Assembly (NCBI GenBank): GCA_021234155.1
Contig: JAJEKV010000292.1
Span: 62,001-126,000 of the forward strand
Source: Isoetes taiwanensis
Lineage: Eukaryota; Streptophyta; Lycopodiopsida; Isoetales; Isoetaceae
Reading direction: 5' to 3'
Length of the DNA: 64,000 nucleotides
Of this stretch, positions 1 to 64,000 are shown one piece after another (position 1 is the stretch's first letter; every line of letters begins with the position of its first letter). Made by a program: the position numbers and the translations under genes. Under the pieces are notes generated by a model that had not been told where the DNA came from, ran no database searches, and saw only the letters and a program-made list of their open reading frames with translations.

Positions 1-340
1 TGGGCGACGTCTCGAAATGAACCCGGAGGAGGTAGTCCGAGCCTCTAGCCCTGGTGGTGGAGTAAAACGACAGGGGGCAAACGACGCTCAAAAGGTGGTG
101 TGGTGGAGTAAATTGAACTGGGTGGTGGAAGCCGCAGGTGGTCGTGGCCGGGAGTAAGCCCAACAGAACTGGGTGTTGGAAATGCCTGAGCTAGAATATT
201 CATGACTACTCGGGTGTCCGCTGAGGAGGTGTGAATTCATTGCAGAGGGAGCCCGAATCGTGAGTTGGAGGCCTCGCGCTTCTTTCTCTCAGCCATACTC
301 GAAATAATGAATAAACACTATAAATGGCTCACGTAAGAAC
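1..340. other. Unassigned left edge
   Basis: No coding sequence is recognisable. A G-rich phrase of the form GGTGG(T)GGA recurs near 50, 105, 125 and 170, so this looks like decayed short-repeat DNA. It sits immediately before the first palindrome cluster and may belong to the same element. Confidence 0.3.
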
Positions 341-345
341 AGACG

Positions 346-1072
346 GGTATAAATTTATACGTAGATGGTATAAATTTATACAGAAAGGGAAAGTCTTGCA
401 GCAAGATAAATTTATACCCGGAGATGGTATAAATTTATTTAGGGGAGGGCAACATAGAAAAACGGTATAAATTTATACGAAAACTCACGGTACACTTGTA
501 TTGGAAACTTTATGGAGAAAACGCTTATACCTAAACCAAGACTTTAGGGTGGGTAATTTGCCCGCATACGGCCACCACCTATTTTCCTATATATATACCA
601 TTCCACATCGTCACAAGGGATCCGCCTATATACCCCCTTCTTATTTGCTCTCAGGAACGTCTATACGCTTTAATCCACGGTCATGGCCACGTAAGTCTAC
701 TTTCCGTACTGTTTTTTTTTCTCTCTTTTGTTTTAACTGTTAGAGTGGTAGCTTCGGCGGTATAAATTTATACCGAGAGATGGCTGCGGATCTAAGATAA
801 ATTTATATCGCGTGCTGAAGGTGGTATAAATTTACCGTTCTAGAACACAACGGTATAAATTTAAGTGTTCTAAGCGGTATAAATTTATGCGTTATAACGA
901 CGGCGGTATAAATTTTATACCGCTCAAGAACACTTTGCGGTATAAATTTATACCGGTGTGTGGCTGAATTATAAATTTATACCCGCCTTGTTAACGGCTT
1001 ATAAATTTATACGCATCCAGCCATCCGGGTATAAATTTATACCGCCGAAATGGGGCTTATAAATTTATACCG
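346..1072. repeat. Palindrome cluster 1 (GGTATAAATTTATACC, upstream)
   Basis: About 17 copies of a 16-bp perfect palindrome or near matches. Examples lie at 346-360, 367-381, 405-419, 463-479, 758-774, 795-810, 822-837, 851-864, 875-889, 904-921, 938-955, 969-984, 998-1012, 1028-1043 and 1056-1071. The core TATAAATTTATA is almost invariant and the outer GG/CC pair is less strict. Spacing is irregular (roughly 15-70 bp, with one gap from 480 to 757), so this is not a tandem satellite. The DNA between copies is not repeated. Such density cannot be chance for a 12-16-mer. Confidence 0.9.
501..743 (+). other. Spacer between palindrome sub-clusters
   Basis: This 280-bp gap in the palindrome cluster has an 80-codon open frame with no recognisable domain. 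Its hydrophobic, T-rich 3' end makes a real protein unlikely. I see no other feature in it. Confidence 0.2.
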
Positions 1073-1540
1073 CTTCAAAAAATTGTTTCTAATCTTGGTG
1101 TCTAGTGCTTAAAGAATGGACCCGAACCTTAATATTTTAGTAATATTGTTGTGTTTTAAGCTTAAATAAGAAAAAAAAGTGTTAATTAATTGTGGATTTT
1201 ATGCCCTTTAGCCTCGCTTTTACCGCTTTTTGTGTGTCAAAAAGTCGAAAAATGTTCTCTTACTAAAAAATGGTTTTTAATCCACGCTCCGGCCCAAGGA
1301 TAAAATTTGTGCGTAAAGGCCAATCTTCAAAGGTTGCACCAATAGAGCCACGGCACGCATTTAACTAAAAAGACCAGGACGCGGGTACGCATTACGGGGC
1401 GCAAGAGAGAGCAAACTAACCGACGCAGCACTGATTACTTGTGCCATCACCGTGGAAGGGCAAGTACAAGGCCGATGATTATTATCCCCCGCCGTGAAAT
1501 TATAAACCCTCGCTTGGCCATAAAAACGAAGAACACTTGG

Positions 1541-1663
1541 CGGTATAAATTTATACCGACAGGGAATCTGGAACATGCGCCCAAAGGCGTGCATGAGTAC
1601 ATATCCAAAATTACAAGCATGCCATGTAAGTTATTCTTAGTGGCATTACGATAAATTTATACC
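1541..1663. repeat. Two isolated palindrome copies before the gene
   Basis: A perfect CGGTATAAATTTATACCG lies at about 1541-1558 and a copy lacking the first bases at about 1648-1663. They are the last copies before the first plausible start codon of the ParB-like gene at 1700. Confidence 0.85.
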
Positions 1664-2089
1664 ATCATCCTCCTAACTTAACCCCAGACATGTGATAGAG
1701 TGGACATTTTGATGTCAATTGGTGCTTTTGCGATGAAAAAGGTGTTGGTCAAAGGTCCGTGGTACCCCACTACTATCGAAGAGGAAGAAAATGATGAGGA
1801 AGTAGAAGAAGAAGAGGAAGAGGAGGAAATAGTAATACCAAAGGGAAAGGGTAGGGAAGCATTCCCCCGGCAAGAGATACACGACCTCCCACCAAAAAAA
1901 AAGACTAGAACCACTAAGGCATTGACTATAGAGGAGTCGCCAGGCTCTTCGAAGGCTCCGGGCAGATATTGTTGTGAAGCCCAGAGACAAGTCAAGTGCT
2001 ATTCTAAAAGCGGGTTAATGACACTAAAACCGCTTAAGCAAACAATTTCCTTGACAATGAGCACTATTAAGAGGCCGCCTAAAAATGAA

Positions 2090-2644
2090 GATGGGGTGAG
2101 AGTTCTTGCAATGAAGAGATATCGCCGCGCACATGTGGCTATACTCAAGCAAAGAATGAGAAGGAATCCTCATGCCCATGTGTCGCCACTAGTTGTAATG
2201 GTTGACGGTGAAGTGCAACCAACTAAAAAGATTATAAAAAGGCTAACTTTGAGGATTACACATATTTTGTACTTGGAGGCACACGAAGTTACAAAGCAAG
2301 GAAGGAACTTTCAAAAGAAGAATCCCGTGAACGAAGTTTGGAAGAGCGAGAAGCACATATCTACGTTGGAGTCACAGACGAAGCAAAGGTCATTGCCGTG
2401 AGTCATAATCTCGACAATGACTTGCATTCAAAAAAATGAGTCTTATAGACAAGATCCGCTTCATGCACCCGGAATACGAGAGTTCAAGCAAGTGCATGGG
2501 GAGGACTTCAAAAACAAAAGAACAAGCTCCAAGAACTTCGAGAAGCTTGTGTCACGAGTGTCGCCACGATCTCGTGATAAGAAGCCCATAATGGCGGTGA
2601 AGGAAGATTTTACACTAATTACCTTGCTTTCGTGAGATGGTCAA
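2090..2644 (+). other. ParB-like (GGNH-type) domain block, first long exon
   Basis: Blocks in order: RRAHVAILKQRM near 2120-2155, a hydrophobic strand LVVMVDGEV near 2190-2215, then YFVLGGTRSYKAR at about 2263-2301 in a second frame. HIYVGVTDEAKVIAVSHN follows at about 2356-2410, then MSLIDKIRFMHPEYE after a one-base shift at about 2437. This pattern (LGGNHS.xA..EL, then V..GLTdeEA..lA..HN) is the ParB-like fold seen in many unannotated eukaryotic and viral proteins. Here the GGNH histidine position reads Arg. The block ends at a GTAAGT donor at 2645. No helix-turn-helix DNA-binding domain is evident downstream. Confidence 0.6.
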
Positions 2645-2760
2645 GTAAGTAAAGGCTTTAATTTAGTTCTCTCAGAGTATGCTTAGCATAGCTGAGTTTG
2701 TATATATTAACATCGGGTTTGTAAACGCGCACTGGAAGACCAGCCACGTGCCCCGTCACA

Positions 2761-2940
2761 AGATAAATTTATACCGCGACTCAGCACGCATGCTTTAAAT
2801 TTATACCGCGGTCCCGGTGGACGGAATAAATTTATACCGCGACCACGCGACGGGTATAAATTTATATGATTCGTGATAATTTATGCTGCCGCACGATAAA
2901 TTTATACCGGGCAGGCCGGGCAACGGATAAATTTTATACC
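2761..2940. repeat. Palindrome cluster 2, inside an intron
   Basis: Six copies of the TATAAATTTATA palindrome or near matches at about 2761-2776, 2793-2808, 2823-2841, 2852-2867, 2895-2910 and 2925-2940, separated by GC-rich spacers of roughly 11-18 bp. The cluster begins about 115 bp after the donor at 2645 and ends before the next coding block, so it is intronic if the gene model is right. Confidence 0.88.
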
Positions 2941-2999
2941 TATCGGTATTCCGTGCAATAATATAGTAGACTTCACAACAAACGCTTTTGTTCGCCATT

Positions 3000-3264
3000 C
3001 AACACTAAAATACTTGTGTTTTTGATCTACAATGTGTGGGATCTTCAAGAAAGAATATTTTGTATGTTCAAGATGGTGAGAAAAAGAACAATCTAGCTCC
3101 CTAGGAAAAAACCAAAAAGGTGGTGAGGCAAAAAAAAAAACATGAGCATTGTACCGGACGCAGCTTCTGTGGTTTGAAAAGCAAAGAAATTTTTGTAAGA
3201 CTTCTAGAAAAAGTTGTGGCAAAAAAGAACTCACTCTCATTTAAATGGCCAAAGAAGCTAAGAC
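3000..3264 (+). other. Candidate internal exon of the ParB/methylase-like gene
   Basis: Lys-rich coding potential on the plus strand, with a short open frame from 3120 and an alternative frame reading WFEKQRNFC. It ends at a GTAAGC donor at 3265. No domain is recognised. It is placed in the gene by position and splice signal only. Confidence 0.3.
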
Positions 3265-3321
3265 GTAAGCCACATTTCTATGTCGTTCTTTTTTTCCTAA
3301 TTTTGTCCGACCATTTTTTCC

Positions 3322-3466
3322 CTCTGCAAATGAAGACATTGTCATATCGCGGTGCGTAATTAATGAAGCAACTAAACCTCGAGGACTGGAGGAGTGCAAG
3401 GCTTTATATCCAACCTCTACTACGATACTATTATCGAGAGCACGCCGTTAACTTCAAAGCTATCGG
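3322..3466 (+). other. Candidate exon (LEDWRSARLYIQPLL block)
   Basis: A T-rich tract and AG acceptor near 3320-3331 precede a short open block containing LEDWRSARLYIQPLL and REHAVNFKAIG. It ends exactly at a GTAAGT donor (3467). One stop near the beginning needs a frameshift. The function is not recognised. The helical, aromatic-rich character fits the linker between the ParB-like and methylase parts. Confidence 0.35.
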
Positions 3467-3559
3467 GTAAGTTGTGCGTAAAAATACTTTTTGTTTTCGT
3501 GCCTTTGTCTCAAAGTTTTCTTGCGAATAAGAAGAAAGGCCTACCAATGTGATTTTTAA

Positions 3560-3962
3560 ACCTGGTTCAGAGGGCCAAGGAGGAGAGGGTAGACCGAAAG
3601 CAATTGAGCAAGGAAAGCAAGTCAAGACTAGCGCTTTGACACTACTTTAGAGATTTACTACATTTGGTCGACGCCCAAAGACAGGGGTTGTTGTAGGGTG
3701 ATTCATCGAGGTCGGGGACTCTTTTAGACAAACAAAACTTTACGTTATGCATTGCGTATATTCCTTATGGCTTCAAAATCAAGGATAGCACTTTTGACGA
3801 GGAGGCTTTTATTCACATGCAAGTCCGCTTCTTTCTTGGATGGCCTAAAAGAAGTCGACATCGGAAAACCGGAGGGTCATCATTTTTCATTCCGACCGCA
3901 GACGATGTCGGGTGCTAAAGCCATTGGGAGTCATGCTCGTAACGGGCTTCAAAACTGCGATG
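3560..3962 (+). other. Methyltransferase motif IV (IPYG) exon block
   Basis: One frame reads through LVQRAKEERVDRKQLSKES, HYFRDLLHLVDAQ and LLDKQNFTLCIAYIPYGF, followed by KIKDSTFDEEAF and, after a shift, FFIPTADDVG. In adenine and cytosine N-methylases this position reads (A/T)DPPYG, followed by a W/F-D-E-E stretch and later a strand ending in iF. Here the catalytic Asp position is Tyr (GAT would become TAT) and the first Pro is Ile. The block ends at a GTAAG donor at 3963. Confidence 0.5.
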
Positions 3963-4007
3963 GTAAGCTTTGAATTTCTTGCTTTTTCTATTTACTTTAA
4001 CACCACG

Positions 4008-4084
4008 GTAGATAAATTTATACCATTAAGCTTCGTGGTATAAATTTATACAACAAGGCAATGGTGGTATAAATTTATACCGCA
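4008..4084. repeat. Palindrome cluster 3, inside an intron
   Basis: Three copies at about 4010-4025, 4036-4051 and 4065-4082 lie just after the GTAAG donor at 3963 and before the next coding block. They flank each other at about 27-30-bp spacing. Confidence 0.88.
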
Positions 4085-4139
4085 ACACCACTTAACTAAC
4101 TTATTTTGTTCGTTTTCTTTACGCCAATGTTTAATTGCT

Positions 4140-4790
4140 TTTTTGTTTGGCGGGCTAAAAACAAACGCCAAAGGACATGGTGGTGGTCCGCGCTAGTAAG
4201 TCGCTTTGAACATTTCCATATTGGTTTTGGCGCGACCAAAAAAAACCATGGTTCATTTCAACACGCAGAATGAAAAGACTCCACCCCGCAACGCCTTTTC
4301 GGTTCCTACGTTTCTACAAAAAATTGAGAGACCCACAAACGACAAGGAGCCTGTGGGTATCTCATTATCGGGTAAGCCACCGCTAATTAATAATTTAATT
4401 CGGTGGTTTTCGCCTGTGAGACCGGATTCTAGATGCATTTTCGTGCTCGTGCACCCATAGGCTTTGCGCCCTTAAGCAAGGGCGCAATGTTGTCTCCGTC
4501 GACATAGACCAGACAAAATAAAGTTTCATCGGGACCGTGATAAGCTCTTGTGAATCCTTTCCCGATGAAAACGAGGAACCGAGCAAAAAGCGGTCGGGCG
4601 ATGTGAAAGGCACATATGTAAATCCACCCTCCACTTACGGGAAGAAGAGATGAGGAGGTGGAGTTTGTCGATCCGGGAGCCCGTGGTGCCTCGAGCAGGA
4701 GAAACAGCTGCACTGTACCATTGGAATCGAAGGGGGCGTGCCTCGCTATTAAAACCTCGCAAGAGACGTAGATCCTAAGGGGCACGAGAG
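4140..4790 (+). other. Methyltransferase motif I exon(s) and acidic C-terminal tail
   Basis: Frame 4420-4521 reads DRILDAFSCSCTHRLCALK then QGRNVVSVDIDQTK. This is the AdoMet-binding motif I (D.FSGSGT...A..GR.vv.vDid), with both glycines changed to Cys (GGC to TGC type changes). After one stop or shift the frame continues with SFIGTVISSCESFPDENEEP, a hydrophilic, Lys/Glu/Ser-rich tail to about 4650, and a further shifted stretch to about 4770. The 5' part contains candidate small exons ending at GTAAG at 4196 and 4372. Confidence 0.5.
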
Positions 4791-4813
4791 TCCCGTGGTG
4801 GAAGAGCCACCTC

Positions 4814-4829
4814 CGTATAAATTTATACG
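4814..4829. repeat. Downstream palindrome copy
   Basis: A CGTATAAATTTATACG copy lies immediately after the last coding block, so the palindromes bracket the gene. I saw no further copy beyond this point in the window. Confidence 0.85.
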
Positions 4830-4849
4830 ATAAGATTTTAAATTAACTT

Positions 4850-5092
4850 TCATTGTAATCTATGTGCTAAGAATACACTAGTTCCTTAGCAATGTGGTCT
4901 CGAGTTCGAGACCGCCCGAATCGTGACTTTGCATCTTTGTTGGGGGTCAAATTCCAACAGACGCTAATGTAAGGTGGTTGGGGGGTGGGCCCAACCAAGC
5001 AATGTAGTGTGGTGTGTGGTCACATGTCCAGTTGGATGCTGCCTAGTGGCGTGACGTTAAAACTACTATCTATCTATCTATCTATCTCTTTT
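4850..5092 (+). mobile_element. SINE-like element candidate with (CTAT)n tail
   Basis: A Pol III B-box-like GAGTTCGAGAC, with T-arm pairing GGTCTC...GAGACC, is at about 4893-4910. A unique body follows, ending in a (CTAT)n simple tail at about 5068-5090. tRNA-derived head plus simple tail is the plant SINE layout. I could not confirm the A box or a target-site duplication, so the left boundary is approximate. Confidence 0.4.
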
Positions 5093-6740
5093 CTATATTT
5101 GATTTTCTTAATACTTATATTAAGCTTGCAAAAAGACAAACTATATTTCCTTCTATTTTCAACAACAAATACTTAATGAGTTTTTAAATTTAATGTCTCT
5201 CTCCTCAAAACAAGCTTTTTTTTTTTTTTGCCCTTTTTTAAAAATGAAAAGGTTTCAAAAATGTTGCTTTTTTTGGGGTATTTCGAATGCTATTTGCTCA
5301 ACAATCTATTTTGCTCCCTATTTTGTCCATTTTTTTCAAGTTTCCAATTTTTATAAAGGAATCTTTCAAACGCACTTCTTAAATAAGTGCGTTTCATTTT
5401 AAACCTTGTTAGTATTCAAAATAAATAAATCCCCTGAAGGTAGCAAGCATTTGTGATTTGCGAGAAGTGTGGAGCATTGGCTCACATGTGTTGAGCAGAT
5501 GATAAAGATACACAGTATGAATGGATCTTCCAGCTAGTGAAAGGGAGGGCCATAAAACATAATGAATGCAACTATAAAGAGTTGGAGTGCGTTTTGAAGC
5601 AAATCAGCCTGTAACAACTAATGGTTTAGTACAAACTAGCCAACCTGTAACAATTAATGGTTTAGTACAAGTAGATGATTTTGAATTGCATGTGTTGTTT
5701 AACTCTTCTTCAAACAGATCACATTGCATGAACATGTGCTCCAAAGTGTGGTACGGCTCCTTAAACAAGACGTATAGGATATAATGGCATTTCTTTCCGT
5801 GGTTTGTGGTATTTTAGAAAAGCCTTGTAGCTAAGCTTATTGTTATATCATAGAATATAAGAAATAAATTGTTACTCCTAGGCAAGCAACGTGATTACGA
5901 TTTCTTTGCCATATGTTTGATATCGCCAAGTTCTAAACAACCACATTGGCTTGAAGAAAATGCTAGAAACAAAAACATAGATTCATGATACAAGCCTTGG
6001 CAAAGAAAATGATTATGGGTCATTCATTAAGAAGGCGCTTTTACATAAGGATTATTTTAAACACTTTATTTAAATCGGTGCCTTTAAATACAATTATGAT
6101 GGTTATGATATATGGAGTAAGTATAAATAAAGTTATCTGGCTAATAATTAGAGTACCTTATAGATTGTAAGGGCCTCTTGGATGTAATATATTCATTGTG
6201 AACATGAATACTCATGGATGGTGGTTGCTTCATGGCTATCTCTTAGCCATTATAATTACACTTTGGTATGCTTAGATTTTGGGCATAATGTGGGTTCAAA
6301 TCCCACATATTCAAGACCGTCTTCCATGCCATTCAAAATTGAGAGATATACTCTACCATAAAATGTCGAACATTAATAATGGATTCAACCTTGTAGTTTT
6401 AGAACCAAACAAATGTCTGCACACTGGGGTGTCTCATTTTTGATGTCCCTTTGTCCCCAATTTAGTACTAAAATCAATAAAGGTGCTTGGAAATCTTGGA
6501 GGCAATTTCAAATTTAGAAAACAAAAATAGCAATAAAAAAATCAAATTCCTTGAATCTTGGAGAACCGGGCTACAGTGCGTGCATGTGTTGAGCCCCGAT
6601 AAAGAAAATTAAAACACCAATGAAATCATCATTCTTGCTTCTCGTCTTTCGATATGTTCAAGGTTTGAATGGAACCAATGGATTGTGTTTCTTTTCCTAT
6701 TTGCAACATTCAATTTGCTCACGCCGATTGGTGTTATTAC
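5093..6740. other. AT-rich stretch, no supported gene
   Basis: Poly-T-rich DNA with only short chance frames. A 17-bp hairpin-like GTGGGTTCAAATCCCAC at 6290-6306 contains a perfect Pol III B box (GGTTCAAATCC). No matching tRNA cloverleaf surrounds it, so it is at most a SINE relic. A 30-bp phrase containing AACAA(C/T)TAATGGTTTAGTAC is repeated at about 5610 and 5650. Confidence 0.4.
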
Positions 6741-8755
6741 GCGATTCGCCAACTCCATAGCCAATCCTTGCTCCGCCTTGCCTACAGCCCTTGCATAGAG
6801 CCCCTTGATTTGCCCCTTTCGCTTCTCTCTCTCTAGGGTTTACTGACCGTCTCTAGCCCCAAAACCCCCAAACCCCTAAAAGGTGATCGACCTTCCACGT
6901 TTTGGTCCCCAAATTGGATTCTCGCGCAAATTTGTATGCCGAGACCCCATCGCCTTTGGAAGTCACAAGATGAGAATAATGTTGAGCTAGGCTCCAACAT
7001 TTGCCCCGACATTGCCATAGCCCAATCTAATCGCCTTTTTGTTCCTCGCTTAGCTTGGCATAACCTCGCCAGCACATGTACCGCCTAGCCCCCGCAGACT
7101 GACAAGCTCCCGCCATAGCCTACCTAAACCTTGCTTGACATGCCATACCCCAAGTCATGGCCACGTATGTCCCCTTCAAGATCCCGACTCACCCCTAGCA
7201 AGTGAGCTTCCATTGCACTCACGCATTCCCACCTCAGCAAACCCCAAAGACGCTCTAATCGACCTCCCAAGCAGCCACCACCTACCGAAACCAAGAAGGC
7301 CACCATGAAGCTGCCCCGCAAGTGATGCAATGGGCAAGGGAGAGACATCCTCCATGAAGAAGGGAGGCCCTAGCCAAGGCCCACATGCCCGGGCCGGCTC
7401 TGCGATGGAAAGGTTCGCCAGTGCCCTTACTGTGGCCTCCTCCGCTGGCGTAATCCTTTTGGGCCACCATCCAAGCCGGGTTGAGGTTAATAGTGCCTCG
7501 CATTGCGGGCCCGGAACGGAGATGGAGTCTCGCGAATATCCCACGTGGTTTGCAGACAGCTTGGTGATAGCAAAACAACGACATCGAATTGGAGACCCAA
7601 GCACAACGGTGACGACATCCGATTGGTGCACTCGAGAGAAAGAAGATCGGGTGTTTCTCGCAGACATGCAGCTCGCTGCGGATACCTGGACGCCGCGAGA
7701 TTGCAGTGATTGTGGACCGCAAATACGCATGGTGACACTTGCGTAATCATGTTTTGGGCCAGATCGAGGTCGATGAGGCCATGCCATGGCACGATGCGCG
7801 ACAAAGCCACACCCCAGCTTGAAGTTGAGGAGGCTACCGCAGAAGATTTAGGTTGCAGTCAGCTTTGAAGTTAACCAGCAAAGATCGAAGAGGATCTCGC
7901 AGACGGACCCGGAAAATGCAGGGAGTTCGACCGGCTGCCAAAGAAGGCAAGGGCCTCCAGCAGGCGCATGAACAATGGGGGCACCGTGACGCCGGGAGAT
8001 GGTAAGATAGGGGACTAAACCTTGCAAGAGCTGAGCTCCCACTTCAGAGAACGTAGGCCACGACATTACGACACCGCACCGCAAGCCCAACAACTTTGTA
8101 AGATGTCAACGGGCGCCACCGTCAACCCGGAACCGTTCCCCACCGCTACGCCCTCACGCGACTAATTATCATCAACGCCGGCCGCCACCTCATGCCGTAG
8201 GCAGCCAGCGGGTTCTCACCTGACCAGCCTGTGAGCACTTCCAGCCACAACCGGTAGTTCTGTGGGCCCTGCTAAGATCAAGAGTAACTTCACCCGAAGA
8301 TACACACACGTATCCTTGGGGCGCATGACGCCTCGGGGTCGTGATCTCAAGCTCAGTTACGACTCGGCTGGGGTCCAGTCACCAGCCACAGCCTAAGTCG
8401 CAGGTTCACGATCAAGATGTGACAAGTTCGAGGCCAGCTACCGCGATGTAAGCATCAAGGGCACATCTCAGACATGTGAGCTGTGATCTTACCCAAAGGC
8501 AACAGAGGCACGTGAGTTCGGCCAGGCCGTGACGCCCGCCAGCCTAATTAAACACCGGCACTGCACTCGCCACCCAAATGCGCTTCCTCGATGTTTCCGC
8601 CCTCTGCACCGCTTTACACTTTGGCTCGCTTCCGCCAACAATGCCGCCTGCTGCTTTTGTCCGGGTTCCGCCTGCGAATTCCCGGGCCCGCTTCCCACTG
8701 GTCCATCATATGACACACACACTACACAAGCATCTTCGACCGCTCAATAGGAATT
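6741..8755. other. GC-rich block, possible 5' part or ORF1 of a LINE
   Basis: Base composition rises sharply relative to both sides. Several overlapping frames on both strands (up to 203 codons) come with that composition and show no domain I recognise. Because a LINE endonuclease begins just downstream on the plus strand, this block may be the decayed 5' UTR and ORF1 of that element. That is inference from position. Confidence 0.3.
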
Positions 8756-9655
8756 GTGCCTCCGGTGGTGATCGAACCGGCTTCGGGGGTTTCCGTGGCA
8801 GAAGGGCGATAGCCTCAATTCGATGGGCAATGGACATGGACCTCATCTTCCTCATGGAGACATGGGAACACCTGAGGCCACGGGCTGCCCGTCTGCCAGA
8901 GTACCGGCATTTTTAGGTGTTCAATGGTTTATGCGGGGAGGCGCGGCGATACAGTGGGGTTGCCTGCTACTACAGGTAGCCTTGGCACATTTGGTTTCCC
9001 CTCGAGACCGAACAGATATAACCGCTACTTGTGGGTCCGAGTGCACCACCGCGGGCGGAGATCTTCTCTTCCTAGCCGCTTGCTACTTTCCCCATGCGTG
9101 AGAGTCCCTTCTATCACGTACCACCGGAGGTGGATAGATGGACCCGTGATGTCGATCTATATATGATGACATACATAAAGACAAGCGGATAAAGAGTCAT
9201 GCTCCAATTGAGACTTCAATGCTTGCTTGGGACGAGGTGGGAACAGGCCATGCGGCTGGACCCCCTCGCGATGATGGCGTCGCTGCGATTCGAAAAAAAG
9301 CCTTTTGCCCACGGCACTCGGATGACCAGTCACCCGGCGCCAGACAATTGCTCCTGATGCAATTATCTTTGACCTGCTCATATGCAATGGCCTACCACAA
9401 TGGCCTCTTCTTCGGCTGTACACTTGCGAGCAAGGACAATCATGGCGGAACTAGTGTCGTGGATTATGTCATAGTGGCGCTACAGATGTACACCTTGTCG
9501 CCATTTTCGATGTCAAGACGGACAAATGGGACGGAGGAGGCCGATTTCGCATCACCTCCCACTCTATGTGAAGCTGGTCTGGCCAGCCGCTACGGCCCCC
9601 TCAGTAGCAGCACCTTGCCGACCTCGGTTGCGCTTGGATTATGAGCAGGCGGACT
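8756..9655 (+). pseudogene. LINE apurinic endonuclease domain, fragment
   Basis: Read over three frames, the block follows the order of a LINE endonuclease. MDMDLIFLMETWE near 8829-8868 carries the Glu of the l.ETw motif, followed by a GrGGVA-like region. LFLAACYFPHA is near 9067-9100 and a degraded GDFNA region near 9200-9260. DLLICNGLPQWP is near 9373-9408, GGTSVVDYVIVA near 9440-9475, and a final hydrophobic strand with ITSH in place of SDHxPI. The element then stops near 9655 without its reverse transcriptase. Multiple frameshifts make it dead. Confidence 0.6.
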
Positions 9656-11336
9656 AGGCCCTATCACCAAACACTAATTTGATGGATGAGATTAATAATC
9701 TCTTTGTATTGAACGATTGAGATTGAAGTTTTCTCTGCGTTATGTGAAGTTAATAGATGGGTTGGTTGCCGTTGATTGTCATGATATAAATTACAGCGCC
9801 ATCCAAATGTCCATGCCATAGCCGTGATAAAATCTAATAGCGATGTCATGATTCCAACGAAAGCTATTCCTTTAGTTTTCTTTTGTTTTTCTTACCTAGA
9901 AGCTCCCTAATCATAGCCTGGAGCTCTTGGTCCTCTTGAGAACTTTTAACATCCTAAGGGAAGAGCTTTTAATTGAGGCCATGGAAGGTGCTTGTAATAC
10001 AGTAGCAGTCTGGATATGGAGACAATAGGGTTAAGATCTCCAAGATCAAGGGTAGGGAGTAGAAGGAGCATAGGAAATCTTAAGTACTCTAAGAGCCCTC
10101 GCCATTTTAAGGTATATAATGCAGAAAAAAGGGAAGTTACATAGGAGCTCCGTCAAAAGCCCAAAAAAGCTAAGGTACGACAAGATTGAAAGGCAACAGG
10201 ATGAAACCAGGTTATGAGGAGGAGCTGCACCATTTTGTCAGATGTTGAGAGGGTTGTATACCCAACAAGAAGAAGCCAGAGCCAGGTTAGAAATAGGGGC
10301 ACATCTAAGGGCTGGAACAATGTTAGGGTTCTACCACACCGTGAAGAGATGTCTGATTTAGCTCTTGAGCCATAACTTAGAGGTGAATAATGTAGATAGG
10401 GATGTCCCTATTGATCTGGTTGCAAGGAACGGCCGGAGAGGGTTAACAAAAGCAGCTTGATCCTTCTCACATCTCGAGCTTCGGAGATCTAAAATCTGGC
10501 AGTTCTAGGGCAACGATGGCATTCATAGATCTCTGGATTCTTGACCAAATGCATGTTTTATTCTTGTATTCGTCCTCCAATGCATGAAGGATCCATTATC
10601 TACTAGTAGTAGTAGTCATTTTGAGCATACAACAAGTATCAAATACATATCCATTTTGATCATTTTTAGTTGAGCAACTGGACTTTCAAGTCTTTGAAAA
10701 AACGCTTAATAGATCCCTTCATATTTAAGTCGTGTATTTTTCGTGATTTAGGAGTACCATTTTGGATTATGGCGTTTTAAATGTTAGTTCGTCTCTTTTG
10801 ATTTTCTCAAGTACTGGGCCGCATTTGTTAGACCATGCCTATCTAGAATTATGTAAAGGGTTTTTGGGAATCTCCGTTTTAGAAAAATTGTATGCAAAAA
10901 GCATGGGAAAGCATGCAATTTGTAAGTTTAAGCCACCTCATGTGTTTGCGTTGTGGTTTGTGTTCCTTTTATGAGAAAGTGCCCTCATTTTTTTATTACC
11001 TAATCATTCTTACAATTCCTTCTTGATCCGTTGAATTTCATTAATATGTGCAGCTGAAAGAGGATATATTTCTACCAGCATTTTTCCTCCTCTATTGTAT
11101 TTGTATATTAACTTATTGAATAAATTATATTAGAATCTCTTGGCATTCTAATATGAAATCTGAAGGGTGCAAGGGTGCAAGATCTAGCAATCGCTGGGTT
11201 TCGGTTCCTAGATCCTACACATTCGCGTACTTGTGATAAATTTAGGGTGAACATAGGGTGTTAGATTTCTTAAAGATTGAGATTTTGTTTAGAGCATTTG
11301 GGCTTGATTACATGCTGAGTATTTGTTTTGCTGCAG
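9656..11336. other. AT-rich intergenic or intronic DNA
   Basis: No domain is seen on either strand. The longest frame is 70 codons (10762-10974, plus) and is compositionally unremarkable. A short (TAG)n run lies near 10602-10615. Confidence 0.4.
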
Positions 11337-11408
11337 GCTCTTGGTATTGCCGGGCATTACAAATGGAAGTGCAGTCCTTCAATCACAGCAAACATACTGC
11401 CATGCAAG
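11337..11408 (+). other. Possible 72-bp host exon
   Basis: A pyrimidine-rich tract ending TTTTGCTGCAG precedes a 72-base open block encoding a 24-residue segment (ALGIAGHYKWKC then SPSITANILPCK). An AAG/GTATC donor follows. Flanking DNA is intron-like. If real, the Gypsy element at 11,905 inserted into an intron of this gene. No family is recognised. Confidence 0.25.
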
Positions 11409-11899
11409 GTATCATTCCATTTCTAAATTCATTGTTATGGTACTATTTTTGATGACCTCCTCGAATTGCCATTATATGAACGTCAAATGTAAATATTTTG
11501 ATTGTGATGTTCACCGGTGGGGCTTCTAAAGTTATGAATACCTCTAACATTAGCATGTTCTGGTAGCTCGCTTGCCAAAATATGCAGATAATGTTGGTTA
11601 GTGTTTGTAGAGTTGCTTTATAAAAGGTAATCTTTTTTGCATGCATATAATAATGCACACAACAAATAGCTTTTAGGAGAGCCTGTTTATTGCATCTGCA
11701 AACTGCGCAGCCATGGCTGCACCTATATTTTTGTATGTTATCATTACTTTTTGATCCATTCATTGTTTTTACATCATTTTTTGTCTTTTAAAATAGATAT
11801 GTCTGCAAATGTACCTTTACATGTATGGTATTATAGCGGGGATATTGTCGCCTTTAGAATGAAGCAAGCATTAAATTGAATTAATGTTGAACTTTTCAT

Positions 11900-11904
11900 T
11901 TTAG
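11900..11904. repeat. Target-site duplication, left copy (TTTAG)
   Basis: TTTAG directly precedes the 5' LTR. The identical five bases follow the 3' LTR at 19,506-19,510, as expected for integrase-mediated insertion. Confidence 0.85.
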
Positions 11905-13529
11905 TGTGGCATTTCCAAGTATTTATACTGCAGATAATGATAAATATATTGACACGTCACCCAGTATAGATACGCCACCATGGGGTATGCTAACCTAGGG
12001 GGTTGACCTAAAAGGGATTAAATTAGCTATGCTAATTTAACCATTAAGGATAATAACCTATAATTAAGGAATTAATAATTATAAAGGATAATTATGGTTT
12101 GGGAAGGCGCCACACCGCCAAACTCGACACAAAGATGGTGAATGCTACTTTGATCCATTAAGGTGGATCACCACCCCAGATCGCCCACAATTGACCAAGA
12201 GGAGCCGAGCGCCACCTTTGAGCAAACAAAGCCTACCTTTGCCGAAATGAGCGCCACCCTTGTCCGAGCACGATACCCTTGTAACCGTGAAATGGAGCAC
12301 CAAGGCCAAGAAGATGGAAGTCCCCAACGATAATGGGTCCAGCAGGAACTCAGGTGGGTGGCTAGAGTAGCTTGTGAATTCTAGGGTAGTGCCCCTTTTG
12401 GGCACTTGTGTGTTGTCTTGTCTGTTCTCTCTGTGTTTTGGTGGTAGGAACCAACCCTTGGTTGTAAAGGTAAGTTCTCTTTATATTTTGATTCTGGTCT
12501 TGCTCTCAAAGGATGGATTGATAGTTCTTTGCATAGTCTTACTCGAAATGGGGAACTAAGGGGGTAGAGACCTCTGAGCTCATGTCCGATAGTATGCTCC
12601 TAGATCTGACCTGTAATATTCCCATTAGATGCTGCCTGGTACAAGAGACCACCGGTCAGACGCTATGGTCCGGCTTAGCACCAGAGAAGGGACACGGTGG
12701 TGAAGTGGGGGTGGGGTCTTGCACGAACATAAAAGGCTCCCCGAGACTCCTACAATGGGCTAGCCACGACAGTGGCCACGAGGGCCGGTATGGGTCCGAC
12801 ACTCCCCCGGGTGTAGAGGTGTGATCTCAGATGGAGCATCTTGCACTTTGAGTAGATTTAGAATGAGTAAATCGGGTATGGATGCGGGGTCGCTGATGCG
12901 CACGCGTATTCTCTAGCTCACCCATGGAACCACTATGATCCCCGAAGGGACGCTTCCCACTGCCTCATCGGGACGGGGGCGCCATGAACCCCGGAGTAGA
13001 CTCAAAAGGGTGATACCTTGAGTTTGCGTCTCCGAAGGCTATAGCGAAGCCATAGCGTGGATCGACCCATCCGCAAAGTGTGCAATGGGGAGGGGCGGAT
13101 GGAGTGGACAACCCTAGCCGATGTTCTCACGCCAGCTAACGCCAGTTATACCTCCGTCTCACGAACTCTTGAGATCGAGCCATCACCCATCCTCACGTGA
13201 GTCTCCAACCGAGGTAGAACCACGGGGTTTGGGGTGTTTTCTTAGTTTAGATGCATATTCTTTGCCGCTGGTATTTGATGGATGCGCCACCCTTCGTGGT
13301 GGTTATTTATATATGATTTATGCCGTGCAACCCCTTGTATTCATGCTTCCGGCGACGAGGAGCCCATCAAGGCGTGGGTCGGAATGACACCTCCGTGTCC
13401 TTCACGCCAGCATCTCCACGTAGATGGCCCGGTCGACGGAGGGTTCTCTGCCATGGCGCAGATGGTCGCCATGGAGAGGAAAGTCCCCATGATGTATACC
13501 ACGGGTCGATATATTCGTGGAGCGCCACA
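11905..13529 (+). repeat. 5' LTR of the Gypsy element
   Basis: 1,625 bp, begins TGTGGCATTTCCAAG and ends GAGCGCCACA. It aligns along its length with 17,877-19,505 but with many substitutions and short indels. The terminal bases still pair as an imperfect inverted repeat. The AT-rich first 200 bp and GC-richer remainder are shared by both copies. Confidence 0.9.
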
Positions 13530-13546
13530 TCGGTATCGAGTCGCGG
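13530..13546 (+). promoter_or_regulatory. Primer-binding site, initiator-Met tRNA type
   Basis: The bases after the 5' LTR contain GGTATCGAG. This differs from the usual plant GGTATCAGAGC mainly by loss of one A, so the element was probably primed by initiator Met tRNA. Confidence 0.55.
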
Positions 13547-15230
13547 ATTTCGGTTTTCGAAATCATAGCATCGACCAAACCCTAACTCGCTAGTTTAGGT
13601 AGTTAGGAGGAAGAGTTTAAGCTAGCGTGATTGTTTAGTTCTCGATGTTTGGTGTGGTGTTAGGTTAATGTAATAGAATGTAAGTTCTTAAGAAGTTAGG
13701 GCGACCGGAAGACCCAAGTTTGGAAGAGCTATAACTTCTTGTAGGTAGCTCTGATGAAGGCTAAAAACGGCTCCAATGGATCGGGCACCTCCCAAATACC
13801 CTCTGGGACACGCCTCTCCGAGGTCAAAAGACAACAGTCACCGAAAAATCGAAGGGGCTTGCTGTCCCTGAGGTGTTTATTTCAAAAGTTAAGCTAGTAT
13901 AAGTAAGGCAAAGACCCCATATACCTGGCCGCTGCATTTTTTATATGCTTGCTTAAAAAAAAAATAATAATAATAAATAAATTTTGATTTTTTTTTTTTT
14001 TTTTTTTTAAATAAAAAGTGAACGTTAGAATTTAAATTTAAGTACTTTTTAAAGTGTGTTTCGTCTGACGACTTTTTCCGCCATAGTCACGGATCCGGAA
14101 GCTCGCTTTCCTTTATAGCCGACTTTCCATCACACCCCGCACCTACCCAAAACCCTTAGCGCTTTACCCCACCCTCTAGTGCCATCTACTCACCGCTGGC
14201 GCTTTACTTCTTCTTTTGTTATTGCCCATCACTAGTCACATGCCATGCCGCGCTTTAAGCTTACTGATTGACTTAAAGACCTTAACCGCCTACCAGCTCT
14301 TTTGTGTGCTCATAGACCACCTAGGTGAGGACCATCATGATATTGATGTGGTCCTCGACTTGTTTGTAAAGCACTTTACCGAGAACCGCCCAGATTCCAT
14401 TTCCTATCTTCCACTTTAATGAGCGGTTCCTCATAAAGTTAAATGTCGCTAACCGGGTCTTTACACCATTGAGGAGCAAATGATAGAGCTTTTGCCTTCG
14501 CCAAGTTTTTTACCCCTCGCCTAACCCCGAGGAAAACCCCAAGACTCCATTAGAACAGAGACCCAAAGGATTATGCACATGGCTAGGCTAGAAGATCTTC
14601 AAAGAAATAGCCAGCGGCCTTCCGTACGCAAGTGGCCAACCGCTTTTACTACCTTGGTCGAGGCCATGTGGTTGTATGCATGGACCACTACTACCTTCCT
14701 CCTTTTCATTGGGATGCCGAGCTGAATAGCTTTGTTTTTGAGAATGCATTACCTAGTTTCATCTAAGACCGCATGGACACCGCGGTAAAGCCGACATGCG
14801 AGCCTACCCGCACCGGGTACCATACGAATTTGCCAGCGAAGTACAAGGGCCAGCTTTGAACAAGGAAGCCCGCGGAAGTCGAAGAGGAGAGGCCCGTGAA
14901 GAAGCAGAGGACTACCAAAACCAATGTGGGGATCAGAACGCTGGACCATCGCCAGGGACCAAAATGTTGACCGCATCAACCTAACGGTGGATCCAACCGC
15001 TGGCCAGCAACAAGATCAACTCGTGGGAGCGTATGGGCCAGGAATAGGGAGGCTATGGAGTCCGCAACAGGACGCTGAAGAGAAAGAGCACCAAACCCGT
15101 TAAGGGAGGTATAGGTACAAGACCCGACACAAAAGAATGCCGCCGCAGCAAGAAGATATCAACAGACGGGAGCAGATATTCACTCTGCAAGGCCTCATAT
15201 CCTGCAGCCTATAGAAACCGAATGCCGGAA
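13547..15230 (+). pseudogene. Gypsy gag region, decayed
   Basis: Three mixed frames with no uninterrupted reading. The region contains a poly-T/AT stretch (about 13,960-14,020) and Arg/Lys-rich blocks near 14,860-14,920. The role of nucleocapsid precursor is assigned by position between primer site and protease only. No CCHC knuckle was found. Confidence 0.4.
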
Positions 15231-15259
15231 GTCAGCTTGTCTGTCTATTTCCACCGTGA

Positions 15260-15683
15260 GGTCAAGTAGACAAGAAGCCTTTTGTAATTCTTATGGATTG
15301 AAGTACACATAATTTTGTTTCTCCTAGAATGGCCTGTAGTCTCCAAACCTTGAAACCTTGAGGTCCCGACCGGAGACCCGCCACTCTAGCTGTGGGTAAG
15401 GTTAGGCATACCATGGCCGCCGTGATCAACCTCAAGGTGCACTGCTGTGCCCCAGCCTTGCCATGGGTGCCGAAGTTAATGGATATTGGGAAAATATGAC
15501 CTCATTGTTGGTATGGAATTCTTGGCATCCGCGAAGGCCAACATAGATCATGGTGAAACGGAAGTTACCTTCAACGCAGCTAATATAAAAGGTGAACCAT
15601 TCAACCCTATTATGCGCTTCTATGTCCATCGACAACTAGATAAAGCTATAATGCTAAAGGAAAAGCTCTCTCTGCGCCATTAG
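15260..15683 (+). pseudogene. Gypsy aspartic protease fragment
   Basis: PFVILMD, a stop, then STHNF (about 15,278-15,312) is the active-site DSGSTHNF motif with a small lesion replacing SG. Downstream, YDLIVGMEFL (about 15,492-15,521) matches the conserved yDvILGmdWL, followed by a typical A.ID......VtF. The N-terminal and C-terminal lobes are in different frames. Confidence 0.65.
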
Positions 15684-15689
15684 ACTTGC

Positions 15690-15955
15690 CTCCTTTGAGT
15701 CGATGTTGCTGCTAAGTAATCGATAACTTGCCGGGGATTGCTAATCTTCTCCGAGAATTTGGTGATCTTTTTCCGCATGAGATCCGCTTCCTCCTTCGTG
15801 AGGGGTGGAATGTGAGATAGTTTTTAGAGCCCGGTACTAAGCCTACCAGCACGCCCCGCATCAGCATGAGTCCCCCAAAATTGGCGAGAGCTTAAGAAGC
15901 AACTTCGTGAGTCACGAAGCTCATTCTCCATGACACATAATAATAGCCTTATAGC
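15690..15955 (+). pseudogene. Gypsy reverse transcriptase, N-terminal remnant only
   Basis: A frame reading RFLLREGWNVR, then EPGTKPTSTPRISMSPPKLARA, corresponds to the region just upstream of RT catalytic motif 1 (the L.PG..P....yRmsP.El segment). The fingers/palm core with YVDD and the RNase H do not follow. Integrase begins within about 60 bp, marking an internal deletion. Confidence 0.6.
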
Positions 15956-16014
15956 TGGACACGCAGTTTTATGAAGACCTACTTTAAGATTCGCCTCCAG
16001 CTATTTCGCCTTCT

Positions 16015-16985
16015 ATGAAAAAAGACATTGCCGTATATTAAGCAAGTTGTCGTGTGTCGCTAAACTAAAGTCGAAAGCAGCTTAAGGATTCTAGGCGAAG
16101 TTACAACCTCTCGATGTGCCCAACGCTAAGTGGGAAGTGATAACCATGGATTTCATTGTGGCCCTCCCACGCATCGGAGGATATGATGCGTTATCGGTAG
16201 TGGTCGACAAATTGTCAAAAATGGCTCATTTCTGCCATGTCGCACCACCGGATACAAAATTTCTTCGACGCTTTGCTATTTGCCAAGGAGATCTTCTTCG
16301 ATTGCATGGAATGCCACGAAGTTATCATATCCCATTGTGGATCCCAAGTTCAGTAAGTGCATTCGAAAGATTTCTTTGCCACCATCCGCACCAAGCTTGC
16401 CATGAGTACGCAAAGATATCATCCTCAAACAGATGGTCGACAGAGCGCACTAATCGCATTATAGAGGATATGCTAAGAAGTTATGTGTGGAGTAAGCAAT
16501 CACAATGGGTCGATTATATTTATCCTGGTCGAAGTTTGCCTACAACAAGATGAAACAAGAATCCTCCATAATGTCTCCCTTTATGATAAATTATGGTTAT
16601 CAATGTCTTACTCCCGACACATGGCATAACCCCGCTTCTAAAGTGGAGGTTTTCAGCAACTCCTCTTGGAGATGCAAGCTCGGGTCGAAGAAGTTCGAGG
16701 TTATTTATTAGTCGCACGCAATCGCCGAAGAGTGTAGCCGATAAGCACAGAACACCACACGTTTTCCAGGTGGGCGAATCAGTTTGGCTTAAGATTAAGG
16801 TTAAACAAGCCAAGCTTAGGATTGGCAACTGCAAGAAATTGGCACCCAGATGGGCCGGGCCGCTCAAAATTATCGAACGGTTGGAGAGCGTGCATATCGC
16901 TTTGGATTTGCCACCCCGCTTTGAAGATCCACAAGGTCTTTCACGTGAGTCTTCTCAAACAACACACCCCTTGATCCGTAAGAGG
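16015..16985 (+). pseudogene. Gypsy integrase
   Basis: SMKKDIAVYIKQVVVC is the end of the zinc-binding domain. WEVITMDFIVALPR (16,131-16,172) carries the first catalytic Asp, followed by DALSVVVDKLSKMAHF. RYHPQTDGR and FAYNKMKQES mark the C-terminal part of the core in shifted frames. The GKVWLkl-like stretch VGESVWLKIK and LAPRWAGPLKIIER (about 16,770-16,880) are the GPY/F region. The second catalytic Asp region (SDRDpkF) is degraded. At least four frameshifts are needed. Confidence 0.75.
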
Positions 16986-17074
16986 TTTTGGATACCCCAA
17001 CCCTCCTAGAAATGACAGAGGAGCACCTCGAGATAGTGCCCAAGCTCTTCTTGATCGGGCTTGTAAACAAACCA

Positions 17075-17200
17075 GAAGGACTCAAATGTTGCAATACTTG
17101 GTTAAGTGGGAAGCACTTACCGCTTGAGGATGCTACGGGTGATGAAGATAGACCTTGAGAAGCACTATCCGGACTTCATGCGGGAATCCCAAGGTTACAC
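17075..17200 (+). pseudogene. Chromodomain at the integrase C-terminus
   Basis: MLQYLVKWEALT, then after a shift MKIDLEKHYPDF, corresponds to the chromodomain core yLVKWkg......tWe......yPdf. This places the element among plant chromoviruses, whose chromodomain targets insertion to heterochromatin. The aromatic cage cannot be judged because of the frameshift. Confidence 0.65.
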
Positions 17201-17864
17201 CATCAACGATGCTATCAACCCCCGCCCCGGGCAGAAGCTTGAAGGCTTGATTCGGCCGAGAATCATGCAAGAGAGGGGTAGATGCATCGAAGTTGATAAT
17301 AGTTACCGATGATGGGATCACTTTGTTCCCTAGGACGGGTGTAATTGCCATGTGGACATGACCGCGAACCGCTGCAAAGCATGTAGTTAATAGGCCGCGT
17401 TCATCTTGGCTACGATAGGAACTTGGTCATTCCTTATGCCACAGTGGATTGCCAACCATAGGCATCATAGGTTCCCTTGTAGATGAATTTTCTTTCATTT
17501 CTTATAGGGGGTGGTCCCTTCAACCATAACCTACTTATACTATCTATACATCGATCTATTGACATGTGCAAAGCCGCTGAGCAAGACGTGACGCGCTCCA
17601 TGTATAGAGGGTTGTCGATGACCCGACTTGTCCATTTTTGTTTTGTCCACATGTCTTGTTCTTGTGTTACTCTGATGTTGATATTGGACTTCGGTCCTTG
17701 AACTCTTTGCTTATGATAATCATGTAAAATGCACCTCGGTGCTTAAACTGTTTTAAACTTTAAAGTTTTAATATATTATCTTCGGAAATAAGGAATTACC
17801 TTCCTTCGTAATGTGATTTGCTATAATTAGAATTTCACCCCAATGTCGAGGGGAGATTAATTCT
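17201..17864. other. Gypsy 3' non-coding region
   Basis: Sequence between the end of the chromodomain frame and the polypurine tract. Short frames only, no domain seen. Confidence 0.4.
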
Positions 17865-17876
17865 AAGGAGGGAGAA
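17865..17876 (+). promoter_or_regulatory. Polypurine tract
   Basis: AAGGAGGGAGAA directly abuts the 3' LTR, as required for plus-strand priming. Confidence 0.75.
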
Positions 17877-19505
17877 TGTGACGTTCCAAGTATTTATACC
17901 AAGATAATGATAAATATATTGACACGTCACCCAGTATAGATACGCCACCATGGGGTATGGTAACCTAGGGGGTTGACCTAAAAGGGATTAAATTAGCTAT
18001 GCTAATTTAACCATTAAGGATAATAACCTATAATTAAGGAATTAATAATTATAAAGGATAATTATGGTTTGGGGGCGCCACACCGCCAAACTCGACACAA
18101 AGATGGTGAATGCTACTTTGATCCATTAAGGTGGATCACCACCCCGTGATCAGCCACAATTGACCAAGAGGAGCCGAGCGCCACCTTTGAGCAGCCGAGC
18201 GCCTACCTTTGCCGAAATGAGCGCCACCCTTGTCCGAAAGCACGATACCCTTGTAACCGTGAGCCGAGCACCAAGGCCAAGAAGATGGAAGTCCCCAACG
18301 ATAACGGTCCAAAGAGAACTCGTGTGGGTGGCTAGAGTAGCTTGTGAATTCTAGGGTAGCGCCCTTTGGGCACTTGTGTGTTGTCTTGTATGTTCTCTCC
18401 GGTGTTTTGGTGGTAGGAACCAACCCTTGGTTGTAAAGGTAAGTTCTCTTTATATATTTTGATTCTGGTCTTGCTCTCAAAGGATGGATTGATAGTTCTT
18501 TGCATAGTCTTACTCCCGAAATGGGGGATCTAAGGGGGTAGAGACCTCGAGCTCATGTCCGATAGTATGCTCCTAGATACAGCCCCCGTAATATTCCCAT
18601 TAGATGCGGCCCGTGTACAAGAGACCACCGGGTCGAGACGCCATGGTCCGGGCTTAGCACCAGAGAAGGGACACAAAGTGGTGAAGTGGGGGGGGTCTTG
18701 CACGAACATAAAGGCTCCCGAGACTCCTACGGTGGGCTAGGCCCTGATAGCTGGTCAATGAGGGCCTGCATGGGTCCGACACTCCCTAGGTGTAGAGGTG
18801 TGATCCGTGATGGAGCATCTTGCACTTTGAGTAGATTTAGGTGAGTAAGCCTGCATGGATGCGGGGTCAGCCGATGCGCGACGCATTCTCTAGCTCACCC
18901 ATGGAACCACCGGGTGGATCCTGGAAGGGACGCTTCGACCTGCCTCATCGGACCGGGCGTCATGAACCCTGGAGTAGACTCAAAAGGGTGATACCTTGAG
19001 CTTCATGCTCTCCGGAAGGCTATAGCGGCTTATAGCGTGGATCGACCATCCGCAAAGTGTGCACGGGAGGGGCGGATGGAGTGGACAACCCTAGCCGATG
19101 TTCTATGCCAGATGCCAACGCCGGTTATACCTGTCATGCTGCTGAACTCTTGAGATCGAGTCAGTCCATCCTCACAGGAGTCTGAACCGGGGTAGAACCT
19201 GGGGTTTGGGGTGTTTTCTTAGTTTAGATGCATATTCTTTGCCGTTGGTATTTGGATGGATGCGCCACCCTTCGTGGTGGTTATTTATATATGATTTATC
19301 TTTGGTGCTAACCCTTGTATTCATGCTTCGGCACGAGGAGCCCATCGAAGGCGTGGGCCGAATGACACCTCCGTGTCCTTCACTCGAGCATCTCCACGTA
19401 GATGGCCCGGGTCAGACGGAGGGCCCTGCTCATGGCGAGATGGTCGCCATGGGAGGGGAAAGTCCCCGTATGTATACGTAGTCGTATATATTCAGGAGCG
19501 TCACA
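17877..19505 (+). repeat. 3' LTR of the Gypsy element
   Basis: 1,629 bp, begins TGTGACGTTCCAAG and ends GAGCGTCACA, so its ends are a better inverted repeat than those of the 5' LTR. It is colinear with the 5' LTR. Confidence 0.9.
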
Positions 19506-19510
19506 TTTAG
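19506..19510. repeat. Target-site duplication, right copy (TTTAG)
   Basis: Identical to 11,900-11,904. Confidence 0.85.
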
Positions 19511-22440
19511 AGATGGATTTACATTTTGATGGGTTGATTCTTTGTGCTGATTCACGTACCGCTATCTTTATTCTAAGCATTGAGTTGTAGGTGATTCATG
19601 CTGCTCTAAGCATTGAATTTTGAATGAAGTAATGTTCAATCATGGCTTCTCATTTGAATTAGCATATGATAAGAAGCAAAGGTTTTGGCTTATACCTACA
19701 GAACCATGTAGGTAAAGTCGGGCCCTTATAGCACAATTATTCCCAATGCAGAGTGAATACTTCCATCCAAAAACAAGGGCCTTAGATCCGATATGTTACT
19801 AGAGCAAGGTATGTTGTTTGCTTCATTTTATCTCCATGTCCAAGTTTAAAATTGCTTTATATGAAGTGAAAGTGTTATTTACAGTTGCATTTTTCCTTAT
19901 CCACTATTAGGATCCATTTGACTGTCTTTTTTCCTTTATAGTTCGTGGCTTCATCAAGTATTGTTTTCGTAAGCCCATCCCGCCATGGCGCTTCCTATGT
20001 ATCCATGTATTTCAAAATTATATTGCCAAAGTTGTAGTCTATGTGCCTACAGACCTTTAGGCTATGGCATTTAGTAGGAAATACTTGAAGAAATCGAGGA
20101 ATGCCCATGCTTTCTTAGGAATTAGAATGAGATGCCTTCATAGATTCAAAGCCTACCTCTGCATACAGTAAGAAATCAGCATGTTCTGGGGCCATTATTT
20201 CTGCCTTCATGTAAATCAAGAAACAGTAGAAGTGTTACAAGAGAACAAACATGTATGCATGAATAGCAAGGATGTAATTCTCCATTGCTTTTGAACACCA
20301 ACCGACCTTTATGAGACTCTTGACCATCTATCTATTGCCCATAAGAAGCATGTACTTTCTAGGTTTTCTAGAAAGATTGGTGGTACTTCTATGGTAATCG
20401 GTCATGGGAACAATAAGTTGCATGTTGTTCTTTGGAAATCAAGAAATCAGTGGCAGTTAGTTGACCTTTATTGAGCCGTTCTCTCATGAAGTCGATTGGT
20501 AACCGAGAAAAGAGTGTCGTAAACATTTCCAAGATGGGAATATATGCTATATTGCCCTTTTCATAAAAATTTCCTACAACATGGCATTGCAGATGGAGAC
20601 ATACAAGATCAAATAGAAGAATGGCTAGCAGAAAATATCCAAAGGAAAGAGTAAGGATACCGAAGTACCTAACCAGAAACAGGCTTAGCGAATTGAACAT
20701 CAGATTAATAATTGTTGTCATCAAGCACATCCTGTGCAACAGTTGTCCACTCTGCCAAATGAGGACAATTTAGGAAAAAAAAACAAGTGCAATGTTTTCC
20801 TTGTTGATTATAAGTACTCGATCCTGCCATTTATAAATTGCATAAGAAATCATTAAAGCAGTTCTCAACAGTGTGAAGGAGGAGTGAAATGGCAAGATTC
20901 CATGGACCATTGGCATCATTTCCAAGACAAAAACCGAAAAGAGATGCACCTAATGTAAAATTATAAAGCCAAATATTTCGCAGTACGTCCTTTTATCAAC
21001 AGAGTGAAGCCCCAATATGATAGCACCTTTAGATAAAAACTTGAAGAAATTGAGGAATGTCCATGCTTTATTAGGAATTAGAATGAGATGCCTTCATAGC
21101 TTCTCCTTGCATATAGATATGTATTTACCTTCACACGAGTTGCTATAAGTAGTATTGGATAAAGATGCTTGGTGCATTCAGCATATGAACAATACACAAC
21201 TTTGTTTCGTTAGCAATATTTGGTCCTTGGTATTTTGAAATTCGAAATGGAAATTCTTCTAATCTTGAGCAAGAGGTGAGTTGCGTATGACCATTTTGAT
21301 TCTCATACTCATGCATGGTAATCCTTCAACATTGTAAATTACTGCAAGTTTGTTTACAATAAGGAACGATTGAAAGTGAGCTTTGAAGCGAAAGCAGCTT
21401 CAAAACAATCTCTGATTCTTTAAATTTTTGCCAACGGTCTATGAAAGAGCAGTAAAAACATCATCGATTCTTTAAATCTTTGCCAATGGCCTATCAAAGA
21501 GCAGGTTCTAAGTGCACTTCAATAAGGCCCATGTTTTCCTATTGTGGCCTAACATTTAGTTCTTATAATACAGAGATGAAAGTTAATGGCAATGGAGCAA
21601 GGAGTGTTGGCCAAGGGGAGCTTTTATCCAAGAAAAGCATAGATTGTGCTCTGCCTAAATGGACCTTCTATTGGCTGCTTTAATGGCAATGGCAATGCAT
21701 CTTATCTTATCTTATCTATGGCAATCTTTGCTTTAAAAAAAATCCATTTGATATTGGATGTGACAAGATGTTAAGAAATGCCAACTTATAAGGTGTTTGA
21801 GTTTCCATGTTTATAGATTAATGAACCACTTCCCGTAGAGAGCTTCACAATGAGCTTTTCTGATTGTGAAATTTGTTGTGGCCTCATACTATAGGCTGAT
21901 TGGGAACATAGTTGCATTCAGTGAGCTAGCTACTCAATTTGGTGAGATGTCATTTTAATGTCTAAGGGCAACAACAATGTTGCATTCATTACTATTCGAC
22001 AGTTGTCTGCTCACAAAAGGAACATTTATGAAGCAGAAAATAGCAAAGGGCAACTAATTGCTACTGGGCTAGGGTGGCTTATGTCGTATGGATGTGCATA
22101 CTAATTTTGTGCTTAATGTTTGAGACCTCAGGTATAAGATATGTGCTGTATTGCCCGTCTCTTATAAAGTTTCCCACAACATGCTACAGATGGAGACATC
22201 CAAGATCAATTAGAAGAATGGCTGGCAGAAAACATCAAGGAAAGGATAACGAAGTACCTTCCCAAAAGCAGACTTAACAAACTGAACATCAGTTGAATAA
22301 TTGTTGTCATCAAGCACTCGCCAAACGAGTACAATTTAGGAAAACTACAAGCCTAGTTAGGATATAAGAACGTACTGCCTCTGTTTATGCGCAGGTAACA
22401 CACGGGGCATATTTACTAGTAGTATGGTATTACTTGACTA
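19511..22440. other. Non-coding stretch with duplicated cassettes
   Basis: No gene is supported. Two internal duplications are visible. A 63-bp piece at 20,081-20,143 recurs at 21,036-21,099. A piece of about 180-190 bp at 20,541-20,730 recurs at 22,139-22,318. A 60-bp phrase (TTCTTTAAAT...GCC.A.GG.CTAT.AAAGAGCAG) is repeated back to back at about 21,415-21,505. These look like decayed dispersed repeats. Confidence 0.5.
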
Positions 22441-22447
22441 GAAGGCT

Positions 22448-24010
22448 TCATTTCATTACGAATGCATCTGCAAATAGCTGAAGGTTAATGCTGGAGGAAC
22501 CGCCGGGAAGGGCAGCTGCAATCCCCATTTCTCTGATTTCTCGAATTCTGTTGAGGCATTCTCTGCCTTCCTCGCATTCCATCAGCCTCAAAACACCACT
22601 CTTCACATCTTCGGCACTCACCAATCCGTCTTCATCTCTGATAGCGCCTCTAAAATCCAACCCAATCTTCCACTCCTCCACAATCAATTTACAGTTCAAA
22701 TTCTGCTCGCCCAAAAGGGGCCATGCAAGCACTGGAACTCCGGCGCAGGCACTTTCTAGGGTCGAGTTCCATCTGCAGTGGCTAAGAAATCCACCAACGG
22801 AGCGATGTTGGAGTACCTCGATCTGGGGTGCCCATTTTACCACAATGCCTTCTTCCTCGTTCAGCCCTTCAAAAATCCAGTCCGAATCTTCTTCCTCCCC
22901 TGTCAGGGTCGGCCTCTGTATCCACAAAAATGGAACCTTGCTATCCATTACCCCTTTCGCAATATTTCTCAGCTGCTCTTTTCCCAGCACTGATACGCTT
23001 CCAAACGACACATACAGCACCGAGCCTTCTGCCTGCTTATCAAGCCAATCCATGCACGATCTGTCCTCCACTGTTAACCCAATTTCATTCTTCCCCTGCA
23101 TTTTATTAAAAACCTCGTAGTGATGCATTGGAGATACAGGCAAGTAATTGGGTAACATTTTCCGCATTGCTGCTACTGCTTTGGGCTCTAGTTCTTCGAA
23201 AGAATTTACCAAATTCCAATCTCCTTCTCTGGCTTTGCACTTGCAGAAGTATTCTACAGAAAGGCAATCTTCGTGCACTATCATAGGGATCTCGTTTTGC
23301 ATCAAAATCATATCGCTTGAAACCGCAATTGGGATGGTGCTACTTGCACTTGGATCTGCAGCAAAAAAAACCCAAATTAAAACCAAACTGCTCTGTAGTG
23401 GATTGGAATACTGGCTTCCTTTGATTGTAAATTAGCTCGCTACTAAAATAAAAACTGAGATATGTTTTTCACCTTTAATGGGGATCAATCCTTGAGCCCT
23501 CAGCTCCTCCAAGTTCTGAAATACAAGATGAGTGATGGCATTTGAAGGAAAAAACGTCGCCATATCTAAGCCAAATCTATCTGCAACCTGAGAAGACCAA
23601 TACACAAAGAAGTCAGAAATTATACATGCCACAGAGCAAGGATTTTTCCCCAGTTCTTGCTCCACAAGATTTTCGAAGGGTTTTCTCAGACTATCCACAC
23701 TGGCCATCATGAGCTCAACACCTTTCATTCCAGCAAGCTTTTTGGTTTCTTCATGAGAAAATCCGGCAAGCCCAACAAGCTTAAAACTGGGATCTTGGTC
23801 CACAGATATTCCTGATTGCTTGGCAGTGTCCAACAATCTTTCATGGTTGCCTTGAGTGTTGACAAAAGTAATGGAAAATCCCATTTTTCTGAGAATTTTG
23901 GACAACCGCATTAGAGGATTTATGTGGCCATCTGCAGGAAATGGCAAGACGATAACATGAGGCCTTCTTTGAGCAGATGCCATAGCCAAAATTTCAGTCT
24001 GTTGTTCCAT
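22448..24010 (-). CDS. UDP-glycosyltransferase (family 1, UGT85-like), two exons
   Basis: Transfers a sugar from a UDP-sugar to a small acceptor in the cytosol; the acceptor is unknown. Exon 1 is 24,010-23,473 and exon 2 is 23,355-22,448, joined across a 117-bp GT-AG intron (donor ATTAAAG/GTGAAA, acceptor TGCTGCAG/AT). This gives 1,446 bases and 481 codons with no lesion, normal for the family. The N-terminal PFPADGHINPL contains the expected catalytic His (residue 29) and ISDFF the helper Asp region. The C-terminal PSPG box runs from WAPQ (about 354) to GEQ (about 397). The box reads HCRWNS where nearly all plant UGTs have HCGWNS, an unusual Arg at about 374. Start chosen at MEQQTEIL; MASAQ nine codons in is also possible. 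The upstream frame continues but holds only a decayed repeat of the N-terminus. UGT85-like is a judgement from the N-terminal motif and intron position. Confidence 0.9.
23356..23472 (-). other. UGT intron
   Basis: 117-bp phase-1 intron with GT at 23,472-23,471 and AG at 23,357-23,356 (minus strand). A T-run precedes the acceptor. Splicing restores one continuous frame (codon for Asp split G/AT). Confidence 0.85.
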
Positions 24011-24039
24011 TCTCAATTTCTGTTTAACTGCACAAATGC

Positions 24040-24232
24040 AGTAAACAAAGTCCCTTTGCTGTGGAAATTTGCACAAAAGCATTCGAGGATTTATGTGGCA
24101 ATGTAGAGGAAATGGCAAGACTATGACATGAGGCCTTCTATGAGCAGCCCTTGAGTGTTCTTTAAGTCTTTTGTCTTTTGTTCTTGGCTTCACCAATAGA
24201 TCAGCAATTTTTAAATTGGACCAGACAAACAA
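24040..24232 (-). pseudogene. Relic of a second UGT N-terminus upstream of the gene
   Basis: In frame with and upstream of the UGT start, the sequence RRPHVIVLPFPLHCHINPRM repeats the authentic RRPHVIVLPFPADGHINPLM. It lacks the ADG and diverges after about 25 residues. The same relic is present in the duplicated copy near 29,260-29,310, so it predates the segmental duplication. It is probably a remnant of an older tandem UGT array. Confidence 0.65.
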
Positions 24233-24460
24233 AAGGGCTTACAAGGTTTAGCAAAGCCCATTCTCACTTTTTCTTTAGTGCACTATGGATGCTGGCATGT
24301 ACAGAACTACTATTAATAAAAAATAAATGTTGATGTTTGAGGAGACCTACCAGTTGCAATTCAAGATCTAATTGTGTCAAGCAATACCATAACACCGAGG
24401 CCTAATTTGAGCAATGCCATAACCAAACTTCAATATGTTGTTGGCATAACGTTTTTGTTT

Positions 24461-24560
24461 AATGCACTTAGATGGCTACTTGCATAGAGAACTTCTATTA
24501 ATATAGAATGAATGCACTTAGATGGCTACTTGCATAGAGAACTTCTATTAATATAGAATG
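24461..24560. repeat. 50-bp tandem duplication
   Basis: AATGCACTTAGATGGCTACT... is present twice, essentially exactly, at 24,461-24,510 and 24,511-24,560. Copy B has the unit once (about 29,885-29,935), so this duplication arose after the segmental duplication. Confidence 0.9.
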
Positions 24561-25330
24561 AATGCTGATGTTTGCAATTTTGGATCTATTCCGGCCAGTT
24601 TCAAGAACAAAAATCTTATGATAATGATGCACATGCTCATGCTCCACGCGCTTCAATAAAATATTGTTTGGGGGTGCCAACTCACGTCTCATTTCAAGTG
24701 TCATGGTTGGTGCAAATATAAATGACATTGGGCACATGTGTTCTCTCCACCTACCAAAAAAAAGTTATAACACTTGAATGATTGTCCAAAGCATGACTAG
24801 ACACATGGTGTTCATTCCATCCTTCACTTCTCTCCCCATCGCCCTCCTACCCTCTTGCCTTCTCTCTCCATCGCCCTCTTACCCTCTTGCCCTCTTGCCC
24901 TCTTACCCTCTTGCCTTCTCTCTCAGGGGTTTGCCATCTTGCTCTCACTAGGGTTTTGCCCACACACCCCAATTTTTTTCAGCCCTCTATCCCAAATAGT
25001 TGCAAAACGGAAGTAAATCCCCGTTTCGAATTCTAAGCATCCATAACGCGCTTCATGCAACTGTCCTGCTTTGTCCTAATCTTTGTTTGTCCTAAGAAGT
25101 TGCACCAAGGGCATTTTAGATTCCCCATTTTGGATGTTAAGCACCCAAAACGCTTTATGCCAACCGCTTGCCCTAATTTTTGTGCCCTAATTTATGTTTT
25201 CTCGAAAAGCTGCGCTAAGGACATTTTGGAGTCCTTGTTTTGGATTCTAAGCATACAAAGTGCGCTTCGCGCAACCCCCTTTATTTTTATATTTTTGAGG
25301 GTAAGAGTACGTATTAATATATAAAAGATT
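24561..25330. other. Upstream flank of the UGT gene, pyrimidine repeats
   Basis: The region contains a C/T-rich low-complexity tract built from CCCTCTTGCC/CCCTCTTACC units (about 24,820-24,930). Three spaced copies of a phrase CATT(T/A)...TTGGAT.(T/C)TAAGCA(T/C)(C/A)CAAA..GC follow (25,030-25,270). No gene. The same arrangement is in copy B at 30,200-30,640. Confidence 0.5.
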
Positions 25331-25479
25331 TACATAGGACATCCCCAAGTGCGATTGATAGAAAGAATTGTCACAGGTGGGTATTACTCATAAGTGTCAA
25401 GGGTTGTGCTAAGAAGTTGCCACACCAGTCTTCCCTAGCCCTAGATTACTAAAGGGCTAACCGTCTTCATCCAGACTTA

Positions 25480-26743
25480 GGTACTATATGGTGCTAGTAG
25501 CCAGATCTAGGCAACAAGACCTTGGGAGATGGCCCCCCTGAAGATGAAGATCCAACTTCTATTCCTGCACACTGTTTAAGTCCACTCCCAGTGACATTTG
25601 AGAAATAAATAGAATCCCCTTATATTGTCAATTCTATCCATGTCCTTGTTGTAATTACGGCCAAACTTCTTATGGTGGGTGAGGGCCATGAGGGCTACCT
25701 CCGCATTGAAGGTGCCCTTAATCCTTGTTACTGAAATAGGCAATCCTTCAAGAGCTACACTGCATTGATGCTTCCAAATGCACCATAATGATATATTAGT
25801 TAAAGTGAGTTGGATAATGTCTGCACCTATACTGGCTAGAATGGCTGGCCATGACAGCTCACATATCTGTAGCGCAATGATTGGACAAACCCATCTCTAG
25901 AAGTCTCCTATGATCGGACAAAAGAAAAGGTGATCCATTGTCTCTGAGGCTCCACACCCAAGAGGGCAGAGATCGTGTTAAATAACTCCCTTATTCATCA
26001 ACCATGTCATAGTGTAAATGCCTTCTTGTAGACTGATCCTGCGAAAGGATTGTATCTTTATAGAGCATAAGGAGGACCAAGAATTGGTCAGTAGATCTTT
26101 GGTCTTTGCTTGGTCTAATCCCAACCTGTCTGCAGCCCTGAATGGGGCATTAGCAGTCCATACAACTTCCTAACTTTATACTCTGCCCCATCCCCACACA
26201 ACCATCTATCCTCTTCCCCTACAATACCAGAAAGAACATTGAAATTCACTATAATCTTCCTAAAGATCTTCCTATCACCTTCCCCAACCCCTGGAACTAG
26301 AGCTTTAAATCTTGTCCATGTAATCCATCTATCATTTTCCTGCAACTGCTCAACCTTACAAACTCCAGCGGCACGCAATTTAGTGAACATTCGAAGGTGT
26401 ATAAGCGCAATAGGGAGTGCATTCCTCTCCTAAATCCTAATATTCCAAAATGTACTCAGTTCCACTGCCTCCCATTGAGCATCTGCTGGAATTAAAGAGA
26501 TTCTGCACATCCTGCCAAGCTTCTAGTACTTTCCTCATTATTGGGGAGATACCTCGACCCATTGAAAATTTATGAAAATAGGAGCCAACCTCATCTCTAG
26601 GAGTCGAAGGTTTCCCCTTTATCTCCCCCTGTTTAGAATCATGGCTAAAACGGGAAGGAGGTGCAGGAGTTAGAATTGCAGGATATGTTATCGACCCCGC
26701 TATATGTGACGATGTTATTCTTCTATCTAAAACAAAGATCAGG
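25480..26743 (-). pseudogene. Old LINE, C-terminal part with zf-RVT zinc-binding region
   Basis: The minus strand reads through a reverse-transcriptase-associated zinc region: LCPLGCGASETMDHLFFCPI at about 25,975-25,915, the C..C.....H..F.C form of zf-RVT. Upstream (higher coordinates) are RMCSLFT-type and GGSGTEYILE stretches of the LINE C-terminal connection region. Frames are broken. The segment is interrupted at 26,743/27,983 by a younger LINE and continues to about 28,150. Confidence 0.65.
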
Positions 26744-26752
26744 TTTACAAAG
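26744..26752. repeat. Target-site duplication of the inserted LINE, left
   Basis: TTTACAAAG at 26,744-26,752 is repeated exactly at 27,983-27,991, directly after the LINE 3' tail. Confidence 0.75.
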
Positions 26753-27982
26753 AACAATTAAACGCTCTCGAAGTTTTTTTTTGCATATCCATGCATGCGT
26801 GTGAACAAAGGAAAAACCAAAGTGATGGTTATAGGTAGAAGAGAAAATTTAGATATGATGTATGAAGGAGAGACTTTGGAACAAACTCGTACATACAAGT
26901 ATTTGGGGATTGAGGTGACAGATGGATACAAATGGAATGTAGGGGTAGAAAGAAGAATAGTAGGTGGCATGCGTGGGCTTTTTACGATTACTATAAGCAT
27001 ATGCGTGGAATAACCATGTGGACAAGTGGAGTTTGAGGAAGGCGATGTTCAAAACATTGGTGCAACCAGTTTTGCTCTATGGGTGCCAAGTGTGGGGGCC
27101 CGCCTATCAAAGAAAATGTGGGACAAGGTTGAGAATGTTCAAAAAACGTTTCCTTCTCGATTGAATTGGGGGTCAAAGCCCAAACACCATATGCAATGCT
27201 CTTAGCGGAAGTTGGCTTCCTTCCTCTTGAAGGAGAATCACTTTATTTAACCCTTTCTTACAGGCAGGGAGGAAATTAAATGATACTAGAATAACATCTC
27301 AAGCGCTAGTAGAATCTCGATTACAAGAGCATTGGGATGGTATCAAACAAGTTTGTGAGTGGGCAAGCAATTGGGGATTGACATTCATGATATGCCGAAT
27401 CGAATCTTGGAATTCGATGCTTAGTACATGATAACATGCTCGAGAGACTGTGGGAAAAATCAGGAGTGAAAATGGACTTCTACAAACGTGAGATCAATCC
27501 AATGTTGGTATATGCTGAACAGGGGTATTTAAATGCAAGCCTTAGCACCAGAAAGAGAAATTTGATATCGGAAGCAAGACTTAGTAGCCATAAGTTGGAA
27601 ATTGAAGCGGGTCGCTTTCATGATATTCAGAGACAACCGTCTCTGTTCTTGTTGTAGAAGAGCTCTTGTGGAAGACGAACAACATGCTTTTTAGAATGCG
27701 TGGAGTTCTCTTATTTGCGGGACCAACATGGAATTATGGTATCTAGTATACATGATCTCCTAAACTTAGATGCTGTAGTTCTTGCACGGTATCTAGATGA
27801 TTGGTGGAAACTGCGCAAGGAGTTATTGGAGCTGAATGAGTTGGTAGATAACTTCGAGGCCAATGGCCTTGTTTGATGTATATATATTTTTATATAGCTT
27901 TGTATGTAACATGGCCGCCTATGGACCTGAGGGTCTAACCCGGCGAGAGAATAATACATTTACATTTACATTTACATTCACA
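26753..27982 (+). mobile_element. 5'-truncated LINE inserted in copy A
   Basis: A 1.23-kb plus-strand insertion encodes only the RT C-terminal end. KTKVMVIGR, YEGETLEQTRTYKYLGIEV and YKWNVGVERRI (26,808-26,965) come first, then LLYGCQVWGP (about 27,075-27,105). A C-terminal region follows that ends ANGLV-stop near 27,873. A short 3' UTR leads into a (TACATT)n tail (about 27,955-27,985). Truncation, simple tail and 9-bp TSD together are the signature of target-primed reverse transcription. Frameshifts are present. The absence from copy B shows it inserted after the segmental duplication, or was lost from B. Confidence 0.85.
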
Positions 27983-27991
27983 TTTACAAAG

Positions 27992-28185
27992 GGAATAGTT
28001 GGAGATGCATCCTCCTGAATAGCCCTCCATACAAATTTAGTTGCCAGAACCTTCCCTTGGACCATTGGGTCTTTACATCCCAATCCTCCATCCTTCCTAT
28101 CTCGGCACATTTCTGACCACACAACCCCAGTTATCCCCCCCCCCGCCCCCAAGGATGAATTTATGAATAATTACCAACAACTGGT
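27992..28185 (-). pseudogene. Old LINE, segment beyond the insertion
   Basis: The minus-strand frame reads GITGVVWSEMCRDRKDGGLG then DPMVQGKVLATKFVWRAI. This is the W..vC.pK..GGLGi.d...qN.ALl.KW.WR region of plant LINE ORF2. It continues the LINE remnant that ends at 26,743 across the younger insertion. Confidence 0.7.
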
Positions 28186-28895
28186 GAACATATTGTTGTA
28201 GTGAATTAAATTGATTTCTTTATTTAGTAAGTGGTAGTCTATTTTTTTAGAAAGGTATGAATGTTGTAGGGGTATTGATATTAAATGTGTAAGCTTACAA
28301 TTTATAGAGACATGTAATAATGGGGGGTAAGATGGAGTATTTTTAGTGTGGTCTTATTTCGAGTTTGGTCACCGTGATATCTAGAATAGGTTGTAAGCAC
28401 TTAATAGCTAAATATTTAAAAGAAATGGAGCAAATAATTGTAGCTAGGAATTATTTCGAATGTTAACATTATTTAACTTGTGTAGTTTAGTGGGAATGTA
28501 CATTAGTTGGCAAATAGGTGGGCGATTCTTGCTATTGTGAAACGAAAAATTGGTTGTTATTGTTAAATAATTGCAACGATACGGATAGAACCCGGTGAGA
28601 TTGAAACTAGTAGTAATATTGCATTAAATGCATTATTTCTATAAACAGTGCAGGTTTCCCATGAACATGCAATCGATGGGAAAGATGCAGACAATACTCA
28701 CGAAATCAAATCCACACAGACAAGGAAAAAACGTCACACTTGGTCCCAAAAGAACACTCAGATAATGTCGAATTGTTCAGCCCGGTTAGTGTTGCCAACG
28801 GTATCAAGAATGACCACTGCATCATTTAGTCGGGCTAGTTTCTCTTGGAATTGCGGGGCCTCCCCGTTCTAGCATCTTGAAATCTTCTATCATCT
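28186..28895. other. Spacer between duplication copies
   Basis: AT-rich and unique to this position. A short minus-strand open block (about 28,870-28,770) reads QFQEKLARLNDAVVILDTVG. It has no recognised family and may be a stray exon fragment. Confidence 0.35.
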
Positions 28896-29400
28896 CCTTT
28901 CATTCCAACAAGCTTTTTGGTTTCTCGTGAGAGAATCCGGCAAGCCCAACAAGCTTAAAGCGGGATCTTGGTCTTTTGGATGTTCTGATTGCTTGGCTGT
29001 CCAGCAGTCTTTCATGGTTGCCTTGAGTGTTGACAAAAGTAATGGAAAATCCCATTTTGTGAGGATTTTGGACAACCGCGATTAGAGGATTTATGTGGCC
29101 ATCTGCAGGAAATGGCAAGACGATAACATGAGGCCTTCTTTGAGCAGATGCCATAGCCAAAATTTCAGTCTGTTATTCCATGCTCAATTTTTGTTTAACT
29201 GCACAAATGCACTAAACAAAGTCCCTTTGTTGTAGGAATTTGCACAATATGTGCAATCTGCAGGAAATGGCAAGACTATGACATGAGGCCTTCTATGAGC
29301 AGCTCTTGAGTGTTCTTTAAGTCTTTTGTCTTTTGTTCTTGGCTTCACCAACAGATCAGCAATTTTTAATTTGGACCAGACAAACAAAAGGGCTTAGCAC
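28896..29400 (-). pseudogene. Truncated UGT copy
   Basis: Matches the N-terminal 90 or so residues of the intact UGT (ASAQRRPHVIVLPFPADGHI, ITFVNTQGNHERLLD, KLVGLAGFSHE). The first codons read Met-Glu-stop (ATGGAATAA at about 29,180), a frameshift follows GHINPL, and the match ends at the duplication edge. No acceptor half or PSPG box exists nearby. Clearly non-functional. Confidence 0.85.
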
Positions 29401-30658
29401 AAGGTTTAGCAAAGCCCATTCTCAGTTTTTCTTTAGTGCAATGCTTAATATTCTTGTCATTTTCCTTTTTTATGTATCTGATTTGGGCTGGCAGCAAACG
29501 ATATGGGGTTTTTTAGGGATATGCTCATTGGGATATGCTCATTATGTTGTTGCTTGGACCTCCAATCATCTCGGCAATTATTTTTATTGCATCGGTACAT
29601 GTACTGGCATGTATAGAACTACTATTAATAAATAATAAATGTCCATGTCATGGGGAACATCCGTCAGGTGTTCTGGGGGATCATAAAGTTGTTGCATCTC
29701 GCTCCCACCGCAACACCGTGATGTTCCGTAGGGTCGTGGCCGGGCTTTGAAATAGAGGAACCTGAGACCTGGGGTTGCAATTCAAGATCTAATTGTGTCA
29801 AGCAATACCATAACACGAGGCCTTATTTGAGGAGGTTGCCATAACCAAACTTCAATATGTTGTGGGTATAACGTTTTTTGTTTAATGCACTTAGATGGCT
29901 ACTTGCATAGAGAACTTCTATTAATATAGAATGAATTCTGATGTTTGCAATTTTGGATCTATTCTGGCCATTTTCAAGAACAAAAATTTTATGATAATGG
30001 CATGGCACATGCTCATGCTCCACGCGCTTCAATAAAATATTGTTTGGGGGTGCCATCTCACGTCTCATTTCAAGTGTCATGATTGGTGCAAATATAAATG
30101 ACATTGGACACATGTGTTCATTCTCTCCACCTACCAAAAAAATTATAACACTTGAATGATTGTCCAAAGTATGACTAGACACATGGTGTTCATTCCATCC
30201 TTCACTTCTCTCCCCATCGCCCTCCTACCCTCTTGCCTTCTCTCCCCATCGGCCTCTTACCCTCTTGCCTTCTCTCTCTAGGGTTTGCCATCTTGCTCTC
30301 ACTAGGGTTTTGCCCACACACCCCAATTTTTCAGCCCTCTATCCCAAATAGTTGCAAAATGGAAGTAAATCCCAGTTCGAATTTAAGCATCCATAACGCT
30401 TCATGCAACTTTCCTGCTTTGTCCTAATCTTTGTTTGTCCTAAGAAGTTGCACCAAGGGCATTTTAGATTCCCCATTTTGGATGTTAAGTACCCAAAATG
30501 CGCTTTGCGCAACTGCTTTATGTTTTCCTGAAAAAGCTGCGCTAAATTTTGGAGTCCTTGTTTTGGATTCTAATGGAGTCCTTGTTTTGGATTCTAAGCA
30601 TAAAAATGCGCTTCGCGCAACCCCCTTTATTTTTATTTTTTTTGAGGGTAAGAGTATG

Positions 30659-31150
30659 TTATAATATATAAAATCTTGTCCATGTAATCCATCTATCATT
30701 TTTTCGCAACTGCTCAACCTTACAAACTCCAGCGGCACGCAATTTAGTGAACACTCGAAGGTGTATAAGCGCAAGAGGGAGTGCATTCCTGTCCCAAATC
30801 CTAATATTCCAAAATATACTCAGTTCCACCGCCTTCCATTGAGCATCTGCTGGACTAAAGAGATTCTGCACATCCTGCCAAGCTTCTAGTACTTTCCTCA
30901 TTATTGGGGAGATACCTCGACCCATTGAAAATTTGTGAAAATAGGAGCCAACCTCATCTCTAAGCATGTTTAAGCCAATATCTTACAAAGGGAATAGTTG
31001 GAGATGCATCCTCCTGAATAGCCCTCCATACAAATTTGGCTGACAGAACCTTCCCTTGGACCATTGGGTCTTTACATCCCACTCCCCCATCCTTCCTATC
31101 TCGCACATTTCTGACCACACAACCCCAGTTATCTCCCCTCCAAGGATGAA
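30659..31150 (-). pseudogene. Old LINE remnant in copy B
   Basis: Carries the same minus-strand LINE blocks as copy A (EVGSYFHKFSMGRGISPIMR; then the GITGVVWSEMC.. region near 31,135-31,020). They are joined without the young LINE through TCTTACAAAGGGAATAG near 30,982-30,998, which represents the empty target region. Confidence 0.7.
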
Positions 31151-31175
31151 TTTATGAATAATTACCAACAATTGG

Positions 31176-33300
31176 TCGTGATCAGCTAATTGCCCCGATG
31201 AACTACTTGTATGTATATATGTATGTGTATATATGTAGATAGATAGATAGATTTTTAACGTCCAAGAAGACCAAATTGGCCATGGGACCAGGGGCATGGA
31301 AGCATATAGAAAAAGACAATGCTAATGCTAATGGCAATTTTATGCTACTTAAATTCTCTAGACATAGCCAGTTTAAGAATTGGAAGGCCATTGATTTAGA
31401 ATGATTGATGCGCCTCCCCTAAACATTGCCCATTTCTTTTGCAGTTAGGCTGCCCTATCCTTGCATAGCTCCTCCTTGCGGTTACACTATACTAAAAGAC
31501 TAGTCCCTTTGAGATGGTTACCATGCTGAAGAACATGTAGGCGGTTGAGTGCATTATGAAACCGAACCAAAAGATGTCGAGGACGATCAGGTCTTAACAC
31601 TCCCATCCTAGCAGCAGAGACAACTCCAGCAACCTTCACATGCATGATGTTGGTGAAGAAATGCAAAGCCTTATCCATAGTTGAATGAGCATCAGCATCT
31701 GCCTCTGCAATCTCCAAAATACGCAAGATCAAGGTACTAGGAGCAGCAGGTATTGAGATAGCATGCTCCTATTTGCTAGCTTGACATCGCGGGTCCTGGT
31801 CTACTATGGATTATAAGACATAATATATGGTAATTACTCTAATTTGGTTGGGAGATCCTGTCAAAATACTCCAGATATTATCTTGGAAATGTTTTTTTGT
31901 TATACTTCCTCATTTCTCAAGAAATAAAAAGTGAAAGATGGAATGAATGTGTGTGGCAAAGAGAGTCTCGTTTACTTTAAGCTCCAAAAATCTAGTTTTG
32001 CACAATTATATTTGGCCTATAAAAGAATATGTGTTGGCATATAAGAAATCTTCAATCCACTTTCTCTAGGCCACATGAATTGCATATTCATACCATATTG
32101 TTGCCATCATATGGAAACTAATTACCACATTGAACATATATGGAAACTAATTACCACATTGAACATTATATGTTTTGTTACCGCCATAAACTTCGTGATT
32201 AGCATAATAGAGTGAGAAACAGAATGCATCAAATAATGAACATGGACAAGAAAAAATTAGGTGCAAAACAAAGCAAAGACATCAAAGCAATGCTTAATTA
32301 ACAAGCTAAACCTAAATATAACTTCCGGCTTTATAGTACATGAACAAAGATAAACATATCATGTCGATATAGAAGTGGAATATTGATTTCTATACAAACC
32401 CGCCAACAAAAAAGTAAATAGACACGAGTATCTTTTGCTTTTTGCTAAGGCTTTGATAATTTGTTGTTCTATGTTATATGAGTAAAAAAAATTTTGGCAA
32501 TTAATGACAAAAAAACAATACTAACATTTTACCAGACAATCATAAACAAATGCTCTTGTAATATACAATCAATACGAACAAAATCATTAAACATTTCTTT
32601 CTTAACAACATGCAACCTAATAGCCATCTACTGGATACGATGCAAAAGACAATGACAAAACCTACGTAGGCCAGATGACATGGCCAAGTTCCAATTATGT
32701 CGTCAGCAAATGAAGCCGAACAAAAAAAATGTTACAGAACATTGCCAATTGGAAACCATTTAATGATTTTTTCAAAATCCAAATCCTTCATACAACCAAG
32801 AACAAGAAAAAGTAAATCGATTATAAAAAAGGAAATATTTCAACAATGACAAGCGACCACTATAGGCTATAACAAAGAAATAGCCAACCTGTCCAAATAA
32901 CAAAATAATGGCATCTTAAGAGATCACGCAAAATCTAATATAATAAAAAACTAAAGTATCTATAAACCAAGATCGCATTTGCACCTACAATAGCTTTGCT
33001 ATTAATTTCTTTGTCCAAAAAAATAGAATTAAAAAATAAAAAAAAAATTAAAATCACATTTCATTTGCCTACTACAAATGCATTTTCTATTTAATCATAG
33101 CCTAATGTTTATAAGTTGTTTCAATATAAAATGCATATTATGAATGTTATTTTAGCTAATAGTTTGCCTCCTACATGCTTTCCTAATGGCAAACTAAGTC
33201 CAAGCCTAAAACTGCTCAAGCTTCCTGTTTCGCCTTCTTGCTAGTTGTACTACTTCTTTGTTCTCTTGCAAAAAGTGGTTTTGTTATAATCGTTGTAAAA
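31176..33300. other. AT-rich intergenic DNA
   Basis: A short (GATA)n run lies at about 31,234-31,252. A 29-bp tandem repeat (TATGGAAACTAATTACCACA) is near 32,109-32,166. Apart from the LINE-like scrap at 31,487-31,732, I see no coding potential. Long A-rich stretches dominate. Confidence 0.45.
31487..31732 (-). pseudogene. Possible LINE ORF1-like fragment
   Basis: An 81-codon frame contains RPDRPRHLLVRFHNALNRLH, then LKGTSLLV. This resembles the RP..i.VkF.....k..vl.....LKGT.i.. segment of L1-type ORF1/gag proteins. It is short and isolated, so this is a resemblance only. Confidence 0.3.
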
Positions 33301-33314
33301 AAACAAATATGCAG

Positions 33315-33644
33315 GTGGACATTTTGAGGGTGCAGGAAAGTCCTTTAAATAAATCCTTGTCATTCGAGGATATAACCAAGCTCAGAAGGGACATCATTAA
33401 GCCTTTGGTGCCAAATGCTTTTGACAAAGCTTATGAATTTCAAGTATTGGACTTTTATGAAGGTCTTACTATTGATCTAGAACGTGTAAACAAATCTTTC
33501 TTGAGAAGGTGTGCACTTTTCAACTTCACACTGCACAATTCGCTTTATGATATCAAGTTTCAGCTCAAGGAGTTAAAAATATCATTGGCTCATGGATTAT
33601 CTCTAGCACATGACGAGATGAGTTATTTGAATAATACTTTGTGA
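33315..33644 (+). CDS. Hypothetical terminal exon, 109 codons
   Basis: An AG acceptor (AAATATGCAG/GTGG) is followed by an uninterrupted 109-codon block to a TGA at 33,642-33,644. The translation is a balanced, helix-rich soluble protein (for example PLNKSLSFEDITKLRRDI, YEFQVLDFYEGLTIDLERVN, LKELKISLAHGLSLAHDE). Composition and codon use look genuine, unlike the surrounding AT-rich DNA, and there is no frameshift. I do not recognise the family. The open frame extends back to Met at 33,258, but that part reads like intron. The rest of the gene was not found upstream. Confidence 0.4.
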   Translation: MDILRVQESPLNKSLSFEDITKLRRDIIKPLVPNAFDKAYEFQVLDFYEGLTIDLERVNKSFLRRCALFNFTLHNSLYDIKFQLKELKISLAHGLSLAHDEMSYLNNTL

Positions 33645-34259
33645 TTTTATTGTAAATTTTCTCAAATTTTATAATTTTTGTATGCTACAGAACTTAATAA
33701 CTTGTTTTTTCATGTTGTTAACTCTTTTTTAAACTAAAGAACAATGTTTAACTGCTTATGTTGAAAGGTGCTGTCCTAGTCCACCAAAAAGATTCTAGGA
33801 AATTGGACGGTTAACTAATTATTGTATTGATTAAAGAGGAGTCAACAAGTAGGTATTGGGACATGATATACCCTATTAAATTGTGAATAATAGCAGTTCA
33901 AGTGTGCTTGTGCCATTATTTGAATGCGTCATCTTGTTCTATCTCTCTAGCTCTTTATATCTTTCTTTTGGTGAAACTAATCTCATTTGGCAAATTTCTT
34001 AATGATTGTTTGCTATTTCGTGGAATGTAAGATGGATGGCTGGCTGATGTAGAAAGAGCAAAAAAACCACGACCAAAATTAGCACCTTGAGGTTTTCTTT
34101 TTTTCTTTTTTCTTTTTTTGGGTTGTCGAAAGGCAAACCTCCGGGTGATGAGCTAATGGAATATTATTTTGTATCTTTGGATGTGCCGATTTCATGGTGT
34201 AGATGATTGATTTCCTCAGCGCTGAAGTTTCTAGGTGCCTGGGTAGACTTAATATTTTC

Positions 34260-34800
34260 GTATCTTCATGGATCATCACTGGATTCATTTCACTATACTA
34301 GAAAACAAGGTACTTCTATTGCCAAAGATGTTGCATTACGCTTCTATAGGGATGCGAAAAGAAAAGATCATCCTCGGAGTGCAAGCAACATCCCCCCACA
34401 AAGAAGGCCCACCGTTGGAAATCACAGAGGCAAATGTGGACCGGGGCTTACAACATCTTGCCAATGAAAAAGTGCTGCAACCGGATGGTATGGGCGCGAG
34501 TTGCTCAAGTGGGCGGGACAATGCATAGTACCAGTTCTAACTTCCTTGTTCAACGGGACGTTACAAAAGCCTCCCCACCCCACCCCCCACCCCCCTTCCC
34601 CACCCATAGTGGACCACTATCAAAGTTGTTTCCATCTACAAGGCGGTGACCCACGCCGCCCTGACCCAATTGAACAATCATGATCGATTCGGTGTTTGCA
34701 AAAGTGATAGTTGAATTCCCGAGCAGCAATTGACGGCCTGGACCATGGCAATGCCTATTCTACATCTAAAGCAACCTATGCCATGGGAGGTTTAATACGA
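34260..34800 (+). pseudogene. LINE reverse transcriptase fragment
   Basis: Read over three frames: PPLEITEANVDRGLQHLANE, LQPDGM, LLKWAGQCIVPVLTSLFNG, then IYKGGDP, a PDNYRTI-like stretch and a DSVFAKV-like stretch. This is the start of a LINE RT (K..G.DG....e.lK, iykkGd...p.NYRpI.l.s...K). It is broken and stops before the catalytic YADD region. A C-rich tract (about 34,570-34,610) lies inside. Confidence 0.6.
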
Positions 34801-37160
34801 CTCCTCATATATGGGCATCCCAGCATGCATATATGAGACATGTCCAATCCCAATCATAATTGTAACACATCGTCATCATGTATGAGGACTACACCACATA
34901 AGCTACTTCTGTTTTCTCCTTACATTCTCTTGCAAATCATTATCCTAATGATCAAATGCCTTTGCAAAACCTAAAAAGCAATACACAATAGATTCCTTGA
35001 TCCGTTTGCACTTTCGGCGAATTTGAAGTGGTTCTTCTTGAATCTAGCTTGCTCAACAATCAATTTTATTGTAGTATAGAACCAGTTCCCACTTACCTTA
35101 TTTGTAAAACATATTAATCTTAAGCTCTTTCAAGCAAGCAAGTATGCCTCTAGAAATTTTGTTCATTGTATTTCTTAGCATATACAGGTGCAACCGAGGA
35201 AAGATCATTGGGGAAATAAGTTGAGAGTCTTCAGAATTTTGTAAGGCTTCCCATCTGCAAAAGGGCAACTCTTGAATGCTAAAGTCTCTTTCCTGAAGTC
35301 TGAGAGTTGCAATTGAAAGGAACATTTTGAAGGTTTGTGATCCATCTACTCCAATATACAAACACTACGCATGTATATATCAGTACTATTTCTAAGAAAT
35401 TGGACATGGCACTTAAACTTCTTTCTCATCAATGTGCATAAATCACAACTCATCAATGTTCACAAAACTCAGAGAGATTTTACGTGCCAAAGATTGTTCA
35501 GAAATTTGCAATTTTATTTTGTAGAGCAAAGTCCAGTATTCCTCTCAGTTTCTGTATTGTTATCAACTCTTTTAATGTGGGATTTTCAGGTTTGGTCAAA
35601 AACTTTTTTGGAATTTTTTTTAGCGTGATTTCCTAAGATTTCAGGGTATTTGGATGCCGAAAAAGAATTCCGATAGTTCAAAAATTGAAAAACATTCATT
35701 CGCTATGATTTTGGGGCTTTGAAATTTCGTGGCTTGGGTTAGATTTCTTATTCTGGCTTATCCCGAGCATGCTTGCCACGGTTGCTCAGCCATACCCATC
35801 AATCCGATTGCTTGATCTCCTACCAGAAGGGACTTTTGTGAAAGGCTTGCTCTATAGCAAAAGACAAAGCTTTATTAGCAAGCTCTGATTCAAGGGCAAA
35901 CAGGGCCGAAATTTGAAGGCACAACCCTCTCAAGATCTCAATGAAGTGTTTCACAGGCTTTAGAAAGCAGATGAAGGTGTTGATGCAGATCAAATCCTTA
36001 AAGAAAGCACAGGAAAAACTGTGGCAGTTGTCCACGCTGTGAGGGGCCGTGGAGCCGTTTGTCTTTTTTTGTATCCAAAGCGTAAGCAGATATTACAGAA
36101 ACATCTGTGTGTTGGAGCGAAACCAAGGAGAGGGAGCCCTAAAATTGTCTTCACAACTGGTCCAGAGATTTGGCTGAGATCTGTGAAAATGAGTTGCAGG
36201 ATCCGTCATGCTTGATTTGGGGTTTGAGTGCATGATTTGTAGGCACCGGGTTTGCTTGAATTTGAATGAATCCATGCCCTGATGGTGCCGTGAACATCAT
36301 TGGCGTCTGTTTGCTCTGAGTCTCCACGTCGTGAGGGGCCGTGGAGCCGTTGGTCAATGCATGCATTATGCTTTTGATCAGAATGAATCTGTTGAAAGTA
36401 AAGAAGAGGGCATTGCATGAAAATCCCAATAGATGTACTCTCTTGCCAAAAAATTGATGCTCTGCCCAAAAGGAATGGAGAATCCCCTGTTTTTTCATGC
36501 TCGGAATCCCCTGTTTTTTATGCTTAGATGGTTCAGTTTGCTTCCAGAAGCCAGCAAGTGCAAGGTAGATGTAATTTGGCTAGAATCAATGAGGAAGAAT
36601 TAAGTCTCTATGGGGAAAAACCCCTTTTCCTGTGGTGATGGCCTCCGGGTCCTTTGGGAGTGGGAGGATCGGGAATCGCATATGACTATGTATAGAAGAA
36701 TGCGATATAAAGACACTGGTTTGACTGTCTCATAGCGCCATAATGAGAATCTATCTATTCCTCCGATGCAAGTCTAAAGGAACCGAAATGAATAGTCTAA
36801 GGAACAGGCCATTTGCTACAGGCAATATTGTTCGAGCCCCCCTCATAAATATAATACATAGGCAAGACAAGACGAGGCTAGTGGTGACACCTTCTCATCG
36901 GGATGAAAAACCCCGCCCTTTCGGGTTTTGAGGAAAACCCTAATGAGAAACCGTCACCACCCCCTCATAAGCTGCCTGCAACCATAGCCAAGGAGCACGC
37001 TAGAGCTGGATCACGGACTTGAGTGCGAGATGTCTAAGGACCTGAAAGAAAACCATAAGCAAGCACCCGTCATAGGTTAGACCCAAAAAAAAATATCCGA
37101 TGGAACCAACCACACATTGCAAAAGGACCGGTGTGGAGTAGATCATGTGGTGACAAATCT
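34801..37160. other. Intergenic DNA without supported genes
   Basis: Only short frames. A 20-bp identity TGAGGGGCCGTGGAGCCGTT occurs at 36,041-36,060 and again at 36,332-36,351, same strand, 291 bp apart. From about 36,740 on, the sequence may already be the 3' untranslated end of the neighbouring DIRS-like element, but no boundary is visible. Confidence 0.4.
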
Positions 37161-37167
37161 AATAAAC

Positions 37168-37470
37168 CCGCGATCACGAAGGTGGATCAACCTTTTGGAA
37201 TAACACCATAACAACATGAAACGGAAGCCGCATCACCCAAAGGGTGGTCGGATGAAAAAAATATACATATAGATATATAAGCAACAAGATCGCGAGGGTG
37301 GACGGATAAAATAGATATATGTAGACATGAAAAAGCAGCGCATCACCCCATGGGTGGACCAGCTGAAAAAATACATATATATATCACATAGCGCATCACC
37401 ACGGTGGACCCGGATAAAATAGATATATAAAGTTACGCATGACCTCCAAAGGTGGAAAATAACATGCACC
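37168..37470. repeat. Degenerate minisatellite, 5-6 units of about 50-60 bp
   Basis: Each unit has a GC-rich start (GCATCACC..A.GGTGGACCGG-like) followed by an AT-rich tail (ATAAAATAGATATAT-like). Units begin near 37,169, 37,231, 37,289, 37,340, 37,391 and 37,435. It lies just outside the inner direct repeat, on the 3' side of the DIRS-like element. Confidence 0.7.
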
Positions 37471-37539
37471 CGGAGTGTAACAACAACTTAAATGAAACAA
37501 AACAATGTAACAAAACACAGGAACAACCTATGGGGCGGG

Positions 37540-37686
37540 TGAGGAGGAGTCAAAGGCAAAGATGGAGAAGCTGCTGCTGCTGGAGAAGAACGCCGATAAC
37601 CTGCTACAACCGGAATGGCGTCTCATATAGCAGCTTCGCCCCTTCCCCGGAATCGCCGTCATCCGGCTCGGATCGATGCCATTATT
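37540..37686 (-). repeat. DIRS inner direct repeat (A2)
   Basis: 147 bp, similar along its length to 44,728-44,874 in the same orientation, sharing GGAGTCAAAGGCAAAGATGG and GGCTCGGATCGATGCCATTA. It overlaps the last codons of the recombinase frame. Confidence 0.9.
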
Positions 37687-38697
37687 AAGGGACTCATAAT
37701 GCACACCAACCGCCGGCCGCCAGAGAACGAATCTAAAGGCCCAAAGCGGCGTGAAACCTCGGTGATGACTTCGAATGCGGCACAAAGACAGAGTGTGGAC
37801 GGCCGACATCGCCGTGTGCGCGAGCAGCGTCGGAAAACCCTCGAGATGCTGCGCGGAATGTGGCCTATCCCATACCGAGCGGGGTCTAAGCCGATCGCGA
37901 GCAAACACTGCCGCCACCAAGAACGAGCTGTCGCATAGGATAGAGGGCGCAGGGACTCGGGGTTAGCGCGAAAAAGGGGGCCGCCGGAGGGAGGGTCCAA
38001 GAGAGGGTAGCGACCGGACGAAATAAGACGTTGAAGAATAGTGACCGGGCAGGCGAGGGAGGGCAAACGAGCTAGCGAAATGGTGTGGCCCCTGGCAAGC
38101 TGATCTCTCTTGGACCGACGGATAAAAATCTCGACGTGGGCAGGAGAGAAGGATAAGTCGTGCCAATTCAAAGCCAGGGCCTCGGAGATGCGCAAAAAAG
38201 CCGCGAAGGAAAGGAGAATGAGGGCGGCCCGAGCTAGGACGCCCAAAAAGGCGCCGAGGGGCGTAAAACTGAGTAATGATGGAAACGACGTGATGGGGAA
38301 GAAGAGGCAAAAAGTGCGAGGAGGGCGGCATGACGAGATGCGGCGTGACGAGCAAAGATGGCAAGGGGAGAACCGAGGGCGAGGGAAGATTGAAAAGCTG
38401 ATGAAAAAAGGATATCGCAGCCGAGGCTGTGGCGACCGGGGAGGAAGACATATCCGGTTGGTGGAGAGAAGCAAAAAACGCCGCGACAGCGAAAGGGGAA
38501 GCAGGGAGATAAGATATAGAGTGTGAGCGGCACCAGAGTACAAAACGCCGAAACATAGCAACATAGGCAGAGATGGTAGAAGGGGCGCGGGATGAAAAAA
38601 CTAAGGGGAGCGAAGAAAGAATAGAGGAATGTGAGCGGGGAGGAATCATGTGCTGGCGGTACCACAAAAGAAAAAGAATGCACTCGTTAATCCACAT
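37659..38697 (-). pseudogene. Tyrosine recombinase of the DIRS-like element
   Basis: Breaks and joins DNA without target duplication, integrating the circular cDNA. The N-terminal core-binding part (frame to about 38,180) has STISAYVAMFRRFVLWC, ASAAISFFHQLF. The catalytic part, in the next frame, has FAAFLRISEALALNWHDL with the first Arg, then FIRRSKRDQ with the beta-hairpin Lys. Further on come ARSWWRQCL and GHIPRS, which fits the HxxR box. After this another frameshift occurs, with AARAHGDVG in the third frame. I could not place the nucleophilic Tyr with confidence. Length fits the family (about 330 residues). Confidence 0.75.
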
Positions 38698-38734
38698 TAA
38701 ATTGATGTTTTAAATAAACCAAGAGAATCAAATA

Positions 38735-39140
38735 TTATTCCGTATTAAAGTGACAAAAAGAACATAAATAGCTACATGGCGTCGACACCCGTAAATGAGG
38801 TTGACAAAGTTGGCAACAAAGCATGAGAAAAGCATCAAAAAATAATACATCCACAATAAAAGGTGCCCATGACTTCGCCATTGCATAGAAGAGGCCACCG
38901 GGGCTGAGGGCCAATATAAAACCACCAAAGTCATCCGTAGCGACAAGCCGCCGCATGGTGCAAGACCGCGGGGAATCATAGCGAGGGGGGAAAGCAATGG
39001 TATTAAAGATGTGCCAATCATAGGTGAAGGCGTCTGGCGGGGATCTGATGGGGATATACAAACCGGGTGTTAAAAGCGGGGAGTTTGTGATTAATAGGTG
39101 AAGCAAAGCGGTCAACATGATCACGGGCCCCTCTGAGAAT
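38735..39140 (-). pseudogene. Dam-like methyltransferase block between RNase H and recombinase
   Basis: DHVDRFASPINHKLPAFNTR (about 39,122-39,063), then after a shift PPDAFTYDWHIFNTIAFPPR and LALSPGGLFYAMAKSWAPFI. This is the DlFAs..N.q...f.s......DAf..dW......fPPf...p segment conserved in DIRS, PAT and related elements and assigned to a Dam N6-adenine methylase fold. FPPR occupies the DPPY/FPPF position. Whether it still methylates is unknown in the family. Confidence 0.65.
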
Positions 39141-39149
39141 CAATATGCT

Positions 39150-39500
39150 GGAAACACCATGGCGAGGGCAAACTCATGGTTGAGGCAACGGGAAAGGTAA
39201 TCTGCCCATGCGTTCACGGGGAGGGGGAATCCAAACCGGCTCTGAGAAATAGCACAATGGAAACTGGAAGAAAAATTTCCAAAGCGGAGGTGAATATGTC
39301 GGGAGAAGCGGAACCACCCTTCAAGAATGGAGGCGACGTTTAAATTATCCCCACGGACCGTGACCAGTGGGAATGGATAAAAGGTAAAAAGCCGGCCAAG
39401 TAGGACGGGAAAAAAAGCAAAAAGCTCACGCCATGTGGATGGCCCGGGCGATTCGGCTGCGAAAAAAGACCCATAAAATCAAACGGTTTTGGCCGGCGAA
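39150..39500 (-). pseudogene. RNase H of the DIRS-like element
   Basis: Frame reading STWRELFAFFPVLLGRLF, VTVRGDNLNVASILEGWF and NAWADYLSRCLNHEF. These are the E of the S..RElla helix, the D of the dN.a....i strand and the final N..AD.LSR helix of retroelement RNase H. The first catalytic Asp strand lies in the damaged junction with RT. Confidence 0.7.
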
Positions 39501-39531
39501 GCAACCAACCCCCAACCAAAAAAGCGTAGCA

Positions 39532-40695
39532 TCAAAACCCTAAAACAATGGCCGGCGGAGAGAGGAGAAATAGAATAAAACAGTAGAGAGGGGCATGATT
39601 CCCGAGCAAAATTTCCATGCGGGCTAACGATGATAATGAAATAGGGGCATCCCAGGAAAAAGGCTGTATGAGAAGATAAGAGAAAAAGGTGAGGGAAGAG
39701 ACCAAGGAACCGAAAACGATGCGGAGAGATTGCAGAAAACCAAGGAATCTAGCAAGATGGCGAGAAGTCAAACGAGAGGAAGAGAGAATAGATGAGGAAA
39801 GCTGGAAAAATTTTTCTAACTTCTTGGACGACAAACAAATAATCATAGAAGAAGAGTCAAGGAGGAACCCAAGGAAAATTGTGCGATGGGAAATCTGGAG
39901 ACGACATTTAGGCCATGCAATAAGAAAACCGGCATGTTGCAGATCAGAAATGATACGATATTGGAGGGCGACAGGTTCACGTTGGGTCAAGAAAAGAAAA
40001 TCGTCCATGTAAGGAGTGCAGCGGACACCAAAAGACGCCGATGACGAACAAAGGGGCATAAGTTTGGTAAAAACAAAGGGGGCGGATGCAAGACCAAAGG
40101 GGAGCATTGTAAATACATAAAATAAGCCGTCGAGTTGGAAACCCAAGAAGGTATGGTGTGGGGGCCAGATAGGAACATGATGATAGCCCGACTTTAAATC
40201 CAGAGTAAAAAGAAAATCGAGAGGTTGAAGCAATGACAAGGCATCAGAAAGGGACTCGTAACGGAAGGATGGGACAGATAAGAAAGAATTAAGGTGACGC
40301 AAATCAAGAATAAGGCGAAACTTGTGGGCCCCCTTGGGGACGACTCCCAAGGGAGAACAAAAGAAAGGGCGGTCAGGAACTTGCATGATTGCTCCTGTAA
40401 GCAGAAGGTCACGAATAGCGGAGCGGGCAAATGGGAGTTGGGAGGACAGCGACGAAAGGTTGGGACGGAAAAATGGTTGGGAAGGGGGCCCGTGTGCCCA
40501 AGGAAGGGGGTAACCAGGCTGAATCCAAGAAATAACAAGGGGGTTCGCGGAAATAGAGTGCCAAAATGGTAAACAAGCAGAGAGGCGGCCGCGGACAGAC
40601 AAAGTAGCATAGTGGGTATCAAGGGCGGTAGGGTCAAAGGGGAAATGAGGCAAGGGAGAGGCGAAAACTTGGCAATCTGCAGAAAAAGATAACAC
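39532..40695 (-). CDS. Reverse transcriptase of the DIRS-like element
   Basis: The longest intact frame of the element, 387 codons. Conserved RT blocks appear in order: FARSAIRDLLLTGAIMQVPD, SPLGVVPKG, KFRLILDLRHLN (motif 2), FLFTLDLKSGYHHVPI (motif A, catalytic Asp), LPFGLASAPFVFTKLM (motif B), YMDDFLFL (motif C, catalytic Asp pair), RTIFLGFLLDS (motif E). The catalytic residues are all present, so this domain alone looks intact. Sequence texture (FLGFqldg, PYMDDFL) is that of DIRS/Ngaro RT rather than Gypsy. RNase H follows after a frameshift. Confidence 0.88.
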   Translation of the reverse strand: MLSFSADCQVFASPLPHFPFDPTALDTHYATLSVRGRLSACLPFWHSISANPLVISWIQPGYPLPWAHGPPSQPFFRPNLSSLSSQLPFARSAIRDLLLTGAIMQVPDRPFFCSPLGVVPKGAHKFRLILDLRHLNSFLSVPSFRYESLSDALSLLQPLDFLFTLDLKSGYHHVPIWPPHHTFLGFQLDGLFYVFTMLPFGLASAPFVFTKLMPLCSSSASFGVRCTPYMDDFLFLTQREPVALQYRIISDLQHAGFLIAWPKCRLQISHRTIFLGFLLDSSSMIICLSSKKLEKFFQLSSSILSSSRLTSRHLARFLGFLQSLRIVFGSLVSSLTFFSYLLIQPFSWDAPISLSSLARMEILLGNHAPLYCFILFLLSPPAIVLGF

Positions 40696-40729
40696 ATCAA
40701 ATTAAGCACGCTTTTTTATTGATGACACA

Positions 40730-41914
40730 AACCATAATTACATCAGGAGACACTAAAAATGCACTTGGCGGACATTACGAAGACCAGGATGGAGATGACG
40801 GAGGCAAAGGGGGTTGGGGTGATTGAGGAGATAGAGTCAACAAAGGAGAGGGAGCAAGCGGTGCAGTCTGAGAAAAAGGTGGAGAAAAAGGTGGAGACAT
40901 GGGGGGAACTGCATTGTGAGAAAAAGTCGAAAAAACGTTTTCAACGGTGATGGCTTAAAACTACCGAAAAGTACAAATAAGAGAGGATGGGTTGGCGGTG
41001 GAGGGAAGAAGAAGGGGATAAAGCGGGGGCAGGATAAGGAGAAGAACGCGAACGGGATAGGCGTTTCTCATGGGCAAACTTTTGGCCTGTTGCGGTCGTT
41101 TAGATTCATCAAGAAAAAGCGACAGTGGGGACTCACTAAACCGAAGGGCAACATCGCGGGCCGTGTTGGTCGGCAATCAAAACAAATTTCATCTCTTGGT
41201 CCGCCAAACGTTTACCTTCTTCCACCATGTGCGCGACGTCCTCGGAATAGCCGTCCCCAACATGGCGAAAGTCCATAGATCCAGTGAAAACGGTGTCCAT
41301 AGCCGGACGCGAACTTCGTAATAATGTCGTGAAGGAGTCAGCGTTCAAAAGTCCAAGATCGGCCGAGCAGCTCTCGATATATCGGCTGAAGGTGTTCAAG
41401 TTGCGTACGGACGGAGAGCTGCTGTGTAACCGAAGACTGAAGCTCCTGCAAAGTAGCCCTCTGTTGTTGGAGCTCGTACAACAGCTGGGTATAATCAAAA
41501 GGAGAAGAGGCAGAGGGAGGAGAAGGGGCCGAAAAAAGAGGTGGAGTGGATGAAAAAAGCGGAGCCATATGGGGAGAGAACAAGGGGAAGCAACCCGGAT
41601 GGAGAAAGGGAAGAAGGTGACGCAAAGGCAGATGAGGGCCAAAAGGAAAAAGTGGTGGAGGGTGATGACGGGGGGGAAACCGAGGCAGGCTCCCCTGAAT
41701 CCGTGTCAGGAGAAAGAGAGGCTTCTCGCTGACGACGTGCACCCGCAGCCCGAGCTAGACGTTGGGGGGAAAGAGATCCGGACGAGGTAGAAGCCGTGGT
41801 TCCGGAAGCGGAAGGGATGAGCTCAATAACCTGCAAACGAGGAACACGTAAGAATAGATACGAAAGAAAAAACTGCGGCATGAAACGAGGTGGAAAAGAG
41901 GAAAGGCACGTCAC
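40730..41914 (-). pseudogene. Gag-like protein of the DIRS-like element
   Basis: Upstream of RT. The N-terminal frame is Ser/Pro-rich (SGTTASTSSGSLSPQRLARA). A coiled-coil-prone stretch (YTQLLYELQQQRATLQELQS) follows, then MDTVFTGSMDFRHVGDGYSE and HMVEEGKRLADQEMKFVLI. Three frames are needed. No zinc knuckle. Assigned as the structural protein by position and composition. Confidence 0.5.
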
Positions 41915-42059
41915 GACCCCATGCGCCCCATGATATGTACCTTAAGCCTATGGACACAACAGCGAAAAAACCCCTAAAACCTTGGGCCACAAAGAAAAGA
42001 AACACCAAAGTACCATTTCTTGGTCCTCCCGAAAACAAAGACAAGATAAAAAGCCAACA

Positions 42060-43010
42060 TAGTTAGGATGAGAGCAACCTTACGGGAAGACAATACAAAC
42101 CACAAGGCGAATAGAAAAGCTATGCAAAAAAAGCGGACTATAATGAATGACATCATCCCCATAGGTAGCCTGACCAAAAATAAGTACCATTGTTGCCAAT
42201 GCATATCAATGTTAGATGGGCCTATACCCCCTTTCCACAAACATATTTTGTAAGTACCCCCTCCGGGTGCAAAGAAAACTAAGACCGGAAGCCTCACCCC
42301 TAAAAGTAAAATCATGAAATCTACAAAACTAATAATAAAACCATTAGAATAAGGATTAAGAACTTCGCCCCCATCAAAACCAAAAACCATCAACCCTTAT
42401 ATATGTCGGATGCCAAACAATCATAATACCAAACTTGAAAGGGAAAAACATGAAATGTAAGTCACGAAAATTACGCATAGCGAAAATAAGAATGCCACCC
42501 TAGGCCCCCATGAGAAGTTAGTCTAGCCAAAATAGAAGAGATACTGAAGGAACTTATAATAGGAAAATGCCTAAAGCAATGAGCCATCCACAACGTTAAA
42601 AACACAAATACAACCACCAAAGAGTTGAGACATAATTGGGAAAAACCGGATGCATGCTAACCTTAGCCTCCCCCCCCAAGTAAGAATCATGAAGTATGCA
42701 AGACTTAATAAGAAACCATCTAAGATAATGATGCAAGAATTTCAACCCCTTAGCACATATGGCGGATGCAAAAAACAACCATAGCACTACTTTGAAAAAG
42801 GAAACATAAAAAGGAATTTAAAGTCTACAAAAAATACACATAAGTGAAATAAGAATGCCACCCGATCCCCCCATGAGAATTTAATCTAGCCATACCTAAA
42901 AATACGATTGGAACTTATAAAAGCCTAAAGCACTAAGCCATCCATAACATTACCAACACAGATAAACAACTAAAGAGTTTAGACATAGCACAAAAAATCA
43001 AATGGGGTTT
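42060..43010. repeat. Degenerate tandem repeat of about 364 bp within the DIRS-like element
   Basis: The block AAATAAGAATGCCACCC... at 42,484 recurs at 42,848 (364 bp later) with shared downstream text (CCCATGAGAA, TAGCCAT/AAGCCATCCA, ACCAAAGAGTT/ACTAAAGAGTT). A weaker earlier unit ends with the same CTTAT...GCGGATGC phrase near 42,385-42,410 and 42,750-42,770. About 2.5 diverged units. Probably an expanded untranslated region between gag and the 5' end. Confidence 0.7.
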
Positions 43011-43048
43011 GCCCCTTATTTCTTAGAACGGCGGATATGCTTGGATTA

Positions 43049-43486
43049 TTACAAAAAACCACAACCCAACCTCAAAGGAATCACGCCAGCCACCCCATGC
43101 CTAACAGGGTATATGGGAAGAAAATGGGGTGGGCAGGCCTTGAGGATGTAAAGAATCTCCTTCAGAGAAAGTGGCTCGAGGGACGAAAGCCCCCATTGTA
43201 GAATGACATCGCCAAGAAAGCGATGGCGATGAGAATCCACGCGCCGAAAAGCCCGAAACACTCGCCGCGCCGAAGGAGACAAGGAGGCATAAAGGTATAA
43301 TGATCGGAAAAACTCGGCTGGCCAGTCGATGTCCTCTCGCTCCCACTGCAAACCGTTCCTCGCAGAGGGGTGAAGCACCTCCAAGTGCTCCGTGTAAAGA
43401 TGATGTCGCGCCATGTCAACCATGGGGGGTGATGAAGGGGTGAGAAAACTCCAATGAGCCCGGATCCAGTAGCACAACAAGGACAA
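43049..43486 (-). other. Open frame in the 5' part of the DIRS-like element
   Basis: A 145-codon frame with LEVLHPSARNGLQWEREDID, FRSLYLYASLSPSARRVF and LSLKEILYILKACPPHF. It is uninterrupted and lies on the sense strand of the element, so it may be a gag N-terminus or accessory protein separated from gag by the tandem repeat. No family recognised. Confidence 0.35.
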
Positions 43487-43499
43487 CCAAAAGCCATAT

Positions 43500-44727
43500 C
43501 GAACAGCAAAGGTTTACTATGAGAGCAGAGAAAGCAAGCCAGGGAAAAAGTAGGAGCAATGCATGAGAGGAGAAAGAAAGGGGCTTAAAAAAGGGTTGGG
43601 CAAAAAACAAACCTAAGACCAAATTTACAATTAAGCTTTCAATAAACATTGGTGAGGATAAATCAACCCAAAACAACCATCCATAAAATAAGCATAATGA
43701 AAACCGACCACAAACCAGCCTAATGCAAGGAACGCCCACCATGCATGCCCAAATTAGACCACTGATAAGCTAAGCCTAAACATAACCATGCATGTAGTGA
43801 AATAATCCAAATAAAAACTCATCTGAAACTAGCCGCAGAGATGGCAAACGAGGAAGAGAGGCTGAATCGACCAGCAGGGAAATCGAAGCAGCGAAAATCG
43901 CCCTGGATCGTCTGCGAGCTCGTCTTTGGGCGGCGGTGAAATAAAACCCCCCACTTATTTGTCGAACTCGCCCCGCCAAGATCGCTTATGATCCTGTCCC
44001 GCTCCTGATCTAGCCAGAGAAATTAGACCTCCCCCCTTTTTCCTTCTTCCGATGCACATGCTTGGACCAATGGTTGAACAATAGGGTCCCTGCGGCTACA
44101 CAAAGAACCCGCTGCCAGGGTCTGCAAATCGACCCTCCTGGGAGAACGGCGAGCATATCTGGGCTGAAGCTGGGGCCTGCCCAGACAAGAATCCCAAGCG
44201 ATGATCAGAGGGGGGAGGCAGGGGCCAAAGGGCTGACCTGAATCGCAACCTGCATGCTAAGATATGCTAAGATGGATTAGATCTCGAACGGGAAAAGCAC
44301 CTGCATGTCCCCAACAAACCATGAAATCTCTTCCCAAAAAACAAAGCATGCTTGTTGCATCAGACAAACTGGACGAACCACCACCATCTCCCAAATGAAC
44401 CTGCATACCTAGCTGAAAACCAAATCCCCAAAGAAACCAGATCCGGAGGGACCCGACCCAATCAATCTGCATGTTGCTTCCTGACAGCCCATCTCATAAA
44501 CCAATCAAAAGAATCATCCTACAACCGCCAACAAGCGGAAAAATACCAACCGAAAAAGGGGCTATACACGTGGAGATGGGCAATTGAGGAGAAGAGGCCA
44601 TACCTTCCGAGTAAGGCGAAAGCGGTGATGAGAAAAACCACCCCAGCTAGCTCTCGAAGAAAAGGATCTCGATCCATGTGAGGAAGAAGCGCTGCTGAGT
44701 AGAACGGCATCGCGTGAAGCGAATCTT
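43500..44727. other. 5' untranslated region of the DIRS-like element
   Basis: Between the 5' direct repeat and the first open frame. Short frames in both directions without domains. The minus strand carries several T-rich/AG sites, so introns are possible but not assignable. Confidence 0.4.
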
Positions 44728-44874
44728 TGAGGAGGGAGTCAAAGGCAAAGATGGAGAACTGCTGCTGCTGTGAGAAGAACGCCGATAACCTGCTACAACT
44801 GGAATGACGTCTCATATAGCAGCTCGCCCCTTCCCAGAATGCCGATCCGACGGCTCGGATCGATGCCATTATTG
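44728..44874 (-). repeat. DIRS 5' terminal direct repeat (A1)
   Basis: 147 bp matching 37,540-37,686. Similarity begins abruptly at AATAATGGCATCGATCCGAGCC-type sequence (sense strand), which marks the likely 5' end of the element at about 44,874. No flanking target duplication is expected for recombinase-mediated integration and none is seen. Confidence 0.88.
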
Positions 44875-47139
44875 TTTTCATCTTTTCTCTTTGTTCTTCC
44901 GTCTCAAGATGAGAACTTAATTGCCCCGAGATATTTTCTTTGTTTCATCTATTCATTCGCCCATTCCGAGGCTGAAGAGTGAGCTGAAGGTAGGACTTAA
45001 GCCCCGCTAAGTTTTGGAATAATTGGTCAGGAGATCTCATATATTTTCTCAAAGAAAGACTTTTGGAGGCATGGCTAGGCGGGTTTGGGTCTGATCCTCA
45101 TGCAAATGTCTTCAATTTGGTCATCTCAGGGGTAATGTATTATCTTTGATGATTCATTTGACGTTGAGAATATTTAAAATCTTAGTGTGTAGTCTCAAGG
45201 GATTGGGATGGTGTTAGAGTCAGCAGAGAAGGCCCGGCTGGTGCTTGCATATTATAAAACATCGATTGATATAATCTCGAGGAGAAGATTACACTTTGGC
45301 GGGGAGATATGGATGATGCACACATTTAATTTAATGGCAACATGCGCCACATCTTGCAACTACCATCAAGGTGCGAGAAGGGAGTTTACTTACCTTTCTT
45401 GGTACGTAGAATCTGCTGTTATAAACACACGGAACAAAAAAAGCGATGGTAAGCATGCTCCAACTCATTCCTCGTATTTCATTCTAAAGCCGGAGGAAAA
45501 TCCAAGGAAGAGGATGGAAGGAGAGACCACGCGCACATGATGCGGAGTACTCTTCTTCAACATTCATGATATTGCATCAAAATTTTGGTGCTTCAAAATG
45601 CCTCGAAGTTATGTTTGGATAATTAGGAGTGGTTATCAGATTGACTTCTCTTGGTTGTGGAGGATGCCACCTATGTTCTAGGATTACAAATCAATCTGCA
45701 TCTCACAGTTTGATAAGATAAACCTATCTGCATCTTACAGTTCAATAAGCTAAATCTGTATATTCTAGAAGAGAGTGAATCATGTTAACTTTTAGTACAA
45801 GGCCATATTTGCAGGTGGTGCTTAATGTATCTTTCATTGGTCACGTATACATCCATTTTGAGGAGAATGAATTGAGTTTTGTTAGTACTGTTGAATGGTC
45901 CTTTGTACTGCCTGTGCATAATTATGTATCTGGATATGCAAGGAAAGAGTAGAATATCATGTTGACATCACATGGAATGTCTTCGCAGCGGTATATTTCT
46001 ATCAAATATAGCCTAAAAGAGGAACTTGAAGTATAGGCCATATGTGACTGCAATACTAAGTTCTGATTAATTACATGAAGTATAGGCCATATGTGACTGC
46101 AATACTAAGTTCTGATTAATTACATGGCAAAAATCATTAGCATTTAGATGTTAGTTTACGCGGTTTACATGTTTGGTGTGGTAAACATGTTAGGTTAGGT
46201 GCCACAATCGGTTGGCACCACGGGGGCATATTCACAGGGGGTTACTCGGCAACAGAGTCATTTGTCGGATGGGGATATTTGCCCTTTATTCCAAGATCTG
46301 GACCGTACATAGCGATCCTCGTTTGTGGGGTATGCATGTACAAGTTTTTGTATACTGTATATTGAGGTTTACAAAATACTATAAGGTTTGAGAGAATGTA
46401 CTTAATGGTGTTAATTTTATACATGTATTGTGAATATATTTTTGGGGCTCTCGCTGCCCTAACTAAAGCAAACATAGGTAGACCTTATGGACCTAAATAT
46501 TAATTACTAACACAATAACATGAAGACAAACAAATTATTTCCATGGCAAAGGGACTCAATTGATGATTGCATGTATGCATTCTTATATACATGGCATTCA
46601 AGTGTTACCCATTTTTCCAAAAAAATTGAATAAAAGTGCTTAACAATTTTTTGCCACAAGTCAAAAATTTTGCTCTATCATAAACCAGCATGCAATGAAG
46701 GGGATTTGAACCCCCTGCCAGAGTAGGCAGAACCAAAGCACTTCCAAATTTGCACACATTTCCTACACCTTCAAATGTGGGCTTACAGAGAACCATGTTT
46801 TGCCTAATGAACTCCAGCCAGCAATCCACATGAGTGCCTGCCAAAACCAGCAAACAAGGAGCTCAAATATCTCAGGAAAGGTCGCACTTCATTTCAGATT
46901 TGTTAAACATGGCATCATGGCCGAACACAAACCACAAACCTGGAACCATTATGGAGCCAACATTTCACATGAAACTTGTACTTCCCATCTACAATCTACA
47001 ATCAATTAAAAGTTGCAGCATACCACAACAGCAATTATCGTACAAGAACCATTACTTAGTCTTGTATCCGAACACTGAACCATAAAATGTGACGTCTGTT
47101 TCAATTTATCCAAGTCAAACATATACATTTCAGCAATCC
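44875..47139. other. Intergenic DNA
   Basis: An isolated 110-codon plus-strand frame (45,208-45,540) shows no domain. A 49-bp unit (GAAGTATAGGCCATATGTGA...) is tandemly duplicated at 46,028-46,076 and 46,077-46,125. Nothing else supported. Confidence 0.45.
46028..46125. repeat. 49-bp tandem duplication
   Basis: Two adjacent, essentially identical units, offset exactly 49 bp. A recent slippage or repair duplication in non-coding DNA. Confidence 0.9.
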
Positions 47140-47790
47140 ATACCTGTAATATCCTTGCCTTTCATATGTGCCTGCCCTGGGTTAGGGCAAGAATGCTAAT
47201 GCATGCATCAAGAATACTGATAAGAGTAATGTCGTCAGGGGGAATGCCAATAAATTCCATTTGCTGATATAAAGTTAGTGCGTCTCGGCAACAATTATTT
47301 TCAGTATAGACACTAATCAATGTGGTCCATGCAATCACATCCCTATTGGTAATTGTATTCAATATATGGTGTGCATCCTGCACAGATTTACAGTGCCCAT
47401 ACATCTTCATTAGGGCAGTGTTCAAGACCGAATCAGAGTGAAACCTACTAAGCAAAATGCGGGAATGAAGCAGCCTGCTATGTGCAAGGACTCCAAGGCC
47501 AGCACAGGCATCACATACTTTGAGAAAGCTAACTTTATCTGGTGTCAATTGTAGCTGCATTTCCTCAAAAGAATAGATTCGACCTTTACAAGACCCACAC
47601 TACATAGATGCTCCAATCATTATTGTCCAACTATAAACATTCTTGTCCTTCAATTTTTCAAATATAGCTTTGTGCATCTTGCAAGTCAAGACTTACCATA
47701 CATCTCTATGAGAAGGTTAGCCGGGGAAAGACATTCTTTACCGCCCATTTTTGGCAATGCATTCATGAATCGTCTACCCTCATCCGTCTA
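47140..47790 (-). pseudogene. Pentatricopeptide-repeat (PPR) protein fragment
   Basis: PPR proteins bind organelle RNA for editing, splicing or stability. Readable repeats on the minus strand are LLIEMYGKS and IFEKLKDKNVYSWTIMIGAS in one frame before 47,590. Then the open frame 47,560-47,162 has TPDKVSFLKVCDACAGLG, SVLNTALMKMYGHCKSVQDA, NRDVIAWTTLISVYTENN and PPDDITLISILDACISILAL. The P-L-S type motifs and the length of about four repeats show an internal piece of a PLS-class protein. There is no start, no E/DYW end, and stops and frameshifts upstream. It is a fragment or retro-inserted piece. Confidence 0.75.
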
Positions 47791-50700
47791 CTACTTTTTT
47801 TTTTCGACACTTTGGAGACATACACGGTTGGAGATGGCACCCAAAGGACTCATGGAACTTTCACAGATAGCAAAACCTTCACGTACTTGCTCCACCGCCC
47901 GCATTTGAGAGTAATAATAGAGCCTGGAGAGGAATTACAAGCAAATAATGAGCACGAAAGAACTTGCGGAAGAAACTCTGTTGCAACAAACGCCTCAAAG
48001 CGAGAATGTCACCGGCCGCAACATTTCCCCAACCATCCAACAGCCCGATCGTGCCAACAACGACCCCAACAGAGAGACAGATGAATTGGCAGCCTTTTTG
48101 TTGCCCTAAAATAGAGGCGGGCCGATGTTTGCATGGGATGATGTCTACATACCTAACTAGACCATTAGAAATTTGATGAAAAAAAAGAGGAACCAAAGGA
48201 AAATATGGTGCGCACTCTATTTGTACTGATTAGTAGACCTCATGGAATACGCCCTTCAAATCATAGTAAAACCATAGGAAAAAACGTACAAAACTAGAAA
48301 CAAAACCCCATGTTATAATGCTACATATTGGTGACGTAGGTAAACATTACATTTTGTTATATTTAGTGTGAACACTCATCCTATATAATGCGTGTTGTGC
48401 TTGCTTGCCAAACCAATTTTATGCTTACTCCATGCTTTTTAGATTGTTGTATGATGTTATAATTGCTTATAGTATAATTGTTGAACGAGAATAAACAATA
48501 ACAACATATAAGGTACATGGGACATAAAAGAATTTCAATTAGCTAGGCCTCCTCTGACGCTTGCCCACCTGGCATAGGATCACTTGCATGCAATCTTTTC
48601 CTCGCTTACTAGGATGCCATAATACAGTAGAATTTAACCAGCACTACAATCCTCAAGTCCTAAGTAGCATGTCATTCAAGATGATAGCTAAAATCTATGC
48701 CGAACGACAGACACTGGAAGTCGCATGGCAAATGGGAATCATTTCACACCTTGCAATTTGCAATCATGGAGCAGGGAGGATAAGATTGCCCAGGTTGAAA
48801 TAATACCAAAAAATTGGTCTCGAATTTTGGAATCACGAAAATATTTTCTGGCCACCAAGCCACCAACAATATTAGGAAATCACCCTAAAAGAGAAAACCA
48901 AAAAATCCCAAATCAAAAAACCCTCCAAGTGTTATCTAAAGTAGTTATTACAACCCAACAATGCCAGGCATATTCTTATCATATCTCTAAAATCCACTTC
49001 TTTCTAGCAAAAGATGTATCATTGTTCGAGCATGTTTCAAATCATGCCAAAACATTTGCTCCATATATTACGCATATCTTGGTATGCAAGTTTTAAGTTG
49101 CTTCACACATTCACACATTTTTTGTATGACATTTCTATTCATTTCATACCATGATCCATTTCACTGTGTATCTAGAGATCAATTCTTTGGCATTTGTATT
49201 ACATAATAAAACAACACAAAAACACACAATAATGCCCCTCACACACACATTCACAAAAACTACCATATTCTTTAGTCTAACGAACAATCAAACAACCACC
49301 CTTGCAATATTGTAGCAAAGCCCAAGCAGCGCAGGCACCATAACTAGTATTGTTTAAGTAGTAGTCACCATTGACGAAATCATGACAAATTATTTGAACT
49401 CTTATGCATGTAAATTTTTGTACAAAAACTTGCCTCAATGGCAAAAGCTTCAAATGTTACTTATAGCAAACGTAGATGTAGCCATCTTTAGGAAACCTGC
49501 TTATGAAGTACCAATGATTTCAACTAAAAATGTGCATATCAATTCACAATATTCAAAGCAAATTAGAGATGGAAAGCAAACACAAATGCAAGCACAATAT
49601 CAAAGCAACTCATCTATTATCTAGCCAATCTCATCTGTGTAAAATCTTCCATCATAGACATCATATATAAAATCTGGACGGGCCTATATTACCTGTCAGA
49701 AAAGGCAAAGCACATGAGCAAAAAATCCAATCTTTGTAATTGTATTATGGACCAAATCTCTAAGCCATCTCTAAAAGCAATATCTAACCTAGTATATAGT
49801 TTCAATATGAAGGTATGCCCATCAGAAAGGAAATTGTAAAAACTGTTGCTAGAAGTAGTAATATGTGGACATATGCTAGATGTCTCTTTTGCATGTTTGT
49901 ATCCCGATAATACTCTTGGATAAAAGGCAAGATCTTTATTATTTGATAGTTCAGCCTTCTTCAAGGTATATCTTTAAGTCACAGTGACTTTATGTAGGCA
50001 TATCGTGTATATTGATCTAATCCTTTTGAGAAAACCACTTAGAGTCTATATAACACCGACCAAATCTCTAGTAAACCACAACAATTATAGATTTGCAACA
50101 ACGGATACAATACCATTTTAGATTCTCTAAAGAACTATGAGAGTCTAAACCAGGCTTCATATTAGTATATATCACGTCCATAAAGACAAATATGTCTTAC
50201 GTGCACAATAGAAACAGATAAGAAAGGCAAAGCAAGCTAACTTTAATCTTACTTGAAATCTTCTCCAGTCCTCCATAATGGCAAGTTGCGTAAGCACCAT
50301 ATACATGATGATCTCATATGCCTAAACCATATCTGCATCTTCACAAATCAAATGATGTGCAAGATGGCAAAGCAAACAATCGCAAAGGTAGGTGCAGTCT
50401 ACTCCTGTCTGTGCATTAAGTTGTACCTTAAAATATTCTTGAATTTTATGGGGATTCAATTCCGTCCTTGGATATCCATACCCGGCATTGTCATATCATG
50501 TCCTTGGCATTAGATTAATCAAAATTCTTAGCAAGCTTAGAAGTTGAGATATGGATTCTGCATTCGATTACGAAACAACCTTTGACCTGCAATCGTGGAA
50601 TATGCATGCTGGGAATCGAAAAGGGCAAAAAATTGATATGCCCGAGATTAGAAAGGGGAAAATTGGAATCACTAATCCTAGAAAAAAAATTCCATATTTG

Positions 50701-51170
50701 TAGAAACTGGAATTTTTTCCGGCAGCAAAAAGCCCCAAAACCTTAAGAAAATCAGCTAGGACACAATATAAAAAAAGTTTTTCTTCAGACCACTCCAAAT
50801 TAACAAGACTGATACGGAAAATAATTTATGTAGATACTCTATGACATAATTTATCAACTAGTGTAATCTGATCTCCATGGAATTCCATATTATGGTCAAG
50901 ATTAAAAAATCATCCTTGGGCGCTCATTTGGGCAGGGATGTGAATCGTGGAAAGTGGTTATCCTCCGATCATGATCCTGGACGTTGCCAGATCAGTAAGT
51001 CCTCACCCTAAAAACAAGGTTCGAAATTTTATGAAAAGTCCTTTTAGTTTTGAGATAAATAGAACATCTCAAATTTCAACAAGATGTGTCCAATCCAATA
51101 CAAAGATAGTAGGACAAAGTTCAATTTCCTTAAAACAAATAGTAGAATAAATTGAGAAGGATTGGGAATG
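47791..51170. other. AT-rich intergenic DNA
   Basis: Frames up to 123 codons occur on both strands without recognisable domains. No strong repeats. I see no RNA gene. Confidence 0.4.
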
Positions 51171-51219
51171 TAAATTGTGTAAAACAATGTCAAATTTCTG
51201 GAACCAAGTCCTGGAGGCT

Positions 51220-51481
51220 TGCTTGAGCCTATAAAGTGCTTTATGTAGCTGACATACATGATCAGATGATCTTGGTGCTCAAAACCAGGAGGTTGCCTCA
51301 TGAAAATCAGTTCGTGAAGCTCGCCATGGAGGAAAGCGGTCTGCACATCAAGCTGAAGAACCTCCCAATCGTTTTTAGCTGCAAGAGCAAGAATTGTGCA
51401 AAGACTAGTCATATGAATGACTGGAGAATAAGTTTCATCAAAATCCAAACCATGTACTTGTGTAAAACCCTTGGCTACCAA
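51220..51481 (-). pseudogene. Copia reverse transcriptase, N-terminal part
   Basis: VAKGFTQVHGLDFDETYSPV, TILALAAKNDWEVLQLDVQT and AFLHGELHELIFMRQPPGF are classic Copia RT blocks including motif A Asp (LDVqtAFL). The frame is lost in the following ALYGLKQaPR region, and the YVDD half is absent. Confidence 0.85.
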
Positions 51482-51889
51482 TCGGGACTTGTACCTCTCA
51501 AGGCTTCCATCACCCTGGAATTTCTTAGAAAAGACCCATTTACAGTCAACAATATTGTGTCCAATGGGGGGACAAGAGTCCAGACCTGTTTCCAGCCTGT
51601 TTCCAGTGATTAACTTCGGATCATTGAATGGCTCCGTATATAGTGGAATGTGTGGAAGAGGTGGCTAAACAGACCCATTGAATTAGACTGGCCTTAGCAC
51701 TAAGAAGAAGCACTTGCTGGGTGTTCTTAGTCGTTCAGATCTGTGGAGGGGCATGATGGGTAGATCAGAAACATCAAGTGGATTTTCAATGGGCAAAGGA
51801 TCAGAAGTAGAAGTAGAAGATGATGCAAAAGTTTCAAGGGAATGGGCAGACTACACAGAAGAGTGCAAATGGGCTAGGCGGACAGCTTC

Positions 51890-52480
51890 TTGATCAATCA
51901 AAGAGATGGATGGATCAGACACAAGCCTCTCTGCAAGAATAAAATTGACATCAAGATCAGATCAGCATATGCAGAAGCTAGGGAGGATTCATCAAAATGG
52001 ACATCAATGGATACATAGACACGGTTGGAAAGGGGATCCCAACATCTGTAGCCTCTGTGCTTGCTAGAGTAGCCAATGAATCTACATTTGATGCTTTTAT
52101 CATCAAATTTAGACATGATATCTTTTGGAACCTAGATGTACATAGTACTACCAAAAACTCGAAGTTGTGATAAACCAGGCTTGGAGCCAAACCAAACCTC
52201 ATGAGGTGTCGACCTAGGTACTGCTACTGTGGGAAGGAGATTTTGGACATGAACAGCCACTGCAATGGCATTTTTTCAAAAACTTTTGGCCAATTGAGCC
52301 CGAACAAGTAAATTTTTTGTTGCTTACACATAGAGTCCAGTTCTTCCTCTCAGCCATTTTGTTTTGTTGCGGAGTATAGCGGGTGGTAAATTGCCTATGA
52401 ATGCCTGCATCTGCACATGTATTGTGAAAAAGTGAGCCCAAATACTCGCCTCCACCATCAGTGCGAAGGCATTTGATGTG
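51890..52480 (-). pseudogene. Copia integrase, C-terminal half and linker
   Basis: RTDGGGEYLGS (about 52,477-52,437, second catalytic Asp) and GIHRQFTTRYTPQQNKMAER precede a broken stretch. The conserved KCRFIGYSSKHRGYRCWDP and RVYVSIDVHFDES follow (52,090-51,980), the linker between integrase and RT in Copia. Confidence 0.8.
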
Positions 52481-52516
52481 CCTGCTAGTCTGTATTTCTA
52501 CTAAGGCTTTGAATAG

Positions 52517-53294
52517 TCAAAAGCCATCAAGAGTCTGGTTACAAGTTCTCAAGAAATAAATATTGGTTCTTCTACTATGGTCATCGATGAAAGAGATGTG
52601 GTATCGATTTCCATTTCGGTTTTGAACTTTTATGGAGCCACAGATATCAGAGTGGACCAAATCAAGGAGGGCTGGGGATCGATGGCCAACTGCAGCAAAG
52701 GATCTTCTGGAATGCTTGTCAAGCATGCAGCCATGGCAAGTGTCTAATTCTCCATGGGGTAAGGGATCAAGACCAATTAACCAGATTACCGTGATGCAAA
52801 GCTTTACGAGCGCGAGAATTGACATGAGCAAGGCGATGATGCCATAATAGAAGGAAACCATTGGAGTCATTGATCAAAAAGGCTTCCAGATCATTGGGTA
52901 TTTTCATCTCATAAATGTTTCCTGACCTATAGCCACGAGCAAAAGGGGTGCTAGAAATAGAGGTGTCATTGGAATAGAAAAGCACTGATTCAGAAGTAAA
53001 TACTACAATCATGCCAGCATCTATAATTCGAGCCACAGAAAAGAGGTTTTCTCGGAAGGCAGGAACCAAAGAGCATCGTGGACAGGGCGAGAATCTACAT
53101 GCAGCATGGGAAGATTGAAAGTGCCTTTTGCCTGATGGCCATTTCTGCATTTGAACCCAGTTGCAAGAGATAGGAACACAGTTAATTAGAAAATGAGCAT
53201 CTTTTACCATAATAGAAGTGCAGGCTGAATCGATCGTAAAGGTAGAAGTTTGTTGAACATGCAGTGCTTCAGAGATGCAAGCTTCCTCAATCAT
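52517..53294 (-). pseudogene. Copia protease and integrase N-terminal half
   Basis: FTIDSACTSIMVKDAHF is the protease active-site region with the catalytic Asp but Ala-Cys in place of Gly-Ala. LLWHHRLAHVNSRARKALH and CHGCMLDKHSRRSF form the zinc-binding HHCC. LLDLVHSDICGSIKVQNRNG and YHISFIDDHSRRTNIYFL carry the first catalytic Asp and the following strand. Two frames overlap at 52,767-52,870. Confidence 0.85.
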
Positions 53295-53572
53295 ACAACT
53301 TTCTTCTTTGAGAGTGAGAGCTTCAACGACTTGAGCAGATTCTTTTGGAGTTGGAGTTTTGGAGCTTGAGTGGAGGAAAACTGAGGCTTACTATGACACC
53401 TCTTAGCTTGATGCCTATATCCCTTGTAGTTCCGGCATTGATCACATTGAAGGCGAGTACGAGTACGATCTTTTGTATATTGTGGCGGTGGCTCATAGTT
53501 GGGCTTCCCTTTTGCTTGAGTATAACATGCATGTTCTGGCCTTGCACGATCTCCCCTCTCCTTATGCATCAA
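53291..53572 (-). pseudogene. Copia gag C-terminal, zinc-knuckle region
   Basis: A 93-codon frame with CDQCRNYKGYRHQAKRC, a variant CCHC knuckle with a lengthened C..C-to-H spacing. It is rich in Lys/Gln. Directly precedes the protease frame with a 4-base overlap, as in the polyprotein. Confidence 0.65.
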
Positions 53573-53600
53573 GGAGAGTTTAAATGGCTTTTCATTATTG

Positions 53601-55737
53601 AAGATAGCTTCGCAGGTTATTTTATGATTTTAGGATGGAGGGTTCAAATCTTCCTCTAATGAGAAAAAGATGCAAGACATGTGATCTGCATATTGTCCCA
53701 TATGTTCTTGCAGCAGACACCATGATCACCAAATGTGCAATAAGGTAAGAAAGTCAAATTAAATCAATGGTTTATTCAATATCACCATGTATTCATAAAT
53801 GCAATGGTTAGAGCATCATGTATGTTTATCTACTTTCTTATTAAATCTTATAAAGGCATACATTTTTTATGCGTCTGAGTCTAAAACTGACTGAAACATC
53901 TAGCATTTTTACTGAAGTACTGTATAGCTTAAAGGTCATTGGCACAATTTGTGTGTAACCTTCCAGTTAAGAATTCGTAGTGTTAACATTTGTTGTCTTA
54001 CAAACAGGTGCATTAGGTTGAATTTTATCTCAAAGGCTATGTCTTGCACATTAGTTCTTTCTAAAAATAATAGATGCATAAACTTGAACTGTAATGATCT
54101 ATTTATATAGTGTCTACATGGTCATAGAAAGAGGTTTCTTAATCACCAGAATGTGAGCCTGGGTACTCAATATAGGCCTGTTCGTGCTATTATCTCCACT
54201 TGTCTAGTATCATCATTACTGCAAAGGTTTTTCCCTTGAAAACCTTTCGAGGCAGGGGTTTTTTAATCCTAGTAGTAATGATTGTACTAGCCCATTGTAT
54301 GGGTCCCATGACCTATTGGTCTCCGTGGACATTAAAAAAAACTATTCTATTCTATTCTATTTAAACACATGTATTCCCTATTTCCTTTCTAATAAGAAAT
54401 CTATACAAGAGCCATTAGCGCCACAGAAAATGTTGTGTTGTATTGTTGTTCAGAAATCCTTTTATGGGAAGATAGGCAACACATATCGTATAGCAATCAT
54501 ATGATTTATTTTTCTTCTTTAATGTGTCCACTCTATGGTTTTAAGTCAAATATATCCCTATTAAGGTGAGTGCACAAACCAAGTCGAACCCCAACCAAAT
54601 CGAACCCCATTTTATGTTTTGAAATAATTAGACCAATGGATCCCATATTTGGTTGTGACTAATTGGGTACATATTATCATGGCATAAAAGGGAAGGAAGG
54701 AAGGAAGGAAGGTTCTTTTATCGTCCGTTCACTATGATACCTTAACTTAATTCTCTACATGACACCTGACCATCTTTGTTGTGTTTTAAATGAATGCATA
54801 TTTCTTGAATCCTCATTTGCAATCTTGCAAGTCGAGGATTGAAGATCTGCAAGTAAAGACATAACATTTTCAGAGCATATGGATGTGCACCCCTATATAT
54901 GCCCAGCAAAATAATTACATGCACCCCTACATATGCCTTGCAACGCTGGGCACCTATTAAGGAATTGGCATTTTGATATTGGAAGCCATTGCCAAAAAGG
55001 GCATATGCCTTTCTTCTTGCATGCCAAAAAGGGTTCAATTCTTCTGCAATATACTGCTTTATTCCGCTATGTTGGAGCGGAATAGGGGGTTAAGTGCCTT
55101 AACAATCTACTGCTATATTTCTATTGTTAGGTTTAGATCACGTTAATGTGGCTTGAGTTGCGATATATCCCTTCTTTAGGGAATGGTTTGTGTAGAGCAT
55201 TATATTTGTCGCAGTCGATAGAGTATCAAATCAATAAACAAAAGCAAATATGGTTTTAATTGCAACGCCCTTCCTCATTCCCAATACATTATGGCATTCA
55301 AAGGACAAATCAATAACCATATATCAATAATCTTGGTGGACCTTTTATTATTGATGAAATTAGGTTATATAAAGAATCTCACCATTTTTGGAAAATTATT
55401 TAATTTATGGCAAATGAAACTTCTTTAGAAGTCATATTCTACTTAAAGTAAGTAGCATTACTTGCAAACCTATCATATGCCCAGACATATCATGATCATC
55501 ATATAGATAGATGAAATTTCTTTTCATACTTCTAAATTTGAATTCAACATGTCTATGCCATCACTATCTATATATATAATACTAATAGAGTTTTAGGATA
55601 GTTTGTGTGCGATCTTGGCTGTTGATTTTTTCATTTTATTTTGATCCGTTAGATCAAAATAAGATTGCAATTTGGTATTTTCACTCTTTTATATGAAAAG
55701 GCATGGTATTTGAGACCTCGGCTGACTAATTGTTGTT
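53601..55737. other. AT-rich intergenic DNA
   Basis: No gene supported. A (GGAA)n microsatellite lies at 54,690-54,712 and a (TCTAT)n run at about 54,343-54,362. Confidence 0.45.
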
Positions 55738-56769
55738 TTGAGGCAAGCGCTTTGGTTTTTTTTTTTTTTTTTTAGGTGCAAACAAGATCGGGATCTGAAT
55801 CCCATACATCTCTCTCTTCCTCAACGGCCAGATGCACGGCGGCAAGATGGCTTCGATTATCCGCAGTCGACCTATTTCTGCCTTCACCAGATCGTTTATT
55901 GGTTCTTTCGTATTGATATGCACAATGTTTATGTGGGCAATTGCCATCTGATCGACCATGATGCGGAATGGGTTTGTTGGTGTTTATTGCGAGCATTCTG
56001 AATCCTTTGGTGTTCATGCAAGCAATGGCGAGTCTGTAAAATCCTTGCAGGGATAATGACAAATTGTTCTATGGCTGAAAAAATTGTTCTTGCAACTATT
56101 ACTTTTTTTGGAGTTTAGGTTTTGCACAGGGTTCATAGGTTCAAGGCCGTTATCTCTGGTTTTTCGACTAATGCCTAAACCAGCTTCTTTAGCTATGGCA
56201 GATTAAACAAGCAAAATCTGGAACTGCCTCCAGATGGATTCCACCGTTGGGTCCAGCACATGATTTTTGCATCAGAACGATGGGGCACAATTGAAAGACG
56301 GATGGTTTGCAGTTACAAACATATGCCAAATTGGGCGTTTGTCCATCATGTACCTTGGGTAAGCTGCACTGTCAATCTTTGCCACATTTTGCCACTCGTT
56401 ACATTCTGATATCTATAGTCCTTTTCCATTCTCTTTTGGGGTTGGAAACAAAAAAGATGCATCAAGTGAACACAATGTAGAGAGCGGAATATAAATACCT
56501 ACCTATACAAATACACGCATCGGATCGTGAAGCTTCGGCTTTAAAGCGAAGATGTATCAACATTTCCTGCTTCTTAGTTTAATTTGAATGCTTTCAATTT
56601 TGATAAACTGTGGATGCTGTGTAGTGCATTTTGACAAGTACTTATAAAGCTTTTGATGTGTGGTAGGAGGCTATTTTTATTCATTTGATTGATTGTTACA
56701 GGATATTGTCAGATTGAAGGAGAAGTGTGGTGGCAAGCGTGTGGTGGCAACGGATATGCTTTGTTTGTG
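55738..56769 (+). other. Candidate host gene exons, unknown product
   Basis: Three coding-like blocks. (1) 55,738-56,001 is an 87-codon open frame after a poly-T tract (DRDLNPIHLSLPQRPDARRQ, QIVYWFFRIDMHNVYVGN). (2) About 56,200-56,358 ends at a GGTAAGC donor and reads ELPPDGFHRWVQHMIFASER, MPNWAFVHHVPW. (3) 56,702-56,769 follows a TTGTTACAG acceptor and ends at a GTAAGAA donor, reading DIVRLKEKCGGKRVVATDML. Joining 2 and 3 keeps one frame. No family recognised. Splice signals are the only support. Confidence 0.35.
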
Positions 56770-58040
56770 GTAAGAAGCATTTCTTGCTTTTTCTGGAACT
56801 GGTATTCAAACATTTGATTCTACTCTCTTTTTGCATGTGGCTAAAATTTGTAAGAGAGCTTTTGCTTTTGAAAGCTGTTTCTTTATATTATGGCTGAATT
56901 TCTTATTTATTCTTACTCAGGATGCTTGCTTTTCTGAGAAGCTGGAGTTTCAAGGGTAAGGAGATTATTTCTGGTTTGATAGAAAATACTTAATGGCATT
57001 ATGTTAAAACCCAGTACAGAGCCAAGTGTAGACCAAATAATGGAACTGTGAGGGGCCCCAGACGGTAAGCTACATTCGTTTCTTTTTTTTTTTGGTTCTA
57101 TGTTGGATAGGAGGGCTTCGTCGTCGCGCATTACCTTTGCAAGTTTGTAGTTTTTGACACCAACTAAACAATCTGCATTGGTACTACTAGCTATGCTGAG
57201 TTTGATTGGGAATATATTTATGTTCGGTTTTGCTCTTACATTTCTTCATCTCCTCGTACTAACAAAACCAAAGCATTCCTATCTGGTAAGAATCCTATAT
57301 GGGCTTCGTCGTTGCTTCTAATTCCAAAACCGGTAATGTCCCTTTGATATTTCTGTTTTATTTGTCAATTTGTACCGAGATCGTTCATTACGTTTGCAAG
57401 TTTAGTGATCCAATTAAGCGGTTTTCATAGTCCTTTTTAATTATTAAACATTTCTTCCTATCTGGTAAGAATCCTATATGGGCTTCGCCGTTGCTTCTAC
57501 TTCCAAAACTGGTAATGTCCCTTTGATATTTCTGTTTTGTTTGTCAATTTGTACCGAGATCGTGCATTACGTTTGCAAGTTTAGTGATTCAATTAGCGGT
57601 TTTCGTAGTCCTTTTCGTATTAAACATTTCTTGTTTTTGTAGGTGCATTCATCCAAGTGTTTGATTTGTAGACAATTTCTTCAACGAAAACGTATTCTTC
57701 CATAAGTTTTGTGATGCCTTTTTTCCGTTGCAAATGGAATTATCTGTACTTGAAAACCATCCGTGATGGCTTAGATGTCAATGAACAAAATCAGAGCATC
57801 AGTCCAAGCCATGCCAAATATAATGTACAAGCCATGCTAATATTTCCTGCATGAGAATATTTTGTTACCTGCTTATCATAACGGTGTACATGACATGGAT
57901 TAGTCTGGCAAATAAGGTCCAAAGCCTTAACTTTTCCCAATAGATATACTCAGCAGCTTGAAACATTAGTTGGGTATATAATCGGTGCATTATTGGGTAA
58001 AAGCACGAAAGGGTGTCACGTACATAAATCTTGAATTGAA
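56770..58040. other. Non-coding DNA with a 179-bp tandem duplication
   Basis: No supported coding sequence. The notable structure is the duplication at 57,278-57,631. Confidence 0.4.
57278..57631. repeat. 179-bp tandem duplication
   Basis: CCTATCTGGTAAGAATCC begins both units (57,278 and 57,457). They remain closely similar through TTTGTCAATTTGTACCGAGA and ACGTTTGCAAGTTTAGTGAT to a shared TTAAACATTTCTT end. A few substitutions and short indels separate them. Confidence 0.9.
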
Positions 58041-58070
58041 GGGCAATTTGTGCTTTTTTTGGGGTACATT

Positions 58071-58083
58071 TTAGATGTACATC
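58071..58083. repeat. ATGTACAT palindrome upstream of the transposase-like gene
   Basis: TTTTAGATGTACATC at about 58,067-58,082. The same TTTTAGATGTACATCC phrase recurs at about 59,139-59,153. Confidence 0.6.
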
Positions 58084-58639
58084 AAGATACTATGGTTTGT
58101 CGTTTTGTGTCGGATATGCAATGATTGCAAGATCATCCACGACATTCCCCGAAATTCTTGGTTAACCACCGAACCACCAGAACCAATTGAATGGATCCGT
58201 CCCTCCCTTTCCGAAATCCCCCCTTTCACGGGGCCGAACACCGAGCGAATTCGAAGCAAACACATGCCAATTGAATCTACAAAAATACAAATCAATTTCA
58301 ATCTGTTCATGGAGGGTGAGAATTCCAATGGAAGTGATGGTTCTAAAGCGTAAGTATGCCGACATTGGCGGTGTTATGCCACAAAACAAATAAAGCGGCG
58401 TGTTGGACAATTCGGTGGGTGCATCCTCGATTCTTTGGCAAGCGCCGTCGGATCAAAGATTAGTTTTTGTGATCGTTTGTTGCAAGATGGCGAGGCTTTT
58501 TCTGTTTTCGAACTGTAATTGGAAATCCTTCGAAGTTATTGTTATGAAATCAATGATGAAACTTGAAAGATGGGCTTCAAAAAGTAAAATCACGCTAATA
58601 GCAAAGATAAATTGGCTGCAAAACATTCTTTGTTATCAA

Positions 58640-61225
58640 TGATTGTTGGAAAAAAGGAGATATAAACAAGAATGTTTCTTCAAAATTGCTAAAGATCTGA
58701 CCAAGAAATTTATCAAAGCTGCGACAAGAAGGAAGATAATGTCATTAAGTGGAGCAAATGTATGGGCTTTGGCGGGAAGGATGCCAAGATCAAATAGAAT
58801 CGATGATTCAATCAAATGTCGGGTTAAAGTGAATTTTGGCTTGACAATACCAAAGTTTCACCAAAGGTTAGAGATGTCATGAAGAGGAGAACACAAGCAA
58901 TACAATACCTTGATATCTCACAGGTTTGCTCTTGTAATTGAATCAATTCAGTTTTGGAGATTATGTTTTCTTCCAAAATTCTTTCATGACTTTCTTCTGT
59001 ACATTCTAGTTACATTTCAGTGACTTTGTTAATGAATACACATGGTTTTCATGAAATGTATTGCATTTTACTTTGTTTACATTTATACATTGTTTACCGC
59101 GATGGAGAAATCTTGCGGTGATGTGCTATTAGGTACTTTTTAGATGTACATCCATTTACATGTCCATGTTTTTGCATTTACATGTACTTGAATATCAAAA
59201 TTACATCATTTTACAGTTTAGTGTACTTTCAGGTAATGAAGCCAAACAAATCTGACATATGTACATTAGTTGTACTAATATTGTAACATTAATGTGATGT
59301 ACTAATATTGGAACATTAATTAGATGTACCTTGGATGTACATTGGATGTACATTGGATGTACATTGGATGTCTGATGTGAGATCGATGGAGGCTGTTGGT
59401 ACGTACATTAGATGTCTTGATGTCTGATAGATGTACATTAGATGTCTGATGATAACAGATCGGTTAGGCTGTTGGATGGACATTTTATGTACATAGACCA
59501 TACATTAATTGTACAATAGTATAGTTCAATACTCTTTTGGCATCACGGTTCCGACATCATTTTGCTAACATGGTCTTTAATGGTTTTGTTATTGCGGTCG
59601 AGCTTTATCAGCGGTTTGTATATCGGAATCGATACCAAAATTAAGCCTTGACGGTTAAAGTATCGAAACCTGATTGCATAAGGAAATTGAAGGAGAGAAA
59701 CACATGTTGTTGTGTCAAACATGAGCAAGCGGTCTGTCTGAGAAAGGCCTTCAATGATATGAGGAGATCCTACATGTTAATTGCACTTTGCTGCTGCGAT
59801 TAATACGTGCATCGACAAAACAATGGAGTATGTCAAGCAAACAAGAAGACTTTTGATAATGTTAGTATCTTGTGGAGGTCAGCGGTTTGCGAGAAATTTG
59901 TAGCGGATGAATGGCATAAACTAAAATGCATCAAAGCGCGAATGTGATGAATGTGGAGTGAAGAAATTCGACATCTGTCCAAAGCGAGGAAGATGGAATT
60001 CAGAATGTGGTGGGGCAAGTATATGCATATGTCAATGAGCCATCAAAAAGGTACATCGAAGGCTTAGATTAGTTGATCAGAATGACAAAGCATCTGTTTT
60101 GTTAAAGAACATGAAAAATCAGCTTGCTAAGTTCTGAGATCATAACTTTACGGCACTGCTTGGCGGAACAAGCAGTTTAAAAGATGTGTTGAGAAACTCT
60201 CGGATAATAGTGTGTTGCATTTGTTGACTTTGCGAGAGAACTACACATTGAAACCGAGGGGACGAAGTGCAATCCGAGCATTGGAATCTGATCAAATTAG
60301 TATTTTGGTCCATATTTCAATGATGAAAATAGAAGGTAAGCTTAAAAAAAGCGGTGCATTTCTATGTTTTAGGATATGAGAAAGCATGACACTCATTTTT
60401 GTGCAACATGGTTTTAAATTACATTTGGGGTGGCTTAAGAATAATGGAGGTGGACACATAAACCTTCATTATGTGTGGTCGGATGGTTGTGCATCTCAAT
60501 TCAAATCTGCCTTGCGGGCATGGTATGGAATCTGTAGATACCATGTTGAAAATAAAATCGAGTGATATGGAATTTCTTTGGATCTGGCCATGGGAAAGGC
60601 ACACATGATGGCGAGGCTGGTATAGCAAAGTTGTTTTGAGCGGCGAGAGAAAACAAAATGGCATGCCGGTGACAAGTCTGAGCTTGACTTGTGCGGTTTA
60701 AGGGCCAAGGAATCGGATTGTGAAAGGGTGTTTTGGGAGGTTGGAAAAGCAGATGTGAGCAGGCGGCAAGCATTCAATTGCAAGACTTTACGGTACTTTC
60801 GGCGGATACATTACGTGTCAACTATAAACCAATGAGATCCAACAAAGTTGCTATCTGAGACCACTCTCGTGCTTTTGTGATGCTTGCATTAACTTCAATT
60901 GGTTGAATTGTGAGAACATTAAACATTGTGGAGAATGGTCTCTAAAAGTTTGGAGACCCACGGATCATATTGCCTCTTGTGGTGAAGCTGAAAATGATGT
61001 GGATGTTTTTTGTATGCGGAAGGCGAGGCTGGTTTAGATGACCTTTGTAGGAGTTTGGATGTATTTGTGTCTTTGCGGCACCGGACAATGTGGAAGGTGT
61101 TTCATACTATGTTATCATGTGCACGAGGGGAAAAGCATGCATTGGAAGAAGATTCAATTGATGACTATGGAAATGATTACTCTGCTTTGGCACTAGTGTC
61201 ATTGAAGGACAATATTATGAACTAA
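58640..61225 (+). pseudogene. Transposase-like gene (RNase H-fold, SDGC/HGKG family), frameshifted
   Basis: Ordered plus-strand blocks describe one protein. An SPNPKD-type motif lies near 58,860-58,885. PDCIRKLKERNTCCCVKHEQ then LRKAFNDMR lie at 59,670-59,760, a C.C..H region. A Cys cluster (CGVKKFDICPKRGRW) is near 59,955-60,000. A DFA(r)ENY motif sits at about 60,223-60,243 across a small insertion, and QSEHW at about 60,271-60,285. FVQHGFKLHLGWLKNN then LHYVWSDGCASQFKS run to about 60,510. GSGHGKGTHDGEAGIAKLF lies at 60,581-60,637. DFAENY, QS.HW, SDG..sQFK and HGKG..DG are shared by a large, mostly unannotated eukaryotic protein family resembling DDE/RNase H transposases. The two Asp (DFA, SDG) are plausible catalytic residues. 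At least six frameshifts make this copy dead. The family reading is from motif memory. Confidence 0.6.
59139..59520. repeat. ATGTACAT cluster inside the transposase-like gene
   Basis: At least eight ATGTAC/GTACAT copies between the SPN-motif block and the Cys-rich block. They include an 11-bp tandem GGATGTACATT repeated about 3.5 times at 59,332-59,370, followed by interspersed GATGTCTGAT phrases. A likely intron position. Confidence 0.8.
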
Positions 61226-61529
61226 TCCCGGCTGCCACAATAAGTATAAAGCTGCTTCCTACTAAGAATGTTTTGGTACTGCGAGAATCTGTGATTGGGG
61301 TTGAATCCCATTCAAGAAAGTAAAACACAAAATTTGAAGGGGCAAGCCCTGACATTTCACTTGCGGATGAAGTCCATGAGACATTGTTATCACAACTTCC
61401 GGCCAATTGTAGATGACTTGGACTAAGTCGGATCTGTGGTACTTTCAGAAATATTGTAATACTTTGTTCATATAAGAGATAAGAACTGAACAAATTTTCA
61501 TTGTACATGACAAGGACTACTTCAATAGT

Positions 61530-61597
61530 GCATTAGGTACATCAATGTACATAATATGTACATCCTATGTACATCTTATGTACATCATTGTACATTC
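61530..61597. repeat. ATGTACAT cluster downstream of the transposase-like gene
   Basis: Five TGTACAT copies in 68 bp at roughly 11-13-bp spacing (ATGTACATAAT, ATGTACATCCT, ATGTACATCTT, TGTACATCATTGTACATT). Mirrors the clusters at 58,071 and 59,139-59,520. Confidence 0.85.
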
Positions 61598-62300
61598 GAG
61601 AGATATTTGTTAAGTGTAAGTTGATTAGAATTGAACATAAGAAAGTTGAATTACATAAACATTAAAAATAGTTTGGTCATGGCAAAGATAAGAAATGGAC
61701 AGGTTTTCATGTACAAATGGTTCATATATTTATATTGTGGACATAAATACAACACACTGAAAGTGAGCATGGCTCATAATTCATGGCCTAGCTTCAAAAT
61801 GTCATTAGGGAGCGATATCTTATGACTATTGCATCATGTCTTCCAGCCGCCTAGAAATTTTGTAGAGATATCCTCTGCGATAGTCCATGCGGTTTCTATA
61901 GCTCGTGCCCGCGGCAAACCTTTCCATCCTACATGGCCTTCATCTTCGGGACCGTGCCTTCCCCAAGGGTTGTGCAACAAGTGAGTTCTTTGCCAATATA
62001 CATTTTGTGGTTGCTCGTTCCTCATAGTTTTCAATTTGGTCAACCTTTTCCCACAGTCCAGGAACAGCAGTATAGAGGCGATAATCGGTCCCCAACCCTA
62101 TGTGCTTGCAGCTTGTGTTGGTTTCTATTACCTCTGGGTCTTGTGAGAACTCTATCTCTTAGTTTCATAATAGTCTTTTGTGTTTGGTCCATTCATCTAC
62201 AAAGCAAATGAAGATTGACTTAATTATGTATACACACTCATAATTGTACCAATAAGAAAGACAGTAAAAACAGAGTACTCAAGTGCAATGAACAAAAACT
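61598..62300. other. Spacer between transposase-like gene and NIF-domain gene
   Basis: Short frames only (up to 92 codons), no domain recognised. Could contain the 3' end of the transposon or the last exon of the minus-strand gene. Confidence 0.35.
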
Positions 62301-62313
62301 TTCATACATATAT

Positions 62314-63960
62314 TCATAACATTTGAATTTGTACATCGGTTTTAGTCTGTACCAACAATGGGCCACTTTCGAGAGGCCAATAACATGGCGGTTTTCTCCA
62401 TTGCTTGCTCCATATATTGACTAAATTTAGGCGTGAGCACCCAAGTTCTTTGCCATAGTTTGCCCGACAAAATATTTTCCCACTGCTCGATATGCTATCT
62501 GCTGCATTAGTCATTGGATGCTCTTTTACATACACTATACCATCTTGACCATTTTCAATCCATTAAGCCATGGAATGAGCTCCATGACAAACAAACCATG
62601 TCTTGACTAATATTGGTGTCAAGAGAAAGGACATATGTAGCTTCCTACGGGATTGAGTGGATTTGTATCTCTCGTCATCGATCAAAGCGTATTTCCATAG
62701 TACTCACGGGTACTCTTTCCATACCCAGACTAATGGCTTCACAAACAACCCCTTTTGAGGTTGGTAGGGTGTTTGTGTGGCGAGAATCAACTCTTGCTCT
62801 GGCTGTAAACAAACTTTGACTTTATGGAAAAAGCATCACAAATTTGATCCACAATTGGTAGAAGATTTTTAGAAGTGAGTGAAGACCAGATGGCAACATC
62901 AAACCCTTCTCTTACAAATGCAAACAGTGATGCTAACCCTGGCCTGCAGTAAAATAACCTGTTTCCTATATTGAATTGAAGCTCATCTTTCTGGATCTTT
63001 TGGTATCTTGAGTTAATATTTTCATTCTTGTGCACACTCTTGCCCAACACAGAATTTAAGTCAAAGATAATGAGCTTTCTCCCTGAATTAGATGATTCAC
63101 CTGTCAGCAACAAAACACTTGAGAGTCTATTCACAATTTATAATTACATTTCAGATTACACAATTGAGAAAACACATTGATAATTACACAATTCTTATTT
63201 GCACAGGTGTAAGTGAGCCAAATAAATTAATTTTTTCATTACTTATTGAGTACAAAGAAGCTCGGAGCATGGCTCATACAAAACTGTAATTCACAAACAA
63301 GTCAAAGGGACTATCTACCCTGTGTAGGAACAACTGCTTGTATATTCATCTCGCCTTCTACAATTAATGCCTCCATTAGATGATCCCTCCGTGACTTGGC
63401 ATAGGCATCGGTGAACCAAGCTGGGTGTCATGCATGGTGCACAAGTATTAGAGGACTATACCAACAAATAACTAATAGGAAAATAACATGTTCTACTTAC
63501 AAAAATGGAGTTTGGGCATTGCATCAACCACGGCATCTATGAATTTTGTGCATGTAAGCCACAATGTACATGCAAGGGTTCTTTGGTACTAGTTTCGGCA
63601 TTTTAGGATGAGAACACGGGGAGCATCAAAGTTCTTCCTACCATGGTTTAATTTTGTTGGATCCGAGCATCATGTTATTGATCACAAGCTTATGAAACAC
63701 TGCAAAATTGCAATGTGAGAATAAATCAAGCATAAGAAATTGCAATATGAGAATAATCAAATCATAAAACTAAAGCGAAACTCATACTTACTACGGACCA
63801 CTTTAGCATCGGGTACATAGCCTTTGGGGAGAGAGGATCGTATACTTGGGCTAGCTATAGATGGACAAGAGCTTTTCACAGGACCAGCAAGCACAAGTAT
63901 TGCCAATGCCACATTTGGGCCTTGAGGAGTGGAACAAATATGTATTGGCATCTTGCAATC
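62314..63960 (-). CDS. Multi-exon gene with NIF/FCP1-like HAD phosphatase domain, damaged
   Basis: Exons read leftward on the minus strand. One ends at 63,792 (PSIRSSLPKGYVPDAKVV, GTAAGT donor). A second runs about 63,700-63,510 after TTTTGCAG (VFHKLVINNMMLGSNKIKPW, NFDAPRVLILKC). A third is at about 63,420-63,320 (AWFTDAYAKSRRDHLMEALI). The HAD core is at about 63,110-62,820: KLIIFDLNSVLGK with the nucleophile Asp, FYCRPGLASLFAFVREGFDV, AIWSSLTSKNLLPIVD. Then GLFVKPLVWVWKEYP and ALIDDERYKS (62,745-62,650) carry the late acidic IDD motif, and VYVKEHPMTNAADSIS follows. FCP1/NIF domains dephosphorylate Ser/Thr, classically on RNA polymerase II. Here the second Asp of DxDx(T/V) is Asn, as in plant DLNG(V)L variants. 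One stop and one or two frameshifts interrupt the C-terminal part, so it may be a pseudogene or mis-assembled. The 5' end may lie beyond the window. Confidence 0.6.
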
Positions 63961-64000
63961 AAAATGCCATCAGCCCTTCCTTTATGTTAGTGTTCTATGC

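What the first reader, a model, noticed from the sequence alone, without database searches (positions are those of the whole stretch)
346..4829. About 27 copies of a 16-bp perfect palindrome GGTATAAATTTATACC around and inside one gene
The copies are spread irregularly over 4.5 kb, with unrelated spacers, in upstream, intronic and downstream DNA and not in recognisable exons. This is not a satellite, microsatellite or MITE. Irregular repeats of one palindrome resemble protein-binding sites, such as parS clusters for ParB (also 16 bp) or subterminal transposase sites of CACTA-type elements. The spatial association with a ParB-like/methylase gene suggests a self-recognising element: protein plus its own site array.
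Basis: partly seen in the sequence, partly recalled or inferred. Interest (0 to 1): 0.88.

Follow-up and report, generated by a model that had tools for sequence, protein, structure and literature searches.

The report
Transposon carrying family-specific palindrome arrays
The palindromes are clustered inside a plant jumping gene that also codes for a probable DNA-binding and DNA-methylating protein, and a sister jumping gene carries a different palindrome in the same kinds of places, as expected if each element recognises its own DNA.

Summary
Window 346-4829 holds 26 palindrome sites (5 exact 16-mers); beyond 5410 none is found at one mismatch. They lie in a decayed, left-truncated copy of a DNA transposon that starts 1.4 kb before the window and ends at 5410. 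The genome (1,658,258,908 bases) fits the published Isoetes taiwanensis assembly; the exact motif occurs 7218 times there, the reversed control 0.

The family ("A") has AACAARGTT ends, a 4-bp target duplication (4 of 5 copies tested), a DUF7869 transposase, and a divergent multi-exon gene whose product joins a probable ParB-like region to a beta-class DNA methyltransferase. Sites lie in the shared promoter, introns and the 3' end.

A sister family ("B") has the same two genes and similar ends but a different palindrome, AGTGTATTCCGGAATACACT, again in promoter and introns. Of 8 A copies, 7 hold no B site and one holds one; of 4 B copies, none holds an A site. Whole site sets thus changed together.

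Best reading: cognate binding sites of an element-encoded protein, more likely the ParB-methyltransferase than the transposase, marking the transposon as self, perhaps against silencing. The protein class was already reported in algal transposons; my searches found no description of its site arrays.

The parts
1..5410 (.). Right-hand part of a decayed family-A DNA transposon; homology to the full copy starts upstream of the window (G000:C867:60567, i.e. window -1433) and the left terminus was not found
   Evidence: blastn to the full copy G000:C16:316416-325016, pieces of 70-93% identity
5355..5410 (-). Terminal inverted repeat T1 (AACAAGGTTTAAAATGAAACGCACTT...), right end of the element
   Evidence: 100% match to T1 over 56 bases, W 30355-30410
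1..325 (-). Start of the transposase gene (N-terminal Pro-rich part); the rest lies upstream of the window in this copy
   Evidence: tblastn tn3; DUF7869 E 1.9e-52 in full copy L014
346..479 (.). Palindrome cluster 1, divergent promoter: sites centred 353, 374, 410, 433, 471
683..690 (+). Exon 1 of the ParB-methyltransferase gene (ATGGCCAC before GTAAGT)
   Evidence: read in sequence; same exon in L026 3385-3392
759..1071 (.). Palindrome cluster 2, intron 1: 10 sites centred 766-1063, plus one with an extra T at 905
1294..1627 (+). Decayed exon 2 (approximate limits, by eye); holds one exact palindrome at 1542-1557
   Evidence: tblastn ex2 1198-1479, mapping to L026
1648..1663 (.). Palindrome in intron 2 (centre 1655)
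   Evidence: L026 site 4260 in intron 2
1682..2644 (+). Exon 3, ParB-like region, frame-broken in this copy
   Evidence: tblastn parB, E 2.8e-43
2760..2908 (.). Palindrome cluster 3, intron 3: sites centred 2767, 2799, 2830, 2860, 2900 (and one with an extra T at about 2924)
3427..3962 (+). Methyltransferase exons with motif IV (ADIPYG in relatives), decayed
   Evidence: tblastn mt1, E 1.3e-34
4009..4081 (.). Palindrome cluster 4, last intron: sites centred 4016, 4044, 4073
4131..4596 (+). Methyltransferase exon with motif I (DAFSGSGT in relatives), decayed
   Evidence: tblastn mt2, E 1.9e-27; PF01555 E 2.4e-13 in L026
4814..4829 (.). Palindrome at the 3' end of the gene (centre 4821)

Best explanation
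The window holds one dead copy of a large DNA-transposon family of (very probably) Isoetes taiwanensis. An element codes for (1) a DUF7869 transposase and (2), on the opposite strand from a shared promoter, a protein joining a probable ParB-like region to a beta-class DNA methyltransferase (N6-adenine or N4-cytosine). SHOWN by sequence: family membership, gene content, position of the palindromes in promoter, introns and 3' end, and a sister family with the same plan and a different palindrome. INFERRED: the palindromes are the binding sites of the element's own ParB-methyltransferase; like ParB on parS, a dimer (perhaps a CTP clamp) loads at the palindromes, is concentrated on the element, and methylates DNA around them. 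INFERRED, weaker: this marks the element and keeps it expressed or mobile against host silencing, and because sites and protein change together, each family acts only on itself. Copies without the gene keep the arrays and would be served in trans.
Against: No binding or methylation data. ParB likeness is not significant by sequence profile (best PHROG ParB E 0.14; no Pfam ParB) and rests on the fold of a relative, not of this protein. The transposase could be the binder: between A and B the ParB part (35-51% identity) and methyltransferase (39-56%) are not clearly more diverged than the transposase gene (DUF7869 part 56-68%, middle 54%, N-terminus 33-39%). ParB and methyltransferase exons were found in 3 of 11 first-sampled clusters. 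Outside the promoter the excess of site over spacer conservation is small. One window site is in a decayed exon. The proposed anti-silencing role has no direct evidence.
Confidence: 0.66

Rival explanations
1. The palindromes are binding sites of the DUF7869 transposase (as for TnpA of En/Spm, recalled), used for pairing ends or for repressing its own promoter.
For: Sites lie in the shared promoter and are kept by copies without the ParB-methyltransferase exons, which need a transposase to move. The transposase gene diverged between A and B about as much as the ParB-methyltransferase.
Against: In the full copy the nearest site is about 480 bp from one end and 3.6 kb from the other. The outermost bases AACAAGGTT (L032) and the subterminal AAAGATTCC are shared by A and B while the internal palindrome is not; however, the hairpin stem inside the terminal repeat also differs.
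Confidence: 0.21
2. A host factor binds the palindromes (enhancer or silencer sites captured by the element), and the two families use two host factors.
For: Not excluded by any search; arrays in promoter and introns would suit host transcription factors.
Against: 0 further sites in the rest of the window at one mismatch; the 11 clusters sampled were all in this transposon group; two families of otherwise equal plan have exclusive motifs.
Confidence: 0.08
3. The arrays spread by self-duplication of palindromes (hairpin slippage) in tolerant noncoding DNA and have no bound protein.
For: Spacers form larger inverted repeats around the sites, and some introns show regular 28-bp runs.
Against: Sites are conserved above spacers in the promoter, and the centre six bases differ as a set between families.
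Confidence: 0.05

Closest known systems
[quoted passage not shown] passages seen)
   Same: DNA transposon with an accessory gene on the strand opposite the transposase, product with ParB-like domain plus N4-mC/N6-mA methyltransferase; those authors suggest it may bind and modify its own transposon
   Different: Here a vascular plant; up to 29 palindromes per element are visible; two families with exclusive palindromes. The passages I saw mention no site arrays
Chara braunii proteins such as CBR_g57390 (P0001)
   Same: Same two-part protein, 28-43% identity over the matched parts; 15 of the 16 hits, the query included, are from Chara
   Different: Flanking DNA not available here, so sites unknown
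VANDAL transposons with VANC anti-silencing proteins, Arabidopsis (PMC5735166 passages; PMC10398659 outline and abstract)
   Same: Element-encoded protein whose short motif is clustered in introns, intergenic and terminal noncoding DNA, with different motifs for related families
   Different: VANC21 motif is 9 bp (YAGTATTAY) and not a palindrome; the word methyltransferase does not occur in that paper's main text; VANC causes loss of methylation
Bacterial ParB/parS and Noc/NBS
   Same: Predicted ParB-like fold of a relative; clustered palindromes of similar length (parS 16 bp: recalled)
   Different: No ParA sought; CTP binding and spreading not testable; fused to a methyltransferase

Membership tests
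Cut-and-paste DNA transposon | Terminal inverted repeats and fixed-length target duplication | tested here: met
   T1/T2 ends AACAARGTTTAAAATGAAACGCAC; 4-bp duplications ACCC, ATAG, AAAT, TTGA in 4 of 5 copies with both ends in view; L015 shows none
DUF7869 family | PF25273 domain | tested here: met
   1.9e-52 and 1.4e-46, cut-off passed; that DUF7869 is a transposase is my reading of its motifs and setting
Sola1 superfamily | Sola1 transposase and 4-bp duplication | not tested
   4-bp duplication fits (recalled trait); no Sola1 reference sequence was compared
ParB-methyltransferase transposon accessory proteins (algal class) | Methyltransferase domain, opposite strand to transposase | tested here: met
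   PF01555 2.4e-13; gene orientation
ParB-methyltransferase transposon accessory proteins (algal class) | ParB-like domain | tested here: inconclusive
Beta-class amino-DNA methyltransferase | Motif IV before motif I | tested here: met
   ADIPYG in an earlier exon than DAFSGSGT
Beta-class amino-DNA methyltransferase | Methylation of adenine N6 or cytosine N4 | not testable with these tools
   Structures of both kinds match
VANDAL/VANC | Motif clusters in noncoding DNA of the element, different between related families | tested here: met
VANDAL/VANC | Mutator-type transposase and VANC protein | tested here: inconclusive
   Transposase is DUF7869 and no Mutator domain appeared in the pieces scanned; no VANC sequence was compared
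CACTA (En/Spm) | CACTA ends and subterminal sites | tested here: not met
   Ends AACAA, 4-bp duplication, sites internal
ParB-parS | Clustered palindromic sites bound by ParB with CTP-dependent spreading | not testable with these tools
   Site form fits; binding and CTP use need the bench

The most novel reading that the evidence does not exclude
A eukaryotic transposon has taken over a parS-like segregation module as an epigenetic identity tag: a ParB-type clamp loads on family-specific palindromes in the element's promoter and introns, spreads along it, and its fused methyltransferase writes 6mA or 4mC over the whole element and, in trans, over its gene-less derivatives, protecting it from silencing. 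Families become independent by changing protein and all sites together.
Probability: 0.33. Interest if true: 0.93.

Novelty: new variant of a known kind. Interest (0 to 1): 0.78.

Why it matters
The ParB-methyltransferase accessory proteins of algal transposons were reported as possibly binding and marking their own element, but no target was named in what I could read. Here the likely targets are visible, exist in two mutually exclusive versions, and number thousands in one vascular-plant genome. That makes the idea directly testable: two proteins, two palindromes, a crossed binding assay, and a read-out of adenine or N4-cytosine methylation in a land plant; the existence of 6mA in eukaryotes has been controversial (abstract start of PMC12695648). 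It would also be a second, apparently unrelated case beside VANC of family-specific self-recognition by a transposon.

Tried and rejected
Satellite, microsatellite, MITE: rejected; sites sit in a gene-carrying transposon group. CACTA subterminal sites: rejected (ends, duplication, position). Rfam: no match in the window at gathering score. Viral contigs: no relative of the ParB piece. An argument I first made and dropped on checking: that the ParB-methyltransferase diverged more between A and B than the transposase. Pooled over L031-L033 the identities overlap; only exon 2 is clearly lower (24-26%). I lowered the best explanation from 0.70 to 0.66, the novel case from 0.35 to 0.33, and raised the transposase rival from 0.17 to 0.21 for that reason. 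Helical phasing: in B 28 of 37 neighbour spacings are 40-43 bp (about four turns), but in A, of 226, 50 are 28-29 bp, 75 are 30-33, 17 are 20-22 and 17 are 40-43; suggestive for B, not claimed for A; copies are not independent. The low P value used uniform nulls and dropped the 26-36 class, so it is not used as evidence. A third palindrome, CTCGACTCGCGAGTCGAG, in L028 could not be tied to a ParB-methyltransferase, and its genome count did not complete. The genome count of element ends did not complete. Literature: the listings showed no paper describing site arrays of ParB-methyltransferase transposons; refs 50 and 51 of PMC12477816 are not held, so they may describe them. Passages of PMC12695648 and PMC4455052 gave nothing on this.
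Full report
OBSERVATION. The motif GGTATAAATTTATACC was checked in the window: 23 matches at up to 3 mismatches, all between 346 and 4829, against 0.37 expected. The core ATAAATTTAT occurs 23 times there and nowhere else in 64 kb. With the core TATAAATTTATA at up to 2 mismatches there are 26 sites in 1-5410. Only 5 are exact 16-mers. Over 148 sites from the window and ten related loci the consensus is CGGTATAAATTTATACCG.

GENOME. The window's genome has 1,658,258,908 bases in 1110 contigs. The Isoetes taiwanensis paper (PMC8566536, passages) gives 1658.30 Mb, 204 scaffolds and 909 unplaced contigs (1113 pieces). For a glycosyltransferase frame in the window the highest identity among the 120 proteins listed is 45%, with Selaginella; the best E-value is a Hevea protein at 37%. 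I take the host to be I. taiwanensis, an aquatic lycophyte; this is an inference. The exact palindrome occurs at 7218 places; the same letters read backwards occur 0 times.

WHAT THE CLUSTERS ARE IN. I fetched 11 clusters: the window's own and ten from the head of the listing, in contig order. All 11 share DNA as one transposon group. ParB and methyltransferase exons were found in 3 of 11 (window, C4, C16b); transposase pieces without them in C13 and C14; the other six (C2, C5, C7, C8, C16a, C17) have neither inside the element as far as read, though C2, C7 and C17 show exon-2-like remnants. Four of these six have both ends in view and are 2.2-3.4 kb long. A terminal repeat was found in 9 of the 11, not in C4 or C14. 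A complete copy, G000:C16:316416-325016, is 8601 bp with inverted ends AACAARGTTTAAAATGAAACGCAC. Target duplications of 4 bp were seen in 4 of 5 copies with both ends in view: ACCC, ATAG, AAAT, TTGA; L015 did not show one. In the window copy homology begins at C867:60567, 1433 bases before the window, and ends at window 5410.

GENES. One strand codes for a protein with DUF7869 (E 1.9e-52) and the motifs VVIDGMDQ, LQLDNTTRENKN and GHTHDQIDQMFSRF, which I read by eye as a DDE-type transposase. Divergent from it runs a multi-exon gene. In copy L026: exon 1 (MAT), exon 2, exon 3 with the ParB-like region, and later exons with methyltransferase motif IV (ADIPYG) before motif I (DAFSGSGT), the beta-class order. 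PF01555 scores 2.4e-13; NCBIfam CcrM 3.1e-9, far below its cut-off score. Copies are many and often uninterrupted: the ParB exon gave 2974 first-look candidates, of which 150 were scored, all with E of 1.1e-90 or better.

WHERE THE SITES LIE. In L026 29 sites: 5 in the promoter between the genes, 6 in intron 1, 1 in intron 2, 10 in intron 3, 5 in the last intron, 1 at the position of the stop codon and 1 after it (exon limits partly by eye; that the stop codon falls in the palindrome is read in the C16 copy). In the window copy: 5, 10, 1, 5 and 3 in the same places, 1 at the 3' end and 1 (1542-1557) in a decayed exon 2. Between copies, sites are better conserved than spacers in the promoter (0.88-0.975 against 0.71-0.86); in the last intron (0.86-1.0 against 0.82-0.92) and in short copies the excess is small.

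THE DECISIVE COMPARISON. In the C4 locus a second, diverged relative of the transposon lies next to the first, and beside its transposase start stands another palindrome, GTGTATTCCGGAATACAC. Genome-wide its 16-base part GTATTCCGGAATACAC occurs 3000 times forward and 2974 reverse, control 0. Two such clusters were fetched without knowledge of their genes (L031, L032): both have the same two divergent genes, and L032 starts AACAAGGTT with the subterminal AAAGATTCC of family A but a different hairpin stem. Another copy, found by the Chara protein and not by a palindrome (L033), has a 537-residue open frame over the exon-2-like and ParB-like parts, running on into the first sites after them, and again 15 B sites and no A site. 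Tally at up to 2 mismatches: A copies (C16, L025, L026, L027, L029, L030, window, L028) hold 27, 21, 29, 27, 26, 29, 26 and 8 A sites, with 0 B in 7 of 8 and 1 in L029; B copies (L031, L032, the C4 piece, L033) hold 21, 16, 6 and 15 B sites with 0 A in 4 of 4. Chance expectation in simple shuffles is 0.25-1.55 per copy (ten of these twelve). The B consensus is AGTGTATTCCGGAATACACT. A and B share the arms GTAT...ATAC and differ in the central six bases (AAATTT, TCCGGA). The B arrays are in promoter, intron 1, an intron after the ParB part and the last intron; by my reading the large downstream array is not in exactly the same intron as in A, so arrays have also moved.

MECHANISM. A whole set of sites differing together is what a family-specific binding protein encoded by the element predicts. 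Between the two encoded proteins I favour the ParB-methyltransferase, because ParB-type proteins bind clustered palindromes of this length (recalled), sites are internal, and the outermost terminal bases, which the transposase must use, stayed alike. Divergence does not decide: pooled identities between A and B are ParB 35-51%, methyltransferase 39-56%, exon 2 24-26%, DUF7869 part 56-68%, middle of the transposase 54%, its N-terminus 33-39%. What the binding does is inferred: it would hold the methyltransferase on the element. Protection from silencing is by analogy with VANC (PMC5735166, passages), whose motifs also lie in introns and intergenic parts and differ between related families.

PRIOR KNOWLEDGE. 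[quoted passage not shown] So the protein class is known. New here, as far as my searches go (listings): a vascular-plant host, the candidate target arrays, and their exchange between families. The two source references of that statement could not be read.

Noticed in passing
L028 (rc) 4228-5855: Insert downstream of an A-family ParB exon with four copies of another palindrome, CTCGACTCGCGAGTCGAG (one with a mismatch); related copies at L017 1743 and 1798. Possibly a third self-marked element; no ParB-methyltransferase homology found in the stretch read.
   Followed up: partly
L015 7915-8204: Six copies of GGAATATTCC within 290 bases in neighbouring DNA.
   Followed up: no
window 37659-40701 (-): Frames that by eye look like a DIRS-type retroelement (reverse transcriptase and tyrosine recombinase), in a stretch of strong base skew.
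   Followed up: no
window 22448-24238 (-) and 23.8-31.1 kb: UDP-glycosyltransferase gene; parts of 23.8-28.1 kb recur at 29.0-31.1 kb (repeats).
   Followed up: partly
terminal repeats of families A and B (L014 2416, L032 1576): Each T1 end carries a hairpin at the same place whose stem differs between families (AAACGCACTT against AAACGGGAGTG) while both arms match each other: a second paired change besides the internal palindrome.
   Followed up: partly
L014 6665-7015, L031 3337-3476, L031 5830-6050: Arrays are themselves large inverted repeats (up to 94% over 140 bases), so intron transcripts could form long hairpins.
   Followed up: no
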